A stretch of DNA of 64,000 bases from Bacteroidota bacterium. GTDB lineage: Bacteria; Bacteroidota; Ignavibacteria; Palsa-1295. A program made the position numbers and the translations under genes. Below are positions 1 to 64,000 of this stretch, in pieces. Position 1 is the stretch's first letter; each line of letters starts with the position of its first letter. Under the pieces are notes generated by a model. The model was given only the letters and a program-made list of their open reading frames with translations, ran no database searches and was not told the origin of the DNA. The stretch covers positions 1 through 64,000 of the forward strand of contig JAJPIO010000016.1 in assembly GCA_021324735.1 (NCBI GenBank), given 5' to 3'.

Positions 1-2
1 CG

Positions 3-1361
3 ACCTCCGTTTCCGGCCCGACCCTCTTATTCGATACGACGACGCTCACGAACAAATACGATCCTGTCACGCTCGGAGGACAGCCGTATTCGTGGCTCAA
101 GTGGGCCAACTGGCCCGAAGATACTCTCATTCAAACGACGCGAACGACATTCAAACTGGTGGGGGAGTATTCCGATCGGTTTGTTCTGCCGGCTGATACC
201 ACGATATACTGCCGTGGCAGCAATGGAGCAATGTTGACATTCAAGGGCGCGCTGAAGACTGTCGTCCACGATACGCTTATTTCCACAAGCACCGACGCGT
301 GGGGTACAGTTGTGACCCGAACGCCGATCGTGGCCTACACCACCTTAGCCAATGGATATAAGTTGCGTACTCTGCAAACGAACATGGCACCGTTCCTTGG
401 CAGCGCGTATGACACCGTCGTGATCTCGAATGTATGCGATTTTCCGATCGAGCTGAAGAATCTCCAGTTTTACCAATACAGCGCGGATCCGGAAGATTAT
501 CGGGTTATGTCGGCTCCGAGCGTCATCGCTGCGCACGATAGCGGATACATCATCCTGCTCCTGAAAGACAACAATAAGGCAAAAGATACTTCGAATAACT
601 ACAAGACCGTCTATCTCTCAGGGGTGGTAGCACCATATCAATCGGACATGGCGTTCTCTGACAGTGTATTCCAGTGCGAGGTTTACGGAAAGATTGACAT
701 TTGGTGTCCCATTAACACGATCTACACCGACGAGACGGTCCCAAAGATCAAGCATGGCATTCATCCAACAGGGATTGTCTTCCCGTCGGATGTCAGCAGC
801 TTATTTACCGGGCCGAGGTCGTTCGAAATGCGATTTGGGAATTTCGATTCTGTTAGCGAGTATTTCTACCCGCCTTATTTCGATGATCCCCGCTTCCAGA
901 TCACACTCGGTAATTTTGATGGTCTCGGCACGTTGCCCGTGCCCGGACTAATACCACCCGCTCAGTATTCTTCCCAGATTTGCACTAAGATAAGCTACTC
1001 TGGAGATGATTACCATAATTACTTGACGCAATTGCATTGGCCTCGAGCGAAAGATACGGTGACGATCGATGTGATGGCTATTGGAGTTGATGCACCACCA
1101 TTCTCAAGTGTACAAGTGCCCCAGGCATCGAACGGTATTTCGATCTGGCCGAATCCAGCATCATCGGTGATTCACATTGGGCCGGAGGGGGAGGATGCAA
1201 GTTTCACCATCTATGATATCGTTGGCCGAGAAGTTTATTCCGGTGAAGTATTGTCGAACGAGACGTTCGATATTTCTACTCTTTCGCCAGGCTTTTATTC
1301 AGTCGTGCTAAGCTCAAGAACGAATCGCACAGTAATGCAAAAGCTTTCGATCGTTCGGTAG
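3..1361 (+). CDS. T9SS-exported surface protein, 5' end outside window
   Basis: Secreted protein with a C-terminal type IX secretion sorting domain, truncated by the left edge. The frame is open from base 3, far ahead of the first ATG at 159, and the residues encoded there align with the middle of the downstream paralogue (shared LFDT, TLTNK, DTLIQ and LVGEY blocks), so 159 is not the real start. The body resembles immunoglobulin-like beta domains and shows no catalytic motif. The last ~80 residues start at IWPNPASSVIHIGPEG and carry the IYDIVGREVYSGEV, LSPGFYSVVL and KLSIVR blocks of a type A T9SS signal. Family knowledge: such proteins pass Sec, then the outer membrane, and are usually surface-anchored. 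The cargo function is unknown. It is the upstream copy of a tandem pair, 44 bases before the next gene. Confidence 0.85.
   Translation, partial: TSVSGPTLLFDTTTLTNKYDPVTLGGQPYSWLKWANWPEDTLIQTTRTTFKLVGEYSDRFVLPADTTIYCRGSNGAMLTFKGALKTVVHDTLISTSTDAWGTVVTRTPIVAYTTLANGYKLRTLQTNMAPFLGSAYDTVVISNVCDFPIELKNLQFYQYSADPEDYRVMSAPSVIAAHDSGYIILLLKDNNKAKDTSNNYKTVYLSGVVAPYQSDMAFSDSVFQCEVYGKIDIWCPINTIYTDETVPKIKHGIHPTGIVFPSDVSSLFTGPRSFEMRFGNFDSVSEYFYPPYFDDPRFQITLGNFDGLGTLPVPGLIPPAQYSSQICTKISYSGDDYHNYLTQLHWPRAKDTVTIDVMAIGVDAPPFSSVQVPQASNGISIWPNPASSVIHIGPEGEDASFTIYDIVGREVYSGEVLSNETFDISTLSPGFYSVVLSSRTNRTVMQKLSIVR
1142..1322 (+). repeat. Homogenised sorting-domain repeat, copy A
   Basis: By eye, this 181-base stretch differs at only two positions from 3253-3433. 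It covers most of the T9SS sorting domain of the first paralogue. Flanking parts of the two genes are much less alike, although a second block nearby (from 1032 and from 3143) is also nearly identical. The pattern suggests recent gene conversion or recombination between the tandem copies. Confidence 0.85.
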
Positions 1362-1405
1362 GACGGGGATGTTTTGATTTCCGTAAAACTTAGAAAATTA
1401 CTGCG

Positions 1406-3472
1406 ATGACTAAGATAATGTCCCTTGTGCTCTTACTTACTCTCATCTTCACGAGTGATGCATCGGCGCAGGTTATTAAACTCACTACTGATACCACGCT
1501 CTTTACGATACATCAGGAATCCATCCCCGCAGCTGCCGATTCGGGCGGGAGGTGGATCCCTGTCAATATTGTAGTCACCAGTCATAGCGATTATCCGATC
1601 CATATTCCCGGGTTTTCCACACATGTCCGAGATTATCTCAATCCTGGGTGTGCTCCATTTCGACGAGTCAAACTCGCCGATTCTGCCTGGTCGTATGCCG
1701 ATTCGATTTTCATCGGGGAAGATGTTCTGATCGGTAACACCATGGAACTTGGCTGGCCCGTGGCGCATAGCGCGCCATGGAAGTATAAGGACTCCGTGAT
1801 GGCCCTATGGCGGACGCAAGTGGACACAGAAGGTCACTCTATAGTAACCATCGACGGAAATGCATATCATGGATCGGCCGTGCTCGAGTATGTCGTACCC
1901 CCGCACGGGACAGTCCGAGTGCCCTATCTGGTCCAATCGATCGGCGATGAAAACACGCATCAGTTAGATGTTGCACCGCTTATATTCGATATTCAGATGC
2001 GGAAAGGTATCGAATACTGGTTCAGCGATAGTGCGGGTATCCGAAGAATGGGAGACAGCGGTGAGTACGAGCTACAGCCGTATCCCTATTGGCTAAGCGT
2101 CCTCGTACCGGCGACGTGCTCTGCCCCCGCCAGATTGTTCGATACTGCAACGCTCACGAACAAAACTAATTCAGTTGTACTCGGCAGCGGAACATCATTT
2201 AGCTGGTCCAAATGGACCACCTCGAACTACGATACTCTCATTCAAAGAACGAATGTGTCGTTCAGACTCGTAGGCGAATACGCCGATCGGTTCGACCTGC
2301 CTGCGGACGTCATTCTTGATTGCGGACCAATGAGTGGGGGAACGTTGAGATTTAATGGCGCTCCGAAACCCATAGTCCACGATACACTTATTGCCACCAG
2401 CATCAATTGCTGGGGGAGCGTAGTCACACGGACTCCGATCGAAGCCTATTCCACCATCAAAAATGGATACAAGGTGCGTGCGCTTCAAACCAATACGGTA
2501 CCATTCCTAGGCAGCACGTACGATACCCTTGTGCTTTCGAACGTTTCCGATTTTTCAATCGAACTCAAGGATCTTCAGCTTTACAAATTCAGCAATGATC
2601 CGGAAAGCTTTCAATTTGTGTCCTCTCCGAGCGTCATCGCGGCACACGACAGCGGTTACATCGTTTTGCTCCTAACGGATAACAATAATGCGAAAGATAC
2701 CGCGAACGACTATCGAAGCGCATACGTCACAGGGGTGGTGACTCCCTATCAGGTAGACATGGCATTCTCCGATAGCGTGATACTTGCCCAAGTTAGCGGG
2801 AAAGTCGACGTCTTTTGCCCAGTCAATACAATCTATACTGGAGAAAAACCTCCGAAGCTCCAACACGGCATTCATCCGACAGGGATAATCTTCCCTTCGG
2901 ATGTTACAAGTACAATCACCGGACCGAGATCTTTCGAGGTACGATTTGGTAATTTCGATTCTGTAAGTGAGTATTTCTATCTTCCATATTTTGACGATCC
3001 TCGCTTCCAGATCACCTTGGGTAATTGGGATGGTTTCGGAACGCTCCCGGTGCCAGGGTCAATATCGCCCGCTCAGTTCTCTTCACAAATTTGTGCGAAG
3101 ATAAGCTACACCGGCGACGATAATCATAATTACCTCACCCAGTTGCATTGGCCTCGAGCGAAAGATACGGTGACGATCGATGTGATGGCTATCGGAGTTG
3201 ATGCGCCGCCATTCTCAGGTGTCGCAGTACAATCAAGCTCAAGCGCTTTTTTGATCTGGCCGAATCCAGCATCATCGGTGATTCACATTGGGGCGGAGGG
3301 GGAGGATGCAAGTTTCACCATCTATGATATCGTTGGCCGAGAAGTTTATTCCGGTGAAGTATTGTCGAACGAGACGTTCGATATTTCTACTCTCTCGCCA
3401 GGCTTTTATTCAGTCGTGCTAAGCTCAAGAACGGATCACCCCATAACAGAAAAGCTTTCGATTGTTCGGTAA
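1406..3472 (+). CDS. T9SS-exported surface protein, tandem paralogue
   Basis: 688-residue secreted protein, a full-length paralogue of the gene just upstream. It has a Sec signal peptide (basic MTK start, hydrophobic core LVLLLTLIFT, likely cleavage after SDASA). A long all-beta body without recognisable enzymatic motifs follows, then a C-terminal type A T9SS sorting domain from LIWPNPASSVIHIGAEG to KLSIVR. Residues from about 235 align through the whole visible part of the first copy, with clear divergence in the body and near identity in the sorting domain. The ATG at 1406 is well placed for the signal peptide. The role is unknown; cell-surface adhesion or structure is a guess from the architecture. 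Confidence 0.88.
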   Translation: MTKIMSLVLLLTLIFTSDASAQVIKLTTDTTLFTIHQESIPAAADSGGRWIPVNIVVTSHSDYPIHIPGFSTHVRDYLNPGCAPFRRVKLADSAWSYADSIFIGEDVLIGNTMELGWPVAHSAPWKYKDSVMALWRTQVDTEGHSIVTIDGNAYHGSAVLEYVVPPHGTVRVPYLVQSIGDENTHQLDVAPLIFDIQMRKGIEYWFSDSAGIRRMGDSGEYELQPYPYWLSVLVPATCSAPARLFDTATLTNKTNSVVLGSGTSFSWSKWTTSNYDTLIQRTNVSFRLVGEYADRFDLPADVILDCGPMSGGTLRFNGAPKPIVHDTLIATSINCWGSVVTRTPIEAYSTIKNGYKVRALQTNTVPFLGSTYDTLVLSNVSDFSIELKDLQLYKFSNDPESFQFVSSPSVIAAHDSGYIVLLLTDNNNAKDTANDYRSAYVTGVVTPYQVDMAFSDSVILAQVSGKVDVFCPVNTIYTGEKPPKLQHGIHPTGIIFPSDVTSTITGPRSFEVRFGNFDSVSEYFYLPYFDDPRFQITLGNWDGFGTLPVPGSISPAQFSSQICAKISYTGDDNHNYLTQLHWPRAKDTVTIDVMAIGVDAPPFSGVAVQSSSSAFLIWPNPASSVIHIGAEGEDASFTIYDIVGREVYSGEVLSNETFDISTLSPGFYSVVLSSRTDHPITEKLSIVR
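3253..3433 (+). repeat. Homogenised sorting-domain repeat, copy B
   Basis: Second copy of the 181-base tract at 1142-1322 (two mismatches seen by eye), offset by 2111 bases. It encodes the sorting domain of the second paralogue. Identity ends sharply, after the codons for LSSRT, a few codons before the stop. Confidence 0.85.
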
Positions 3473-3547
3473 AGTAAGGCTTGAGTTGGTCGTCTTAGCA
3501 CCCTACGCTGCGGTATGTTCGCGTGGTGGTGCCTCCTGGGGCGCCGT

Positions 3548-4081
3548 TCACCGCATCGTCAAATCATAAACGGCCTGAGCAACGCCGATAAGCGGGAGCG
3601 AAATGATAAGGTATTGATCGAGATAGGAGATTGGATGGCGCACGTGAGCGGCGAGAGGGATCGTTATCAGGCAGAAGGCACTCAACGCTCCCAGCACACT
3701 CCAGCCCCAGGAGCCTTTCTTTAAATGAAGCAAATGCGATATAAATTGAATCGAATAAGGTACGGTGAACATGGACACGAAAATTCCCAAACCAGAAAGC
3801 TCGTTCATTCCTGCATCACGATACAGGTCATCGCCCCAAAGTGCGAATGATGTAGCATTAAATGCAATCTCCCCTGCAAGAAATTGAAAGCCGATATCCG
3901 TAAGCGTAGGGTTGGAATGCAATAAAGAGAGTGTGGTTGTGGAATCCTGTTGCGTGGTAGAGTCCGCTTGTTTGGCGGCGGGCGGAGGAGTATTATCAGG
4001 AGTGCGAAATTGTGCCTTTGCGTTGAGGGGAAGCCACAACATTATGAAATAGAACCCAAGAAAAAATAGACGCTTAGACAT
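3548..4081 (-). CDS. Hypothetical membrane protein with signal sequence
   Basis: 177-residue protein that I do not recognise. It starts with a signal-like segment (MSKRLFFLGFYFIMLWLPL, possible cleavage after NAKA), followed by a short polar linker rich in Pro, Thr, Gln and Asp. About three hydrophobic stretches follow (around IGFQFLAGEIAF, LGIFVSMFTVPYSIQF and VLGALSAFCLITIPLAA) that could span the inner membrane. It lies convergent to the T9SS paralogue, 75 bases from its stop, and starts just beside the repeat region at 4145-4372. The ATG at 4081 gives a natural signal sequence. No neighbour suggests a function. Confidence 0.65.
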   Translation of the reverse strand: MSKRLFFLGFYFIMLWLPLNAKAQFRTPDNTPPPAAKQADSTTQQDSTTTLSLLHSNPTLTDIGFQFLAGEIAFNATSFALWGDDLYRDAGMNELSGLGIFVSMFTVPYSIQFISHLLHLKKGSWGWSVLGALSAFCLITIPLAAHVRHPISYLDQYLIISLPLIGVAQAVYDLTMR

Positions 4082-4144
4082 TGTGATTTCAACTGCCTGG
4101 ATTCCGTATGGCTCATAACCATTATTCTTCCGGTCGGTTCAAAG

Positions 4145-4241
4145 CGCGTAGGTCGAGCGTCCTCGCTCGACATTCCGCTAACCGTCGGTTAAAACCGACG
4201 GCTACAAATATTACGCTCCTACGGAGCGAAAGACCTACGCG
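4145..4241. repeat. Cloverleaf-forming palindromic element
   Basis: A 97-base element with nested inverted repeats. The outer stem is CGCGTAGGTC (4145-4154) with GACCTACGCG (4232-4241), a perfect 10 pairs. Inside are three hairpins: GTCGAGCG/CGCTCGAC (4152-4159/4164-4171), CCGTCGGT/ACCGACGG (4182-4189/4194-4201) and CGCTCC/GGAGCG (4214-4219/4223-4228). The first hairpin shares three bases with the outer stem, so the junction could migrate. It resembles REP-type or small non-autonomous interspersed repeats. A second copy was not found in this window. Confidence 0.75.
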
Positions 4242-4285
4242 TATTTTCTATGAATCCGAACTTAAAAATTTTCGTTATGCACGCC

Positions 4286-4372
4286 TCATTGCCGGACAAG
4301 CAAAGGATCGCTTCGTCGAATTGAACATTTTGCATAAGCTATCAAGCGGTTGTTCAATTCTCCTCGCAATGA
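4286..4372. repeat. Second interspersed palindromic element (CTCGCAATGAC type)
   Basis: The outer arms TCATTGC (4286-4292) and GCAATGA (4366-4372) flank an inner 9-pair stem GAATTGAAC/GTTCAATTC (4318-4326/4352-4360). The ends CGCTTCGTCG and CTCCTCGCAATGACG resemble a repeat I recall as widespread in bacterial intergenic DNA. It sits 44 bases after the cloverleaf element, so two unrelated repeat families are stacked in one spacer. Confidence 0.55.
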
Positions 4373-4400
4373 CGACTGAAGTTTACATTCGTACAATATC

Positions 4401-4778
4401 ATGACCTTCCCATCCGACCTAAAATACACGAAAGACCACGAGTGGCTCCGCGTGGAGGGCACCACCGGCTATATCGGCATCACGGACTACGCACAGGGCG
4501 AGCTCGGCGATGTTATCTATCTCGACCTGAAGGACGGCGTTACCGTCAATGCCCATGAATCGCTCGGCACGATCGAAGCGGTAAAAACGGTGAGCGATCT
4601 TTATTCGCCGGTCAGCGGCAAGGTCCTCGAGGCGCATACCCCGCTTAATGATTCTCCGGAGACGGTGAACCGGGACCCCTATGGCGAAGGCTGGCTCGTA
4701 AAGCTCGAACTCACGAACCCGAGCGAAGCCGAAACATTATTGAGCGTTGAAGAGTATAAGAAGCTGATCGGTCAGTAA
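4401..4778 (+). CDS. gcvH: Glycine cleavage system H protein
   Basis: 125-residue lipoyl carrier of the glycine cleavage complex. It shuttles the aminomethyl group between the P protein (decarboxylase), T protein and lipoamide dehydrogenase in the cytoplasm. The lipoyl-lysine site is clear: [21 protein letters not shown], split here as SLGTIEAVK (K62) then [11 protein letters not shown]. The N-terminal [13 protein letters not shown] and the C-terminal [14 protein letters not shown] blocks are also typical, and length is normal. The ATG at 4401 matches the family N terminus; no strong Shine-Dalgarno is visible. gcvT and gcvP are not nearby, so the system is dispersed. A terminator follows at once. 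Confidence 0.97.
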
Positions 4779-4798
4779 CGGACCGAAGAGAACTTGAT

Positions 4799-4840
4799 GG
4801 TGCTGAGAGGTCGCCCTTTCAGCACCTTAGTTTTTTTTTT
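4799..4840 (+). terminator. Rho-independent terminator after gcvH
   Basis: 8-pair stem GGTGCTGA (4799-4806) with TCAGCACC (4819-4826) and a 12-base loop, followed by TTAG and a run of ten T (4831-4840). It ends six bases before the guaA start, so guaA is either transcribed from within this spacer or depends on readthrough. Confidence 0.85.
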
Positions 4841-4846
4841 GGACCC

Positions 4847-6394
4847 ATGGCACATACCGGCGATTCCGTCCTAATCCTTGATTTCGGATCCCAATACACC
4901 CAACTAATAGCACGTCGCGTCCGCGAGCTTGGCGTCTACGCCGAAATATTGCCCTGCAATGCTAAGCTGGAGGATATCCGGGCGTTTCATCCGAAGGCGA
5001 TCATTTTATCGGGCAGTCCATCGAGCGTGTACGCCGCGGATGCGCCGCGCTGCGCGCCGGAAGTCTTCAGCATGGAAAAACCGGTGCTCGGACTTTGTTA
5101 CGGCCTGCAGCTCATCGCACACGAATTCGGCGGGGAAGTAGACAAAAGCGCTCGTCGCGAATATGGACGCGCGGAGCTAACGATCGAGGATACGAAGTCG
5201 AAGCTCTTTAAGGATATTCCGCAACGGTCGACGGTATGGATGTCTCACGGCGATTCGCTAAAGAAGATACCGCCAGGATTCCATATCACCGCAAGCAGTG
5301 GTAATGCACCATTGGCGGGTATTGCTAACAAAGATGAATCGATCGTCGCGATACAATTTCATCCCGAGGTCGTGCATACGGCGAACGGCACGCAGATACT
5401 TTCGAATTTCCTGTTCGAGATCGCCGGTATAAAAGCGAATTGGAGTCCGGGCGATTTTATCGAGGCGACGGTTGAGGAAATTCGCCAGCGTGTTGGTTCG
5501 GAGACGGTCATCTGCGCTCTTTCCGGTGGCGTGGATTCCGCTGTAGCTGCCGTGCTCGTCCACCGTGCGATAGGGAAGCAGCTAAAGTGCATCCATATCG
5601 ATAACGGCCTCATGCGCCGCGGCGAAAGTGCGGAGGTGGTACACACCTTCGGGGATCATTTCGGCATTGACCTCGATTTTCGCGATGCCTCCGATCTCTT
5701 TCTCGATCGCCTGGCCGGCGTTATCGATCCCGAAGAGAAGCGGAAGATCATCGGCAAAGCCTTCATCGATGTTCTCTCCGAAGAGGCGGAGAAATTCCGC
5801 GGGGCGAAGTTTCTCGTCCAGGGGACGATCTATCCCGATGTTATAGAATCGTTATCATTCAAAGGCCCGTCGGCAACGATTAAATCGCACCACAATGTTG
5901 GCGGCTTGCCGGAGAAAATGCACTTAAAGCTCATCGAACCGCTTCGCGAGCTTTTTAAGGACGAAGTACGCAATGTCGGGCGAGCGCTTGGAATCCCCGA
6001 GCACTTTATCGATCGGCATCCATTCCCGGGGCCGGGCCTCGCCATTCGTGTGATCGGGGACATCACCAAGCATAAACTCGAATTACTCCGCTCCGCGGAT
6101 GCTATCTTCATCGAGGAGCTTCGCAACTGGAAACTCTATCCGGCTACATGGCAAGCATTTGCAGTTGTTTTACCAGTGCAGACGGTGGGTGTAATGGGCG
6201 ATGAACGGACGTACGAGAATGTCGTTGCGCTTCGTGCCGTCACCAGCGTGGATGGTATGACGGCGGATTGGGCGCGCCTCCCGCATGAATTTCTCGCCCA
6301 TGTCTCGAACCGGATCGCCAATGAGGTCCGCGGACTGAGCCGGGTAGTCTACGATATTAGCTCAAAACCTCCGGCTACTATCGAATGGGAGTGA
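4847..6394 (+). CDS. guaA: GMP synthase (glutamine-hydrolysing)
   Basis: 515-residue enzyme of the last step of guanine nucleotide synthesis: XMP + ATP + glutamine to GMP. An N-terminal class I glutamine amidotransferase domain (about 1-200) shows [16 protein letters not shown], the catalytic Cys84 in [10 protein letters not shown], and the His-Glu pair in FHPEVVHT. The ATP pyrophosphatase domain has the P-loop [11 protein letters not shown]. The C-terminal dimerisation domain carries [13 protein letters not shown] and ends in TIEWE, as in the family. Length is normal and the domain order is complete. The ATG at 4847 lies just after the gcvH terminator. No purine riboswitch was recognised upstream. 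Confidence 0.98.
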
Positions 6395-6423
6395 TTTCGA
6401 AGATTAATTGCACTCAGCAATTC

Positions 6424-6454
6424 TTGACTCAACCGTTAAAAACAAGTATATTTG
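6424..6454 (+). promoter_or_regulatory. Promoter for the lipoprotein-LysM pair
   Basis: TTGACT (6424-6429), a 17-base spacer and TATATT (6447-6452) give a near-consensus sigma-70 promoter. The same region reads TATATTTG (6447-6454), which also fits the Bacteroidetes TAnnTTTG box. Transcription would start near 6460, leaving a leader of roughly 115 bases before the ATG at 6577. Confidence 0.65.
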
Positions 6455-6576
6455 CAGTGAGAAGAAGAGCGTCTTTCGCCCGATGCCACGGCGGAAGCCA
6501 CTGCTAAGAGATGCCCTTTGGTCGGTAGGAACTGTCAGCCGAACGATTGGCAGAGCTTTATTAACACGAACAGCCT

Positions 6577-6936
6577 ATGATACGAATTCGAACCCTGCGT
6601 TCGTTCGTCGCAATTGCAGCTTTGGGTCTTGTACCCTTAATGACGAGCTGCTCTAACAAAGCGACGGAAGAACAGATGAAAACCCTTCACGACCTTGATC
6701 AGCAGCGCGACCAACTCAAGATGGATCTGCAGCATGCCCAGGATAATCTCCGTGACGCCCAAGGCAAGTTGGCGAGCGCCGACCGTGATCTCACCGATTG
6801 CCAAAACGATACGCGTGCCGTCCAGGAAGGACTGACTCGCTGGCCAAACGTGTGGGCCGATAGCGCTGACTGGCGCGTAGCTCCGCCTCCGCCACCGGTA
6901 GAAGAGAAGCACACGAAAAAAATGAGAAGACACTAA
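6577..6936 (+). CDS. Small coiled-coil lipoprotein
   Basis: 119-residue predicted lipoprotein. The signal peptide ends in a lipobox, PLMTSC, giving lipid-modified Cys25. Residues about 30-85 form a regular charged heptad-like helix (EEQMKTLHDLDQQRDQ, then LQHAQDNLRDAQGKLAS). The tail holds a Trp-rich stretch (RWPNVWADSADW), a proline run PPPPPVEE and a basic end KKMRRH. The shape recalls Lpp-type or Pal-linked tethers, but no family is recognised with certainty. It is followed after 13 bases by a LysM protein with a similar coiled coil, behind a strong Shine-Dalgarno, so the pair probably forms an envelope operon under the promoter at 6424. Outer membrane attachment is inferred. Confidence 0.75.
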   Translation: MIRIRTLRSFVAIAALGLVPLMTSCSNKATEEQMKTLHDLDQQRDQLKMDLQHAQDNLRDAQGKLASADRDLTDCQNDTRAVQEGLTRWPNVWADSADWRVAPPPPPVEEKHTKKMRRH

Positions 6937-6949
6937 GGAGGAAACAACC

Positions 6950-7693
6950 ATGAAGAACCTATACAAAATGATCCTCTTCGCGGCTGCTTCGCTTCTTATC
7001 AGTGCAAGCGTTAGCACGACCGCATTCGCGCAATACCCGCAGGACTTTACTAAAGACCAGGCGGATTCAACGATCAAGTATCGTCAGAATGAAGTTTCTG
7101 GCCTTAAGAATGATGTAGCAAAAGCGCAAGCCGATGCACAAAAAACGACCAACGATGCCCAGCAGCGTATGGCCGATAACACAAAGTGCCGCGAAGCCCT
7201 CTATGCCATGCTTGGCACGGACCGCAATGGTTTCAACGCGTATCGTGAGCAGTTGGCCCGTGAGGAGTCAGAGCTTGCGCAGCTTCGCCAAATGAGCCCG
7301 CAACAGCAATCGGAGGCGAAAGCTCGTGTCGATGCGCTCGAAGCACAGATCCGTGACTTGCGCGGTAATAAGATCGTGCTTATTCCGGATCACATGCGCC
7401 GCGTACAGACGCTCTCCTCGAACTTTATTCAGATGAAGCGGGGGATGGTGCCTGCAAACTCGACCTACACCGTAGGTACCTGGCGTAAGGACCGCGATTG
7501 CCTTTGGAACATCGCCAAGAAGCCGGATATCTATAACGATCCATTTGCATGGCCAAAGATCTGGCGAGCCAATATGGAGCTCATCCATAACCCGGACATT
7601 ATTCAACCAGGGTGGCAGCTCACGATCAATAAATCGCCTGTGACCGAGCAGGATAAGGACCTCACCGGCTATCGGCATCGCCGGACGCACTAA
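6950..7693 (+). CDS. Periplasmic coiled-coil protein with C-terminal LysM domain
   Basis: 247-residue exported protein. The signal peptide runs to TAFA with cleavage before QYPQ. A long helical coiled-coil region spans about residues 35-160 (Gln, Ala and Asp rich). A LysM-type peptidoglycan-binding domain fills about residues 172-228: YTVGTWRKDRDCLWNIAKK, then IYNDPFAWPKIWRANM and NPDIIQPGWQLTI. This is the version seen in XkdP/YgaU-like proteins, although the usual GDSLW is replaced by RDCLW. The tail is basic (RHRRTH). The start is set by an AAGGAGG Shine-Dalgarno at 6935-6941, eight bases before the ATG and overlapping the previous stop. It likely acts at the cell wall with the lipoprotein upstream. 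Confidence 0.82.
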   Translation: MKNLYKMILFAAASLLISASVSTTAFAQYPQDFTKDQADSTIKYRQNEVSGLKNDVAKAQADAQKTTNDAQQRMADNTKCREALYAMLGTDRNGFNAYREQLAREESELAQLRQMSPQQQSEAKARVDALEAQIRDLRGNKIVLIPDHMRRVQTLSSNFIQMKRGMVPANSTYTVGTWRKDRDCLWNIAKKPDIYNDPFAWPKIWRANMELIHNPDIIQPGWQLTINKSPVTEQDKDLTGYRHRRTH

Positions 7694-7720
7694 ATTAAAA
7701 CCTGGACTGCCAGGAGTAAA

Positions 7721-7772
7721 AGCGGATTACGCGGACGATCCTATCACTCGTTCGGTAATCCGCTAATTTTTT
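7721..7772 (+). terminator. Rho-independent terminator after the LysM gene
   Basis: Perfect 10-pair stem AGCGGATTAC (7721-7730) with GTAATCCGCT (7755-7764), a 24-base loop, then AATTTTTTA. It closes the lipoprotein-LysM unit. The following ~100 bases up to the phoH start hold no other recognisable signal. Confidence 0.75.
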
Positions 7773-7880
7773 ATGTTGTGAACAGGAGTCATAGCATAGT
7801 TTTTTAGATTGTAATATTAGCGTTGGAGTAACCTACATTTTCTTCGTAATCCATCTAATCCACATAATCCAGGTTTAAAA

Positions 7881-8888
7881 GTGGAAGTAGTCGAGAGAAA
7901 AATTAAGCTTTCACCGGGCGACCCGATGAGCATTTTGGGACCGGGAGATCAATATTTACAACTTATCGAACAGAAATTCGATGCCAGCATCGTAGCGCGT
8001 GGCGATACCGTCATCGTGCACGGCGCACCGGATGAGGTTACTCAAGTTGAGCGAGTCTTTAAAGAGTTGAGTTTTATCCTTGCAAAGGCTGGTAAGCTTA
8101 CACTGCACGACGTAACGACGGTGCTGGACCTAATCGAGACCAGTGCGTCCGATAATATTTCGAGAGAAGACCTCGAGTCGGTCATTGTGTTCGCACATCA
8201 TGATGCTATTCGTGCCAAGACTCCGACACAGCGAGAATATTATCAGGCGGTACGCAAGAATGATATCGTTTTTGCGATCGGCCCCGCAGGTACCGGCAAA
8301 ACCTATCTTGCAGTTGCAATGGCGGTCTCTGCGCTTAAGAATAGGGAAGTAACCCGTATTGTGCTCGCGCGTCCGGCAGTGGAAGCCGGTGAAAGCCTGG
8401 GATTCCTTCCCGGGGATCTTGCGCAAAAAGTCGATCCATATCTCCGACCGTTGTACGATGCATTGCAGGAAATGCTTACGGCCGAAAAAGTAAGGACGTT
8501 CGTTGAGCGTGGTACGATCGAAGTGGTGCCATTAGCGTATATGCGCGGTCGCACGCTTAATAATGCGTTCGTCATACTCGATGAGGCACAGAATGCGACC
8601 CCGATGCAAATGAAGATGTTTCTGACTCGGTTGGGCAGCGGCTCAAAGGCTATTATTACGGGCGATCAAACGCAGATCGACCTTCCTTCCCGCCAGCAAT
8701 CCGGTCTGATCCAAATCCAAAAGGTCTTGCATGAGGTGCCGGGGATCGAATTCGTTTATTTCAACAAAACGGATGTTGTGCGTCACAAGCTCGTGAAAGA
8801 CATCATCGACGCTTACGAAAAATTTCACCAGTTGCCCGGGCATGGCGGTGAAGAGGAGAAGGCAACGGAGAAACAAACTCATAGCTAA
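7881..8888 (+). CDS. PhoH-family ATPase
   Basis: 335-residue cytoplasmic P-loop ATPase of the PhoH/YbeZ family, implicated in RNA metabolism and ribosome-associated functions. An N-terminal KH-like segment (about 1-110) precedes the ATPase core: TPTQREYYQAVRKNDIVF, Walker A GPAGTGKT (134-141), Walker B VILDEAQNAT and sensor TGDQTQIDLP. Length is normal. The start is GTG at 7881; no in-frame ATG fits the family better. It stands 41 bases before cdaA on the same strand. The classical partner ybeY is not in view. The gene symbol is left blank because the phoH/ybeZ subclass cannot be settled by eye. Confidence 0.93.
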   Translation: MEVVERKIKLSPGDPMSILGPGDQYLQLIEQKFDASIVARGDTVIVHGAPDEVTQVERVFKELSFILAKAGKLTLHDVTTVLDLIETSASDNISREDLESVIVFAHHDAIRAKTPTQREYYQAVRKNDIVFAIGPAGTGKTYLAVAMAVSALKNREVTRIVLARPAVEAGESLGFLPGDLAQKVDPYLRPLYDALQEMLTAEKVRTFVERGTIEVVPLAYMRGRTLNNAFVILDEAQNATPMQMKMFLTRLGSGSKAIITGDQTQIDLPSRQQSGLIQIQKVLHEVPGIEFVYFNKTDVVRHKLVKDIIDAYEKFHQLPGHGGEEEKATEKQTHS

Positions 8889-8929
8889 TAGGACTCAAAG
8901 CAAATAAAGCTTTAAGCTAATAAGAGAGC

Positions 8930-9775
8930 ATGGAAATCTACCATTTCGGATTTCTGACCGTGACCTGGATGGACATCGTAGATGTCCTGCTCGTCACGTT
9001 TCTCTTTTACCGCCTCTACGTCGCGATGCGTGGGACCATTGCAGCGCAGATATTCCTGGGCCTTCTTCTAGTTATTGCAGGCTCTTTAGTAGCACGAGCA
9101 GCCGATATGAAGGCTCTCTCGTGGCTCCTGAAGACGCTTACCGATATTTGGGTCATTGCTCTTATCGTGTTATTCCAGCCGGAGCTGCGCAGGCTCCTGC
9201 TCTTTCTCGGCCGTAATCCGGTCGTTAAGTTCTTTATACGCTTCGATGTTAAAGAATACGCCGATATTATCATCGGTGCATTAGAAGAGCTGAAGCAAAA
9301 AGGAGAAGGCGCGCTTATCGTTATTATTCGAACGACGGATATTAAGCTCTTCGTCGATACCGGTCTTCCCATTCGGGCCTTGGTCTCGAAAGAGTTACTG
9401 GTCTCGATCTTTAACAAGAGAAGTCCGTTGCATGATGGCGCCGTAGTAATTAAGGACCGATACATAGAGGCGGCGCGTTGCACGCTGCCGCTCACGGCGG
9501 TCGAACGGATAGGGCCGCGTATGTTAGGAACGCGACATCGGGCTGCGCTGGGTATATCGGAGCAGGCGGACGTGGTGGCACTGGTACTTAGCGAAGAAAC
9601 AGGACAATTGGCGCTCGCGCAATCGGGCCGCCTTATTATGAACCTGACCCCGGAAGAGATGAAGACGCAGCTTGCCAGTGCGATCACAGGTGTTGCCAGC
9701 ACCAAGCAAACCAGTGAGGCGCGCCGTGCTGCCCGTGATTATGCGTTCGAAGCACGAGAAGCATTTGATAGATAG
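8930..9775 (+). CDS. cdaA: Diadenylate cyclase (CdaA/DacA type)
   Basis: 281-residue membrane enzyme that makes the second messenger cyclic di-AMP from two ATP. Three hydrophobic segments in the first ~90 residues (around DIVDVLLVTFLFYRLYVAM, FLGLLLVIAGSLVA and IWVIALIVLF) are followed by a DAC domain. Both signatures are intact: SPLHDGAVVI (Asp169-Gly170-Ala171) and GTRHRAALG (Arg202-His203-Arg204). Downstream ISEQADVVALVLSEETG is also standard. The regulator gene cdaR and glmM, neighbours in Firmicutes, are absent; PhoH precedes it instead. The ATG at 8930 follows a short A/T-rich spacer and gives a normal N terminus. Confidence 0.95.
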   Translation: MEIYHFGFLTVTWMDIVDVLLVTFLFYRLYVAMRGTIAAQIFLGLLLVIAGSLVARAADMKALSWLLKTLTDIWVIALIVLFQPELRRLLLFLGRNPVVKFFIRFDVKEYADIIIGALEELKQKGEGALIVIIRTTDIKLFVDTGLPIRALVSKELLVSIFNKRSPLHDGAVVIKDRYIEAARCTLPLTAVERIGPRMLGTRHRAALGISEQADVVALVLSEETGQLALAQSGRLIMNLTPEEMKTQLASAITGVASTKQTSEARRAARDYAFEAREAFDR

Positions 9776-9817
9776 ATTTTCGGTCTTTTCTTATAATTTA
9801 AGTACAACGGTTTTACA

Positions 9818-10486
9818 TTGAGACTCGGACCTATAACAAGCGATCGTTTTTCGCAGGATCGCCTCCATCTCGTTCAGGAATTACGATCGCGCGGCATTCA
9901 CGATGAGCGTGTGCTTGAAGCGGTGGCCGGCATACCACGCGAGCGTTTCCTGGACGGTCAATATGCCGCCCACGCTTACGACGATTCTGCGCTGCCGATC
10001 GGGGAAGGGCAAACGATCTCCCAGCCGTATACCGTAGCCTATCAAACACAGGCACTCGATCTAAAACCAGGCGAGAAGGTCCTCGAGTTGGGTACGGGAT
10101 CAGGATATCAAACGGCCATTCTTGCAAAGATGGGAGTTCGAGTCTATACGATCGAGCGCCACGTTGCTCTTCTCGAGCAAGCGCGGAAACGGTTAGAATC
10201 GCTGGAATTTCATCGCATTATCTCTCGTGCAGGCGATGGTACTCGCGGCTGGCCGGAGTACGCTCCGTATGATGCGATCTTAGTAACGGCCGGTGCCCCC
10301 GATGTACCCGAATCACTCACCAAGCAATTGAGTACGGAAGGTGGCCGATTGGTCATTCCGATCGGTGATAAGAAAAAGCAAGTGATGTATCTTATCCGTC
10401 GCAATGGCGAGAAACTTTCGGGCGAAGCGCTGGCTGATTTCTCGTTCGTGCCGCTAATTGGCTCCGAAGGTTGGGCGCTCCGGTGA
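9818..10486 (+). CDS. pcm: Protein-L-isoaspartate O-methyltransferase
   Basis: 222-residue cytoplasmic repair enzyme that methylates isoaspartyl residues of damaged proteins using S-adenosylmethionine. Visible motifs are the N-terminal VLEAVAGIPRERFLDG, the substrate loop LPIGEGQTISQPYTVA, SAM motif I VLELGTGSGYQTAIL (about 88-102), and the post-motif III region PYDAILVTAGAPDVPESL. Length is typical. The start is TTG at 9818; no in-frame ATG precedes the conserved region, so the exact start is uncertain. It is followed after nine bases by miaA, suggesting one transcript. Confidence 0.95.
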   Translation: MRLGPITSDRFSQDRLHLVQELRSRGIHDERVLEAVAGIPRERFLDGQYAAHAYDDSALPIGEGQTISQPYTVAYQTQALDLKPGEKVLELGTGSGYQTAILAKMGVRVYTIERHVALLEQARKRLESLEFHRIISRAGDGTRGWPEYAPYDAILVTAGAPDVPESLTKQLSTEGGRLVIPIGDKKKQVMYLIRRNGEKLSGEALADFSFVPLIGSEGWALR

Positions 10487-10495
10487 GGTGATATT

Positions 10496-11365
10496 GTGCC
10501 GGCACAAGAGATACTGGTAATAACAGGTCCAACCGCCTCTGGCAAGACGGCTTACGCTCTTTTGCTGGCTAACGAAAATTCAAGTATCGAGATCGTCAAT
10601 GCCGATGCCTCCTTGGTCTATCGTGGCTTCGATATTGGCACCGCAAAGCCTAGCACCGCAGAGTTAGCCGATGTACGACATCACCTGATCGATATTCTCG
10701 AACCACACCAACCGTATAGCGCCGGTCAATACAGTTCGGATGCGCGTCAAACGATCCGCGAAATAGTCGAGCGAGGAGGTACACCTTTGGTCGTCGGCGG
10801 CACAGGACTCTATATCGACGCGCTGTTCGATGGGATTATGAGCGTCGATATTCCGCAAGAGGAATTGTCGGAAACAAAAGCACGAGTTCAGCTAGAGATT
10901 CGCGAATTCGGTTTCGACCAGATGCACGAGCGACTTCGCGATATTGATCCTGAATTGTACGTGCAGATCCGCCGTGAGCGAAATCCGATACGATTAGAGC
11001 GTGCCTGGACTCATTACTATGCCACAGGAGAGGCGCTCGGTGAAGCGCGTAAACGGCCGGCAGAGCGATTTGAATTTAAGCCACGATATGAAGTGCTCTC
11101 CATGTCGCGGCCGGACCTATGGAATCGAATCGAAGCCCGAACCGATCAGATGATCGCAAACGGCTGGTTAGAGGAAGCGCGCCGACTAAAAGAGCAGGGC
11201 ATTACTCGGTCTCTTCCAGCCATGCGACTCATTGGCTATCGAGAACTGTTCGATGTGTTGGACGGCATAACTTCCTTTGACGAAGCACGCGAGCGCATCA
11301 TCATTCGAACCCGTCAATATGCCAAGCGGCAGGTGACATGGATGAAAAAGTACCTCCCCGTATAA
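10496..11365 (+). CDS. miaA: tRNA dimethylallyltransferase
   Basis: 289-residue enzyme that transfers a dimethylallyl group to N6 of adenine 37 in tRNAs reading UNN codons, the first step toward ms2i6A. The P-loop ITGPTASGKTAYAL opens the protein, followed by NADASLVYRGFDIGTAKP, LVVGGTGLYIDALFDG, RDIDPELYVQI and PAMRLIGYREL, all family blocks. The length is slightly short but complete. The start is GTG at 10496, nine bases after pcm. The stop is two bases before the start chosen for the downstream methyltransferase. Confidence 0.97.
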   Translation: MPAQEILVITGPTASGKTAYALLLANENSSIEIVNADASLVYRGFDIGTAKPSTAELADVRHHLIDILEPHQPYSAGQYSSDARQTIREIVERGGTPLVVGGTGLYIDALFDGIMSVDIPQEELSETKARVQLEIREFGFDQMHERLRDIDPELYVQIRRERNPIRLERAWTHYYATGEALGEARKRPAERFEFKPRYEVLSMSRPDLWNRIEARTDQMIANGWLEEARRLKEQGITRSLPAMRLIGYRELFDVLDGITSFDEARERIIIRTRQYAKRQVTWMKKYLPV

Positions 11366-11367
11366 GC

Positions 11368-11985
11368 ATGGAAACGCGTCAGGAACACTGGAATAAGATC
11401 TATTCCACCAAGACACCGAATGAAGTAAGCTGGACCGAACAATTACCTGCAACATCGCTCGAACTCATACACTCCATAGAGCTTCCGAGATCGGCAAGCA
11501 TTATTGATTGTGGCGCAGGCGAAAGTCATCTCGCAGATCATTTACTGGATGAGGGCTATACCGATATTTCTTTGCTCGATGTAAGCGGGGAAGCCTTGGG
11601 AATAACAAAAAAGCGCTTGGGTGCCAGAGCAAAAACTGTCAGGTTTTATATAAGTGATGTCCTGGAGTTCAAACCCGAGCGGCAATTCGACGTATGGCAT
11701 GACCGGGCAACCTTCCATTTCCTGACAGATATAAAAGACCAACAGGCTTACGTCGAGCTTGTTCGAAGCGCCGTAAAAGATTACTTGTTAATCGGCACAT
11801 TCTCCGATCAGGGGCCGAAACGGTGTAGCGGTCTGGACGTTCAGCAATACAATGTCGATTCGCTTACAGCTACGTTCTCGCCCTATTTTGAATTACTAAC
11901 ATCCCGAATGCGGGACCACATAACACCATTCGGGACCGCGCAGAATTTTATTTTCTGCTTATTCAAGCGGCGACGAACTGTGTAA
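11368..11985 (+). CDS. Class I SAM-dependent methyltransferase
   Basis: 205-residue Rossmann-fold methyltransferase of unknown substrate. The N terminus METRQEHWNKIYSTK followed by TPNEVSWTE is characteristic of a small methyltransferase group. SAM motif I reads SIIDCGAGESHLADHLL, motif II DISLLDVSGEAL, and FDVWHDRATFHFLTD matches the motif after the binding site. The frame could open at 11338, but the ATG at 11368 matches family N termini and sits two bases after miaA. It is probably the last gene of a phoH-cdaA-pcm-miaA run. Specificity (small molecule or thiol) cannot be told from sequence. Confidence 0.88.
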   Translation: METRQEHWNKIYSTKTPNEVSWTEQLPATSLELIHSIELPRSASIIDCGAGESHLADHLLDEGYTDISLLDVSGEALGITKKRLGARAKTVRFYISDVLEFKPERQFDVWHDRATFHFLTDIKDQQAYVELVRSAVKDYLLIGTFSDQGPKRCSGLDVQQYNVDSLTATFSPYFELLTSRMRDHITPFGTAQNFIFCLFKRRRTV

Positions 11986-11988
11986 GTA

Positions 11989-12153
11989 TTACAATCTTGC
12001 CTTCGACCAGACCTGCTCGACCACTAAAAAGAGACCCCGGAGAAGACCAAGCCCCAATGGGAATCGAAGGGAATGACCGGCAAACGTAGATGCTACAACA
12101 AGGACGACAAGGACCGACACCCAAAATGGCCAACGCTTTATCATTGTCTTCAT
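11989..12153 (-). CDS. 54-residue membrane protein
   Basis: Short ORF read on the minus strand. It starts with ATG at 12153, preceded by GGAGAGG six bases upstream, and ends TAA at 11989. The product begins MKTMIKRWPFW, has a single strongly hydrophobic helix VSVLVVLVVASTFAG, a second partly hydrophobic stretch (FPLGLGLLRGLFLVV) and a basic end. It starts 28 bases after the stop of the metallophosphoesterase gene and is probably co-transcribed with it. No family is recognised. The clear ribosome binding site and clean membrane topology support a real small protein. Confidence 0.6.
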   Translation of the reverse strand: MKTMIKRWPFWVSVLVVLVVASTFAGHSLRFPLGLGLLRGLFLVVEQVWSKARL

Positions 12154-12180
12154 AATTACCTCTCCAATCGTTATTGCAAC

Positions 12181-13128
12181 TTACTCACCGACAATTGCTG
12201 GAGTATTATCTAATTGCAACGAGCGTATTTCTTTTTTCTCGAGCTTTACGGGCATAAACTCCAATCCACCCTTTGCACTGACTTCGATCATATTATAGTA
12301 ATAGCCTGCACTTCGGAACGCAGGAAACACAGCACCGGCCCCGTTCAAGAACGAAATTCCATGCCGCTCGTACTGGCCGGTGAAATGAACGTGGCCGTGG
12401 AGCGCCATAGTGACCCCAATCTGGCGGAAGAGCTTGAGAATTTGTCGCTTCCCGTGAAGTTTCAGCGTTCGTTGCTCGATCTTACCAGCCAGGCCGCTGG
12501 CAGATAAGCCGTCTGCTATATCGAGGTGCTCGATGTCTCGATTGCGAAACATGTGATGATGAAGGAGGGCGACTCGTGTGTTAGCGCTCTTCCATGCCTG
12601 GTGTTCCGCTAAATCTGCAGCCTGATCGCGAGCTTCTTTTAAGATCGTACCATTCGAGCCGACGGGGTTTTGAATGTACGAGTGAGTCGCGATCGAATTA
12701 AATCCGAGCAGGCACACTTTGCCGACGCGTTTCAGGAAGGGATATCCCTGAGGGGTCATCGTGATCGTATCGGCGAACAGTTCGGCAAAAGCATCCTGAA
12801 AGATCGCAAGCTTCTCGTCGTATCGTGTCGTGCGGCATCGCTCGGGAAAACTCAGGACTTCTTCCGCCAAATGTGGCCCGCCATAAATATCGTGGTTGCC
12901 GACGACAACAGTGAGCTTACTGCTCTTCATAATTCCGAGCGATTCAAATAGCCGGCGGATGGTGCGGAGGTCCCGGGCATCACCGTTACTGGTGAGATCG
13001 CCGGTGATGATAATGTGGTCGGCTTTCATTCGATCGAGTGCATCTTCGAGCGCCCGACGGAGACGAGGTAAGTGTTGCGGGTGGTACTTTAGGTTAACGT
13101 GTGGATCAGAAAAATGCGCTATTCGCAT
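12181..13128 (-). CDS. Calcineurin-like metallophosphoesterase
   Basis: 315-residue protein of the calcineurin-like phosphoesterase superfamily, with the full set of dinuclear metal ligands: D-x-H in HFSDPHVN near the N terminus, GDLTSNGD, VGNHDIYGG, HHH in LLHHHMF, and the terminal LHGHVHFTG. The layout resembles the cyclic-nucleotide or lipid-A-precursor phosphodiesterase branch, but the substrate cannot be assigned. No signal peptide is visible, so it is probably cytoplasmic. The ATG at 13128 gives the family N terminus MRIAHFSDPH. A small membrane protein gene follows on the same strand. Confidence 0.9.
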   Translation of the reverse strand: MRIAHFSDPHVNLKYHPQHLPRLRRALEDALDRMKADHIIITGDLTSNGDARDLRTIRRLFESLGIMKSSKLTVVVGNHDIYGGPHLAEEVLSFPERCRTTRYDEKLAIFQDAFAELFADTITMTPQGYPFLKRVGKVCLLGFNSIATHSYIQNPVGSNGTILKEARDQAADLAEHQAWKSANTRVALLHHHMFRNRDIEHLDIADGLSASGLAGKIEQRTLKLHGKRQILKLFRQIGVTMALHGHVHFTGQYERHGISFLNGAGAVFPAFRSAGYYYNMIEVSAKGGLEFMPVKLEKKEIRSLQLDNTPAIVGE

Positions 13129-13366
13129 ACAGTGTGGTTTGTGTGGAGGCTGACATCTTATATACTTTCATACTGAGGGGCCGCAATCATAAACGCCAAA
13201 GCTATGGTGTGAGTGGCATTCTGGCGATATGTGATCGTTATGATTGAATTATCAAATTATTAGGTGGTTGTGGCTCAAATTGCTGCAATAGAGCGTTCAG
13301 ACGATGAAGGGCCTCTCTGTTGTCGCTATATTCAGGCTCAGCATTACAACGGTTTAATCAATCTCC

Positions 13367-14749
13367 TTGAAGCCAAAAAAGAAACAAGCTCAGCATGCGC
13401 GTTCGAAGCGCAGCCGTTTCGCTCCATCGCCCCGGCGCTCGATCGAAGCTGTAAATACATCTCGTTATTTACTACCGGAAGAGATCGCGCCAACGGATGT
13501 GCGAATGCACACCTATCCGAATGGACTTCGAGTCGTTAGCGAGCAGGTGACCGGTGCTTCTTCGCTTGCACTTGGCCTGTGGGTTAAAGTCGGTTCTCGG
13601 GATGAGAACGACCGGACAAACGGCATCTCACATTTTATCGAGCACGTAGTGTTTAAGGGCACCGCCGGGCGTACCATGCGCGAGATCATGCGATCGATCG
13701 AATCGCGTGGCGGATACCTCAACGCATTCACGACGAAGGAGCACACCTGCTACTACACGTGGACCCGCAGTATCCACCTCGATGAGTCTGTTTCGGTCCT
13801 TTTCGATCTTGCGCTTCGACCGAAGTTCTCGGCGCGTGATATTGAAAACGAGAAGGGCGTCATCATCGAGGAGATCAACGGCCTCGAAGATGAACCGGAC
13901 GAGTTGGTGTTCGATCTGTTCGAACGCGAGATCTTTGGCAAGCACCCGCTGGCCCGTCCGATCATTGGTACTCAGGAGACCGTTAGCCGATTCGACAGTG
14001 CCAGGCTAACGGCGTTTCACCGCAAGCACTATCGCGCGCAGGATATTACCATTGTTGCCAGCGGCCCACACTCGCACGATGCGTTGTTCGCCGCCGTCGA
14101 GAAGGCGATGAAGCATATTCCACCGCATGTTCCTCGACGAAGCACTGAGCCTGTTAGCTTCCCGCGACTTACCGAAGGGGAGCGGCATTTCCCAAGAGCC
14201 GCCGGACAACAAGCGCATATTATACTCGGTCGAAGAGCGCCGGGCATTCATTCGTCGCGGCATCTCGCTATCACGGCGCTTATCACTCTTGCGGGCGTGG
14301 GAATGAGTAGCCGATTGAATCTCCGCTTACGCGAAGAGCTTGCTCTGGCCTATGACGCTATGGCCTTTTATACACCATTTGACGATGCCGGTACTGTAGG
14401 ATTATACGTTGCGACCGCGATCGACAATCGCGACCGAGCGATCCGCGAAATGCGGCGAATACTAAAGGGACTGATAACCCGTCCCATTTCCAATGCCGAG
14501 CTTGAACGCACCAAAGAGCAAATGATCGGCTCGCTTGTTCTGCCAATGGAATCCGTTACGAACCGCATGATGCGGGCTGCCCAGAATGCTTTGTATTTTG
14601 GCGGCTATCATTCCATTGAGAGGGATGTCGAAAAGATCGCGCGGCTATCGCTCGATGATGTTCGAGCAGAAGCGACTCGTCTCTTCTCTGAAGAGAGCTC
14701 ACTCATGCTCGTTAGCGTGGTGCCACAAGAGGGAGAGAAAGGAGAATAG
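13367..14749 (+). CDS. M16 family zinc peptidase
   Basis: 460-residue processing-peptidase-like protein (insulinase superfamily, PqqL/YmxG group). The inverted zinc motif HxxEH is present as H89-F-I-E92-H93 in ISHFIEHVVFKGT. The distal glutamate region reads ENEKGVIIEEINGLEDEPDE, and the R/Y region is GMSSRLNLRLREELALAYD. One active and one inactive M16 domain make a normal length. The first ~40 residues are basic and poorly conserved, and the TTG start at 13367 is weak. A start nearer MHTYPNGLRVVSEQV is possible. No signal peptide is evident, and the physiological substrate is unknown. Confidence 0.92.
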   Translation: MKPKKKQAQHARSKRSRFAPSPRRSIEAVNTSRYLLPEEIAPTDVRMHTYPNGLRVVSEQVTGASSLALGLWVKVGSRDENDRTNGISHFIEHVVFKGTAGRTMREIMRSIESRGGYLNAFTTKEHTCYYTWTRSIHLDESVSVLFDLALRPKFSARDIENEKGVIIEEINGLEDEPDELVFDLFEREIFGKHPLARPIIGTQETVSRFDSARLTAFHRKHYRAQDITIVASGPHSHDALFAAVEKAMKHIPPHVPRRSTEPVSFPRLTEGERHFPRAAGQQAHIILGRRAPGIHSSRHLAITALITLAGVGMSSRLNLRLREELALAYDAMAFYTPFDDAGTVGLYVATAIDNRDRAIREMRRILKGLITRPISNAELERTKEQMIGSLVLPMESVTNRMMRAAQNALYFGGYHSIERDVEKIARLSLDDVRAEATRLFSEESSLMLVSVVPQEGEKGE

Positions 14750-14906
14750 ACCACCAGTTTGCACATCTTAAATGCTTGTTGATTGGCAGGCATATGTTCT
14801 CCCATTGCCTATAGTAAAAAACTTTTACTTTCGCCGCTCTTCCAATCCGCTGTTGGAACATCTAAACTGTGAGTGGTGAGGCAAATACCGGCTATGAAAG
14901 TTCAGG

Positions 14907-14912
14907 TATAAT
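14907..14912 (+). promoter_or_regulatory. Candidate -10 box TATAAT
   Basis: A perfect TATAAT lies about 85 bases before the lipoprotein start at 14997. No convincing -35 is found at 16-18 bases, so this is a weak promoter call. The rest of the 247-base spacer shows only a small A/T hairpin near 14813. Confidence 0.35.
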
Positions 14913-14996
14913 TTTTGAGTTTAATAACAGCGTTCTTTGTGGTTCTCTTCTTTGAAGACAGGTTATGTCTCTGGAAGCTTCGTCAATTATACGATC

Positions 14997-15401
14997 ATGA
15001 AAAATGTAATCCGGTTCTTCGTCCTTCTCATCGCAAGTGGCATCGTTGCTTCGTGCGAACATAGTGTCATGATGCAGCAGCAGGGAGGCAAGACGCTACA
15101 GTTAAGCGCACGGACGATCGAGCTTTCACCAAGCGCCACAAGCGCTTCCGTAAGCGCAAATCTCTCGTGTGGATGTCCCTTCCGAATGGAATCGATGCGA
15201 TGCTGGGGCGATACGAATGCTATCCATTTCAATCTCGAGACGCTTGCAGCCGACCGCAACAACCAGCAGATCGTTGCTACCGCAATACCGGAACATATGG
15301 GCGAAGCGACCCACCTCTCCACATGTCTCTCATTCGTCGTGAATGATAGAATGATGAATATTATGTGCATGGATACGGTGACGGTCCATTACACAAAGTA
15401 G
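14997..15401 (+). CDS. Cysteine-containing lipoprotein, unknown function
   Basis: 134-residue predicted lipoprotein. The signal peptide MKNVIRFFVLLIASGIVASC gives a lipobox with Cys20 as the lipid-modified residue. The mature part looks all-beta (LQLSARTIELSPSATSASV) and has five further cysteines (SCGC, RCW, TC, MC), suggesting disulfides in the periplasm. The frame could open at 14937, but only the ATG at 14997 gives a normal signal peptide. It ends 11 bases from the convergent T9SS gene. No family is recognised. Confidence 0.72.
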   Translation: MKNVIRFFVLLIASGIVASCEHSVMMQQQGGKTLQLSARTIELSPSATSASVSANLSCGCPFRMESMRCWGDTNAIHFNLETLAADRNNQQIVATAIPEHMGEATHLSTCLSFVVNDRMMNIMCMDTVTVHYTK

Positions 15402-15412
15402 TCTCGTTCTGG

Positions 15413-18007
15413 TTAACGCAGTAGCATCACCTTTATTGGTGAGGATGAGTTGTTGTCCTTGAGGCGAACAACATAGATACCTGTTGACAAAAGGGCACCA
15501 CTTTCATCGCGGCCATCCCAGGTGAAGGTATAACGGCCGGCTTCAAGTTGCCTGCTATTCAACTCACGAATCACTCGACCCATAAGGTCATTGATCGTAA
15601 TTGCGGACAGCCCCACATCCGGTAAGCTAAATATGAAGGATACCGGACTAAGCGTTGGAGTGAAGGGATTCGGATAGCATTCTCCCGAAGCATCGGCCTG
15701 CGATCTATTAATCTGCACTGAACTTTGACGCGCGTTCGAAAAGATGGGGCGCATCATTGGCAGGAAAGAACCGGCGCCGACGTAGGGCGCGGTCAACCCC
15801 GGACTAAAGCTGATTGCTTGCTGGCCCCGACCTCGACTGTTGGTCGGCCAGTATCCGGTATCCGGCATCCATAGTTGCCACGCTCCGCTGCCAGCCGGTA
15901 CTTCCAATGCAAAGGCGCAACTCACATCACCATTGTTCTCTGTTGCGGAATACTGTGTCCCGTAGGGGTCAGAATAGATAGGTACGATGTGAGGCGATGT
16001 TTGGCTTGCGACCGTCACCGCACCGGAGCCTCGGGAGAGGTCGCCGCCCATCATGAAACTTTGTGTTGAGAGTTGACTGACCGATAACCAATACGTGCCA
16101 GGCTGTAACGCTATCGGACGTGGAAAATAGTATGGCCAGAATTGATTGAAGAAGCCGCCACCGCGCTGAGCAATAAAGGTCGACTGAACTCCCGGTTGCT
16201 TTACTGTATCACCGGGTACACAGGATGTATCGTTGCCTTGGAGGATCGAGATGCGAATTGGATCGGGCGATTGGTTAGCACCAGCGAAATAGATACGCGT
16301 ACCATAGAGCGAGTCTTTTACCGGTAAAACGAACTTCATGGCATAGCTACCGCTGGTACCGTTAAAGCCGACTCCTTCGCCCGGTATCTTTGTGATGAAC
16401 GGGATCTGATTACCTTGATTGGCTGTGGGTTCGAGGACAGCGTTATCGTAGGCAAATTCTTGAATGGAATTAGGATCTATGTTAAGGTAGAATGTCGAAT
16501 AGGTTTGATTATCGTCTGAATATGAATCGTAACCCTCCTGAGCTACAAATGCTTTTACAGTAAACGGCCTTGGCGCAGATGCAGCAGTCCGGGCGTCCCA
16601 GTCGCGAAAACGTAGAATGGTATCGATTCCAGGAGGAAATGACTTCAAAAATACCGTGTCCCGATAAACAACTCGGTTCGTAGCGTCGTCGATCTCAACT
16701 GCTATTGGGACTCCGACGCTGACGAAAGTTGTGACGTTGATTAACGAAACGTATACCGGTAGGGCGGCGAGGGTCGAAAATGGAAGCTTGCTGTAGGGAG
16801 TAGCAACCCGCACCCATCGCATTTCGAGTTCAGGTACAAAGGGGTACATGACGGTGGGATTATCTACATACCACGTATCATTATCGTCTACCGAAGGGCT
16901 TCCCGCCCGATTGTCATTTGCTTTCAAGCGCAATCGAAAGCGGAAGTCGGCCGTGAAATAGTCTTTCGAAATAGGCAGTGGATGGTAGATGGTATCACCC
17001 GACATCCGATAGGTTGCTGAGTCTGGAAATAACGCCATCCAAAATTTTTTGAACTCATAGTCCTTGCCGCCATCGAAGCCAATAATTCTATCCCACTTTG
17101 TAGGGTTGCATCCGGAATCATCCGGCGATTTAAATTCCAGTAGCAGAGAATCTCCGGCACGCAACACTCTTCCGTTTGGATCAAGGACCGTCATTTCAGG
17201 CCCAAGCATCGAATCTCGATCGACGAGGGCTGTATAGGAGTGTCGACCACCGCGCATAAAATCGAATGTAAGGATTTGACGGGTCTTATTTTCAAGGTTG
17301 ATCGGAAAGCTACTGATCGTATCTCCCACATTTTCACCCGAGTACTCATTGCCATATTCATCACGGCGATCGAGACGAATGACCGGTGAATGATATCCAC
17401 TTGCGCCATAACCCATACCAGTATCGATTCGAGGTGGTGGGGGATCCCATGTTTCACTGTCTCCATCAACTACCGTAGCCCCGAGCGATACCCATAGCAA
17501 CTGGTCAGGTATATTCCCAATAGGTTCATGAGAATAATTATTGGATGGGTCACGAAACGGATTTGCACTTCGCCTTACACCGAAAAGCCGCTGACAAACA
17601 GTATCCTTATAAGGCCAACCAGGAATTGGTTTACCAGAAGAATCGATCGCTCTGACGGACGCGCACACACGAAAGGTACCCAACTCTCTTATAATATTTG
17701 GATCGGTCGAGTAGGGCAATAAAGTTGTGTCAATTGATACGCCTGGAGCAATGTTCCTAATCGTATCGATAGAGCTATCGACTCTCATTTGGGTTGCCGA
17801 ATTCCGAATTCCAAATTGGACAATGACAGTCCGAGTCACCGTATCAAGATTTTTAAATGCGATGGATATGGGTACAGAGGTACCAAGGCATACTTCCTCA
17901 TTCGGGAACGGCGAGTTAATTCGAATCGAATGCTCAAACGTTTGAGCATCAGCATTGGATAGAAATCCGATTGAGAACAATGCCAGGAGGAGAGTTTTCC
18001 AAAGCAT
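15413..18007 (-). CDS. Large T9SS-exported surface protein
   Basis: 864-residue secreted protein. Signal peptide MLWKTLLLALFSIGF with cleavage near NADAQ, taking the ATG at 18007 rather than a TTG nine bases upstream. The body is beta-rich, with CARDB-like repeats (VSIAFKNLDTVTRTVIVQ, AALPVYVSLINVTTFVSVG) that usually form adhesion-like Ig domains. The C terminus starts CYPNPFTPTLSPVSF and runs through INDLMGRVIRELNSRQLEAG, YTFTWDGRDESGALLSTGIY and KVMLLR. This is a FlgD-like T9SS signal, a different subtype from the tandem pair at the window start. The function of the cargo is unknown. The gene is divergent from ald across a 215-base spacer. Confidence 0.88.
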   Translation of the reverse strand: MLWKTLLLALFSIGFLSNADAQTFEHSIRINSPFPNEEVCLGTSVPISIAFKNLDTVTRTVIVQFGIRNSATQMRVDSSIDTIRNIAPGVSIDTTLLPYSTDPNIIRELGTFRVCASVRAIDSSGKPIPGWPYKDTVCQRLFGVRRSANPFRDPSNNYSHEPIGNIPDQLLWVSLGATVVDGDSETWDPPPPRIDTGMGYGASGYHSPVIRLDRRDEYGNEYSGENVGDTISSFPINLENKTRQILTFDFMRGGRHSYTALVDRDSMLGPEMTVLDPNGRVLRAGDSLLLEFKSPDDSGCNPTKWDRIIGFDGGKDYEFKKFWMALFPDSATYRMSGDTIYHPLPISKDYFTADFRFRLRLKANDNRAGSPSVDDNDTWYVDNPTVMYPFVPELEMRWVRVATPYSKLPFSTLAALPVYVSLINVTTFVSVGVPIAVEIDDATNRVVYRDTVFLKSFPPGIDTILRFRDWDARTAASAPRPFTVKAFVAQEGYDSYSDDNQTYSTFYLNIDPNSIQEFAYDNAVLEPTANQGNQIPFITKIPGEGVGFNGTSGSYAMKFVLPVKDSLYGTRIYFAGANQSPDPIRISILQGNDTSCVPGDTVKQPGVQSTFIAQRGGGFFNQFWPYYFPRPIALQPGTYWLSVSQLSTQSFMMGGDLSRGSGAVTVASQTSPHIVPIYSDPYGTQYSATENNGDVSCAFALEVPAGSGAWQLWMPDTGYWPTNSRGRGQQAISFSPGLTAPYVGAGSFLPMMRPIFSNARQSSVQINRSQADASGECYPNPFTPTLSPVSFIFSLPDVGLSAITINDLMGRVIRELNSRQLEAGRYTFTWDGRDESGALLSTGIYVVRLKDNNSSSPIKVMLLR

Positions 18008-18181
18008 AAGACACAAAAAAATATTATGCCACCCGAATGCTGATGCGAAGGAGATGGTTCACCAGTCCCATGCACGTGAAAGCCCAATATAGATCGTATT
18101 CAAATTTAAGTGGACGAAACTTCTCTGGTACTTGTTTACACGCGCGCTTTTTAGGCAACTCCTTAGGCAAAAGAGCAGAGT

Positions 18182-18215
18182 TTTGCCGGAAGCACGAATT
18201 CTCACTGTAATTTTG
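18182..18215 (+). promoter_or_regulatory. Candidate Bacteroidetes-type promoter of ald
   Basis: TTTG at 18182-18185 and TAATTTTG at 18208-18215 match the TTTG / TAnnTTTG consensus of Bacteroidetes housekeeping promoters, though the 22-base spacing is slightly long. Transcription would begin within a few bases of the ATG at 18223, implying a very short or absent leader. Confidence 0.4.
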
Positions 18216-18222
18216 CATAGAA

Positions 18223-19338
18223 ATGAAGATCGGCGTACCCAAAGAGATTAAGCAGAATGAGAACCGCGTAGCGCTAACGCCCAGCGGCGCGGAAATTCTC
18301 GTCGCAAACGGACATACTGTTTTTGTTGAAACGACAGCCGGCAATGGCTCCGGCTTTAAGGACGCAGACTATATACAGGCTGGCGCTCAGATCCTTCCGA
18401 CGGCGGCCGCAGTATACGGCGAGGCCGACATGATCATGAAGGTCAAAGAACCGATCAAGCCGGAGTATCCGCTCATTCGTAAAGGCCAGGTCCTGTTCAC
18501 CTATTTCCATTTTGCGGCCAGCCGCGAACTTACCGAAGCGATCGTGAAATCGAAGTCGATCGCCGTTGCCTATGAGACGGTTCAACGTGCCGATGGTTCA
18601 CTTCCGCTGCTTATTCCTATGTCGGAAGTAGCAGGCCGTATGGCTCCGCAGGAAGGTGCTAAGTACCTCGAGCGGACGATGGGTGGCAGGGGAGTTCTGC
18701 TTGCTGGCGTCCCGGGTACAGATCCCGGTGAGGTTGCAGTGCTTGGCGGCGGTGTCGTCGGAACGAGCGCGGCAAAGATCGCTGCCGGTCTCGGTGCCCG
18801 CGTAACGATCCTCGATAGCAATCTCTATCGTCTCCGTTATCTGGACGACGTAATGCCGAAGAACGTGACGACGATGATGTCGAACCCCTATAATGTTCGC
18901 AAAGTCATCAAGAGAGCGGATATTGTTATCGGCGCAGTGCTCATTCCAGGTGCTAAGGCTCCGCACTTGGTTACTCGTGAGATGTTGAAGGACATGAAGG
19001 AAGGCTCCGTTGTTGTTGACGTATCGGTCGACCAGGGCGGTTGCATTGAAACATGCAAACCGACGACGCACGAGAACCCCACGTATGTGGTGGATGGTGT
19101 CGTCCATTATTGCGTAGCCAACATGCCGGGCGCCGTGCCGATGACTTCGACGATCGCACTCACGAACGCGACATTGCCGTATGCAGTCCAGCTCGCGAAC
19201 GACGGCTATGAGAAGGCGATCGCAACGAACAAAGAATTGCGACTTGGACTAAACGTGATCGACGGCGCCGTTGTCTATCAGGGCGTTGCCGATGCGTTCG
19301 GTATGAAGTACGAAGACAGCCATAAGTATATTAAGTAA
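18223..19338 (+). CDS. ald: Alanine dehydrogenase
   Basis: 371-residue NAD-dependent enzyme interconverting L-alanine and pyruvate plus ammonia. Key family blocks are visible: N-terminal MKIGVPKEIKQNENRVALTP, then VKEPIKPEYPLIRKGQVLFTYFH (the lysine and His region of the active site), and the Rossmann motif VLGGGVVGTSAAKIAAGLGA. GSVVVDVSVDQGGCIET and the end region YCVANMPGAVPMTST are also standard. Length is normal. The ATG at 18223 is fixed by the conserved N terminus. A possible leaderless promoter lies just upstream. A small inverted repeat and the complex I genes follow. Confidence 0.97.
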   Translation: MKIGVPKEIKQNENRVALTPSGAEILVANGHTVFVETTAGNGSGFKDADYIQAGAQILPTAAAVYGEADMIMKVKEPIKPEYPLIRKGQVLFTYFHFAASRELTEAIVKSKSIAVAYETVQRADGSLPLLIPMSEVAGRMAPQEGAKYLERTMGGRGVLLAGVPGTDPGEVAVLGGGVVGTSAAKIAAGLGARVTILDSNLYRLRYLDDVMPKNVTTMMSNPYNVRKVIKRADIVIGAVLIPGAKAPHLVTREMLKDMKEGSVVVDVSVDQGGCIETCKPTTHENPTYVVDGVVHYCVANMPGAVPMTSTIALTNATLPYAVQLANDGYEKAIATNKELRLGLNVIDGAVVYQGVADAFGMKYEDSHKYIK

Positions 19339-19352
19339 CGAGTAATGGCGAT

Positions 19353-19394
19353 GAGTAACGAGTGTCGGAAGACAGGTCACTCCACTTGTTACTC
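19353..19394. repeat. Inverted repeat between ald and nuoG
   Basis: GAGTAACGAGTG (19353-19364) pairs with CACTTGTTACTC (19383-19394), 12 pairs with one G-T, loop of 18 bases. The unit AGTAACGAGT also appears directly repeated just upstream. There is no T-run after it, so it is a spacer palindrome rather than a terminator. Confidence 0.5.
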
Positions 19395-19408
19395 AGCCGG
19401 ATGGTGAT

Positions 19409-21169
19409 ATGCCGAAAATAACGATCGACGGACGAGAACTCGAAGCCCAGGCAGGGCAAACGATCATTCAGGTTGCAACGGAGAATGGCATTGACATTCC
19501 GCACTTTTGCTGGCACCCAGCCCTGACGGTTGCCGGCAATTGCCGTATGTGCCTGGTCGAGGTCGAAAAGACACCGAAGTTACAGATCGCGTGTGCTACG
19601 CCTATAGCGGATGGTATGGTCGTAAAGACGCTCTCCGAGCCAGCCGTAACAGGCCGTGAAGATGTGATGGAATTCCTCCTCATCAATCATCCGCTCGATT
19701 GTCCGATCTGCGATGAAGCAGGCCAGTGCAAACTCCAGGATTATGCGTTCGAGCATTCGCGTGGCGAATCCCGTTTCGTTGAAGAGAAGAATCACAAAGA
19801 TAAACGCGTACCGCTGGGGCCGCAAGTCCTATTCGATGGCGAGCGCTGCATTTCATGCTCGCGTTGTATTCGTTTCGCAACGGAGATCGCGGAGCAGCCG
19901 GTACTTACGTTTGTCCATCGTGGCGATCATGTGACCATCGTTGCCGATCCTGATATGGGCTTCGACAATAATATGTCGATGAACGTGATCGATATTTGTC
20001 CGGTCGGTGCGCTTACGAGCCGTGATTTCCGATTTAAGGCTCGAGTCTGGGATATGTCGTTTACCGATTCGATCTGTCCGGGTTGCTCGCGAGGATGTAA
20101 TATTCGCGTGGGTATTCGCAATAATGAGATCGAGCGTCTCGAGCCGCGCAATAACCCGAACGTCAATGGCTACTGGATGTGCGATCATGGCCGGCTCTCG
20201 ACCTATCCGCCGGTCAATGAGGCGCGTATTGAAGGCCCGCTCATGAAGGATGCCAAAGGTATTCAGCAACACACGGATAATGACGCGGCAGCCCGCAAGG
20301 TAGCAGAGGAGCTTTCAAAGTACAGCAAGGATGAAGTCCTTTTGCTCGGCTCAGCACGTCTTCCGGTGGAAGATAATTATGCGTTGCTCAAGCTCGCAAA
20401 GGAGAAGTTTGGCAAGCAGCACATTCCTTTCATCACCCATATCGAGGGTCAGGACGAGCGGCTCTTGCTTCGAGCAGACAAGACGCCGAACGCGCTTGGC
20501 GCCACACTCGTGGGTTGCGTAGCAGATGGCCATTATCAGCATGTCCATGGCGAGAACGAAGCGAAAAAGACGGTCCTTGAATTACTCCGCTCACGAAAGA
20601 TCAAGGTGGTCTTTTCTATTGCCGGTGACTTCTTAAAGGACCCGCAACTACTTGAAGCCTTTGAGGATGTAGAGTTCTTCGCAACCTGTTCCTCGAACGA
20701 CACCGTTACTTGCCGCCGTGCGGATGTGGTATTCAGCACCTCAGCGTGGGCTGAACGTGATGGTGTGTTCGTGAACTTCGAAGGATGGGTACAACAGCTT
20801 CGCCCGGCCGTTGCGACCAAATATTTTATGCGCGGTATAGACCACATGCACATGTCGCGTCTGGACCGGTTCGGTTCGCCATTCGATAAGTGGGCTCGTG
20901 GCAACAAACGCAATGCTCGCGAAGCGTGGCGCATGGTCGAGTTGGTTGCCAATAATATGGGCGCTCGCTGGAAGTACCTCCATACGGAAGATCTATTCGA
21001 CGAGATCGTAAAAATGGTCCCGGACTTCAAGGGAATGTCTTATGACTCGATCGGACGCCTCGGGCAACCGATCGCCACGAAGCATGGGGAGGTCAAGGAG
21101 CCGATCTATAAAGAGGTCTATCAGGAGTCGACCGAGCGTATTGAAAGTGTCGGAAGTGTGATATTGTAG
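19409..21169 (+). CDS. nuoG: NADH-quinone oxidoreductase subunit G
   Basis: 586-residue iron-sulfur subunit of respiratory complex I. Cluster ligands are all in place: a [2Fe-2S] ferredoxin domain with C34, C45, C48, C62; the His-ligated [4Fe-4S] site H94, C98, C101, C107; the third cluster C147, C150, C153, C197; and a fourth, N7-type set C223, C226, C230, C258 in ICPGCSRGCNI and WMCDHGR. A shortened molybdopterin-oxidoreductase-like domain follows without cofactor residues. Shorter than the ~900-residue E. coli subunit, but this compact form is familiar in FCB bacteria. It is first of a nuoG-nuoH-nuoI run; the other subunits are not in the window. Confidence 0.95.
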   Translation: MPKITIDGRELEAQAGQTIIQVATENGIDIPHFCWHPALTVAGNCRMCLVEVEKTPKLQIACATPIADGMVVKTLSEPAVTGREDVMEFLLINHPLDCPICDEAGQCKLQDYAFEHSRGESRFVEEKNHKDKRVPLGPQVLFDGERCISCSRCIRFATEIAEQPVLTFVHRGDHVTIVADPDMGFDNNMSMNVIDICPVGALTSRDFRFKARVWDMSFTDSICPGCSRGCNIRVGIRNNEIERLEPRNNPNVNGYWMCDHGRLSTYPPVNEARIEGPLMKDAKGIQQHTDNDAAARKVAEELSKYSKDEVLLLGSARLPVEDNYALLKLAKEKFGKQHIPFITHIEGQDERLLLRADKTPNALGATLVGCVADGHYQHVHGENEAKKTVLELLRSRKIKVVFSIAGDFLKDPQLLEAFEDVEFFATCSSNDTVTCRRADVVFSTSAWAERDGVFVNFEGWVQQLRPAVATKYFMRGIDHMHMSRLDRFGSPFDKWARGNKRNAREAWRMVELVANNMGARWKYLHTEDLFDEIVKMVPDFKGMSYDSIGRLGQPIATKHGEVKEPIYKEVYQESTERIESVGSVIL

Positions 21170-21211
21170 GAAGCCTTTCTCGTAAAAGAAAGGACGTAAT
21201 GCGATTCAACA

Positions 21212-22231
21212 ATGGTAATTGAAGCACTCATAAAAATAGCGATCGTTCTGTTCGTGGTCCTCACGGGCGTATCGTATACTGTTCTCGTGGAGCGCTGGGT
21301 GTGCGCCTGGGTTCAGGACCGTATCGGTCCTAACCGTGTAGGTCCGCTCGGTCTGTTCCAGCCGTTAGCAGACGTTTTGAAGCTTCTGTTGAAGGAAGAC
21401 ATCGAGCCGCTCATGGCGCAGAAGTGGTTTCATTGGGTCGCTCCGGTAATTTCCATTGCTGTTGCATTCAGCGTGCTTGCCATTGTGCCATTCGGGCATG
21501 TGCTGATGCTCGGGAATCACGCAATACCGCTTACGATCGCTTCGGGTATCAATATCGGCGTGCTGTATATTGTGGCCCTGACATCGCTTGGTGTCTATGG
21601 TATCACACTGGCGGGATGGTCGAGCGGTTCGAAGTATTCTCTGCTGGGCGGCCTTCGTTCGAGCGCGCAAATGATCTCGTACGAGCTTACGCTCGGCCTC
21701 GGACTTCTGAGTGTCATCATGCTCAGCGGTTCGCTCGATCTTAATACGATCATTAATTCGCAGGCCCAGGGGCTGTGGAATGTTGTACGCGCTCCACTCG
21801 GCTTTCTCCTGTTCTTCGTCTCTTCTTTCGCAGAGACGAACCGCCAGCCATTCGACCTGCCGGAAGCGGAGCCCGAACTGGTAGGTGGCTACCATACCGA
21901 GTATAGCTCGATGAAATTTGCGCTCTTCTTCCTTGCGGAGTATGCAAATATCATTACCGCAAGCGCTGTTATGACCGTATTGTTCTTCGGTGGTTGGCAC
22001 CTTCCATTCGTGGATCAGTTGGGACTGTCGAGCCTCGCGATGACGATCATAGGAGTTCTGGCATTCGCGCTTAAGGTCATTGGCCTGCTCTTCGTATTCA
22101 TCTGGGTGCGCTGGACCGTTCCACGCTTCCGTTACGATCAGCTAATGAACCTCGGCTGGAAAGTATTGTTGCCTTTAGGTATTCTGAACATTATTCTTAC
22201 CGCATTCGAAAAGATCTATCTTATCGCATAG
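21212..22231 (+). CDS. nuoH: NADH-quinone oxidoreductase subunit H
   Basis: 339-residue inner-membrane subunit that forms part of the quinone chamber of complex I. About eight transmembrane helices are visible. Conserved loops include VERWVCAWVQDRIGPNRVGP (quinone-side), QPLADVLKLLLKEDIEP and SSFAETNRQPFDLPEAEPEL followed by GGYHTEYSSMKFALFFLAEY, which carry the charged residues needed for coupling. Length is typical. The ATG at 21212 follows nuoG by 42 bases, and nuoI follows by 23 bases, so the three form one operon. Confidence 0.97.
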   Translation: MVIEALIKIAIVLFVVLTGVSYTVLVERWVCAWVQDRIGPNRVGPLGLFQPLADVLKLLLKEDIEPLMAQKWFHWVAPVISIAVAFSVLAIVPFGHVLMLGNHAIPLTIASGINIGVLYIVALTSLGVYGITLAGWSSGSKYSLLGGLRSSAQMISYELTLGLGLLSVIMLSGSLDLNTIINSQAQGLWNVVRAPLGFLLFFVSSFAETNRQPFDLPEAEPELVGGYHTEYSSMKFALFFLAEYANIITASAVMTVLFFGGWHLPFVDQLGLSSLAMTIIGVLAFALKVIGLLFVFIWVRWTVPRFRYDQLMNLGWKVLLPLGILNIILTAFEKIYLIA

Positions 22232-22254
22232 CGTCACCAATTAGCGTAACCTGA

Positions 22255-22770
22255 ATGCAGTATCGAACGAAATACAACAATCCATCGGTAGCACGCAAGC
22301 TCACGCTGTGGGAAAAGCTGTACATTCCGGAAGTGATCCGCGGAATGATCACAACATTCAAGCACCTCTTCCGCCCGAAGTTTACACGGCAATATCCAGA
22401 AGAGCGATGGGATGCGCCAGCATCGTTCCGCGGCCGTCCAGTGCTCGTTATGGAAGATAATGGAGTAGAGCGCTGCGTCGCTTGCGGACTTTGTTCGCGC
22501 GTTTGTCCACCCCTCGCTATTGAGGTTCGGGCCAGCGAGACGGAGCTTTTGAAGGAGCGCTATCCGGTCGTTTTCGAGATCAACATGCTTCGCTGTATCT
22601 TCTGCGGTTATTGCGAAGAGGTCTGCCCCGAAGAAGCGATCATCATGAGTAAAGAGTACGAGCTCAGCTTCCGCGATCCTTCCGAAGGTATTTTCGGTAA
22701 GGATAAGCTCCTTGTACCCAAAGCAGAGTTGCAGGAGCGTTTGGATTATCTTGCGAAAATGAGAAACTGA
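22255..22770 (+). CDS. nuoI: NADH-quinone oxidoreductase subunit I
   Basis: 171-residue subunit carrying two [4Fe-4S] clusters (N6a and N6b) that pass electrons toward the quinone site. The ferredoxin motifs are RCVACGLCSRVCPP (C74, C77, C80, C84) and RCIFCGYCEEVCPEEAI (C114, C117, C120, C124). The N-terminal VIRGMITTFKHLFRPKFT and the RGRPVL block fit NuoI. It ends the visible complex I cluster: the next gene, seven bases on, is an MmcQ/YjbR protein rather than nuoJ. Confidence 0.96.
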   Translation: MQYRTKYNNPSVARKLTLWEKLYIPEVIRGMITTFKHLFRPKFTRQYPEERWDAPASFRGRPVLVMEDNGVERCVACGLCSRVCPPLAIEVRASETELLKERYPVVFEINMLRCIFCGYCEEVCPEEAIIMSKEYELSFRDPSEGIFGKDKLLVPKAELQERLDYLAKMRN

Positions 22771-22777
22771 TGGGCTG

Positions 22778-23128
22778 ATGAACATCGAGGAGATTCGAAC
22801 GTATTGCCTGTCCAAACCCGGCGTTACCGAGAGCTTTCCCTTCGATGAGTCGACCTTGGTGTTTAAAGTGATCGATAAGATGTTTTTATTGGCGGGACTG
22901 AATGAAGTCCCGCTTTCTATTAATATCAAGGCCGATCCGGATAAAGCGATCGAACTACGCGAACGATACCAGGCGGTAGAGCCCGGCTATCACATGAATA
23001 AGAAGTATTGGAATACCGTGCTAATGGATGGCAGCGTCAGGGATTCGCTGGTTAAAGAGTGGATCGATGACTCGTACCAGCTAGTCACATCGACCTTACC
23101 TGCTGCCAAAAGGAAGCTATTACAATAG
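22778..23128 (+). CDS. MmcQ/YjbR family protein
   Basis: 116-residue cytoplasmic protein of the MmcQ/YjbR (CyaY-like fold) family, often labelled DNA-binding on structural grounds, with no firm role. Family marks are IEEIRTYCLSKPGVTESFPF near the N terminus, LVFKVIDKMFLLAG, SINIKADPDKAIELRERY and GYHMNKKYWNTVLMDG. It starts seven bases after nuoI, hinting at shared transcription with complex I, but the family is usually found in unrelated contexts. A hairpin follows directly. Confidence 0.9.
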   Translation: MNIEEIRTYCLSKPGVTESFPFDESTLVFKVIDKMFLLAGLNEVPLSINIKADPDKAIELRERYQAVEPGYHMNKKYWNTVLMDGSVRDSLVKEWIDDSYQLVTSTLPAAKRKLLQ

Positions 23129-23150
23129 CTGACAGTAATTTTGCTGCTTA

Positions 23151-23180
23151 GCGCCTCGTTTTGCGAGGCGCGACTGTTTT
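23151..23180 (+). terminator. Terminator-like hairpin after the MmcQ/YjbR gene
   Basis: GCGCCTCG (23151-23158) pairs with CGAGGCGC (23164-23171), loop TTTTG, followed by GACTGTTTT. The stem is strong but the T-tract is short and interrupted, so termination may be partial. It would end the nuoGHI unit. Confidence 0.6.
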
Positions 23181-23189
23181 AGGGAAGTA

Positions 23190-25088
23190 ATGCGTAAACA
23201 ACGAGGGCCATTTCTCACATTAGCGTTGCTCCTGAGTCTTGTAGTGGCTCAGGGTGCTTATGCTACGGGAGAGATCAACCTTGTACGTGCTCCCGAAGAG
23301 ATCCCGCAGGGAGACGACATTACCGTCGTGGTTTCAGCGTCTGCTCGAGAGAATGATATCCAGCGATCGGTAGTAGTGGATTTTCCGGATTCATGGAAAT
23401 TCAAGCGGGCGTGGAAGGTGGAAGCTGGCTCTGATCAAGCGATAAAGTTGCCACGGGCTACCGACATTGCTGGCCTCTTTGTTAAGGAGAAAGACCGAGA
23501 GGCTCTCGCCCTTGCGGATAACTCTGCCGATTTCGATCCGGATGCGGAAGGGATTGCCTACTTTATTGTATTTAGTACAAAGTCACTTCCCGGAGCGAGC
23601 CCGAGCCAGAGTCTGTCGGTGAAAGCTGCGTTGGTCGAACGGACGGATCCGGATGCACCGTCTGAAGTCGATCCCAAGACGAAGCGGCCGCTTCCGCGCA
23701 TGATCGATTGGCGAATGACATTCCCGCCGAAGATCGACTTTACGTTTGCAAATATTACAAGCAAGCGACTAATAGCGACTGTTCGCATGGACCGCGTTCA
23801 AAAGTCCTCACGGGCGTTGGTCGTGCAGGGCATGAAACATGCAGAAGGGGAATTGCATACACGCCCGGATATTTTGCAGAGCTTCTTCCGGGTACCCTTT
23901 AGCATTCAATTTTGGCTGCGAACGACAGGTTACGACCAGAATATTCTTCGATTAAAGTCGGGCGATGCCAGGGAAGTCGTTGTTGGTATTGGGTCTCTCG
24001 GTCAGCCAAAAATTTTTCAACCGGGCTCTCAAGGCCGCTCGATCCTTTCAACGCGTTCTCTTCTTAATGATGGAGCATGGCACAACATTGTCCTCTCTAA
24101 AGATTCTCTTTCGAAGCTTCGTCTGTTTATCGATGCACAACCTGCTGTGGTGACCGATCTTTCTCCTCAAGTGCTGCAGGATATTGGAGGAATTACGATC
24201 GGCGATTCGTCCTCGAACTCAAAGGATTTTTCTATTGACGAGCTTCGCTTCCTGAGAACGGCGTATCGCGATCCTTCGGAATTCGACCGCACGATGACAG
24301 CAGCGATGCGAGATACGGCTCATGCTGCGCTTGCCATATTTCATTTTGAAGACTTTGGGGCCGTAGCTCGCTCGAGTGTCCTTGCAATAGAGAACACGAA
24401 GTTAGGTGAGCGTGCGGAGCCTATTCCAATGTTCTTTGCGCTCGATAGCGAGGCAACGGTCATAGAGACGACATCGCCGGTCCAGTTGGACCCCGTAATG
24501 CTGACCGCCGATCTGACATCCTCCACTCACGTTACTATTACCTGGAAAACGACCAGCGAGATCGGTGTAAAGCAGTACCGACTCGAACGCCGGGTAGGGA
24601 CGTTCGGGCCGTTCGAAAAGGTGTTGCTGCTCGATGCCAAACATGGTATTCGTACGCCGAAACGAGGGCAACCGATCGTTTCACGAGGTTCTTATTCTGT
24701 GTCGGAAGAACTGCCACGATTGAACGGCGATATTGACCTGTATTATCGCGTTGCCGTTCTTGGGTATAGCGATAAAGAACAACCGGTCTACAGCATACCG
24801 GTAAAGCTCGAATATGGCACCGAGCGGGATGTATTCGTCGAACAAAACGATCCGAATCCGTTCAATCCAACGACGACCATCGCGTTCCGGCTTACAAAAC
24901 AAGAGAATATTCGGCTATCAGTCTTCGATATCATAGGACGTGAGGTCGCAGTGCTAGCCAATACTAAAATGGAGGCGGGACGTCATACTTACACGTTAGA
25001 TGCAACAAACTGGCCAGCGGGTATTTACTTCTATAAAGTAAAGACTCCGAACTTCACCGTGACCAGGAAAATGGTGTTGGTTAAATAG
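23190..25088 (+). CDS. T9SS-exported protein with LamG-like domain
   Basis: 632-residue secreted protein. Signal peptide with core LTLALLLSLVVAQGA and cleavage near AYA. Residues about 210-380 form a concanavalin/LamG-like domain (PFSIQFWLRTTGYDQNIL, DGAWHNIVLSKD, LRLFIDAQPAVV, FSIDELRFLRTAYRD), a carbohydrate- or matrix-binding fold. A fibronectin-like segment (VTITWKTTSEIGVKQYRLER) precedes the sorting domain. The C terminus starts VEQNDPNPFNPTTTIAFRL, then LSVFDIIGREVAVLANTKME and AGIYFYKVKTPNF, ending KMVLVK: a textbook type A T9SS signal. It probably sits on the cell surface. The ligand is unknown. Confidence 0.9.
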   Translation: MRKQRGPFLTLALLLSLVVAQGAYATGEINLVRAPEEIPQGDDITVVVSASARENDIQRSVVVDFPDSWKFKRAWKVEAGSDQAIKLPRATDIAGLFVKEKDREALALADNSADFDPDAEGIAYFIVFSTKSLPGASPSQSLSVKAALVERTDPDAPSEVDPKTKRPLPRMIDWRMTFPPKIDFTFANITSKRLIATVRMDRVQKSSRALVVQGMKHAEGELHTRPDILQSFFRVPFSIQFWLRTTGYDQNILRLKSGDAREVVVGIGSLGQPKIFQPGSQGRSILSTRSLLNDGAWHNIVLSKDSLSKLRLFIDAQPAVVTDLSPQVLQDIGGITIGDSSSNSKDFSIDELRFLRTAYRDPSEFDRTMTAAMRDTAHAALAIFHFEDFGAVARSSVLAIENTKLGERAEPIPMFFALDSEATVIETTSPVQLDPVMLTADLTSSTHVTITWKTTSEIGVKQYRLERRVGTFGPFEKVLLLDAKHGIRTPKRGQPIVSRGSYSVSEELPRLNGDIDLYYRVAVLGYSDKEQPVYSIPVKLEYGTERDVFVEQNDPNPFNPTTTIAFRLTKQENIRLSVFDIIGREVAVLANTKMEAGRHTYTLDATNWPAGIYFYKVKTPNFTVTRKMVLVK

Positions 25089-25104
25089 TCCGTATTTTAG
25101 AGTG

Positions 25105-26037
25105 ATGCATTCTACGTCGGGACTTAAGATCGTATTTTTCGGAACGCCGGAATTCGCGGCCTATATTTTGCGCCGTCTTGTGGAACAAGGGGAACAGGTC
25201 GTGGGGGTTGTAACGACGCCGGATAAACCACAGGGGCGGGGCATGAAATTGAAAGGCAGCGCGGTGAAAGAAGCAGCCGAGCAGTATGGGATTCCTGTGC
25301 TGACACCGGCCAAACATAAAGACCCGCAGTTTATTAACGCCTTACGCGGCTTCAATGCTGATGTCTTTGTTGTGGTCGCATACAAGATATTGCCCAAAGA
25401 GGTATTTGAGATACCCAGATTAGGAGCGTTCAATATTCACGCATCACTATTGCCTAAATATCGGGGTGCTGCTCCGATCAATTGGGCGATCATTCGTGGC
25501 GAGCGGGAAACCGGCATTTCGACGTTCTTGCTTCAAGAGAAGGTAGATACCGGCAAAATGTTTCTCGAAAGAGCTATCCCAATCGGCGAGAATGAAACTG
25601 CAGGTGAACTGCACGACCGATTAATGGTGCTCGGAGCTGAACTTGCGCTCGAAACATTGAACGGCCTCGCTGCGGGTACTCTCCATCCTCAAGCTCAGCC
25701 GGAGGCCCTCGCAACCGACGCACCAAAGATCTTTCCTAAAGATTGTATTATTAATTTTGATCGGCCCGCAAAAGACGTTCATAATTTTGTGAGGGGGTTA
25801 TCACCGTACCCCGGAGCGACAACCACCCACGATGGTTTGCGATTAAAGATACTCCGAACACGCGTTGCCAATGGCGAGCAACGGCGCTTGCAGCCGGGCG
25901 AGTTTGACATTCAACGGCCGAGCGAGCGTATCTTCGTAGGGACTCTGGATTCTCCTCTGGAAATTTTAGAGTTACAACGAGAAGGAAAACGGGCAATGTC
26001 AGCATCTGAATTCGTTCGTGGAATTCAGAGGGTATAA
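25105..26037 (+). CDS. fmt: Methionyl-tRNA formyltransferase
   Basis: 310-residue enzyme that formylates initiator Met-tRNA using 10-formyltetrahydrofolate. The N-terminal formyltransferase domain shows IVFFGTPEFAAYILRRL, TTPDKPQGRGMKLKGSAVK, and the catalytic block NIHASLLPKYRGAAPINWAI with Asn, His and the SLLP loop. GETGISTF-like RETGISTFLLQEKVDTG follows, then the C-terminal tRNA-binding domain (GLSPYPGATTTHDGLRLKIL). Length is normal. The frame opens with a GTG at 25102 directly followed by ATG at 25105; the ATG is taken. The partner gene def is not in the window. Confidence 0.97.
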   Translation: MHSTSGLKIVFFGTPEFAAYILRRLVEQGEQVVGVVTTPDKPQGRGMKLKGSAVKEAAEQYGIPVLTPAKHKDPQFINALRGFNADVFVVVAYKILPKEVFEIPRLGAFNIHASLLPKYRGAAPINWAIIRGERETGISTFLLQEKVDTGKMFLERAIPIGENETAGELHDRLMVLGAELALETLNGLAAGTLHPQAQPEALATDAPKIFPKDCIINFDRPAKDVHNFVRGLSPYPGATTTHDGLRLKILRTRVANGEQRRLQPGEFDIQRPSERIFVGTLDSPLEILELQREGKRAMSASEFVRGIQRV

Positions 26038-26082
26038 AGAGCTTAAGGGCTTCTCATTATTTATCATTCAAATTTATCTTCT

Positions 26083-26883
26083 ATGCTCCCACTTCGCGAT
26101 TATCCATTTGCCGCGCGACCGATGATCGTAGCACATCGAGGCGATACATCACTCGGAGCCATTGAAAATAGCGTTGAGGCTATTGCTGCAGCCCTTGTTT
26201 CAGGTGCTGATATGGTGGAGGTAGATGTGCAGTGGTCAGCCGACGAGGAGTTTGTCTGCTATCATAATGAGTCGCATCCGAAGTTTGCCGAACCGGTTCA
26301 TCGCACGTTGTTTCGCGATCTAAAATCAGAACGTGTTGCCTCGCTTGTGGAAGTCCTCGATGTGGGAAAAGGGAAGACCTATTTCAATCTTGAAGTGAAA
26401 GAGTATTCGGCGCGCGATCCCAAGCGTTTTATGCACCGCCTGGAACAGGTCGTCACAGAGTTAGGCGTTGCCGATGACGTTATTATTTCTTCCTTTCGTC
26501 CGGATTATATCCGCGAAGCAGGATGGATGCTGCCGACGTGCATCATTCACCCCGATGAGGAAATGCGTCAGCTTTTTACATTCCGGGCGTATGATGAGCC
26601 TATCGTGCTTAATAAACCGCTTACAAGTTACCTGCCTTCCGAAATGATGCAGATCGCACGATCGACAGGATATGCCTGCCAACTCACAGAGCTAACTCCC
26701 GATAGCCTCGCTGATATTCAACGACATAATATTCTGCTGGGGGTCTATACGATCAAAAGCGAGTTAGAATTCGACCAGGCGATCGCACGAGGTGCTCGTA
26801 TTCTGGTTTGCGATCGACCAAACGAATTCGCTGCTTTGCGTAACGCTCGTTTTCCGCAGTTGGAAACGATGCCCCGGACATAA
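26083..26883 (+). CDS. Glycerophosphodiester phosphodiesterase family protein
   Basis: 266-residue enzyme predicted to hydrolyse glycerophosphodiesters to glycerol-3-phosphate and an alcohol. The metal and catalytic residues are in place: IVAHRGDTSLGAIENSVEA (His-Arg, Glu), MVEVDVQWSADEE (Glu-x-Asp) and VCYHNESHP (catalytic His). The later NLEVKEYS and IISSFRPDYIREA fit the TIM barrel. No signal peptide is visible, so the form is cytoplasmic. The start at 26083 precedes a typical N terminus. It is followed after three bases by the YyaL-like gene, implying co-transcription. Confidence 0.92.
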   Translation: MLPLRDYPFAARPMIVAHRGDTSLGAIENSVEAIAAALVSGADMVEVDVQWSADEEFVCYHNESHPKFAEPVHRTLFRDLKSERVASLVEVLDVGKGKTYFNLEVKEYSARDPKRFMHRLEQVVTELGVADDVIISSFRPDYIREAGWMLPTCIIHPDEEMRQLFTFRAYDEPIVLNKPLTSYLPSEMMQIARSTGYACQLTELTPDSLADIQRHNILLGVYTIKSELEFDQAIARGARILVCDRPNEFAALRNARFPQLETMPRT

Positions 26884-26886
26884 CGA

Positions 26887-28956
26887 ATGATCGATCAGCA
26901 CAAAAATCGGCTTGCTCACGAGAAGTCGCCATACCTCTTACAGCATGCCCATAATCCTGTCGATTGGTATCCATGGGGCAAGGAAGCCTTTAGTAAAGCG
27001 CGACGTGAGAATAAGCCCATCTTCCTTTCGATAGGCTACAGCACCTGCCATTGGTGCCATGTTATGGAGCGAGAAAGTTTTGAGAAGGAAGAGGTCGCTA
27101 AAATTCTCAACGCTTATTACGTATCAATCAAGGTAGATCGTGAGGAGCGACCCGATGTAGACGCCGTCTATATGACCGCACTTCAGGCAATGACAGGGTC
27201 TGGCGGGTGGCCAATGTCTCTTTTTCTTACACCCGATCTCCAGCCCTTTTTTGCCGGGACCTATTTCCCACCAATTCCGGCGCACGGGCGCCCGAGTTTT
27301 ACGCAGTTGTTGGAGCGAGTTCGTGAACTCTGGAATGATAACCGTGATGCACTGATAGAATCGGGAGAGCATATCGTTGAAGCTCTAAAAGCATCGGATA
27401 AATCGACTGCTGAGCCAAATTCTCTTTCTGATGCAACCCTTCGCGATTCGATCGAAAAATGTTATCGGTACTTCGAACAAGCGTTTGACCGTGAAGAAGG
27501 CGGCTTTGGTCCAGCGCCCAAATTTCCACGACCTGTTCAATTCGATTTTCTTTTTCAATACTATGCGGCATTCCCCCTGCCCGACACCAAGCCAATCATG
27601 CCGCTTCGGACGCTCGAAAAAATGGCGGCCGGCGGCATTCACGATCATTTAGGCGGTGGCTTCCATCGATATTCGGTCGATCGATACTGGCGCGTCTCCC
27701 ACTTTGAGAAAATGCTTTACGACCAAGCGCAATTGGTACACTCCTACCTTGATGCCTGGCAACTGACCCATAATAAAGAATTTGCAAATACCGTAGAGAA
27801 TATTTGCGAGTATGTTCGAAGGGACCTGATGCACGACGAAGGTGCATTCTTTTGTGCAGAAGATGCCGATTCGGATGGGGAGGAAGGGAAGTTTTACGTC
27901 TGGACTTACCAGGAAATAGAAGACTTGCTTGGTGAGAATGCTCCCGTATTTTCCCGCTATTATGGGATCACAAAAGAAGGCAATTTCGAATATGGCAAGA
28001 ATGTACTGCATATAAGCAGCACTATGGCCGAGACTGCCGATGAATTTCATATTTCTATCGAACAGCTTCCTGATATTCTGGCTGAAGGACGAAGTCGCCT
28101 GCTGCATGCGAGAAATATCCGCGTAAGGCCTTCACTGGATGATAAGGTACTTACTTCCTGGAACGGCCTTATGATCGGCGCAATGGCGCGTGCTGCAGAC
28201 TTGTTACGGAAGCCTCAGTATCTCGATGATGCATGGAATGCCGGCGAGTTTATTTGGAAACGATTACGCCCCGAAGGTCGCCTGCTTCATCGCTGGCGAG
28301 ATGGTGAAGCCCGCTTCGATGCCTCGCTGGATGATTATGCGTTCCTGATCCAGGGCTATCTTGATCTCTATGAAGCGTCTTTTGAAGCGCAATGGCTTCG
28401 GCGCGCGATCGAGTTGCAGGCTGAACAGGACAGCGTCCTTTATGATACAGAGTACGGGGGATATTTCGATGCCCGGGAAGCCTCGGACCTTATTCTTCGC
28501 TCGAAGAACGAATATGACGGAGCGGAGCCAAGCGGGAATTCCGTCTCGGTCCGCAATCTTTATCGGTTAGCGGTTTTTGCGGAAGAAGAAGGCTTTCGCA
28601 AAAAAGTGGATGAAGTGCTTGCCTATTTTCTGCGTAGAATTCGGAATCATCCATTTGCCATGCCGGCGATGATGGCCGCGGCCTTATGCAAGCTCAAAGG
28701 TATGGCCCAAGCCGTCTTTGCAGGTGGGGATATTCGAGAATTAAAGCACATAGTAAACGCCACCTATCAGCCCTGGCTTGCTAAGCTTCATTCACGCTCC
28801 GCAGTAGGAGAATTTGCGAGATCACTTCACACCGAAGATAGCCTGCCAACCGTTTTTATATGTCGTAATTTCGTTTGCGAATTGCCTATTAACGACCCAG
28901 CAGAGTTAAAGCGTGTTTTAACTCAAGGCACGAACGGAGCTCGTTCTACTCTGTAG
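26887..28956 (+). CDS. YyaL-like thioredoxin-domain protein (DUF255)
   Basis: 689-residue protein of the YyaL/SSP411 (SPATA20-like) family. The N-terminal thioredoxin-fold domain (about 1-165) is marked by [20 protein letters not shown], the redox-like [15 protein letters not shown] and [19 protein letters not shown]. The remainder is an (alpha/alpha)6 barrel like N-acylglucosamine 2-epimerases ([45 protein letters not shown]). The function is unresolved in the family; a thiol redox or sugar-modifying role is only suggested. Its 3' end overlaps the convergent glycosyltransferase by 34 bases. Confidence 0.94.
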
Positions 28957-30590
28957 AGACGTAAAGTATCTAATCCCTGATCTATCATCATGGTCAAGTT
29001 GGCAGTATAGGTACGGCCATCATCATAGAAAAAGCCGAGGGCAGAATCCTGCACCTCGCCGATGGAGTCGAGTATGTGTGGAATGAGCGCACGCCCTGGC
29101 TCGAAAGGTGAGCTAACCCGGCTGGACCGGAGGGCGACAAAGTCGATATGATTCGAGTGGAGTTTGTTCACGAGCGCCTCGGCATTTGGCGGGGGAGCGA
29201 ACATATCGAGAGTAAGCACCTGCCTGGAAGTGTCTTGCAAGGCTCTCGCTAACCCCGCAACATCGAACAAGATACGGCTTTTCTCTGAGTGCGATGTTGT
29301 TGCGCTTTTAAGCAATTGATGAACGGCCTGCGATTGATCGTTCGCGACCGCTTCCCCAAACGTAGAAGGCGGCATAGCCCCCTGGGCACCGATAATGGTT
29401 GCTACCACCAGCATACCCGCTGCAACCCATTCTCCATACCATTTACCATCGAACACGTCGCTCCAGAGCTGAAGGATAATGGCAATAGCGATAATGAGTA
29501 GAGGCACAATATGAAAGAGATAATAGGGCCTGCTACCTTCGAATAGAAGCCACGTGAACGTACAGAGAATAGCCGCCGAAAGAAAAAATCTCTGCTGATC
29601 GGAAATAATAATTCGAAGATGCCTGCCATTGCGGCTGAATTGCCATTGCTTGATCTTATACGCAATAACAGCAAGAAGCGCCACAGTAATCAGGAGTAAT
29701 AGTCCTGGTGCATCGGCACGGAAGAGACTATGCCGCTCGATCAGGTTCGATAATTGAACGTTACGGGAGAATGGTCGCATGATCGGGATCTGTCCGATCA
29801 CAAAGCTGTAACTTCCCATATTGCCACCGCGACCAAAAAGAGAATATTCGCCGGCACCTAAGTAGTAGGCAATGGAGAGGAGCAAGGCACCGAGGAATGC
29901 TCCCACTACCCACCCAAATAGTTGACGTGATTCCTTCCATGCTTTGACGCGCCATAAGAATACGCACGACGCCGCTAACCCTAAGAACAGTAGATGACGT
30001 GAAAAGCAGATGGCAAGGACTCCCATAAGACCAATCGCAATAGCTCGGGCAATAGTAGGTTTTTCGGTCTTCGAAAGATAAAAACAAAGCCAGATGAGGG
30101 AGAGACCGGTAAGAAGGTCATAGCGTGCAGAGTGTGACGCCCAGATAAACCCCTGACATAAAACGACGGCCGCAACTGAAAGAGAACTTAATAACGGTGA
30201 TACTTTAATTTTTCGAAGGATTAGATAGAGGCTGAGAATTAGCAGAAATGCAAGTATGGCTGTTACCGTGCGCCCGATCGCTACGTAATCGTGATCTGGA
30301 AAAAACGCTGCACCCGAAGCACCATAGATCAGTGCATCGATCCACATGCTTCCTGCCAACACTCCATCGGTCCGTTGTGGGGCGCCAAAGGACTCAGGAT
30401 AAGCCATGACTCCGTGTTGCACCTGATTACCAAACTCGCGCATGAGCCAGGTTTCGTCACCTCCCCAGCGGATGGAATCGTAGACCGGAACGGTGTAAAG
30501 GGTACGAAGCTGCAGTACAAAGACGATCGCTGTCGAAGCAAGGATGCAATAGGCAAGCAGAACTCGCGGCGTAAGGGCTCGTTGGAACAT
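28923..30590 (-). CDS. GT-C type membrane glycosyltransferase (GT39-like)
   Basis: 555-residue polytopic membrane protein resembling the ArnT/PMT (GT39/GT83) glycosyltransferases, which take sugars from polyprenyl-phosphate donors outside the inner membrane. After the first membrane helix comes a loop with [12 protein letters not shown], where the acidic pair matches the catalytic position of the family. About eleven further hydrophobic helices follow, then a soluble C-terminal domain of ~130 residues. The start is taken at the ATG 30590 ([15 protein letters not shown]); a TTG at 30644 would add a less natural polar extension. It is divergent from an acyltransferase gene, so both may modify an envelope glycan. 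The acceptor is unknown. Confidence 0.75.
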
Positions 30591-30714
30591 TCTCAGGAAA
30601 CAACATTCCTCTAATTCGGAAAAGTTGGAGTGTGAGAACAGCAAAGGTCATAAATGACGCTTATTGGGCCGATTTGGAACCGAACGCTTATGCCGGAGCC
30701 TTACTCCGACTCTG

Positions 30715-31878
30715 ATGCCATACGAGCCTCCGGATCACCAGAAGTATCTTTCCACGAAGTATTTTCCTTCGCTGGATGGTCTGCGCGCACTTAGTATTCT
30801 GGCTGTTATTTGGTATCACGTCCCGGAATTACGGCCGATCTGGCGGACCGGCTTTCTCGGTGTCCATCTTTTCTTTGTCATCAGTGGATACCTTATTACG
30901 ACCCTTCTTTTACGTGAGAAATCGACGACCGGAGGCGTTTCGCTCAAGAATTTTTACATCCGGCGCACGCTAAGGATCTTCCCGGCCTACTACCTTACGT
31001 TGGCATTATTCCTTATAGCGTGCCTGGTCACGCCGGAGCTACGTGGAGAACCTCTGGCAATATATCTCCATAATCTGCCATCCTTTTTAACATATACCTC
31101 GAATTGGTTTGTCTACCCGGGTGGGTGGGGCCCAGGTTTACCGCAGGCTCGTGTTGTTTTTGTCGCTGCGTGGTCACTTGCAACGGAAGAACAATTTTAT
31201 CTCTTCTGGCCCTGGGTGATCGCACTCACAAAAAAGTGGTACACGCCAGTACTGATAATGCTTACGCTCATTTTTGCTAATGAGATCGTAAAGATCAAGA
31301 CACAATACTCCTTCTTTCTTACGGGCTATCCACTGCCCATCCTCATTATCAATAGCGTTTCGACGGCCATATGCCTGGGGGCGATTGGTGCTATCGTGCT
31401 TCACAGAAAGCAAACGTTTGATATTGCGTGGCGAATCTTCGGGCGGAAGTGGAGCGCTCCGGTATTTATGGGTATCATGCTCCTGGTGTGCACTATTCCC
31501 AATGATGCCATTCTGCATGTGTTTCGAATGTTCTACATCTGCGTCGCCATGATGTTCGCCGTGATAGCATGCTCGATCCGCGGCGATCATCTGCTCGTGA
31601 AGGTGCTGACAAACCGCATTGTAAAATATATCGGGACGATCAGCTACGGAATGTATTTATTCCACCCGTTTGGAATAAACGTTGTCGATAAAGTTTTTCC
31701 CTTCTCGAAAGAATGGCCGATCGTACAATTTGCTCTTGTCTCCGCCAGTACAATGCTCTTTGCAAGCCTTAGTTACTGGACATACGAACGCTTTTTCCTT
31801 AAGCTGAAGGAGAAATTTGCAGCTCGACCAAAACCACTCGACGTGACTCCTGTTTTAGCTGTAGGTGAAACCGTTTAG
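30715..31878 (+). CDS. Acyltransferase 3 family membrane protein (OafA-like)
   Basis: 387-residue polytopic membrane protein of the acyltransferase 3 family (OafA/YrhL), which O-acetylates or O-acylates surface polysaccharides and other envelope sugars. Signature residues appear near the N terminus in FPSLDGLRALSILAVIWYHV (Arg, catalytic His), then GFLGVHLFFVISGYLITTLL and IRRTLRIFPAYYL. About ten helices follow. The frame could begin at a TTG at 30664, but the ATG at 30715 gives MPYEPPDHQKYL and a normal N terminus. It overlaps the convergent Asp-box gene by four bases. Confidence 0.9.
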   Translation: MPYEPPDHQKYLSTKYFPSLDGLRALSILAVIWYHVPELRPIWRTGFLGVHLFFVISGYLITTLLLREKSTTGGVSLKNFYIRRTLRIFPAYYLTLALFLIACLVTPELRGEPLAIYLHNLPSFLTYTSNWFVYPGGWGPGLPQARVVFVAAWSLATEEQFYLFWPWVIALTKKWYTPVLIMLTLIFANEIVKIKTQYSFFLTGYPLPILIINSVSTAICLGAIGAIVLHRKQTFDIAWRIFGRKWSAPVFMGIMLLVCTIPNDAILHVFRMFYICVAMMFAVIACSIRGDHLLVKVLTNRIVKYIGTISYGMYLFHPFGINVVDKVFPFSKEWPIVQFALVSASTMLFASLSYWTYERFFLKLKEKFAARPKPLDVTPVLAVGETV

Positions 31879-33665
31879 TGAAGGACGACCAAATTCCTTA
31901 CGAACGATTGCCTCTGTAGCGACACGACCACACGGTAAACTCCGGCAGATAATTGGTTGGTTGGGATCGGAAGAGTTTCCGGTATTCCCGGATCAATCGG
32001 CATCGTTCGACACAAGACCCGAACTCCATTCGTATTGTACACGGAAAGGGCTACGGTAGTCGCGGTATTGGAGGAAGCTGTTAACGATGAGCGATCGAAT
32101 GATGGGTTAGGAGTTATATCACCAATGTTTGCTTCGAAAGCATTGATCTGCTGTACTGGATCAACAGCAGCAACCGGCGCAGAAACATAAGCGAAGATAT
32201 CTCCATCGGTATGACCCGGACGATTTTCAGTCCATGCTGCTGCAAAAGTGCCGTTATAGGCGTCGGCTCCAATGTAATCGCCTATGAAATCCCAGCCATT
32301 TACAGTATCAACTAATGGATCGAATAGCCGGCTACTTAATGGAAGGAGAGTCGAAGGAGATGAAAAATCGCAGGTAACGGCTCGAGTGAAGAGGTTTAAC
32401 GTTGGGTCTTCCTCCGAGCTATACAACACGACATACGGATGCTTAAGGATCGGATCGAATGTGATCCACGGATCGAAATGGTCGTTACCCAATAGAGAGG
32501 GATTGCCGATCATCTTCGGGTTTGTCCAATGGATTCCTTTATCGGTTGATTCGGCAAGTCGCTGAATGGCAGCGTCGGCCATATCATCATACGAGCCAAA
32601 AGCCATATATATATGGTTCGACAACGGGTCGACATCGAACGCCGCATACGGGAAAGCTCTAAAACCATTCGGCCCTTTTAAGCCGCGTTGAAAAGGCTGC
32701 CGGGGGTAATCCATTACGTCGGCGATAGGTACATCATGGAACGTCTCGCCTCCATCTTCTGAAATAGAAAGGCCATGCCCTGTAGTGCTATCGGGTTCTT
32801 TACTCGAAGAGATAAATACCGTCCCACCTTGTCCAATGCGGAGGAGGGCAAAGTAACCGTAGCGGGTCGTATATTGGACCGGAGTCGACCAGGTTGCTCC
32901 TTTATCATCGCTATGAGCAATAAGGTGAATAGCGGAGCCGTTGGTATCGCCTAAATATTTTGTCCAGGCAATGTAAAGCCGGCCATAATGAGGACTTGTC
33001 TCCGCGTTTCGATCGATCGCGATCGTTTCTTTATCCTCAAACGCTGTATCGTTTTGTTCTTTGCCCAGTACGGGATTACCCAATGTCCAGTGTACACCGT
33101 CCGTGCTATGGGCGACCATAAGGTCGGACCAACCAAAATCATTAGCGATAAGGAAAGAATAGTAGAATGTACCTTTATCATCGCTCACGATCATCGGATC
33201 GCCATACGCTTGGTAAGCATTCACCATGACAAGAGGCAGTCGAAAGGTCGTCCACGATGAACCGGCATTGGTGCTGATATACGCAGGCATAGAGGCCTGA
33301 GCCATATTGTCATCATTCGCACCTGCAACGATAACGTTAGGATTCGAGCGGCTGACCGCAATAGAAGGCTCGTCCTCATCAACCTTAAGCCGGCTTATAT
33401 CGGCACGCGATATGGTGTCCTGATTTAAGGGCTCTGAAAGGGCCGAATTCCGCAGTTGGTCGCTATATTTTTGAGCGATCCGCCGGTCGATCATTCGTGC
33501 AAAAACATCACACTCTCGATAGAGCTTTTTTCCGTCCGCATATTTAGCAAGTTCGGCATTGAGATATTGCTCGAATGTAGAGTGGCTATTTGCTACCGAC
33601 TGCGATCTGGCAGCGAATGCAAATAGCAGAAGCGGCACTGTAAGCCCGAATAGCAGCCGTGACAT
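31875..33665 (-). CDS. T9SS-exported Asp-box (sialidase-like) protein
   Basis: 596-residue secreted protein. Signal peptide MSRLLFGLTVPLLLFAFAA with cleavage near RSQS. The body is a beta-propeller with five Asp-box motifs (S-x-D/N-x-G-x-x-W/F): STNAGSSW, STDGVHW, SDDKGATW, SEDGGETF and STDKGIHW, as in BNR/sialidase-like folds. The sialidase arginine triad cannot be assigned, so catalysis is not claimed. The C-terminal ~85 residues (ITPNPSFDRSSLTASS, LSVYNTNGVRVLC, LSAGVYRVVVSLQ, NLVVLH) are a type A T9SS sorting domain. The ATG at 33665 fits the signal peptide. The target substrate is unknown. Confidence 0.88.
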   Translation of the reverse strand: MSRLLFGLTVPLLLFAFAARSQSVANSHSTFEQYLNAELAKYADGKKLYRECDVFARMIDRRIAQKYSDQLRNSALSEPLNQDTISRADISRLKVDEDEPSIAVSRSNPNVIVAGANDDNMAQASMPAYISTNAGSSWTTFRLPLVMVNAYQAYGDPMIVSDDKGTFYYSFLIANDFGWSDLMVAHSTDGVHWTLGNPVLGKEQNDTAFEDKETIAIDRNAETSPHYGRLYIAWTKYLGDTNGSAIHLIAHSDDKGATWSTPVQYTTRYGYFALLRIGQGGTVFISSSKEPDSTTGHGLSISEDGGETFHDVPIADVMDYPRQPFQRGLKGPNGFRAFPYAAFDVDPLSNHIYMAFGSYDDMADAAIQRLAESTDKGIHWTNPKMIGNPSLLGNDHFDPWITFDPILKHPYVVLYSSEEDPTLNLFTRAVTCDFSSPSTLLPLSSRLFDPLVDTVNGWDFIGDYIGADAYNGTFAAAWTENRPGHTDGDIFAYVSAPVAAVDPVQQINAFEANIGDITPNPSFDRSSLTASSNTATTVALSVYNTNGVRVLCRTMPIDPGIPETLPIPTNQLSAGVYRVVVSLQRQSFVRNLVVLH

Positions 33666-33762
33666 ATTCGAATGGTTATACTAGCAAGACCAACCAACGC
33701 ACGAAAGGTTACATGAATTGCCCTTATGAAGATAGGGAAATCCTGCAAGGCAAAGCGAATTT

Positions 33763-34023
33763 ATGGCCGGATTGTTCTCGATGAAGAGGGCGTTGATTTT
33801 TTCGATGATCGTAATGCGTGTGAGAAAGGCTATTGCTGAGGCGGCCATGTTTATTTTTCTCGTAACCGTAACGCCAGTGTACGCAATATCCGAGATAGAA
33901 TCCCGGCCAATTCGCCGGACCGTGCAGACAGAAATGTTCTCGATGAGAATGCGACGTCGTGCGCTTACTCGTCGTTACGGTACGTTTGAATCGTTTGGTA
34001 CTATTTATCAGCTTGCTGCCTAA
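33763..34023 (+). CDS. Possible small exported protein upstream of Nramp
   Basis: 86-residue ORF, unrecognised. It could start at 33763 or at the ATG 33814. The latter gives MRVRKAIAEAAMFIFLVTV and a signal-like cleavage after PVYA, leaving a basic mature part of about 40 residues (MRMRRRALTRRYG). The stop overlaps the next start in TAATG, consistent with translational coupling, which supports it as a gene. There is no clear Shine-Dalgarno, and the composition is unusual. It may be a leader-type ORF for the Nramp operon or a spurious frame. Confidence 0.4.
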   Translation: MAGLFSMKRALIFSMIVMRVRKAIAEAAMFIFLVTVTPVYAISEIESRPIRRTVQTEMFSMRMRRRALTRRYGTFESFGTIYQLAA

Positions 34024-34259
34024 TGCAGGAATACCAAAATTTGCTGGAGGATGAGCTATTTCGAGGTGGCGAGCGTAAGGGCCGGTTACGGACAGCGCTC
34101 ACAATTCTCACCGATATGCTGATCGAGCTAAATGCCCTCGAAATTTATTATCAGAAGCCGACCGAAAAATCGGTCGTGCCGGCAGAAATCGCCGCATTAC
34201 GGGAAAAGATCGGAGCCGTTAAAAATCTTGTACACGGTTCGATCGATATAGAGTCCTGA
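34023..34259 (+). CDS. Small helical protein, unknown function
   Basis: 78-residue cytoplasmic protein, unrecognised. The sequence reads as two or three amphipathic helices (YQNLLEDELF, RLRTALTILTDMLIELNAL, PAEIAALREKIGAVKNLV) and ends in acidic residues. The ATG overlaps the stop of the ORF before it (TAATG), and the Nramp gene begins seven bases after the stop, so it lies inside an apparent four-gene operon. A role as an accessory or regulator of the transporter is only a contextual guess. Confidence 0.55.
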   Translation: MQEYQNLLEDELFRGGERKGRLRTALTILTDMLIELNALEIYYQKPTEKSVVPAEIAALREKIGAVKNLVHGSIDIES

Positions 34260-34266
34260 TCGTACA

Positions 34267-36150
34267 ATGCTTGAAGAACCGACTGTTTCTCTCTCGGACG
34301 TTCATCGAAGCATTCCTATTCCGCAGGATAAACGCTATAGTGTCATTCGACGACTTTTGGCATTTAGCGGTCCTGCGTATTTAGTTAGTGTCGGTTACAT
34401 CGATCCGGGTAACTGGGCAACCGATCTCGAGGGGGGATCCAGGTTCGGATACGACCTCATCTGGGTGCTGGTCATGGCCAACCTGATGGCCATTCTACTG
34501 CAGACGTTATCGGCTCGACTCGGTATCGTCTCTGGCCGCGATCTGGCACAAGCATGTCGCGATCATTATTCAAAGCCTGTTTCGTTCGTTCTATGGATGC
34601 TTTCCGAGATCGCCATTGGCGCTTGTGACCTGGCTGAAGTTCTTGGCACTGCCATCGCGCTTAATCTTTTATTCGGCCTTCAACTCATTTATGGTGTTAT
34701 TCTTACGGCGTTCGATGTGCTACTGCTCCTGGGACTTCAGCGACTTGGCATGCGAAAGATCGAGTCAGTCATTGTTACACTTGTTTTTATCATCGGTGCA
34801 GCATTTTTTATCGAAATGTTCTTTGCTAAGCCCGATCTCGGCGGTATTGTAGCTGGAATCGTCCCCAAGCTTAACGATCAAAGCCTGTTTGTGGCGATCG
34901 GTATTCTTGGGGCGACCGTAATGCCGCACAATCTTTACCTTCATTCGGCTCTGGTTCAAACCCGGCATTTCGCCGATACACCGGAAGGGAAGCGGGAAGC
35001 CTGCAAATTCAATTTGCTCGATTCCACGATCGCACTCAATGGTTCGTTGCTTATTAACGGGGCCATATTGGTTCTGGCGGCCGCTGTCTTCTTTTCGCAT
35101 AAGATCATTGTTACCGATATTGCGCAAGCATATCAATTGCTTTCTCCGATGATGGGCAGAAAGATTGCGAGCATTCTTTTCGCCGTTGCTCTTCTTGCAA
35201 GCGGGCAATCCTCAACGATCACGGGGACCATGGCCGGACAAATAGTGATGGAAGGGTTTATCCGGCTCCGGATACGACCGGTCTTTCGTCGGCTGTTTAC
35301 TCGCGCTCTGGCTATTATTCCTGCCGTTTTGGTGCTTAGCCTTGCAGGCGATGGCTCAACATACTATTTGCTGCTACTGAGTCAGGTGCTTCTCAGCATG
35401 CAGTTAGCTTTTGCGATCATTCCACTCATTCATTTCACAAGCGCTCGGGAAATAATGGGTGAGTTTGCCAACCGTGTGTGGGTACGGGTGTTGGCATGGC
35501 TCACCGCTGCCGTGATCATTGTATTGAACGCGCAGCTTTTATTTGCGAGCGAACGAGATGCCCTGGCGAGTAGTGGAACAATGAGAATACTTGGCCTTCT
35601 CGGGCTACCTGTACTAATGGCGTTGGGGATATTCCTGTTATATATCGCCATTGCGCCGTTTGTTCGTAAATGGCGAGAAGTCGGTAAGACACCGGAGATC
35701 GAGAGGCTTATTCCCGTGGGTACGCCTCCCACTGCCCGAGCGTTTCACAGGATCGGCGTTGCAGTAGAACGTTCGGAGCGGGATGAAGCCGTGGTCCATC
35801 GGGCGTTAGCTCTTGCCGGACCAACTGCGGAGATCGTCCTTATTCACGTCTCGGTTAGCGTTGGGGCAGATGTATTTGGCAAAGAATCATCCGATTCTTC
35901 GGCGCGGCTGGGTAAAGGATATCTTCGCTCGATCGAAGAGGAAGTTCGCACGTTAGGTGTTACGAATGTTCATTCGCATTTGGGCTTTGGGGACGTTTCA
36001 AAGGAGATCGTTCGTATTGCCCAAGAGGAAAAACTCGATGTGCTCGTTATGGGCGCTCATGGCCATCGAGGTTTGGAAGACCTGGTCTTAGGTGTGACTA
36101 TTTCCGGCGTGCGCCACGCCCTTGATATTCCGATCTTAGTTGTAAAATAG
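34267..36150 (+). CDS. Nramp divalent metal transporter fused to UspA domain
   Basis: 627-residue inner-membrane protein. Residues about 30-470 are an Nramp/MntH proton-coupled Mn2+/Fe2+ importer. The metal motif of helix 1 is VGYIDPGNWATDLEGG (Asp-Pro-Gly-Asn), and helix 6 has VMPHNLYLHSALVQTR, so both metal-binding helices are intact. About eleven helices are seen. Residues about 492-627 form a cytosolic universal-stress domain: RIGVAVERSERDEAVV at its start and the nucleotide motif GAHGHRGLEDLVLGV (G-2x-G-9x-G, with Val where Ser/Thr is usual), ending IPILVVK. The fusion suggests ATP or nucleotide control of metal uptake (inference). It abuts the cobalamin adenosyltransferase gene with no gap. 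Confidence 0.93.
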   Translation: MLEEPTVSLSDVHRSIPIPQDKRYSVIRRLLAFSGPAYLVSVGYIDPGNWATDLEGGSRFGYDLIWVLVMANLMAILLQTLSARLGIVSGRDLAQACRDHYSKPVSFVLWMLSEIAIGACDLAEVLGTAIALNLLFGLQLIYGVILTAFDVLLLLGLQRLGMRKIESVIVTLVFIIGAAFFIEMFFAKPDLGGIVAGIVPKLNDQSLFVAIGILGATVMPHNLYLHSALVQTRHFADTPEGKREACKFNLLDSTIALNGSLLINGAILVLAAAVFFSHKIIVTDIAQAYQLLSPMMGRKIASILFAVALLASGQSSTITGTMAGQIVMEGFIRLRIRPVFRRLFTRALAIIPAVLVLSLAGDGSTYYLLLLSQVLLSMQLAFAIIPLIHFTSAREIMGEFANRVWVRVLAWLTAAVIIVLNAQLLFASERDALASSGTMRILGLLGLPVLMALGIFLLYIAIAPFVRKWREVGKTPEIERLIPVGTPPTARAFHRIGVAVERSERDEAVVHRALALAGPTAEIVLIHVSVSVGADVFGKESSDSSARLGKGYLRSIEEEVRTLGVTNVHSHLGFGDVSKEIVRIAQEEKLDVLVMGAHGHRGLEDLVLGVTISGVRHALDIPILVVK

Positions 36151-36717
36151 ATGGCAACCAAAATTTATACAAAGACGGGCGACGATGGTACTACCGGTCT
36201 TTTCGGTGGTTCGAGGGTGCCGAAGAATTCAGCTCGGATCGAAGCATACGGTACCGTAGATGAGCTTAATTCTTTCGTTGGTTACGCTGCTGCCGCCGCT
36301 GATGAGAGAACGGAATCCTTACGATCCTTACTATACTCGATCCAGCAAAATTTGTTTGTGCTCGGCGCTGACCTTGCCACGCCGCTCGAAACTCGCTCCA
36401 CGTACATCATCCCTCGCATCGATGGCAACGATGTCAGTCACTTAGAACATCTGATTGACGAACATACTGCTGCGTTGCCTGAATTAAAGCGATTTATTCT
36501 GCAGGGAGGTTCAGAACTTGCCGCGCGACTACACTTAGCTCGAACCATTTGTAGGAGGGCAGAGCGAACTCTCGTTACACTTTCACGCCTTGAAGAGATC
36601 GGTGGACACGATATTATCTTTTTAAACCGATTGTCCGATCTCTTATTCGTGCTTGCTCGCCGTGCGAATCAACTTACTAATATCAGTGATGTTGAATGGG
36701 ACGGTAAAAAGTCTTAA
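36151..36717 (+). CDS. Cob(I)alamin adenosyltransferase, PduO type
   Basis: 188-residue enzyme that transfers the adenosyl group of ATP to cob(I)alamin to form coenzyme B12. The N-terminal ATP loop IYTKTGDDGTTGLFGG, the YGTVDELNSFVG block and the C-terminal ARTICRRAERTLVTL (with the binding Arg residues) are those of the PduO family. Length is normal. The ATG at 36151 is the base right after the Nramp stop, so the two are surely co-transcribed. A B12-dependent enzyme is not in view. Its last four bases overlap the convergent ABC permease gene. Confidence 0.96.
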   Translation: MATKIYTKTGDDGTTGLFGGSRVPKNSARIEAYGTVDELNSFVGYAAAAADERTESLRSLLYSIQQNLFVLGADLATPLETRSTYIIPRIDGNDVSHLEHLIDEHTAALPELKRFILQGGSELAARLHLARTICRRAERTLVTLSRLEEIGGHDIIFLNRLSDLLFVLARRANQLTNISDVEWDGKKS

Positions 36718-37559
36718 AATTCTTTCCTGGAAAAGGCAAAGGAAGAAAGTGATACATAGATCGCGATCAGTCCAAGGGTAATAAATAAAGGCGCAAGATC
36801 CGCCGGTTTATTGACCAGGATGTGTGCGAGAGAATTACCAAGAGAATTTGAAGGGATGGTATATTTTATCCCTTTAGCTACGCTTGTAAGGATTCCCTCG
36901 GTTGAAAAGCCATTAAGAAGCCGGTCTAAAAAAAGGCCCAATGGAATGATCACTGCACCCAGAATATAGATCGCGAGAGCTATGATCGCGGCGAACCAAC
37001 TGCTCCTGGTTAGAACTCCAAAGAGGGTCACTAAGGAATATATTCCTGCAAATGCGACCGTAATAAACAAGATGCTCCATAAAAAGGCAGGATTCCAGGC
37101 ACCGAGCGAGAGCCCTGCAGCGATCCACAGTCCAATAATAAGATAAGCTACTTCGGCAGAAATAATAAGTACTCCTCCGGTGTATCTGCCAACGATATAT
37201 TGCCACCGGGGGACGGGTTTCGAAAGATAAAGATCGATCGTACCTTTTTCCATTAGCGAGGTAACGAAGCTGGCAGTAACGAACGTACCAACAAATACAC
37301 ACAGAAGAAGCAGCATCATTGAGATGCCGGTCCACACGCCATCCAATACGGTTAAGCCGGCAAACTGCTGGGTAGTAACGTTGCTTCCATGTTGGACCTG
37401 AACCTTTGGCGGAGCAAGCAGACCGCTCTGTACCGCATTAAGCTGGAATAGCAATACGGCAATAATGATGCACGCCGTCGAAACAATGAACATTCCGAGA
37501 ATGGTCTTTCGCGCAAATCCTTCGCGTATGGTACCACCGATGATAGCTAAGAATTTCAT
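36714..37559 (-). CDS. ABC-2 type transporter permease
   Basis: 281-residue membrane protein with six predicted helices, including FVTASFVTSLMEKGTIDLYL followed by SKPVPRWQYIVGRYTGG, the cytoplasmic elbow typical of NosY/ABC-2 permeases. The first helix begins after MKFLAIIGGTIREGFARK. It starts inside the stop of the ATPase gene (ATGA overlap), so the two form an exporter pair. The substrate is unknown; no accessory gene is nearby. Confidence 0.88.
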   Translation of the reverse strand: MKFLAIIGGTIREGFARKTILGMFIVSTACIIIAVLLFQLNAVQSGLLAPPKVQVQHGSNVTTQQFAGLTVLDGVWTGISMMLLLLCVFVGTFVTASFVTSLMEKGTIDLYLSKPVPRWQYIVGRYTGGVLIISAEVAYLIIGLWIAAGLSLGAWNPAFLWSILFITVAFAGIYSLVTLFGVLTRSSWFAAIIALAIYILGAVIIPLGLFLDRLLNGFSTEGILTSVAKGIKYTIPSNSLGNSLAHILVNKPADLAPLFITLGLIAIYVSLSSFAFSRKEF

Positions 37560-38482
37560 ACGTGTGTTACGTTACTGGTCTTGATAAGATCGACAAATAC
37601 ATCTTCGAGTGATGAACGCTTGGGCGCCATGCTTTCAATAATACCGCCCGCTGAACGGAGGTGATCCATTGCAAGATTAAGATCTTCCGGAGAATTGCAA
37701 CGAATCTCCACGAGGGTGCCGTCCGTTCGTACGATAAGGGAGCTGATAGAAGAGAGTATTTCCGGACTTATGTTACTTACACGGAGCTCATAGATATTCT
37801 CGGTTTTCGTAAGGTCTTCAACGCGGCCTTCGCGAACGATCTTGCCCAAGTCCATGATCGCAACTCGATCCGAGATACGCTCAACCTCGCTCAGCAAATG
37901 CGAATTGAGAAAGATCGTTTTACCTTCATTTTTTAAATGGAGCAGGACTTCTCGAATTTCTTTACGTCCTACCGGGTCGACACCATCTGTCGGCTCATCC
38001 AGAATGATAAGTTGGGGATCGTTTATGAGTGCCTGGGCGAGCCCGAGGCGTTGCATCATACCCTTCGAGTATTTGCGGACCTTCGTCTTTCGCCACTCGG
38101 CCATTCCGACAATTTTCAATGTCTCATCGATACGCTGGCTAAGTTTCGGCTCCGAAATTCCAGAGAGCTTACCAAAATATGTGAGTACTTGCTCGCCGGT
38201 CAAATAGAGTGGGTATCGGTGATTCTCCGGCAAATATCCCAGCCGTTCCTTCGCATGGACCGATCCAAAGGGATACCCCAGAACGCTTCCCTGGCCGGAC
38301 TGGGTAAAAACAATACCAAGAACGCACTTGATAAATGTCGTCTTGCCAGCCCCATTCTTACCGAGCAATCCGAATATTTCACCGGATGAAACAGAAAGGC
38401 TTACATCCCGAAGTGCGTGGACTGCTTTAGAGCCTTTGCCGTAGGTTTTAGAGATACCATCGGCTGCGAGAGCGATATCCAT
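37556..38482 (-). CDS. ABC transporter ATP-binding protein
   Basis: 308-residue ATPase of the DrrA/NosF/CcmA type. Walker A LLGKNGAGKTTFIKCVLG, the Q-like FGKLSG region, the signature YSKGMMQRLGLAQAL, Walker B LIILDEPTDGVDPVGR and H-loop FLNSHLLSEVERI are all intact. The C-terminal ~90 residues (ENIYELRVSNISPE onward) form the domain often seen in ABC-2 exporters. It is translationally coupled to the permease that follows. The promoter would lie in the 91-base spacer shared with the divergent SDR gene. Confidence 0.95.
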   Translation of the reverse strand: MDIALAADGISKTYGKGSKAVHALRDVSLSVSSGEIFGLLGKNGAGKTTFIKCVLGIVFTQSGQGSVLGYPFGSVHAKERLGYLPENHRYPLYLTGEQVLTYFGKLSGISEPKLSQRIDETLKIVGMAEWRKTKVRKYSKGMMQRLGLAQALINDPQLIILDEPTDGVDPVGRKEIREVLLHLKNEGKTIFLNSHLLSEVERISDRVAIMDLGKIVREGRVEDLTKTENIYELRVSNISPEILSSISSLIVRTDGTLVEIRCNSPEDLNLAMDHLRSAGGIIESMAPKRSSLEDVFVDLIKTSNVTHV

Positions 38483-38573
38483 GTGATAACAAGAAGTTGA
38501 AGTAAGTACTGTGAAGTAAGAACTCTCTAAGGCGGTTCCTCATTTTCATACTTCTTAACCTTCCAGATATACC

Positions 38574-39332
38574 GTGGCTAAATTACACGAAGGACGCGTC
38601 GTTATTGTAACAGGTGCCGCTATCGGCAATGGGCAGGCGTTTGCGGCCGAATTTGCACGAGAAGGGGCACAGGTCGTCCTGGCTGATATTATCGAAGCGA
38701 CAGAAACCAGGGACCGCATCCTCGCTCAAGCAGGTGCCTGTGAGCCGATGCTTCTTACCGTCGATGTAACGAGCGAACCGGCCACTAAAGAGATGGCCCG
38801 CATCGTGAAGGAAAAATTTGGCCGGATCGATATCCTGATCAATAACGCCGGCATCTATGACGAAGAGCCTTTTGAACTGCTTTCCCTCGAAGCCTGGAAG
38901 CGAGTGCTCGATGTCAATCTCACTGGATTATTTTTAGCGACAAAAGCGGTAGTGCCCGTCATGAAGCAGCAGCAGCATGGCCGGATCGTTAATCTTTCCA
39001 GCGATACTATCTGGCTGGGGACTCCATACCTGGTTCACTACGTAACAAGTAAGATGGGGGTGGTCGGCTTTACCCGTGCATTGGCAACCGAAGTAGGGAA
39101 ATACGGCATTACAGTAAATGCCATTACATTGGGGCTTACAGCTACTCAACGTCCGCCCGGAGCACGATTAAATCAAGGAAATATTCTCTCACATGTTCTG
39201 CCTCCGCAAGCGATCGAGCGGGCCGAAACACCTGAGGATATTGCCCAAATTGTATCATTCCTTGCGTCTGACGCATCGAGTATCATTACCGGTCAAACGA
39301 TCAATGTGGATGGTGGCGTTGCCAGGCACTAA
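38574..39332 (+). CDS. Short-chain dehydrogenase/reductase
   Basis: 252-residue classical SDR using NAD(P)H. The cofactor motif is VTGAAIGNGQAFA (TGxxxGxG), followed by ILINNAGIYDEEPF (NNAG). The catalytic residues lie in IVNLSSDTIW (Ser) and YLVHYVTSKMGVVGFTRAL (Tyr-x-x-x-Lys). The C-terminal VSFLASDASSIITGQTINVD is standard. The substrate cannot be assigned. The start is GTG at 38574, preceded by no clear Shine-Dalgarno. No obvious pathway partner is nearby. Confidence 0.93.
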   Translation: MAKLHEGRVVIVTGAAIGNGQAFAAEFAREGAQVVLADIIEATETRDRILAQAGACEPMLLTVDVTSEPATKEMARIVKEKFGRIDILINNAGIYDEEPFELLSLEAWKRVLDVNLTGLFLATKAVVPVMKQQQHGRIVNLSSDTIWLGTPYLVHYVTSKMGVVGFTRALATEVGKYGITVNAITLGLTATQRPPGARLNQGNILSHVLPPQAIERAETPEDIAQIVSFLASDASSIITGQTINVDGGVARH

Positions 39333-39673
39333 GCATCCATCACTTTTCAGGAACAAAACTGCCTGTTTAGAGTGTCAAGACCATTGGATCAGTCCGTTTT
39401 AGGTTTGCGTTGCGATTTTTTAGGACCCCAAACATAATTAAAGGGTCATTCACCTCAGTACTGATCATACCTACAGTTGTTGCTAGCTATAGGTAATCGT
39501 TGGAGAACTGGCATAATTTCAGTATACATTGAAGGTTCTGTATACTATGGGTGCTGATTACTTTAATCCATAGTTCAAGCCTCGAAACATTTTTTAATTC
39601 TTCATAACCGCCCGAGGAAGACAGGTTGCGACCTTCTGGTACGGCGACGTTTATACATTCCACCTGCAATAAG
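39333..39673. other. 341-base spacer before the winged-helix-like gene
   Basis: No gene seen. It contains one operator-like inverted repeat, AGTATAC (39521-39527) with GTATACT (39540-39546), 12-base loop, about 130 bases before the next start. The downstream frame remains open up to a TTG at 39626, so a longer start there cannot be excluded. Confidence 0.5.
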
Positions 39674-40582
39674 ATGAACTACAAAAGCAAGGACGGCTTG
39701 ACAGAAGCCATCGAGCGACTACGCTCTGAACTTGGTGTGATCAAAGAAGAACTGCGCGTCATTGAAATGCGTAAACCCGCATTGGAATCGCGTGCACAAC
39801 GTATAGCCGAAGCATTGCAAATGCTTATGGGCGATGGCTCGACCGGTGACCCTCGCTGGTTGCAGCTTCCCAGAATTACCGAGATAGGACTCGATCGAGG
39901 TGAGCCTGTCGTAGCAGGAATGCCTGCTTCGACACCACGTGCCTTTAAGCCAAAGCCAGGCCCGCTCAAAAGACCGGAATTTTCCCCGGAAGCATTGGCT
40001 GCGATGGGAGAGTATACTCGGCAGGCTAATCGGCCGGTTAAATCGGCTGAACTATATGAGTATTTAGTTCGAGAACAATTACTGGAGCCGATCGAAACGG
40101 AGATGCCCTATAAATCTTTCGCGATCACACTTCGGAATATCGAACAGGAATATATCGACTACGATCGTAATACAAAGACCTGGAGTTTGAAAGATCGCTC
40201 TCCAAAAGCAAAATTGAAAGAAGCATTGGAAAAAGGGGATGGAACACGCGTAGTATCTTCTCATCAACTGGGAGTAACTCGTGAAGAACACCCTTTCGTG
40301 AAGGCGGTCAATAGTGTATTTAAACTGCATCGTTGGGAATCGCTATCCGCCAATCAATTATTCGACGAGCTTTCGGAAAAGCGTGACTTTGGTCTTATTC
40401 CAGGAGCCGGAAGCTTATCCGATTTCACAACAACCATGGGGACGTATACCGACTTTTTCGACTATGACGAAGAGACGGAAACATATAAACCCCTGAAGCA
40501 AGAGACCTCCCGGCCAGACTTCCCAACGGGAGTGCCGGGACTTTATACGGTGAAGTCCAACGGTAATCTGACCACAGTTTAA
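39674..40582 (+). CDS. Hypothetical protein, coiled coil plus possible winged-helix repeats
   Basis: 302-residue cytoplasmic protein, not recognised. The N-terminal ~50 residues form a coiled coil (AIERLRSELGVIKEELRVIE). Two later segments look like related small helical domains: ALAAMGEYTRQANRPVKSAE and onward (about 118-185), and AVNSVFKLHRWESLSANQLF and onward (about 220-290). Each ends in an acidic, aromatic strand (YIDYDRNTKTWSL and FFDYDEETETYKPL). The pattern recalls winged-helix DNA-binding domains such as HARE-HTH, a guess. The ATG at 39674 is chosen over a TTG 48 bases earlier because it starts the helical region directly. A bidirectional terminator follows. Confidence 0.72.
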   Translation: MNYKSKDGLTEAIERLRSELGVIKEELRVIEMRKPALESRAQRIAEALQMLMGDGSTGDPRWLQLPRITEIGLDRGEPVVAGMPASTPRAFKPKPGPLKRPEFSPEALAAMGEYTRQANRPVKSAELYEYLVREQLLEPIETEMPYKSFAITLRNIEQEYIDYDRNTKTWSLKDRSPKAKLKEALEKGDGTRVVSSHQLGVTREEHPFVKAVNSVFKLHRWESLSANQLFDELSEKRDFGLIPGAGSLSDFTTTMGTYTDFFDYDEETETYKPLKQETSRPDFPTGVPGLYTVKSNGNLTTV

Positions 40583-40603
40583 GTGGCGCCAAGAGCATAA
40601 ACA

Positions 40604-40636
40604 AAAATCCCCGGTTTCCCGGGGATTTTTTATTTG
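40604..40636. terminator. Bidirectional terminator between CDS and tRNA-Cys
   Basis: ATCCCCGG (40607-40614) pairs with CCGGGGAT (40619-40626), loop TTTC. On the plus strand it is followed by a T-run (40626-40631), and on the minus strand by the complement of AAAAA (40603-40607). It can therefore stop both the plus-strand gene and the minus-strand tRNA. Confidence 0.85.
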
Positions 40637-40708
40637 AGGCGCCGTCCGGATTCGAACCGGAGAATGGAGCTTTTGCAGAGCTCTGCCTTACCACTTGGCT
40701 ACGGCGCC
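40637..40708 (-). tRNA. tRNA-Cys (GCA)
   Basis: Minus-strand cloverleaf of 72 bases. The acceptor stem GGCGCCG pairs with CGGCGCC. The D arm is GCC-AAGTGGTAA-GGC, the anticodon stem GAGCT/AGCTC with loop CTGCAAA (anticodon GCA, cysteine), the variable loop CATTC and the T arm TCCGG-TTCGAAT-CCGGA. The discriminator is U as expected for tRNA-Cys. The 3' CCA is not encoded. It is an isolated tRNA upstream of gpmA on the same strand. Confidence 0.95.
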
Positions 40709-40776
40709 GATACTATCCTGATTCAATTTCAGGAGTGACGCACTACCACCGAATCAACTCAAAAGTTTCCTTTTTG

Positions 40777-41406
40777 CTATTGTGCGGTTGTCGGCTCTCC
40801 AACGACGATCGTTTTATTCAGAACTTCCCCGGTAGAAGAGATCTCATACAGGATCGGTACACCCGTCGCGAGATTCAGATTTAGCACTTCCTCCTTCGTC
40901 AATTTATCCAACTCCATCACGATCGATCGGAGCGAATTTCCGTGGGCGACCACGAGCACGTTCTCACCTTTTTTAACGAACGGCATGATCTTCGACTCAA
41001 AATAGGGAAGCGTGCGAGCGGCCGTGTCTTTCAGGCTCTCACCGTTGGGAGGAGGCACATCATAGCTGCGGCGCCAAATATGGACTTGTTCGGCACCAAA
41101 CTTTTGGGCCGTTTCGTCTTTGTTCAGCCCTTGCAGATCGCCATACATTCGCTCATTCAGAGCTTTATCCTTCTCGATCGGAATGTCACTTTGTCCTATG
41201 GTTTTTAGTGCGATCTCGAGCGTTTCGATCGCACGACTGAGAACAGAAGTGAAGGCGCGGTCGAAGTGGATAGTGCGGATAAGCTCACCGGCTCGTTTGG
41301 CTTCTTCACGCCCTTTATCCGAGAGCGGAATATCGACCCACCCGGTAAAGCGGTTTTCTAAATTCCATTGTGATTCGCCGTGACGAAGAAGAATTAGTTT
41401 GCCCAT
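40777..41406 (-). CDS. gpmA: 2,3-bisphosphoglycerate-dependent phosphoglycerate mutase
   Basis: 209-residue glycolytic enzyme interconverting 3- and 2-phosphoglycerate. The catalytic phosphohistidine lies in KLILLRHGESQWN. The other active-site blocks are FTGWVDIPLSDKG, ALNERMYGDLQGLNK, VPPPNGESLKDTA and the second His in LVVAHGNSLRSIVM. It is shorter at the C terminus than the ~250-residue E. coli enzyme but is a common bacterial form. The frame could open at 41442, but the ATG at 41406 gives the canonical MGKLILLRHGE. It follows mreD by 11 bases on the same strand. Confidence 0.95.
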   Translation of the reverse strand: MGKLILLRHGESQWNLENRFTGWVDIPLSDKGREEAKRAGELIRTIHFDRAFTSVLSRAIETLEIALKTIGQSDIPIEKDKALNERMYGDLQGLNKDETAQKFGAEQVHIWRRSYDVPPPNGESLKDTAARTLPYFESKIMPFVKKGENVLVVAHGNSLRSIVMELDKLTKEEVLNLNLATGVPILYEISSTGEVLNKTIVVGEPTTAQ

Positions 41407-41417
41407 AATAAACAAGA

Positions 41418-41900
41418 TCAATACGCGCGCTTCCTCGACCAATACAAAAGCGGGAAGATGGCAATGAATACGGTGTAGAGTGCCCCCACGGCGCCATATC
41501 GAAATGCAAATTCACTGAACGACATTTCCGAACCGCGAGTCACTAAGAAATAGTACAGAAAATTATTGATAACAGCACCAAGCAAGGTAAGAAGGAGGAA
41601 TGGCCAGTTACGCAGGTTCTGCTCTACACGCTCACGGTCGAAAAAATAACCAACCGAGAAGCAAGCAGCCGTTTTTGCTAGCGCGTGAGCACCTAAGATA
41701 CTGCTCGATGTAACGTCCAATGTCAGGCCCAGCAAAAAGCCAGCGGTCTCACCTACAAATTGTCCTTCCCGTATCGTGAGCCATACGAGAAAGATCATAA
41801 GAAAATCAGGGGAAACACCGGCAATCGATAAAAAGCGGCTTACCAGGACCTGCACGATCACGATAAGGAACCCAATGCCGGCATAGGATAAATACTGCAT
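41418..41900 (-). CDS. mreD: Rod shape-determining protein MreD
   Basis: 160-residue inner-membrane protein of the elongasome, with about five helices. Typical blocks are SPDFLMIFLVWLTIREGQFV, the glycine-rich GFLLGLTLDVTSSSILGAHA and ALAKTAACFSVGYFF, which match MreD. It begins three bases after mreC on the same strand. Sequence conservation in MreD is low in general, so the call rests on topology plus the mreB-mreC-mreD order. Confidence 0.92.
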   Translation of the reverse strand: MQYLSYAGIGFLIVIVQVLVSRFLSIAGVSPDFLMIFLVWLTIREGQFVGETAGFLLGLTLDVTSSSILGAHALAKTAACFSVGYFFDRERVEQNLRNWPFLLLTLLGAVINNFLYYFLVTRGSEMSFSEFAFRYGAVGALYTVFIAIFPLLYWSRKRAY

Positions 41901-41903
41901 CGC

Positions 41904-42773
41904 CTATTTACGTTGCTCCTTTGCTTTCGGAGCATTTCCTTCTTCCGTTGCTTTTTGCTCCAACGTGAGACGTTCTTTTTCTTTACTGATATCTTTTACG
42001 ACGACATAGACATGCTCCACTCGATAAAAATTTACCGATGGATTAACCAGCACTCTACGAAATAAAGAATTCGCTTCCGGCGCAATACTGTCTATTACTC
42101 CGATGGGAATATCCGGCGCAAAAAAAGAGGAATATTCACTCGTTACAACGAGATCGCCAAGCTGAACATCGAGGGCTTTCGGCACATTTCTCATCACGAG
42201 GTTTGGTCCACCTTCCCACGTAATAATGCCTTCTACGCGAGTGCGAGCGATCTTGGCAGCTATTCGAAGATCGGTATTATAAGACATTTGTACGAGCGAG
42301 AAATTTTGGCTGGTTGCGTAAATACGACCCACAAGCCCGGCATCCGTAATAACAGCCATTCCTTGCTGCATACTGTCCTTTGCACCGAGGTTGATCGTCA
42401 GCATATTGCGTTGGAAGCTGGTCGTTTTGCCTACCACCTCGGCAGGGACGAGCTTCCAGTCCTTATGAGGACCAATACCCAGAAGACGTCGCAATTCTTT
42501 ATTTTCTGCTTCTGCACGGCGTAATCGGCCGACCTCAGCAGCTAATTCGACGGATCGAGCTTCTAATTCGCGGTTCTCGCGACGGAGCGCGATCGGGTTT
42601 GGGATCCAGGCATAGGTAGATTGAATGGCACCAACGATACCAGTTGCAAAGGCACGCAATGGCATGACGTCGGTCGTGCGGGAAACCGCGATCATGGTAA
42701 GCGACGCAGCGACAAAAATCGTCAGCGCTACGTACTCTTTGAATGCGATGAGAAAATCTAAGAACCTACGCAA
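41904..42773 (-). CDS. mreC: Rod shape-determining protein MreC
   Basis: 289-residue single-pass periplasmic protein that links MreB to cell-wall synthesis. A short cytoplasmic start (RRFLDFLIAFKEYV) and one helix (ALTIFVAASLTMIAVS) are followed by a coiled coil at about 62-95 (RRENRELEARSVELAAEVGR) and two beta domains (VPAEVVGKTTSFQRNMLTIN, GLVGRIYATSQNFSLVQ, GDLVVTSEYSSFFAPDIPIG), all usual MreC features. It starts with TTG at 42773. A 79-base spacer separates it from mreB and contains an imperfect palindrome that could tune expression of mreCD relative to mreB. Confidence 0.95.
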   Translation of the reverse strand: MRRFLDFLIAFKEYVALTIFVAASLTMIAVSRTTDVMPLRAFATGIVGAIQSTYAWIPNPIALRRENRELEARSVELAAEVGRLRRAEAENKELRRLLGIGPHKDWKLVPAEVVGKTTSFQRNMLTINLGAKDSMQQGMAVITDAGLVGRIYATSQNFSLVQMSYNTDLRIAAKIARTRVEGIITWEGGPNLVMRNVPKALDVQLGDLVVTSEYSSFFAPDIPIGVIDSIAPEANSLFRRVLVNPSVNFYRVEHVYVVVKDISKEKERLTLEQKATEEGNAPKAKEQRK

Positions 42774-42775
42774 GG

Positions 42776-42856
42776 TTAATTACAAATTACGAATGACGAA
42801 TTACGAACGACGAACGGTGGAGCACTCGAAATCCGTAATTCGTAATTGTCAATTAA
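42776..42856. repeat. Imperfect palindrome between mreB and mreC
   Basis: Left arm from 42776 (TTAATTACAAATTACGAATG) and right arm ending at 42856 (reverse complement TTAATTGACAATTACGAATT) form a long imperfect hairpin. It is rich in the repeated unit AATTACGA and spans the mreB stop codon. No T-run follows, so it is not a standard terminator. Confidence 0.55.
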
Positions 42857-43872
42857 TACCTTCTGCTCTTGATCAAGACCTTCATGTACTGTGAAAGGTT
42901 TTCCAGGACCTTGCCCGTACCTCGTACAACAGCCGTTAAGGGGTCATCCGCCACATGAACTGGAAGATTAGTCTCGAGGCGAAGGCGCTCATCGAGTCCT
43001 TTCAGCAAAGCGCCACCACCGGAGAGCATCATTCCGCGATCCAGAATATCGGCTGAAAGCTCTGGCGGCGTGCGTTCAAGGCTTACTTTCACAGCCTCCA
43101 CGATAGCATTGATCGGGTCCGCGAGCGCTTCTCGGACTTCCGTTGAACTGACTTCGATGGTCTTCGGAATACCTGCGACCAGGTCTCGGCCCTTCACTTC
43201 GACCATCAATTCTTCTTCCAACGGCATTGCGCTACCGACCTGACATTTAATAAGCTCAGCCGTACGCTCACCGATAAGAATGTTATAATTCCGTTTGAAG
43301 AACTGCATGACCGCCATCGTAAGCTCGTCTCCCGCTACACGAATGGACTCCTGATTAACAATACCAGAAAGAGCGATAACCGCAATTTCCGTTGTACCAC
43401 CACCGATATCGATGATGATATTACCAACGGGGGCTTCAACATCGAGGCCAATTCCGATAGCGGCAGCCATCGGTTCTGCAATGAGATGGACTTCTTTGGC
43501 GCCGGCATGTTCCGCAGAATCGCGAACGGCGCGTTTTTCTACCTCGGTAATTCCCGATGGCACGCTGATAACAATTCGGCGGGAAGGAAGCCAGGAAGGG
43601 TGGACTTTCTTGATCAGTGCACGAAGCATTCCCTCGGCGATCTCGAAATCCGCAATAACGCCGTCCTTCATAGGACGGATCGTTTGAATATCGCGGTGCG
43701 TACGGCCGACCATTGCCTGCGCTTCGCGCCCGATCGCTACGATCTTTTTCGTGGTCGAATCGAAGGCGACGATCGAGGGCTCGTTAAGGACAATTCCTTT
43801 GCCCTTCATATAGATCAGCGTATTCGCCGTTCCAAGATCGACCGCGATATCAGCGCTAAATAAGCTCAACAT
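42853..43872 (-). CDS. mreB: Rod shape-determining protein MreB
   Basis: 339-residue bacterial actin that organises lateral cell-wall synthesis. Nucleotide-binding blocks are intact: IAVDLGTANTLIYMKGKGIV (phosphate 1), NIIIDIGGGTTEIAVIALSG (phosphate 2) and MLSGGGALLKGLDERL (adenosine). VFDSTTKK-like VAFDSTTKKIVAIGREAQAM and VIADFEIAEGMLRALI are standard. The ATG at 43872 gives MLSLFSADIAVDLGTA. It is the first gene of the shape operon, 90 bases after purH, with a candidate promoter and palindrome in that spacer. The cell is therefore probably rod-shaped. Confidence 0.98.
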   Translation of the reverse strand: MLSLFSADIAVDLGTANTLIYMKGKGIVLNEPSIVAFDSTTKKIVAIGREAQAMVGRTHRDIQTIRPMKDGVIADFEIAEGMLRALIKKVHPSWLPSRRIVISVPSGITEVEKRAVRDSAEHAGAKEVHLIAEPMAAAIGIGLDVEAPVGNIIIDIGGGTTEIAVIALSGIVNQESIRVAGDELTMAVMQFFKRNYNILIGERTAELIKCQVGSAMPLEEELMVEVKGRDLVAGIPKTIEVSSTEVREALADPINAIVEAVKVSLERTPPELSADILDRGMMLSGGGALLKGLDERLRLETNLPVHVADDPLTAVVRGTGKVLENLSQYMKVLIKSRRY

Positions 43873-43920
43873 GTAAGTAAGAAGTCCTAAGTGCTTAGTA
43901 ACGGCATACCTGCCATCCTT

Positions 43921-43945
43921 ACCTGAACGCTATTATAATTCAGGT
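43921..43945 (-). promoter_or_regulatory. Palindrome overlapping a TATAAT box upstream of mreB
   Basis: ACCTGAA (43921-43927) pairs with TTCAGGT (43939-43945). On the minus strand the sequence between includes a perfect TATAAT (43937-43932), about 60 bases before the mreB start. No good -35 is seen at 17 bases. The arrangement suggests a promoter with an operator, but could be chance. Confidence 0.35.
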
Positions 43946-43962
43946 GAGATTCAGATCTACCC

Positions 43963-45588
43963 TTAGTGGTGAAAATGTCTCATTCCGGTCATGATCAAAG
44001 CAACACCGCGCTCTTCGGCTGCCTGAATGACTTCTGCATCGCGCACGGAGCCGCCAGGTTCAATGATCGCCTTTGCGCCTGCCTCAGCCGCAGCGATCAA
44101 CCCATCGGCGAATGGATAGAACGCATCGCTTGCCACGAAAGAGCCTTTCAGCGAAAGACCGTGCAATCGTGCATGCTCGACCGCAATACGGCTTGCTTCG
44201 ACACGTGAGGTCTGACCGGCTCCGAGGCCCAATGTTCGTGCAAAATTACCATCCATTCCGCAAAAGGCAATTGCATTCGACTTAAGATGTTTTACGATCT
44301 TAAGCGCAAATGTAAGCGCGTGCCGATCGCTCGGGCTTGCCGGATGCGATGTAACAGATTTGAACTCGGAATTGCTCACCAGATCTATATCTGGTGTTTG
44401 ACGTAAAATGCCGCCTACGACCGAGCGAAGCTCAGGCGTAGTGGAGATAGCGATCTTTAGCCGATCTGTATTGAAGGTAAGCAACCGGCGGTCCTTCTTC
44501 TTTTTAAGAAGCTCTAAAGCATCGGCTTGGTACGACGGCGCTAGCACGACCTCACTAAAAAACTCATTCAGGCGTCCGGCAAGTATAGCATCAATCTCCG
44601 TATTCAGTATGATTATTCCACCGAACGGGCTTTCCGGATCTGTCGTAAAAGCGCGATCGAAAGCATCCAATCCATTCGCGCCTTCTGCTACGCCGCAGGG
44701 GTTAGTATGCTTAATTATGGCAGCCACCGGTTTTGCGGGATCGGATGGAAGAAATTCGGCTATAAGGCCAAGTGCAGCGGAAATATCGAGTATATTATTG
44801 TAGGATAACTCCTTCCCCCAAAGCTGAGCGCAGATGTTCGAGAATTCCGTCCCATACAGGGCCGCATCTTGATGTGGGTTCTCTCCATATCGAAGCGAGG
44901 AGATCCGAGGAAGAGAAAGATTCAAGCTCTCTTCCTGTTTTCCATGCCCGTTCTGGAACGTGCGGTTAAAGTAATCTGCGATCGCTCGGTCGTATTGAGC
45001 TACATGCTCGAATGCTTCCCGTGCCAGGTCGCGGCGTAACGCTAAGTTGGTTGAGCCGTCATTGGCTTCGAATGTCTGCAAAAACCGCTCGTATTGATCC
45101 GGTGCCGTGAGCAGTGTAACCGCCGCAAAATTCTTTGCAGCGCTTCGTAACATTGCAGGTCCGCCTATATCGATCTGTTCGATGATCTCTTGCTCCGTAA
45201 CACCCGGCTTAGCAACCGTTTCTTCGAAAGGATAGAGATTTCCGATCAGAAGATCGATGGCAGCAATTCCGTTTGCTTGTGCTTCCTCAGCGTGCGACGC
45301 AAGGTCGCGACGGTAGAGCAACCCACCATGTACGATGGGGTGCAACGTCTTTAAGCGGCCATCGAATATCTCGGGGGAGTGCGTAACTTCCGTGATACCT
45401 AAGACGGGAATTCCAAGGCCTCGCAGAAACTTTTCAGTGCCTCCGGTTGAAATGATCTCGACGCCTCGGCTGGCCAGTGTACGGGCAAGCATTTCCAGAC
45501 CCGTTTTATCATACACGCTAATAAGTGCGCGACGGATGGGGATGAGGTCGAGTTGGATCGAAGGCTCTGTTTTTACTTGATGTGACAT
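43963..45588 (-). CDS. purH: Bifunctional AICAR transformylase / IMP cyclohydrolase
   Basis: 541-residue enzyme of the last two steps to IMP. The N-terminal IMP cyclohydrolase (MGS-like) domain shows RRALISVYDKTGLEMLARTL, IISTGGTEKFLRGLGIPV, FDGRLKTLHPIVHGGLLYRR and IDIGGPAMLRSAAKNFAAVT. The transformylase domain has LRYGENPHQDAALYG, IIKHTNPCGVAEG (catalytic Lys-His), ESPFGGIIILN, and SFVASDAFYPFADG, ending MTGMRHFHH as in the family. Length is normal. It begins directly after the purN stop (one shared boundary at 45588/45589), so the two purine genes form one transcript leading into the mre genes. Confidence 0.98.
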   Translation of the reverse strand: MSHQVKTEPSIQLDLIPIRRALISVYDKTGLEMLARTLASRGVEIISTGGTEKFLRGLGIPVLGITEVTHSPEIFDGRLKTLHPIVHGGLLYRRDLASHAEEAQANGIAAIDLLIGNLYPFEETVAKPGVTEQEIIEQIDIGGPAMLRSAAKNFAAVTLLTAPDQYERFLQTFEANDGSTNLALRRDLAREAFEHVAQYDRAIADYFNRTFQNGHGKQEESLNLSLPRISSLRYGENPHQDAALYGTEFSNICAQLWGKELSYNNILDISAALGLIAEFLPSDPAKPVAAIIKHTNPCGVAEGANGLDAFDRAFTTDPESPFGGIIILNTEIDAILAGRLNEFFSEVVLAPSYQADALELLKKKKDRRLLTFNTDRLKIAISTTPELRSVVGGILRQTPDIDLVSNSEFKSVTSHPASPSDRHALTFALKIVKHLKSNAIAFCGMDGNFARTLGLGAGQTSRVEASRIAVEHARLHGLSLKGSFVASDAFYPFADGLIAAAEAGAKAIIEPGGSVRDAEVIQAAEERGVALIMTGMRHFHH

Positions 45589-46215
45589 TTAAGATGCGAT
45601 AAACACTCTTCCGTTTTGAATGGTGACTTTATCTGCGGCGACAAGCTCAATAGCTTTAGGATAGATCTCATGCTCAACAGTTTGTACTCGCTTTTGTAAG
45701 GTCTGCGGTGTATCATCGTCCTTAACCGGGCAGCAGCGCTGCATGATGATCGGCCCCACATCGTATTCCTGAGTAACAAAATGGACGGTGGCACCACTTA
45801 CTTTGCATCCTCGAGCCAGAACTGCCTCGTGAACGCGCAAGCCATACATCGAACTCCCTCCAAACGAAGGAAGTAGTGCCGGATGAACATTAAGGATTCG
45901 TCCCTCGAAAGAATTGACAACAGCATCAGGCAATTTCTTAAGATATCCAGCAAGCACAATAAGATCGATATTCTCCGACCGCAGTGCATTTAAAAATTCT
46001 CGCTCGAACGTGTCCTGATCGCCGCCGTAACGGACCGCCGACAGATGCTCAGCGCGAAGACCGTTAGCACGAGCATATTCTAAGGCGCCGGCACCCGAAT
46101 TATTGGATACAACCAGTGCCAGTTCTGCATGCGAAATAGTACCGGAAATGATCTCGCGGTGTATGTGCATCAGGTTAGTACCGTATCCTGATGCCAAGAC
46201 TGCCAAGCGTTTAAT
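45589..46215 (-). CDS. purN: Phosphoribosylglycinamide formyltransferase
   Basis: Folate-dependent enzyme converting GAR to formyl-GAR in purine synthesis. The active-site blocks are LAVLASGYGTNLMHI, the VLAGYLKKLP region, NVHPALLPSFGGSSMYG (catalytic Asn-His with the SLLP-like loop) and GATVHFVTQEYDVGPIIMQR (catalytic Asp). Counting from the first TTG (46206) gives 205 residues, beginning abruptly at AVLASG. In-frame codons just upstream read ATT AAA CGC TTG, encoding I/M-K-R-L before AVLASG, which restores the usual family N terminus. The ATT at 46215 also lies six bases after a strong Shine-Dalgarno, whereas the TTG is 15 bases away. I therefore take ATT as the likely start; a rare initiation codon remains to be proven. 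Confidence 0.9.
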   Translation of the reverse strand: MKRLAVLASGYGTNLMHIHREIISGTISHAELALVVSNNSGAGALEYARANGLRAEHLSAVRYGGDQDTFEREFLNALRSENIDLIVLAGYLKKLPDAVVNSFEGRILNVHPALLPSFGGSSMYGLRVHEAVLARGCKVSGATVHFVTQEYDVGPIIMQRCCPVKDDDTPQTLQKRVQTVEHEIYPKAIELVAADKVTIQNGRVFIAS

Positions 46216-46220
46216 TGTCG

Positions 46221-46269
46221 ACCTCCTCCTTAATGGGTGTATGCAAATTTACGGAGAACAGCCATTAAG
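46221..46269 (-). promoter_or_regulatory. purN leader: Shine-Dalgarno overlapped by a hairpin
   Basis: On the minus strand CTTAATGG (46269-46262) pairs with CCATTAAG (46236-46229), eight pairs with a 25-base loop. The 3' arm runs directly into AGGAGGAGGT (46230-46221), so folding would partly occlude the ribosome binding site. The loop contains TTCTCC, itself complementary to the Shine-Dalgarno. No known riboswitch consensus is recognised. Confidence 0.5.
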
Positions 46270-46306
46270 ACTTTAATACCAGCAAGATCGTGAAAGAACG
46301 CTGGCG

Positions 46307-48706
46307 CTACCTGCGATATTGTATCCCGGCGCGGATTCCAAATGAGGTAAGATGCCAGTTCAGATCTTTCACAGCATCGAAAAATGGCAAATTCATGTAG
46401 GCTCCAGCTAACAGTGATATCTGCTGACTGAGCTTAAATTGGAATCCCGGTGATAATTCCAGTGCGATATGGAATGTTGTCGGACTTGGCAATGAACCCG
46501 AAGCAATATTATGATCTCTGGAGCCGGTAGAGCGTCCAGTTGAATCTGTAAGCGTAGTGGGAAAGACGATCTCGCGCGATTCACTATAGGTCCCGGATAT
46601 CAGGAAGCCGGCGGCAAGGCCGGTGTATACATAAAAATGCTCCGGTATCGGATAGTAATAGACACCACCATTTACGGTGAGATAGCTCAGTGATGCTTCG
46701 GTAGTAAAATTCTCGATAAGCTTTGAAAGGCGAGAACCAGCCGTATCTCCATATTGAATGGAATCGGGTACAAATGTGGAATGCGTTGCGATCGCCGCTC
46801 CAGTAAAATTCGAATATCCTATACCAGCCGCGAGTTGTATCGATTTATCGATCGGATAAATATACATTCCCTGGAATCCACCGCTTAATCGCGTTGAGAA
46901 TTGATCGAAGGTGGCAGGCGACTGTAAATACGTCGGTGGTTCAAACGCGACATCCGAAACAGTAAGTGAGGGCGTGGTAATAAATTGGACGGTCCATTCA
47001 CGGCACGTCGGGCAGATATTCTCCCGACTCTCATTCATTGTGTAGAGCCAGTGAGCACCGTTGAACGTCCGACAAACGACCCAATAGGACTCGTTGCCGG
47101 CAGCGTCAGTCAACTTAAGGCTCATAAATCCACACGAGCCGGTATCGCGAATGCGGAAAAGCAGCGGCACTTCCGGGGCGCCTACATCGAACTTCGGTAC
47201 ACTGACCGGCGACCGAAAATTTTGACTATCGATAACAGTAATAGAGGCCATTCCTGCATCGAATAACCGGTCGTCTCGAGCTATAAGAGCGAGCGGAAGG
47301 GAAGCATCCTCGGATTCCAGTTCGAGAAGCGGTCGTGCAGTATCACGAACTGCTGGCACTGTCTCGACCAACTGTCCACCTTCATTGCCATAGGAATCGT
47401 AGTCATCGCTGCCTACGCCAAATCCGTAGGAGTATAGACCGAACGGTTTATCGCAGGAGACCGCATGCGATCCAAATCCGATCTCATATTGTGCAATACC
47501 ATACCGCGAGATACCGATCTTCTTAAAATACCGGAGCGGTACGGTACGTCCATCGACGCGCAAAGAGCCTTCCGCATCGAGTGGCACAACCAGATTGATA
47601 TAATGATGCCAATCGCCATTTACCGGTGTAGCAAAGCGGTAGTAATTCAGAAATTGCTCCGTCGGAACGATGAGCATCATAAACGGATCGCCAACTTTGA
47701 TACTGTCGGCATCCGAGCCCTGCGCATATTCTGCGACCAACACCGGCGCCGATGCAGTGACGAACGAGTTATCGACCATGTGATCGTTGCCGTAGAAGTC
47801 TCCGGCTCGTAATTTAGCGACAAGCTTATTATTGACGAAGACTTCAGTGTTGTCCTCACTCGCCATAACCCTCATGGCATATTCTGTTTTACTCTCGAGC
47901 CGTCCTACATAAAACTGTCGCCCCCAGCTTGGAATAGGGGGCTCCATTTCCAGCAGTTGATCACAGAAGGAAACGCTGGTCGGTACCTGAGCACACGAAT
48001 GTCCGACAAAAAAACTGATCGGCTTGGTCGAGGTAATAAGTGATCCCGTGAGGTCGCCAGGGCGATCCGGATTACCCGTACCGTGTACAAAGTAGGCATC
48101 CCCTTGATTAAGCTCGACAGAAAACGTCTCGCCTTTACGGTGTCCGCCGCGCGTATCACCTTTTAGCGAAATGGTGACAACGGTATGATCGGAAGTCCCC
48201 ACGATCGCAAATTCTGTCGCAAAACTGGTCGGACCGTTTTGAAGCGAGTTATAACCCAGGGCCCTGTAGGTGGTACCTAATACTTTGACCGGTAATCCAA
48301 GATAGGTGTCAGTGCTCGCCGGACGGTGTGAGAGGCCAAAAACTGCAACATCATTATCAGCCACCACATGAACTCCGAGATGGGATACGGTCTCGCTGGT
48401 GAGTAATTCAATATCGGTATCGAGATTGATCTCTTTGATCTCGGAAGCTTTAAGGTCGAACGGTATTTGTTCTCCGAGACCGGGCACGGATACCACACCA
48501 TGCGTTGCACGGTCGCTCGTAATGAATAGCTTCAGGCTTAACGTCTTGTTACCCTCGATCACGGCATTCTGCGGAAACGCAAGCCAGAATTCTTTACCGC
48601 GAGAATCTTCCAAAGTTGTCGAACCATCCTGAGCGTACACACTCATACTCCAAAGCACGGAGAGCGCTGAGATCAGAAAAAGGAATATGGTCCGATTATG
48701 CTGCAT
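46307..48706 (-). CDS. Secreted IgGFc-binding-like protein with C-terminal beta-barrel
   Basis: 799-residue exported protein. Signal peptide with core TIFLFLISALSVLW and cleavage near VYAQ. The first ~420 residues resemble the IgGFc-binding N-terminal domain found in many bacterial surface proteins: SRGKEFWLAFPQNAVIEG, VHVVADNDVAVFGLSHRPAS, GYNSLQNGPTSFATEFAIVG and FFVGHSCAQVPTSVSFCDQL. A middle Ig-like region with paired cysteines (SCGF, ICPTC) follows. The last ~200 residues alternate as an outer-membrane barrel (GGFQGMYIYPIDKSIQLAAG, YYYPIPEHFYVYTGLAAGF, LSPGFQFKLSQQISLLAG). The start is taken at ATG 48706, overlapping the upstream stop as TGATG; a TTG lies one codon before. It therefore appears translationally coupled to the sorting-domain-only gene. 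Confidence 0.83.
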   Translation of the reverse strand: MQHNRTIFLFLISALSVLWSMSVYAQDGSTTLEDSRGKEFWLAFPQNAVIEGNKTLSLKLFITSDRATHGVVSVPGLGEQIPFDLKASEIKEINLDTDIELLTSETVSHLGVHVVADNDVAVFGLSHRPASTDTYLGLPVKVLGTTYRALGYNSLQNGPTSFATEFAIVGTSDHTVVTISLKGDTRGGHRKGETFSVELNQGDAYFVHGTGNPDRPGDLTGSLITSTKPISFFVGHSCAQVPTSVSFCDQLLEMEPPIPSWGRQFYVGRLESKTEYAMRVMASEDNTEVFVNNKLVAKLRAGDFYGNDHMVDNSFVTASAPVLVAEYAQGSDADSIKVGDPFMMLIVPTEQFLNYYRFATPVNGDWHHYINLVVPLDAEGSLRVDGRTVPLRYFKKIGISRYGIAQYEIGFGSHAVSCDKPFGLYSYGFGVGSDDYDSYGNEGGQLVETVPAVRDTARPLLELESEDASLPLALIARDDRLFDAGMASITVIDSQNFRSPVSVPKFDVGAPEVPLLFRIRDTGSCGFMSLKLTDAAGNESYWVVCRTFNGAHWLYTMNESRENICPTCREWTVQFITTPSLTVSDVAFEPPTYLQSPATFDQFSTRLSGGFQGMYIYPIDKSIQLAAGIGYSNFTGAAIATHSTFVPDSIQYGDTAGSRLSKLIENFTTEASLSYLTVNGGVYYYPIPEHFYVYTGLAAGFLISGTYSESREIVFPTTLTDSTGRSTGSRDHNIASGSLPSPTTFHIALELSPGFQFKLSQQISLLAGAYMNLPFFDAVKDLNWHLTSFGIRAGIQYRR

Positions 48707-49104
48707 CAATGTATGATCGAGAATCGCATGTAGTCGACAACATTTGTAGCGCCGGAGGCCGTATACGTTATTAATTGGACCATGTACGCGCCGGACGGCA
48801 ATGTAAAGGGCGGAATAATAAAGTTATGCAAGCCCGCAGGGGTTGATTGCTTAGCTTGCAATACATAAATATCCCTGCCAGCCGAATCGAAGACGCGGCA
48901 TTCGAATACTTCGTCTGTGTGGGTATAGACCTGAACCGTAATAGCCTGATTCGCTCGAGCAGGAGATGGATAGGCGCTCACCAAATACGAACCCCATCGC
49001 GGCCGGAGATGCCCGATGATGCTCGAATCCTGCGAACCCGCGCCCGACTGGGCAAGGGCCGGCATAGCTACGACGAGAAGTAAAATAACGAAAAGTGCGC
49101 GCAC
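48706..49104 (-). CDS. Short secreted protein made almost only of a T9SS-like C-terminal domain
   Basis: 132-residue exported protein. Signal peptide MRALFVILLLVVAMPALAQ, a linker of about 20 residues, then about 90 residues that match a T9SS sorting domain in layout: VSAYPSPARANQAITVQVY, CRVFDSAGRDIYVLQAK, LPSGAYMVQLITY and a final beta strand MRFSIIH. No cargo domain lies between the signal peptide and this region. The start is GTG at 49104. Its TGA overlaps the ATG of the IgGFc/barrel gene (TGATG). It may be a carrier, plug or adaptor for its neighbour, or a reduced cargo protein. Confidence 0.78.
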   Translation of the reverse strand: MRALFVILLLVVAMPALAQSGAGSQDSSIIGHLRPRWGSYLVSAYPSPARANQAITVQVYTHTDEVFECRVFDSAGRDIYVLQAKQSTPAGLHNFIIPPFTLPSGAYMVQLITYTASGATNVVDYMRFSIIH

Positions 49105-49141
49105 GAATGGGTAACAAGCAGAAAGAACTCTTAAGTGCGAT

Positions 49142-50917
49142 TTACTTCGTTAAGGCAAGGTGCAATTCTTTTAGCTGATATTGGTCGACCTCGGAAGGCG
49201 AACTATCCATCAGGCTTTGCATGCTGGTCGTCTTCGGAAATGCGATAACGTCTCGTATATTTTCCGTGCCACAGCAGAGCATGACAATACGATCGATGCC
49301 AAGCGCCATTCCACCGTGGGGTGGCGCACCGTATTGGAAGGCCTCCAATATAAAGCCAAACTTTTTGAGCTGGTCCTCTTTACTATGGCCAAGCAGATCG
49401 AACACTTCTTCCTGCATTGTTCGGTCGTGGATACGAATAGAGCCAGAGCCTAATTCGTAGCCATTGACAACAATGTCGTACGCACGGGCACGTACATGCT
49501 GCAATCCTTCGCTACGTCGTGCCCAATCCTGAGGATCAGGAGATGTGAACGGGTGGTGCTTGAAGGTGAAGCTGCCTTTCTCCTCATCCTCCTCGAACAT
49601 CGGGAAATTCGTGATCCACGCTGGGGCAAATTCGAATTCTTTTCCTTCCAGTAGCCCAAGACGATTTGCAAGTTCGCTGCGAAGCGCGCCAAGAATAGTG
49701 TAAGCCCGCTCCCATTTTGGATGCGAGACGACCAATATCAGATCCCCGGTCTGCGCACCGCAGACCGATCGGATATCGCGCAAAAGATCATCGGATAAGA
49801 ATTTCTTTGCACTCGAATCATAGCCATCGGCATTGACTTTGATCCACACCAATCCGCCGGCGCCAAATACTTTAGCAAGGTCCGTGAGAGTATCGATCTG
49901 TTTACGCGACCAGGCCGCACCGCCGGGTGCCACGACAGCCCCAATAACTCCGAGCCGCTTTTCGAGTACTTCGTTAAAGACCTTGAATTCGGTTTTGCCG
50001 CGCACCATTTCGGTCAGCGTCTGAATTTCGAGGCCATAGCGAAGGTCCGGCTTATCACTACCGAAACGGCTCATTGCTTCGTGATAGCTGAGTTGCAGGA
50101 AGGGAGAGGGAAGTGTAAGCCCCAGCTCTTTCCACACTCGGGCTAATGCCCCTTCCATCACGTCATAGATGAGGTCCTCATTGGGGAAGCTCATCTCAAC
50201 ATCGAGCTGTGTAAACTCTGGCTGACGGTCCGCACGCAGATCTTCATCGCGGAAGCATCGGGCGATCTGAAAATAGCGGTCAAAGCCCGAGATCATCAAC
50301 ACCTGCTTATAAAGCTGGGGCGATTGCGGCAGGGCATAGAATGAGCCGGGGTGGATTCGGCTTGGCACCAGAAAATCTCGTGCACCTTCCGGTGTCGCCT
50401 TCATCAGGATCGGCGTTTCGATCTCATAAAATCCACGCTCATTGTAATAGTCCCGAATAGCTTTAACGACCTTATGCCGAACGGCAAGATTACGCTGCAA
50501 GCTCGGACGACGGAGATCGAGATACCGATAACGAAGCCGCAGATCCTCGTTCGCAGTGGTGTCTTCCTTCACTTCAAAGGGTGGCACTTGCGATTCATTG
50601 AGCACTTCGAGGTAGCTCAACTCGATCTCGATCTCTCCCGTGGGAATTCGGGAGTTGGGGCTTTCACGTTTTTGAACGACGCCTTCCACAGAAACTACGA
50701 ATTCGCTTCGAAGCTTTTTGGCACTCTCATATAGTTGAGCGGACCCCGTGGACGGGCGAATTACGCACTGCGACTTGCCTGAACGATCCCGGACATCGAA
50801 AAAGAGGACGCCGCCCATGTCGCGGTGTCCATCGACCCAACCATTGAGTACTACCCGCTTGCCAATATCACTTGCGCGGAGCTCGCCCGCCATTACCGTT
50901 CGCCGCTTATAAGACAT
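49142..50917 (-). CDS. aspS: Aspartyl-tRNA synthetase
   Basis: 591-residue class II synthetase charging tRNA-Asp (possibly also tRNA-Asn). The N-terminal OB-fold anticodon-binding domain (about 1-125) has VVLNGWVDGHRDMGGVLFFD and RDRSGKSQCV. Class II motif 2 region reads YFQIARCFRDEDLRADRQPEF, followed by TQLDVEMSF, and motif 3 GAPPHGGMALGIDRIVML. The GAD insertion domain is present (about 290-420), as in bacterial AspRS. Length is normal. The ATG at 50917 gives MSYKRRTVMAGELRASD; a second ATG eight codons on is possible. Confidence 0.97.
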   Translation of the reverse strand: MSYKRRTVMAGELRASDIGKRVVLNGWVDGHRDMGGVLFFDVRDRSGKSQCVIRPSTGSAQLYESAKKLRSEFVVSVEGVVQKRESPNSRIPTGEIEIELSYLEVLNESQVPPFEVKEDTTANEDLRLRYRYLDLRRPSLQRNLAVRHKVVKAIRDYYNERGFYEIETPILMKATPEGARDFLVPSRIHPGSFYALPQSPQLYKQVLMISGFDRYFQIARCFRDEDLRADRQPEFTQLDVEMSFPNEDLIYDVMEGALARVWKELGLTLPSPFLQLSYHEAMSRFGSDKPDLRYGLEIQTLTEMVRGKTEFKVFNEVLEKRLGVIGAVVAPGGAAWSRKQIDTLTDLAKVFGAGGLVWIKVNADGYDSSAKKFLSDDLLRDIRSVCGAQTGDLILVVSHPKWERAYTILGALRSELANRLGLLEGKEFEFAPAWITNFPMFEEDEEKGSFTFKHHPFTSPDPQDWARRSEGLQHVRARAYDIVVNGYELGSGSIRIHDRTMQEEVFDLLGHSKEDQLKKFGFILEAFQYGAPPHGGMALGIDRIVMLCCGTENIRDVIAFPKTTSMQSLMDSSPSEVDQYQLKELHLALTK

Positions 50918-50970
50918 TCGTATCCTTAAAACTTGTCAGAACTGCAAAAATACGACGAACGGGAGAGAAG

Positions 50971-51651
50971 TTACCAAGTATAGCCGATTGTAGCCTTGCC
51001 GGTAAGTGAAAGTCCCCAAAGTATTACCTTGCTGTATTGTTCAGGCCCAATAATATAGCTTGGGCCAAGAGCAGTCTTCAGCTCAATATGCTTACCCAAA
51101 AGAAGGCGCTCACCCAGAAGCATCCCAAATATTATATCGTACCCCGTAGTAGACGAAGTTGAGTCATAATCGTAGAAGGACCATCTATTATCCAGGCCGA
51201 GGCTGGCTCCTATTAAGTGGTGAGCGTTTGGTTCATTGAGCCGAATGACACCCGCGGTGCCTTCAACGAAAAATATTTTCCAAATACTTTGGGTGGGGTG
51301 CGCCAGAAAATCTAATTGAAGACCATAGGAATGTCCGGTCGTTAGAATTCCAATTCCGGCTTCGATGGTCTTGGTTATGTCGTGTTCAAATCCGATCCCG
51401 AAAAATGGCACCACGAGATCCAGGTGTACGGAATTATGATAACGATCAAAAAGAGTCCAAGAAGGATAGAATGCGCTATCCAACAAGAGAAGGTGATTTG
51501 TGGGGTCATACACCGCACGAGGATGCTCCCGAACGATGCTGTCAAATTTAGAACGAACCGAATCCTCCGCAATGGGTCGGGGGCTTTCTTGCGCCATTGC
51601 TGAATAGCTTAGAAAAAACACGAGACAAACCGGGACCAGCACCTTAAGCAT
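50971..51651 (-). CDS. Exported hypothetical protein, outer-membrane-like
   Basis: 226-residue protein with signal peptide MLKVLVPVCLVFFLSYSAMA, cleaved before QESP. The mature part alternates polar and hydrophobic residues with many Gly and aromatic positions (HLDLVVPFFGIGFEHDITKT, EAGIGILTTGHSYGLQLDF, GLSLTGKATIGYTW). It ends in an aromatic residue, as outer-membrane barrels do. No family is recognised. It lies 53 bases upstream of aspS on the same strand, which probably reflects packing rather than function. Confidence 0.65.
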   Translation of the reverse strand: MLKVLVPVCLVFFLSYSAMAQESPRPIAEDSVRSKFDSIVREHPRAVYDPTNHLLLLDSAFYPSWTLFDRYHNSVHLDLVVPFFGIGFEHDITKTIEAGIGILTTGHSYGLQLDFLAHPTQSIWKIFFVEGTAGVIRLNEPNAHHLIGASLGLDNRWSFYDYDSTSSTTGYDIIFGMLLGERLLLGKHIELKTALGPSYIIGPEQYSKVILWGLSLTGKATIGYTW

Positions 51652-51917
51652 ATTTAAAAGTTGCTAGTAAATTGTAGAAACGGACTGACAATTAGAATCC
51701 AATACCTTTTTCAAATATAATTAAAGGCGGTTTGAGGCACGGATTTTCCTCAAAAATAAGGCAAATCCCTTCGCCTACTAGACGTTACAGACAACCCTTG
51801 CGATTGTGGGTGAAAGAATAGACCGCTTCGCCACTAAACCGGATTATTCCCCATCGTTTTTGGCGCCACATTTAAATTGATAGAATATACTTAATTAGTG
51901 AAACATTTTTGATATTG

Positions 51918-52290
51918 TTACGTAGGTAAAAAGTTGCGAGCGTTGCGTGTGTAAACGGTCTCTGGAAGCGCATCCATGCCGACCCCTGCACACTGAAAGC
52001 AAATGGCGCCCTTGAGGGCAGCCAAGAAGTCCCGATCCTGCAAAGAAAAAGCCACCAAGGCCACTGTTTGGGAGACATTGCCTGCCGTGTTCGTTGAAAA
52101 TTTGGGAATCGTCAGAGGTGCGCTCCTTTAGGCGATTCAAGAGCGTATCGGTGCTGGCTGCGGCCTTTTCAACAAGGCCATTAACTTCGTTAAATTGTCA
52201 CTAAAGATCGGAATTGTTCGAACTCTTCTCCGGTTTCTCCGGCGCGCGAAAAAGAGGGACCGGAATAATAAGATGTCCGCTCTAAAGCGC
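51918..52290 (-). pseudogene. Apparent frameshifted gene remnant
   Basis: Reading the minus strand, three consecutive stretches look protein-like but lie in different frames, joined by single extra bases. The upper stretch includes RAGETGEEFEQFRSLVT (ending at 52196). After one extra base comes FNEVNGLVEKAAASTDTLLN and onward (52194-52087). After another extra base comes AGNVSQTVALVAFSLQDRDF and onward to LPETVYTRNARNFLPT and a TAA at 51918. The last stretch has coding-like codon composition. This fits a decayed gene with two or more indels; the family is unknown. Chance or assembly errors are alternatives. Confidence 0.4.
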
Positions 52291-52652
52291 AGCAGAGGAA
52301 AACTAAGACCTTTCGGGGTCTAAACTGCCTAAAACCGTTTGTTTTGTCTGAATTCAGGCGTTTTCTGAGAGTCAGAAATCTAGTTGCAGGGATTCAGCGA
52401 CAGACTAAACAATCGACTACATTGATCTTACACACACCGCAAGGGATCGGCGTGGCGTTCCGTCATCGGGGGCGTTCCGCAGATTCAACAGTCGCTTTGC
52501 CCTCTCGTGTGGACGAGCTATCGTCCATCATACCACCCCGAGGTACTCCTCCAATACTATTATTTACGCCGCCTTTATCATCGTAGCGCGGTTTCCGGCC
52601 CCGTACTTCCGGGTTCTTAGCACGAGCAGGTGATTCATTCCTGTCTTCTGCC

Positions 52653-52673
52653 GAGAGGGTAACGTATCCTCTC
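52653..52673 (+). promoter_or_regulatory. Hairpin in the rpoB leader
   Basis: GAGAGGGTA (52653-52661) pairs with TATCCTCTC (52665-52673), nine pairs with one G-T and a three-base loop ACG, 56 bases before the rpoB ATG. No T-run follows. It uses the same GAGAGGG core as the hairpin between rpoB and rpoC, but with the arms in opposite order. Confidence 0.45.
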
Positions 52674-52728
52674 ACGATAGAATAGAAAGAATTAAAAAGT
52701 TTTTTAGGATACGCAGCAAGCAATATTT

Positions 52729-55700
52729 ATGGCAAAAGCAACAAAGACACCAAACGGAACTCCGCTGCTCGGTGGCTCGCACGTCATCGAGAACGGCAGA
52801 ATTTCGTTTTCGAAGATTCCACGCGATTATGATCTGCCCGATCTTCTGGACGTACAGCTTAAGTCGTTCCACGAATTTCTACAAGAGGGCATTCCGATCG
52901 CTGAACGGTTGGCGACCGGTCTCGAGTCCGTCTTCCAATTGAATTTCCCGATCGTCGATAGCCGTGAGACATTCGTTCTCGAATATCTCGACTATCGCCT
53001 GGAGAAGCCACGCTACAATGTGACCGAGTGTCAGGAGCGGGGCCTTACCTACAGCGTGCCGCTCAAGGCGCGCCTTCGTCTTTCTTCCAAGAACCAGGAA
53101 GAGAAGACCGAGGACTTTGTAGAGACGGTCGAACAGGAAGTCTTCCTTGGCAACCTGCCGATGATGACGGATCGCGGTACCTTTATTATCAATGGCGCCG
53201 AGCGTGTCGTGGTATCGCAGCTTCACCGCAGCCCCGGCGTCTTCTTTGCCGAGAGCTTGCATCCGAACGGCACGACCATCTATTCCGGCCGTGTCATTCC
53301 ATTCCGCGGTAGCTGGGTAGAGTTTACGACAGACATTAATAATGTCCTGTGGGCGTACATTGACCGCAAGAAGAAATTCCCGGTCACGATGCTCCTTCGT
53401 GCGCTCGGATGGTCGAGCGATGAAGACATTCTCCAGCTCTTCGATCTTATCCAGGACGTCGATGTAAAGACGGCCGATCTTACCGAACATGTCGGTAAGC
53501 TGGTAGCCGCTGACGTCATCGATATGAACACGGGCGAAATCTTCCTTTCGAAGGATTCAACGTTCCTCGAAGAGCACGTCGAGCGCGTAAAGAGTGGTGG
53601 TATTCGCAAGATCAAGTTCATGGATCTCGAAGATACCGGTGGTTCGGTCGTCCTTAATACGATCACAAAGGACCCATCACGTTCTACGGACGATGCATTC
53701 GAGGCGATCTATCGCGTCATGCGTTCTTCGGAAGCACCAGACATGGAAGCCGCTCGCGGTCTTCTCGAGAAGCTCTTCTTCAATCAGAAGCGCTACGATC
53801 TCGGATTGGTCGGACGTATTCGCCTTAACCAAAAGCTTCACGAAGCCAATGGTCGTGCGCCGATCCCGAACGAGATCACGACGCTTACCAAAGAAGACAT
53901 CGTCGAGATCTTAAAGTATATCATTCGCCTTCAGCTTGGTAAAGCTTCGGTCGGTGATATCGATCACTTGGGTAACCGCCGTGTGCGAACGGTCGGTGAA
54001 CAGCTCGCGCAACAGTTCAATATCGGTCTTGCCCGTATGGCACGTACGATCCGCGAGCGTATGTCGATCCACGATGAGAAAGTCGGCCCGGCTGACCTTG
54101 TGAATGCGCGTACGGTAACGAGCGTGATCAACACGTTCTTCGGTACGAACCAGCTCTCGCAGTTCATGGACCAGACGAATCCGCTGGCCGAAATGACGCA
54201 CAAACGTCGTATGTCGGCTCTCGGACCGGGAGGTCTTACACGCGAGCGCGCTGGCTTCGAAGTCCGCGACGTACACTACACGCATTATGGCCGTCTTTGC
54301 CCGATCGAAACGCCGGAAGGTCCGAACATCGGTCTTATCTCGTCGCTTGCGGTTTATTCGCGAGTCAATGAGTTCGGCTTCCTCGAGACACCGTATCGTA
54401 TCGTGAAGAATGGCAAGGTAACGAGCGAGATCACGTATCTCACCGCCGACGACGAAGAAGATAAGGTCGTCGCGCAGGCCAATCAGCCGCTCGATGAGAA
54501 GGGCCACTTTATTGGCGATCGTATCAGCGCCCGCCAATTCGGCGACTTCATCGTCGTGACGCCAGACAAAGTACAATACATGGACGTTGCGCCGTCGCAG
54601 ATCGTATCGGCCGCCGCCGCGCTTGTACCCTTCCTCGAGCATGACGACGCTAACCGCGCTCTCATGGGCTCGAACATGCAACGCCAGGCGGTGCCTCTGC
54701 TTCGCCCGGATGCGCCGCTCGTCGGTACCGGCTTTGAAGGCAAGATCGCTCGCGATAGCCGTGCACTCGTTATTGCAGAGCGCGATGGCATCGTCGAGTT
54801 CGTCGATTCCGACCGCATTGTCATGGTCTATGATGATGAAGGCACGCGAGATGAGATTCTCGCCAGCTTCGACGATCGACGTCATCGTGAATACAAGCTT
54901 ATCAAGTTCTTCCGTACGAACCAGGATACGTCGATCACACAGCGTCCGGTCGTTCGCGAAGGACAGCGCGTAAAGAAGGGTGATGTTCTTGCCGATTCGT
55001 CCTCGACGGATGGCGGCGAGCTCGCTCTCGGTCGAAACGTGCTCGTAGCATTCATGCCATGGCGCGGTTATAACTTCGAAGATGCTATCGTCATCAGCGA
55101 GCGCGTGGTCTCGGAAGATATTTACACTTCGATCCACATCGAGGAGTTCGAGCTTCACGTTCGCGATACGAAGCGCGGCGAGGAAGAACTCACACGCGAA
55201 ATTCCTAACGTATCGGAAGAAGCAACCAAAGACCTCGATGACACGGGAGTTATCCGTGTCGGCGCGGAAGTAAAAGAAGGCGATATTCTTATCGGTAAGA
55301 TCACGCCAAAGGGCGAGACGGATCCGACACCGGAAGAAAAGCTTCTCCGTGCCATCTTTGGCGATAAGGCCGGCGATGTAAAGGATGCCTCTATGAAGGC
55401 ACCGCCAGGAATCAAGGGCGTCGTCGTCGATACCAAACTCTTCTCCCGCAAGGGCGTGAAGAAGGAAGGTGAAGAGAAGCGTGAAGAAAAGCGCCGCGTT
55501 GATATGATCGACGCTGCGTACAAGAATCAGCTTGATGATGCCAACCGTAAGCTTGCTGAAAAGCTGCTGAAGGTGCTCGATGGCGAAGCTTCGGTTGGTG
55601 TACGCGACCTCGATGGGGCAACCGTTATTCGCTCTGGCGTCACATTCAAGCACGACACGTTCTTCTCCCGCTTGGATGAGCTCGAGCGCTTCTCGGTCGG

Positions 55701-56568
55701 TTCTGACTGGGTGGACGATCGCCGCAAGATGAATCAGGTCCGTCGTATTTACGAAGGATACTGGATCAAGCGTGAGGATATCGACGCCGATCTCCGCCGC
55801 GAGAAATCGAAGGTGGGCCTTGGTGACGAACTTCAGCCAGGTATCATGCAGATGGCGAAGGTTTACGTTGCGAAAAAGCGTAAGCTCTCCGTCGGTGATA
55901 AGATGGCCGGTCGACACGGTAATAAAGGTGTTGTTGCGAAGATCGTACCGGTGCAGGACATGCCGTTCCTCGCCGATGGTACTCCGGTCGACATCGTTCT
56001 TAACCCGCTCGGCGTACCAAGCCGTATGAATATCGGCCAGCTCTATGAGACGGCACTCGGTTTTGCAGCAAGCAGGCTCGGCGTTCGTTTCGAGACTCCG
56101 ATCTTCGACGGCGCGCACTGGGGTGATGTGAAGTCCTACCTCGAAGAGGCAGGTCTTACTTCGGACGCTCGTACAGAGCTATACGATGGCCGCAGCGGCG
56201 AGAAGTTCGACCAAAAAGTTACCGTCGGCCAGATCTATATGATGAAGCTGTCGCACTTGGTCGACGATAAGATCCACGCGCGTTCGATCGGACCGTACTC
56301 GCTCATCACACAGCAGCCGCTCGGTGGTAAAGCACAGTTCGGTGGTCAGCGCTTCGGAGAAATGGAAGTGTGGGCGCTTGAAGCATACGGCGCCGCGCAT
56401 GCCCTTCAGGAGATCCTGACGGTAAAGTCCGACGACGTACCAGGCCGCTCGAAGGTCTACGAGGCGATCGTCAAAGGCGAGAACATGCCGGAGCCGAGCG
56501 TGCCGGAATCGTTCAGCGTGCTCGTGCGCGAACTGCAAGGCTTAGGCTTGGAAGTTCGTATCGATTAA
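52729..56568 (+). CDS. rpoB: RNA polymerase subunit beta
   Basis: 1279-residue beta subunit of DNA-dependent RNA polymerase. The rifampicin-binding cluster near residues 470-505 reads TNQLSQFMDQTNPLAEMTHK then RRMSALGPGGL, with the Asp, His and Ser positions (E. coli 516, 526, 531) all wild type, so sensitivity would be expected. The fork region near 508-540 shows VHYTHYGRLCPIETPEGPNI. C-terminal blocks KMAGRHGNKGVVAKIVPVQD, LNPLGVPSRMNIGQLYE and GKAQFGGQRFGEMEVWALEA bind RpoC and the active site. Length fits FCB homologues. It is not preceded by rplJ-rplL as usual. rpoC follows after a 76-base spacer with a strong hairpin. Confidence 0.99.
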   Translation: MAKATKTPNGTPLLGGSHVIENGRISFSKIPRDYDLPDLLDVQLKSFHEFLQEGIPIAERLATGLESVFQLNFPIVDSRETFVLEYLDYRLEKPRYNVTECQERGLTYSVPLKARLRLSSKNQEEKTEDFVETVEQEVFLGNLPMMTDRGTFIINGAERVVVSQLHRSPGVFFAESLHPNGTTIYSGRVIPFRGSWVEFTTDINNVLWAYIDRKKKFPVTMLLRALGWSSDEDILQLFDLIQDVDVKTADLTEHVGKLVAADVIDMNTGEIFLSKDSTFLEEHVERVKSGGIRKIKFMDLEDTGGSVVLNTITKDPSRSTDDAFEAIYRVMRSSEAPDMEAARGLLEKLFFNQKRYDLGLVGRIRLNQKLHEANGRAPIPNEITTLTKEDIVEILKYIIRLQLGKASVGDIDHLGNRRVRTVGEQLAQQFNIGLARMARTIRERMSIHDEKVGPADLVNARTVTSVINTFFGTNQLSQFMDQTNPLAEMTHKRRMSALGPGGLTRERAGFEVRDVHYTHYGRLCPIETPEGPNIGLISSLAVYSRVNEFGFLETPYRIVKNGKVTSEITYLTADDEEDKVVAQANQPLDEKGHFIGDRISARQFGDFIVVTPDKVQYMDVAPSQIVSAAAALVPFLEHDDANRALMGSNMQRQAVPLLRPDAPLVGTGFEGKIARDSRALVIAERDGIVEFVDSDRIVMVYDDEGTRDEILASFDDRRHREYKLIKFFRTNQDTSITQRPVVREGQRVKKGDVLADSSSTDGGELALGRNVLVAFMPWRGYNFEDAIVISERVVSEDIYTSIHIEEFELHVRDTKRGEEELTREIPNVSEEATKDLDDTGVIRVGAEVKEGDILIGKITPKGETDPTPEEKLLRAIFGDKAGDVKDASMKAPPGIKGVVVDTKLFSRKGVKKEGEEKREEKRRVDMIDAAYKNQLDDANRKLAEKLLKVLDGEASVGVRDLDGATVIRSGVTFKHDTFFSRLDELERFSVGSDWVDDRRKMNQVRRIYEGYWIKREDIDADLRREKSKVGLGDELQPGIMQMAKVYVAKKRKLSVGDKMAGRHGNKGVVAKIVPVQDMPFLADGTPVDIVLNPLGVPSRMNIGQLYETALGFAASRLGVRFETPIFDGAHWGDVKSYLEEAGLTSDARTELYDGRSGEKFDQKVTVGQIYMMKLSHLVDDKIHARSIGPYSLITQQPLGGKAQFGGQRFGEMEVWALEAYGAAHALQEILTVKSDDVPGRSKVYEAIVKGENMPEPSVPESFSVLVRELQGLGLEVRID

Positions 56569-56573
56569 TGCGT

Positions 56574-56600
56574 GATCCCTCTCCCATTGGGAGAGGGATC
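56574..56600 (+). promoter_or_regulatory. 12-pair hairpin between rpoB and rpoC
   Basis: GATCCCTCTCCC (56574-56585) and GGGAGAGGGATC (56589-56600) form a perfect stem with loop ATT, six bases after the rpoB stop. No T-tract follows, so termination is unlikely. A role in mRNA processing or stability, or a small interspersed repeat, is more plausible. rpoC has its own Shine-Dalgarno AGGAG about nine bases before its ATG. Confidence 0.7.
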
Positions 56601-56644
56601 TCAGAGAAAGATAAAGTTTAGAAATAGAAGATTAGGAGATAGTT

Positions 56645-59600
56645 ATGGCTTACATGCTTCCGCAGGAAGTGCCGCTTCGGAATTTCGCATCGATCTCGGT
56701 TGGACTTTCCAGCCCAGATTCGATCTTGAATCGCAGTCACGGTGAGGTGACCAAGCCGGAGACGATCAACTACCGGTCGTATCGTCCTGAAAAAGATGGT
56801 CTCTTTTGTGAGAAGATCTTTGGACCGACGCGCGATTGGGAATGCTATTGTGGTAAGTACAAGCGCATTCGCTATAAAGGTATTATCTGCGATCGTTGCG
56901 GTGTCGAAGTAACGACGAAGTCCGTGCGCCGCGAGCGCTTCGGACACATCCAACTCGCGGTGCCGGTCGTACACATTTGGTACTTCCGTTCGCTGCCGAA
57001 TAAGATCGGTCATTTGCTCGGCCTTCCGACGAAGGATCTCGAGAAGATCGTGTATTACGAATCGTATGCGGTGGTAAACCCCGGCCCGACAGGGCTTCCG
57101 GCTCGCCACCTGCTTACCGAGGAAGAATATTTCCGTATTCTCGATTCACTTCCGGCCGGCAATCAGGATCTCGACAATGATGATCCGAACAAGTTTGTCG
57201 CTCTTATCGGTGGTGAGGCTATTAAAGAGCTTTTGCGCCGCATCGATATCGAAGCGCTTTCGCTCGACCTTCGCCGGGCAGCGCGTGAGGAGACTTCACA
57301 GCTAAAGCGTCAGGAAGCCCTCAAGCGTCTTCGTACGATCGAGGCCTTCCGTCAGGAAGAGAACAAGCCTGCGAATCATCCGGAATGGATGGTCATGGAT
57401 GTTATTCCGGTCATTCCGCCGGAGCTTCGTCCACTCGTACCGCTCGAAGGTGGTCGTTTTGCAACGTCCGACCTTAACGATCTCTATCGCCGCGTAATTA
57501 TCCGCAACAACCGCTTAAAGCGCCTCATGGATATCAAGGCGCCGGAAGTAATTCTCCGAAACGAAAAGCGTATGTTGCAGGAGGCTGTCGATTCGCTGCT
57601 CGATAACTCGCGCCGCGTCTCTGCCGTCCGTTCCGATACGAGCCGCGCACTTAAGTCGCTTTCGGATACCCTGAAAGGAAAGCAAGGCCGCTTCCGTCAG
57701 AACCTGCTCGGTAAGCGTGTTGACTATTCGGGCCGCTCGGTTATCGTAGTCGGTCCGGAGCTAAAGCTCCACGAGTGCGGACTCCCGAAGGAGATGGCTG
57801 TCGAACTCTTTAAGCCGTTTATTATCCGCAAGCTCATCGAGCGCGGTATTACCAAGACGGTGAAGAGCGCGAAGAAGGTAGTAGAGCGTAAGACGACCGA
57901 GGTATGGGATATTCTCGAGTCGATCATCGATGGGCATCCGATCATGCTCAATCGTGCTCCTACGCTTCACCGCTTAGGTATTCAGGCATTCCAGCCGCGA
58001 CTGGTTGAAGGCCGCGCGCTCCAGATCCATCCGCTCGTTTGTACGGCGTTCAACGCCGACTTCGACGGTGACCAGATGGCCGTGCACGTACCGCTCAGCT
58101 ACGAAGCTCAGCTCGAGTGCGCAATCCTCATGCTTTCGTCGCACAATATCATATCTCCGCAGAATGGTGAGCCGATCGCTGTTCCGTCGCAGGACATGGT
58201 TTTGGGCGCGTACTATCTCACGAAGCACCGCGATGGTGTGCTCGGCGAGGGTATGCGGTTCGGTTCGGCGAAAGAAGCGATTATTGCCTACAACATTGGC
58301 CGCCTCGATCTTCACGCGAAGGTCCATGTGCGCGTTAATGGTAAGATGATCGAGACGACGACCGGTCGTATCATCTTCAACCAGATCGTACCAAAAGAGC
58401 TCGGCTACCTGAACGAGCTTTTGACGAAGAAGCGTCTTCGCCAGATCATTTCTACGACCTTTCGTACCGTTGGCAACCTGAAGACCGTAGAATTCCTTGA
58501 CAAGCTGAAAGAGCTTGGCTTCGGTTATGCAACGAAGGGTGGTCTTTCGGTAGCGCTTTCGGATATTATTGTGCCGAAAGAGAAGGACGAGATCATCAAC
58601 AAGGCGCAGAAGCAGGTCGATGACGTACAGGATAAATACCTGAACGGCTTTATCACCTCCGGTGAGCGCTATAATAAGGTCATCGATATCTGGACCCGTG
58701 CGACCAACCGTACGGCAGATAAGCTGTTCGATACGCTCCAGCACGACCGCGACGGATTTAATCCGCTATACATGATGGTCGACTCCGGCGCCCGTGGTTC
58801 GAAAGAACAGGTGCGTCAATTGGCTGGTATGCGCGGTCTTATGGCTAAGCCGCAGAAGTCGCTTTCGGGTCAGACGGGCGAGCTTATCGAGAACCCGATC
58901 ATCTCGAACTTCCACGAAGGTCTTTCGATCCTCGAGTACTTCATTTCGACGCACGGTGCTCGTAAAGGTCTTGCCGATACCGCGCTTAAGACGGCTGACG
59001 CAGGTTACCTCACTCGTCGTCTGATCGACGCAGCGCAGGATGCTATTGTCACCACCTTCGATTGTGGTACGATCCGAGGAATTCCGGTCAGCGCCCTTAA
59101 AGAGGGTGAGGACGTAAAAGAACCACTTGCCGAGCGCATCCTCGGCCGTGTATCGCTCGATAATGTGATCGATCCTCTTTCGCAGGAGGTAATCGTTGAA
59201 GCGGGTGGTATGGTCGATGAAGAAGTAGCGGCTCGTATTGCTGCGACCTCGATCGAAACGGTGCTTATTCGCTCCGTGCTTACGTGTGAAGCACGTCGTG
59301 GCGTCTGCGCACAATGCTATGGCCGTAACCTCACGACGCATAAGATCGTCGAAATGGGTGAGGCCGTTGGTATCATCGCCGCTCAGTCGATCGGTGAGCC
59401 AGGTACACAGCTTACACTCCGTACATTCCACACCGGTGGTGCTGCCTCACTTATTGCCTCACAGTCGCAGGTTACATCGAAGTTCGATGGTACCGTGCAG
59501 TATGAAGGCATGAAGGTCATCACTAATCCGGAAGGTGAGTTTATTGTAATGAGCCGTTCGGGTGTCGTGAACGTCCTTGATGAGGATAACCGCGTTGTTG

Positions 59601-60925
59601 GTAAGTTCGATGTACCATACGGTGCTCGTATCCTTGTAACCGACGGCCAGAAGGTCTCTAAGGGTGAAATGCTTTATGAATGGGATCCGTATAATGCGGT
59701 CATCATTTCGGAGCATCCCGGCACGATTCGCTTTAAGGACTTCATCGAAAATGTCACGTATCGCGAGCAGGCCGATGAACTCACCGGCAACCTGCAGACC
59801 CGTACGATCGATTCGCGCGACCGCACAAAGTCGCCGACGATCGACATCGTAGGTGCCGATGGACATGTGATCATCAACTACATCATTCCGTCGAACGCAG
59901 TACTTCAGGTACAAAATCACGAAGAGATCGAAGCAGGCCGCGTGCTCGTCAAGATCGCTCGTGAGAGTGGAAAACAGCGCGATATCACGGGCGGTCTTCC
60001 ACGCGTTACGGAGCTCTTCGAGGCTCGTAGCCCAAGCGATCCGGCAACGGTTTCGGAGATCGATGGCACCGTTCACTTCGAGAAGCCGCGTCGCGGTTCT
60101 CGCGTGGTCGTCGTAACTTCACACGATGGTACCGATCGCCGCGAGTACACGATCGCCTTTGGTAAGCATATTCTCGTGCAGGAAGGCGATACGGTTCGTT
60201 CGGGTGAGCGTCTTTCGGATGGTTCGATCGACCCGCACGATATTCTCGCTATCAAGGGTGTCGCTGAAGTGCAGCAGTACCTTGTGAACGAGATCCAGGA
60301 AGTTTACCGCATGCAGGGTGTAAAGATATCTGACAAGCATATCGAAGTCATCGTGCGACAGATGCTGGGCAAAGTCCGCATTACGTCGTCGGGTGATTCG
60401 CTCTTGCTCGTCAACGACGAAGTCGATAAGACGAAGGTCGCGGAGGAGAATGACATCCTGATGAACTCGGTCTTCGTGACCAAGCGTGGCGATTCGAAGT
60501 TCAAGATCGGTCAGATGGTCGATAAGAAGCGCTTCAAAGAAGTCGTTTCTGACCTGAAGAAGAAGGACAAGACTCCACCAGAGTCACGTCCGGCAGAACC
60601 GGTGCATGGCGAGCCAGTATTGCTCGGTATCACGCAGGCTGCTCTTCAGACCGAGAGCTTCATTTCTGCCGCCAGCTTCCAGGAGACGACGAAAGTACTC
60701 ACTGAGGCCTCGATTCAGGCGAAGGTGGATACGCTGCTCGGACTTAAGGAGAATGTTATCGTCGGACACCTTATTCCGGCGGGTACCGGTCTCCCGAAAT
60801 TCCGCGAGCTCATCGTTGTTCCGAAGGAAGAGTTCAAGACCAGCGTCGATGGCGATGGTTGGATGGGCGCCGAGGAAGCGATCATAGTCGATCGCAATAT
60901 GCGCAAAGAACGCGTGGCGGCTTAA
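56645..60925 (+). CDS. rpoC: RNA polymerase subunit beta-prime
   Basis: 1426-residue catalytic subunit of RNA polymerase. The catalytic Mg2+ site is [17 protein letters not shown] at about residue 470. The N-terminal zinc ribbon is [20 protein letters not shown] (about 67-86). The second zinc site uses FDCGTIRG with [18 protein letters not shown]. The trigger loop region reads [17 protein letters not shown], preceded by [12 protein letters not shown] of the bridge region. Length is typical for FCB homologues. The ATG at 56645 follows an AGGAG Shine-Dalgarno. A clear terminator follows the stop, so rpoB-rpoC forms its own two-gene unit. Confidence 0.99.
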
Positions 60926-60954
60926 TGCCTCCGCGGGGTTCGCAAAAATTCAAA

Positions 60955-60986
60955 ATCCCCGGCTTCGAAGAAGCTGGGGATTTTTG
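60955..60986 (+). terminator. Rho-independent terminator after rpoC
   Basis: ATCCCCGGCTT (60955-60965) pairs with AAGCTGGGGAT (60971-60981), eleven pairs with one G-T, loop CGAAG, followed by TTTTTG. A run of A on the 5' side could allow function on the other strand. It closely resembles the terminator at 40607. Confidence 0.88.
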
Positions 60987-61078
60987 TTTCAAAAATATAA
61001 ACCAAATAATTGGAGCTGTACTTCAAATTTAGAAGCTATTACTATAAATCTTGTGTGACGTAGTGCTGTTCTTCTCTT

Positions 61079-61537
61079 ATGCGCATAGCCATTGGAAGCG
61101 ACACCCCTACAGAACTCACGGAAGCGTTGAAAGCGGAGCTTGAAAAGCACGGTCATACGTTGCTGGAATTTGGTCCGCTCGATCGCTCCCAAACTGCACG
61201 AGATTGGCCCCTCGTTGCCGCCGATGTTGCAAGTGCTGTGGCCACCAAAAGGGCAGACGAAGGTATCGTCTGTTGTTGGACCGGGACAGGGGTATCCATC
61301 GCGGCAAATAAGATCCCGGGCATTCGTGCTGCTCTCGTTCAGGATGCCGAGACCGCTCGCGGCGCTCGAATTTATAATCACGCAAATGTTCTTGCCTTAA
61401 GCCTGCGAGCTACTACTATCCCCATTATGCGCGAAATTCTGGTCGCGTGGTTCGGAACACCAATTGCTGAGGGCGAAGCCCAAAGCGATTGGAATAAAGA
61501 GCAGGTTGCGCGTGTAGCAGCGCTCGAGCCACGATAA
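61079..61537 (+). CDS. RpiB/LacA/LacB family sugar-phosphate isomerase
   Basis: 152-residue aldose-ketose isomerase of the RpiB fold, probably acting on ribose-5-phosphate or a related pentose or hexose phosphate. The catalytic-cysteine loop reads EGIVCCWTGTGVSIAANKIP, followed by GIRAALVQDAETARGARIYN and HANVLALSLRATT. In classical RpiB the N terminus reads SDHAG; here it is GSDTPTEL, so the N-terminal histidine is missing. This matches a known divergent subclass, whose substrate is less certain. The start ATG at 61079 gives the usual MRIAIGSD. It stands alone between terminators and glgA. Confidence 0.9.
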   Translation: MRIAIGSDTPTELTEALKAELEKHGHTLLEFGPLDRSQTARDWPLVAADVASAVATKRADEGIVCCWTGTGVSIAANKIPGIRAALVQDAETARGARIYNHANVLALSLRATTIPIMREILVAWFGTPIAEGEAQSDWNKEQVARVAALEPR

Positions 61538-61713
61538 CGACCGCTTTCGAAGCCAGTCTAAAAGTCCGTTTCTAAAAAGCAGGATGCAAAAATCCGTATT
61601 TTTGTGGCAGTTTGTGCCTGAAAGTCGGATTTAACGCACGTAACCAATCATACTAATATAATCAAATTCTTCGGTGGCGCGAAGAATAGCCGGTTGCAAC
61701 TACGTCTGAACCC

Positions 61714-63237
61714 ATGACCTCTCCACACCCCGAATTTCCCCCGCGCAGCATTCTCTTTCTTTCGACGGAAGTATACCCGTATGCGAAAACAGGAGGCTTA
61801 GCGGATGTCAGCTCAGCACTTCCTCAAGCGTTGCGCGAACTCGGCCATGATGTCCGAGTGATGATGCCCAAGTATGGATTTATTGGTGAGAAAAAACAAA
61901 AGATCCACCTCATCAATCGGCTGCAAGGGATCGAGTATAAGATAGGGGATAAGTATGTTGTTACGAACTTAAAGTCGAGTGCGATCCTCACGCAAAAGAC
62001 GCGCATCCAAATGTACATGCTCGAGAGCGAAGATTATTTCGAGCGAATGGGTTTGTATGTTGATCTGGCCACTGGAAAAGACTACCCCGATAACGACGAG
62101 CGGTTTCTTGTTTATGCGCTGAGCGCCTTCGAGCTTTGTAAACGCCTGCTATGGAAGCCGGACATTATTCATTGCAATGATTGGCAAAGCGGTCTCGTAC
62201 CTGCTCTCTTAAAAGAACTGGTAAAGAACGATTCATTCTTTGCCGACACTAAAACAGTTTTCACCATTCATAACTTAGCGTACCAGGGAAATTTTCCAGC
62301 GAGTACATTCCCCAAACTGGGTTTACCGCAGGATTACTTTACACCAGATGGTCTCGAGTTTTATGGTAAGGTCTCGTATCTAAAGGCCGGAATTGCCTAC
62401 GCAGATGCGATCACCACTGTAAGCGAGACGTATGCGGAAGAAATTCGCACGCCAGAGTTCGGCTCTGGTATGGAGGGGCTTCTAACCAAGCGCAAGCGCG
62501 ATCTTCACGGCATTTTGAATGGCATCGACCTATTGGTTTGGGATCCACAGAAGGATATTAATATTGTTCGGCCAATATCTCCTGAGGATATTTCCGGCAA
62601 AGAGGCCTGCAAGCAGGACCTATGCTTCGCGATGGGAATTCCTTATTCGGAAGGAACGCCGGTCCTCGGAATGATCGCCCGACTTAGCGATCAAAAAGGC
62701 TTCGACCTTCTTGCTGAGATCATCGATAATATTTTGAAGTCAGGCGCTCAACTTGTCATACTGGGAGAAGGGGATAAAAAGTATGTCGATCTGTTCTCTA
62801 AATTGCAGAAAAAGCACCCCGAGCAAATCGGCATTCATTTCGGCTTTCACGATAACTTAGCACATAAGATCGAGGCGGGAAGTGATATCTTCCTTATGCC
62901 GAGCGCCTACGAACCCTGTGGTCTCAACCAGATGTATTCCATGCACTATGGGACCATCCCGGTTGTTCGCAAGACCGGTGGTTTAGCGGATACCGTTATC
63001 GATGTGGAATCGGCTACCCGGCGCACGGGACCGACCGGATTTACGTTCGAAAAATACGACGCCAAGGCATTCTGGAAGGCGTTGGAACGGGCGATCAAAG
63101 CGTACCAGACCGATAAAAAGCTGTGGCATGAAATGCAGCTCAATGGTATGAAGCGCGATTTTTCATGGAATCGCTCGGCCGTTAAATATGCCGAGGTGTA
63201 CGAAAAAGTCCTCTCACGGGGCCGAAAACAAGCATAA
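61714..63237 (+). CDS. glgA: Glycogen synthase (ADP-glucose type)
   Basis: 507-residue GT5 enzyme elongating alpha-1,4-glucan from ADP-glucose. The N-terminal nucleotide-sugar loop is STEVYPYAKTGGLADVSSAL (Lys-Thr-Gly-Gly-Leu). DIIHCNDWQSGLVPALL, TVFTIHNLAYQGNFP and GILNGIDLLVWDP are family blocks. The GT-B C-terminal domain has IARLSDQKGFDLLAEII and the catalytic SAYEPCGLNQMYSMHYGTIP then VVRKTGGLADTV. Length is normal. The ATG at 61714 leaves a short polar tail before the first strand. Other glycogen genes (glgB, glgC) are not in the window. Confidence 0.97.
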   Translation: MTSPHPEFPPRSILFLSTEVYPYAKTGGLADVSSALPQALRELGHDVRVMMPKYGFIGEKKQKIHLINRLQGIEYKIGDKYVVTNLKSSAILTQKTRIQMYMLESEDYFERMGLYVDLATGKDYPDNDERFLVYALSAFELCKRLLWKPDIIHCNDWQSGLVPALLKELVKNDSFFADTKTVFTIHNLAYQGNFPASTFPKLGLPQDYFTPDGLEFYGKVSYLKAGIAYADAITTVSETYAEEIRTPEFGSGMEGLLTKRKRDLHGILNGIDLLVWDPQKDINIVRPISPEDISGKEACKQDLCFAMGIPYSEGTPVLGMIARLSDQKGFDLLAEIIDNILKSGAQLVILGEGDKKYVDLFSKLQKKHPEQIGIHFGFHDNLAHKIEAGSDIFLMPSAYEPCGLNQMYSMHYGTIPVVRKTGGLADTVIDVESATRRTGPTGFTFEKYDAKAFWKALERAIKAYQTDKKLWHEMQLNGMKRDFSWNRSAVKYAEVYEKVLSRGRKQA

Positions 63238-63301
63238 CATTTTCGAAGACCACCGTATAAGAATTGTTAATATTCAGTCAGTCACCTTCTCGGAATACGC
63301 A

Positions 63302-64000
63302 TTGATCAAGAATATTCTTTTTTCGATTACTCTGCTCCTCACCCTGGTAGGCTGCGAGGATAAAATTTCTACCTTGGGTTCACCGTATTTTCCCGATACT
63401 GTTCAGCTCCATACGATCACACGGACCGATACGGGCTTTATGCAGTTCTCGAATTATACGCGCTCGTATGTCACTGCTAATGGTGTCAATTATAATTTGA
63501 CCTTCGGTTCGCCTTTGATGATCGTTGGCAGGGCATTAAGTGGAAGTGAGAATGTAGAAGCATGGGGACTCCTGCGATTTATTCCGTTCAATCCCGACTC
63601 GCTTACACACGTTATTGGCTTGCGACTTATTCTCTCTACACAGAAATATGCGTATGGAGATACAACGAACAGCAACGTATCACTTCGAGTATATACACAG
63701 AGCAGCGGTAAGGTGACCGATTCAACGATCGCTCTTTCGACTTCCGATCTGAGCTCTTCGTCCATTGGAAATCTTGACACGACAATACTGAACGATACCG
63801 GTCAAACGGTGGCGATTAATCTTGACACCAACGTGAAACCGATGCTTACTGCGAGTTCTCTTGCCTTTGTAGTGCTGCCAAGCGCAACAATGACAAATGC
63901 TCGCGCCTTCCGGACCTGCGAAAACGCGGCCTACGGTTCACCAGAACTTGAGTATACTCTGAAATATGGCGACAGTGTTTTCAAAGTGGTTCGTACAACG
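63302..64000 (+). CDS. Lipoprotein, 3' end outside window
   Basis: Frame open from a TTG at 63302 to the window end, 233 codons visible. The product starts MIKNILFSITLLLTLVGC, a signal peptide with a lipobox and lipid-modified Cys18. The mature part is beta-rich with many Thr and Ser (VQLHTITRTDTGFMQFSNY). The stretch WGLLRFIPFNPDSLTHVIGL followed by RLILST recalls DNRLRE or carbohydrate-binding beta-sandwich modules, a weak resemblance. It follows glgA by 64 bases. The TTG start has no clear Shine-Dalgarno, but the signal peptide supports it. The function is unknown. Confidence 0.72.
   Translation, partial: MIKNILFSITLLLTLVGCEDKISTLGSPYFPDTVQLHTITRTDTGFMQFSNYTRSYVTANGVNYNLTFGSPLMIVGRALSGSENVEAWGLLRFIPFNPDSLTHVIGLRLILSTQKYAYGDTTNSNVSLRVYTQSSGKVTDSTIALSTSDLSSSSIGNLDTTILNDTGQTVAINLDTNVKPMLTASSLAFVVLPSATMTNARAFRTCENAAYGSPELEYTLKYGDSVFKVVRTT

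Follow-up and report, generated by a model that had tools for sequence, protein, structure and literature searches.

We analysed a 64,000-nucleotide stretch of DNA (the window), in which a short gene, whose product amounts to a signal peptide and a type A-like sorting domain (CTD) of the type IX secretion system (T9SS), overlaps the gene of a large protein in which an IgGFc_binding domain is followed by a C-terminal barrel; genome comparisons indicate that this pair is conserved and lineage-wide in Kapabacteria, an uncultured group for which most knowledge comes from metagenomes. Our preferred reading, to which we give a probability of roughly 0.4, is that the two proteins may constitute a dedicated CTD/barrel module working like SprB-SprF or PG1035-PorP, with both the interaction of the proteins and the secretion of the small one being putative. 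The likeness would be one of working principle and not of membership, since gene order and logic are shared but CTD type, barrel fold and profiles differ.

Both genes lie on the minus strand and proved intact, with the domains that the preliminary description had assigned to them (open reading frames, TIGR04183, PF17517 and structure model). The short gene (48706..49104) encodes 132 aa from a GTG start: a signal peptide (MRALFVILLLVVAMPALA, followed by QSG; 49051..49104), placed by the sequence, by a helix at residues 3-12 of the model and by the aligned N-termini of orthologues; a linker of ~17 residues (QSGAGSQDSSIIGHLRPR); and a type A CTD of seven beta-strands (TIGR04183; residues 36-132; 48709..48999), delimited by the model, an alignment of 48 sequences and fold matches. 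The large gene (46307..48706) encodes 799 aa from its ATG, the open reading frame from TTG being one codon longer (800 aa), and comprises a signal peptide, the IgGFc_binding domain, an Ig-like region and an OmpA-like barrel (PF17517, model). At the TGATG junction (48704..48708), which reads CATTGATGCAG, the TGA stop of the former and the ATG start of the latter share one base, an overlap compatible with translational coupling. Junctions measured in 63 homologous pairs overlapped in 35, fell at 0-20 nt in 23 and were further apart in five, i.e. 58/63 overlapped or lay within 0-20 nt, and a scan for promoters and terminators gave signals no more frequent than chance. Within the linker region, the segment at 48997-49014 (QDS...LRPR, then W or R, then tyrosine) is strongly kept in the family of the window (f1), its conservation there exceeding the expectation for a plain linker.

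The IgGFc_binding domain of the large protein (residues 133-428; 47423..48310) matched the whole of PF17517 (profile positions 1-297 of 297; E = 1.2e-69; 235.3 bits against a gathering threshold of 25.6). It is preceded by an N-terminal beta domain (residues 34-141; 48284..48607) that resembles Thermotoga maritima TM1070 (1nc7; Z 9.8, rmsd 4.0, 103 residues, VIA-align), a resemblance that may bear on the IgGFc_binding family at large, and followed by the Ig-like region (residues 446-560; 47027..47371), defined by model strands and conserved in the alignment. The IgGFc part had no solved relative by sequence (best E = 1.1), and the whole-model fold search was dominated by the barrel. In the AlphaFold2 model (mean pLDDT 79.9), that barrel (residues 566-799; 46310..47011) is of the eight-stranded OmpA-like outer-membrane fold, with OmpA (Z 15.9, 170 residues), NspA (15.3) and OprF (15.2) as fold matches; its strands span residues 570-798, tight turns occur at 618-623, 687-691 and 758-763, and the remaining strand connections are long. 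The last residue is usually aromatic or hydrophobic in relatives, but R, H or N in f1.

Folds and topology being predictions here, the model places the N-terminal ~540 residues, including the IgGFc region, in the periplasm and not outside the cell, because the barrel that they join N-terminally is OmpA-like, is oriented by its tight turns and long loops, and would have a periplasmic C-terminus as OmpA does. The term ectodomain, previously used for the IgGFc region, therefore does not fit this topology. Just N-terminal of the first barrel strand, and thus on the predicted periplasmic side, lie Cys545 and Cys565 (47012..47074), with cysteine at both positions (545 +/- 2 for the former) in 74/74 homologues; they may form an internal disulfide. 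An extra cysteine in the f1 large proteins (47012-47023) creates a C-P-x-C motif at residues 562-565; outside f1, the first cysteine of this motif is usually missing and the second one kept.

TIGR04183 recognised residues 45-113 of the 132-residue short protein with 26.0 bits (cut-off 23, NCBIfam profile search); PF18962 reached 19.5 bits, under the Pfam cut-off of 27, and several orthologues scored near or under the TIGR04183 cut-off (17.9, 20.1, 21.1 and 22.9 bits), two being without detection. The AlphaFold2 model of the CTD is a seven-stranded beta-sandwich (pLDDT ~97), and type A CTDs have been described as seven-stranded (PMC12618676). Structural search retrieved the CTDs of PorU (Z 10.1) and PorZ (Z 9.0), with an alpha-2-macroglobulin MG domain as top match (Z 11.1) and other Ig-like folds matching equally well as or better than the two CTDs. 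Among 48 aligned CTD sequences conservation is highest at the type A hallmarks P-x-P, G and G-x-Y (P46, P48, G91, G105 and Y107, each at least 90% conserved), and a profile of the partner CTDs picked up ordinary cargo CTDs of the same genome with E down to ~1e-17. Sequence and model thus support, but not strongly, that the short protein belongs to the T9SS type A CTDs, because the HMM match is marginal and alpha-2-macroglobulin domains match the model equally well or better; as a working secretion signal the CTD is putative.

This CTD sits in a genome that is rich in T9SS cargo, as judged from at least 150 TIGR04183 matches together with SprA, PorU and four PorV-family loci over cut-off. The PorV-family matches lie at loci other than the large gene, and neither the PorV profile NF033709 nor the PorP/SprF profile TIGR03519 matched the large protein, just as the type B CTD profile TIGR04131 did not match the short one (NCBIfam, E <= 10 in each case); membership of the pair in the PorP/SprF, PorV or type B CTD families was rejected for want of a profile match. 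A search of the genome with TIGR03519, in a run in which no control matched either, gave no match. The IgGFc domain has many paralogues in these genomes. Elsewhere in the window, at 159-3472, two tandem CTD-bearing proteins have near-identical C-termini, apparently from a recent duplication.

The pairing was not restricted to the window. The large gene and a short CTD gene were adjacent in 12/12 testable f1 genomes, a thirteenth being cut by a contig end. A scan of 84,980 species (one genome per species, with the large-protein alignment as query) returned 79 loci, titled mostly Kapaibacterium, Ignavibacteria or Bacteroidetes, and homologous pairs were present at 65 of the 77 that were scorable after exclusion of two contig edges; 63 upstream CTD genes were scored automatically, and two loci were added, one with a start-codon artefact (L092) and one in which the partner precedes the first of two IgGFc genes (L137). 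Conservation of the pair, on which the preliminary description had made its idea depend, is thereby confirmed. When 296 genomes were drawn evenly from the phylum, only those of this class gave matches that extended to the barrel. Within f1 the pair stays together in changing neighbourhoods, with aspS upstream in some genomes and other genes elsewhere, and no regulatory gene was conserved beside it in the neighbourhoods compared.

Several individual loci deserve mention. Three, titled Bradyrhizobiaceae (L127), Desulfobulbaceae (L120) and Armatimonadetes (L114), branch among Kapabacteria in the tree of the large protein and are probably mislabelled metagenome bins. At L076 (4318-11102; family f14) a gene for a ~650-aa lipoprotein lies upstream of the pair and one for a heme-exporter-like membrane protein (CcmB-like, by eye) downstream, an order shared by G046 and G055. 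A barrel-gene match in another genome (G144:C1:40009-42375) is full-length except for one TAA, which may stem from mis-sequencing or mean that the copy is broken.

Outside f1 and the family f4, the partner typically has 245-290 aa and carries a cohesin-like domain between signal peptide and CTD. The family profile of this N-domain matched the CipA cohesin 2ccl (E = 2.6e-5), and no single partner member tested reached Pfam cohesin; mean identity was 25% for the CTD vs 19% for the N-domain. The f1 partner is the CTD without the cohesin-like domain, and an apparent second short form (L161) sits on a long branch within the long-form part of the tree, while L093 is short only through an assembly gap. 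Since the tree was midpoint-rooted between f1 and the cohesin-carrying groups, it accommodates loss in f1 or gain elsewhere. The term cargo-less thus holds for f1 and apparently L161 but not for most relatives: because the partner outside f1 and f4 usually has the cohesin-like domain, absence of cargo is a trait of particular lineages, and what stays constant is the sorting domain. For the same reason, gating of the translocon by a free sorting domain would not be the general principle. The earlier suggestion that such a domain could occupy, gate or prime a translocon found no support here.

A full-length barrel protein was present in 41/149 genomes of the class, all in eight families, and its gene is core and essentially single-copy in full-length form in its lineage. 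Eleven of these 41 genomes belong to f1 and carry the short partner; all 25 barrel genomes outside f1 and f4 have a partner as well (23 adjacent, two unlinked), with 24 of the 25 long partners at or about E < 1e-43 and the remaining one (G152, 1.6e-27) adjoining the barrel gene. Strong partner matches occurred in 0/108 barrel-less genomes, none surpassing 1.2e-28, near to what ordinary cohesin-plus-CTD proteins score. In the two unlinked cases (G309, G317) the partner is kept at about 1e-50. In two of the five f4 genomes the partner is in place, with 175-229 aa, and in one of them (G052) an IgGFc gene intervenes; in the other three (G015, G025, G043) the barrel protein was found with no partner identified and none adjacent, and G025 and G043 have full-length partner candidates elsewhere with scores barely above background. 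In family f22, the long partner stands alone, far from the barrel gene (L174 1300-2247, L175 1420-2274), and the large protein is longer (about 860-1050 aa by first start codon). Part of the co-occurrence within one clade is due to common descent, and for that reason the genome counts are not independent events; stronger points than the counts are that the partner is kept where unlinked and that the pair persists while its neighbours change. Divergence of the CTD tracked that of the barrel with the IgGFc domain controlled for (0.32 vs 0.06), a weak correlation probably affected by saturation.

The closest known arrangements are those in which type B CTD genes lie directly upstream of a PorP/SprF barrel that shuttles and anchors the product (PMC12618676, PMC9143113), as SprF carries and anchors SprB (PMC9143113, PMC12618676, PMC12635249). 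SprB-SprF and PG1035-PorP resemble the present pair in joining a CTD protein to its own barrel, with the barrel gene commonly directly downstream, and differ in having a type B CTD where the pair has a type A-like one; unlike PorP/SprF barrels, the barrel here has an eight-stranded OmpA-like fold, a predicted periplasmic arm of ~540 residues and no TIGR03519 match. Type A CTDs have been described as using PorV (PMC12618676). The IgGFc_binding cargo of the T9SS has the same IgGFc domain with a CTD in cis and without a barrel, whereas the large protein has the barrel in place of the CTD, which is encoded next door. In two genomes (G012, L072 2625-4742; G008, L068 7177-9171) the two genes of the pair are separated by one for an IgGFc protein of 660-705 aa that itself bears a CTD, a natural cis version of the trans arrangement of the pair. 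Consistently with the preliminary description, which knew of no system with this pairing, the open-access literature (most subscription journals being outside it) yielded no report joining IgGFc to type IX secretion, and a single paper that mentions Kapabacteria together with the T9SS; an eight-stranded OmpA-like CTD shuttle was likewise not found in the literature consulted.

Gene order, conservation, co-occurrence and domain content, as read from the genomes, are the basis of the module that we propose. Both proteins would be made together from their overlapping genes and enter the periplasm via their signal peptides; the large one would be inserted in the outer membrane through its OmpA-like barrel, its IgGFc/Ig-like arm lying in the periplasm, and the small one would be routed by its type A-like CTD to or through the SprA translocon, after which the large protein may hold it at the outer membrane as a dedicated anchor or shuttle. 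The CTD would be the constant part and the cohesin-like domain the usual passenger, f1 having the CTD alone. We infer, in this scheme, that the CTD protein binds the barrel protein, is exported through SprA and becomes exposed at the surface. The idea of the sorting domain as a detachable anchor for the barrel-linked region does not stand as worded; it survives in another form, with the barrel as possible anchor or shuttle of the CTD protein. Conservation of the pair, also in different neighbourhoods, co-occurrence, unlinked retention and the keeping of the CTD without its N-domain in f1 and L161 argue for such an anchor, as do the recognition of ordinary cargo CTDs by the partner profile, the presence of SprA, PorV and PorU, the type B precedent and, weakly, the parallel divergence of CTD and barrel. 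Counting against it are the described use of PorV by type A CTDs and the presence of PorV with a barrel that is neither of PorV nor of PorP/SprF type, the three f4 genomes out of five in which no partner was identified, the marginal CTD HMM match, the slightly better fit of an alpha-2-macroglobulin domain and a barrel whose conservation is not concentrated extracellularly (no conserved extracellular patch for CTD binding was found; 1.55 vs 1.77 bits).

A bolder version, which we regard as quite unlikely, would make the large protein a third T9SS shuttle or anchor, of OmpA fold, unrelated to PorV or PorP/SprF and dedicated to one type A-like CTD, whose IgGFc arm and cysteines could couple it to a T9SS hub as SprF and PorG are coupled to GldK. 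Because SprF and PorG bond to GldK through twin cysteines (PMC12635249), a coupling role of Cys545/Cys565 is conceivable, if speculative. SprF has its twin cysteines on the periplasmic side, and the large protein has two conserved ones just before the barrel; those of SprF form a C-x-C in the C-terminal tail, whereas those described here are ~20 residues apart and N-terminal of the barrel.

Small CTD proteins are already known, and what PMC7712824 says of them bears on the alternatives. PorA (PGN_0123) of Porphyromonas gingivalis, with 246 aa, acts there on T9SS gene expression and combines a signal peptide, one Ig-like domain and a type A CTD, a plan comparable to that of the long partner; its N-domain is FimH-like and that of the long partner cohesin-like, and the short protein of the window, unlike PorA, has no N-domain. 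The parts of that source consulted mention no cognate IgGFc-barrel protein for PorA, and homologues are reported there only in Porphyromonas. Fjoh_0547 of Flavobacterium johnsoniae, a 112-aa CTD protein that it cites, is nearly cargo-less like the short protein, and its secretion is reported there for sprA and porV mutants. PorU and PorZ, which that text gives as T9SS components keeping their CTDs, are fold matches of the short protein but are large, with other domains, and nothing suggests that the short protein belongs to the translocon or the sortase.

Could the short gene simply be what is left of a decaying gene for ordinary T9SS cargo, a truncated remnant of the kind that the preliminary description had named as fatal to its proposal? 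The absence of a passenger domain present in most relatives would favour this, but in 12 f1 genomes the gene is intact, encodes a signal peptide of its own and always adjoins the barrel gene, and change across its codon positions (0.37/0.28/0.63) is least at position 2 and most at position 3, with dN/dS of about 0.16-0.21 where dS could be estimated. These substitution patterns indicate that it is under purifying selection, which together with its conservation practically rules the remnant out. The main rival of the anchor model is a periplasmic pair in which the Ig-like domain of the short protein has left secretion and binds the IgGFc/Ig-like arm, its CTD likeness being ancestry. The predicted periplasmic position of that arm, TIGR04183 scores near or below cut-off in several orthologues and the alpha-2-macroglobulin MG domain as best fold match (Z 11.1) all suit it, and we consider it somewhat unlikely given that the window protein is over the TIGR04183 cut-off, that P-x-P, G and G-x-Y are the most conserved positions of the 48 sequences, and that the partner profile strongly recognises ordinary cargo CTDs.

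Overlapping genes are common in operons, and the two products might be co-transcribed envelope proteins without physical contact, linked by shared regulation only; we judge this unlikely, as the linkage persists over deep divergence and in different neighbourhoods, and co-occurrence extends to genomes that retain the partner even when unlinked. Very doubtful, finally, is a T9SS accessory or sensor comparable to PorA, in which the small protein would report on or tune secretion and the large one relay a signal across the outer membrane. The small signal peptide, Ig-like and type A CTD plan of PorA with its effect on T9SS expression (PMC7712824), the core and essentially single-copy status of the barrel protein and the PorU and PorZ CTDs among the fold matches speak for it; the lack of a conserved regulatory gene beside the pair, the reporting of PorA homologues only from Porphyromonas and the FimH-like and not cohesin-like N-domain of PorA speak against it.

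If the module works as we propose, a type A-like CTD would have a barrel dedicated to it, as has until now been the rule described for type B domains, and an OmpA-type barrel would have been recruited as that partner. An IgGFc_binding protein would moreover gain a defined periplasmic-side role at the bacterial outer membrane, and a core, lineage-defining envelope module of Kapabacteria would be named.
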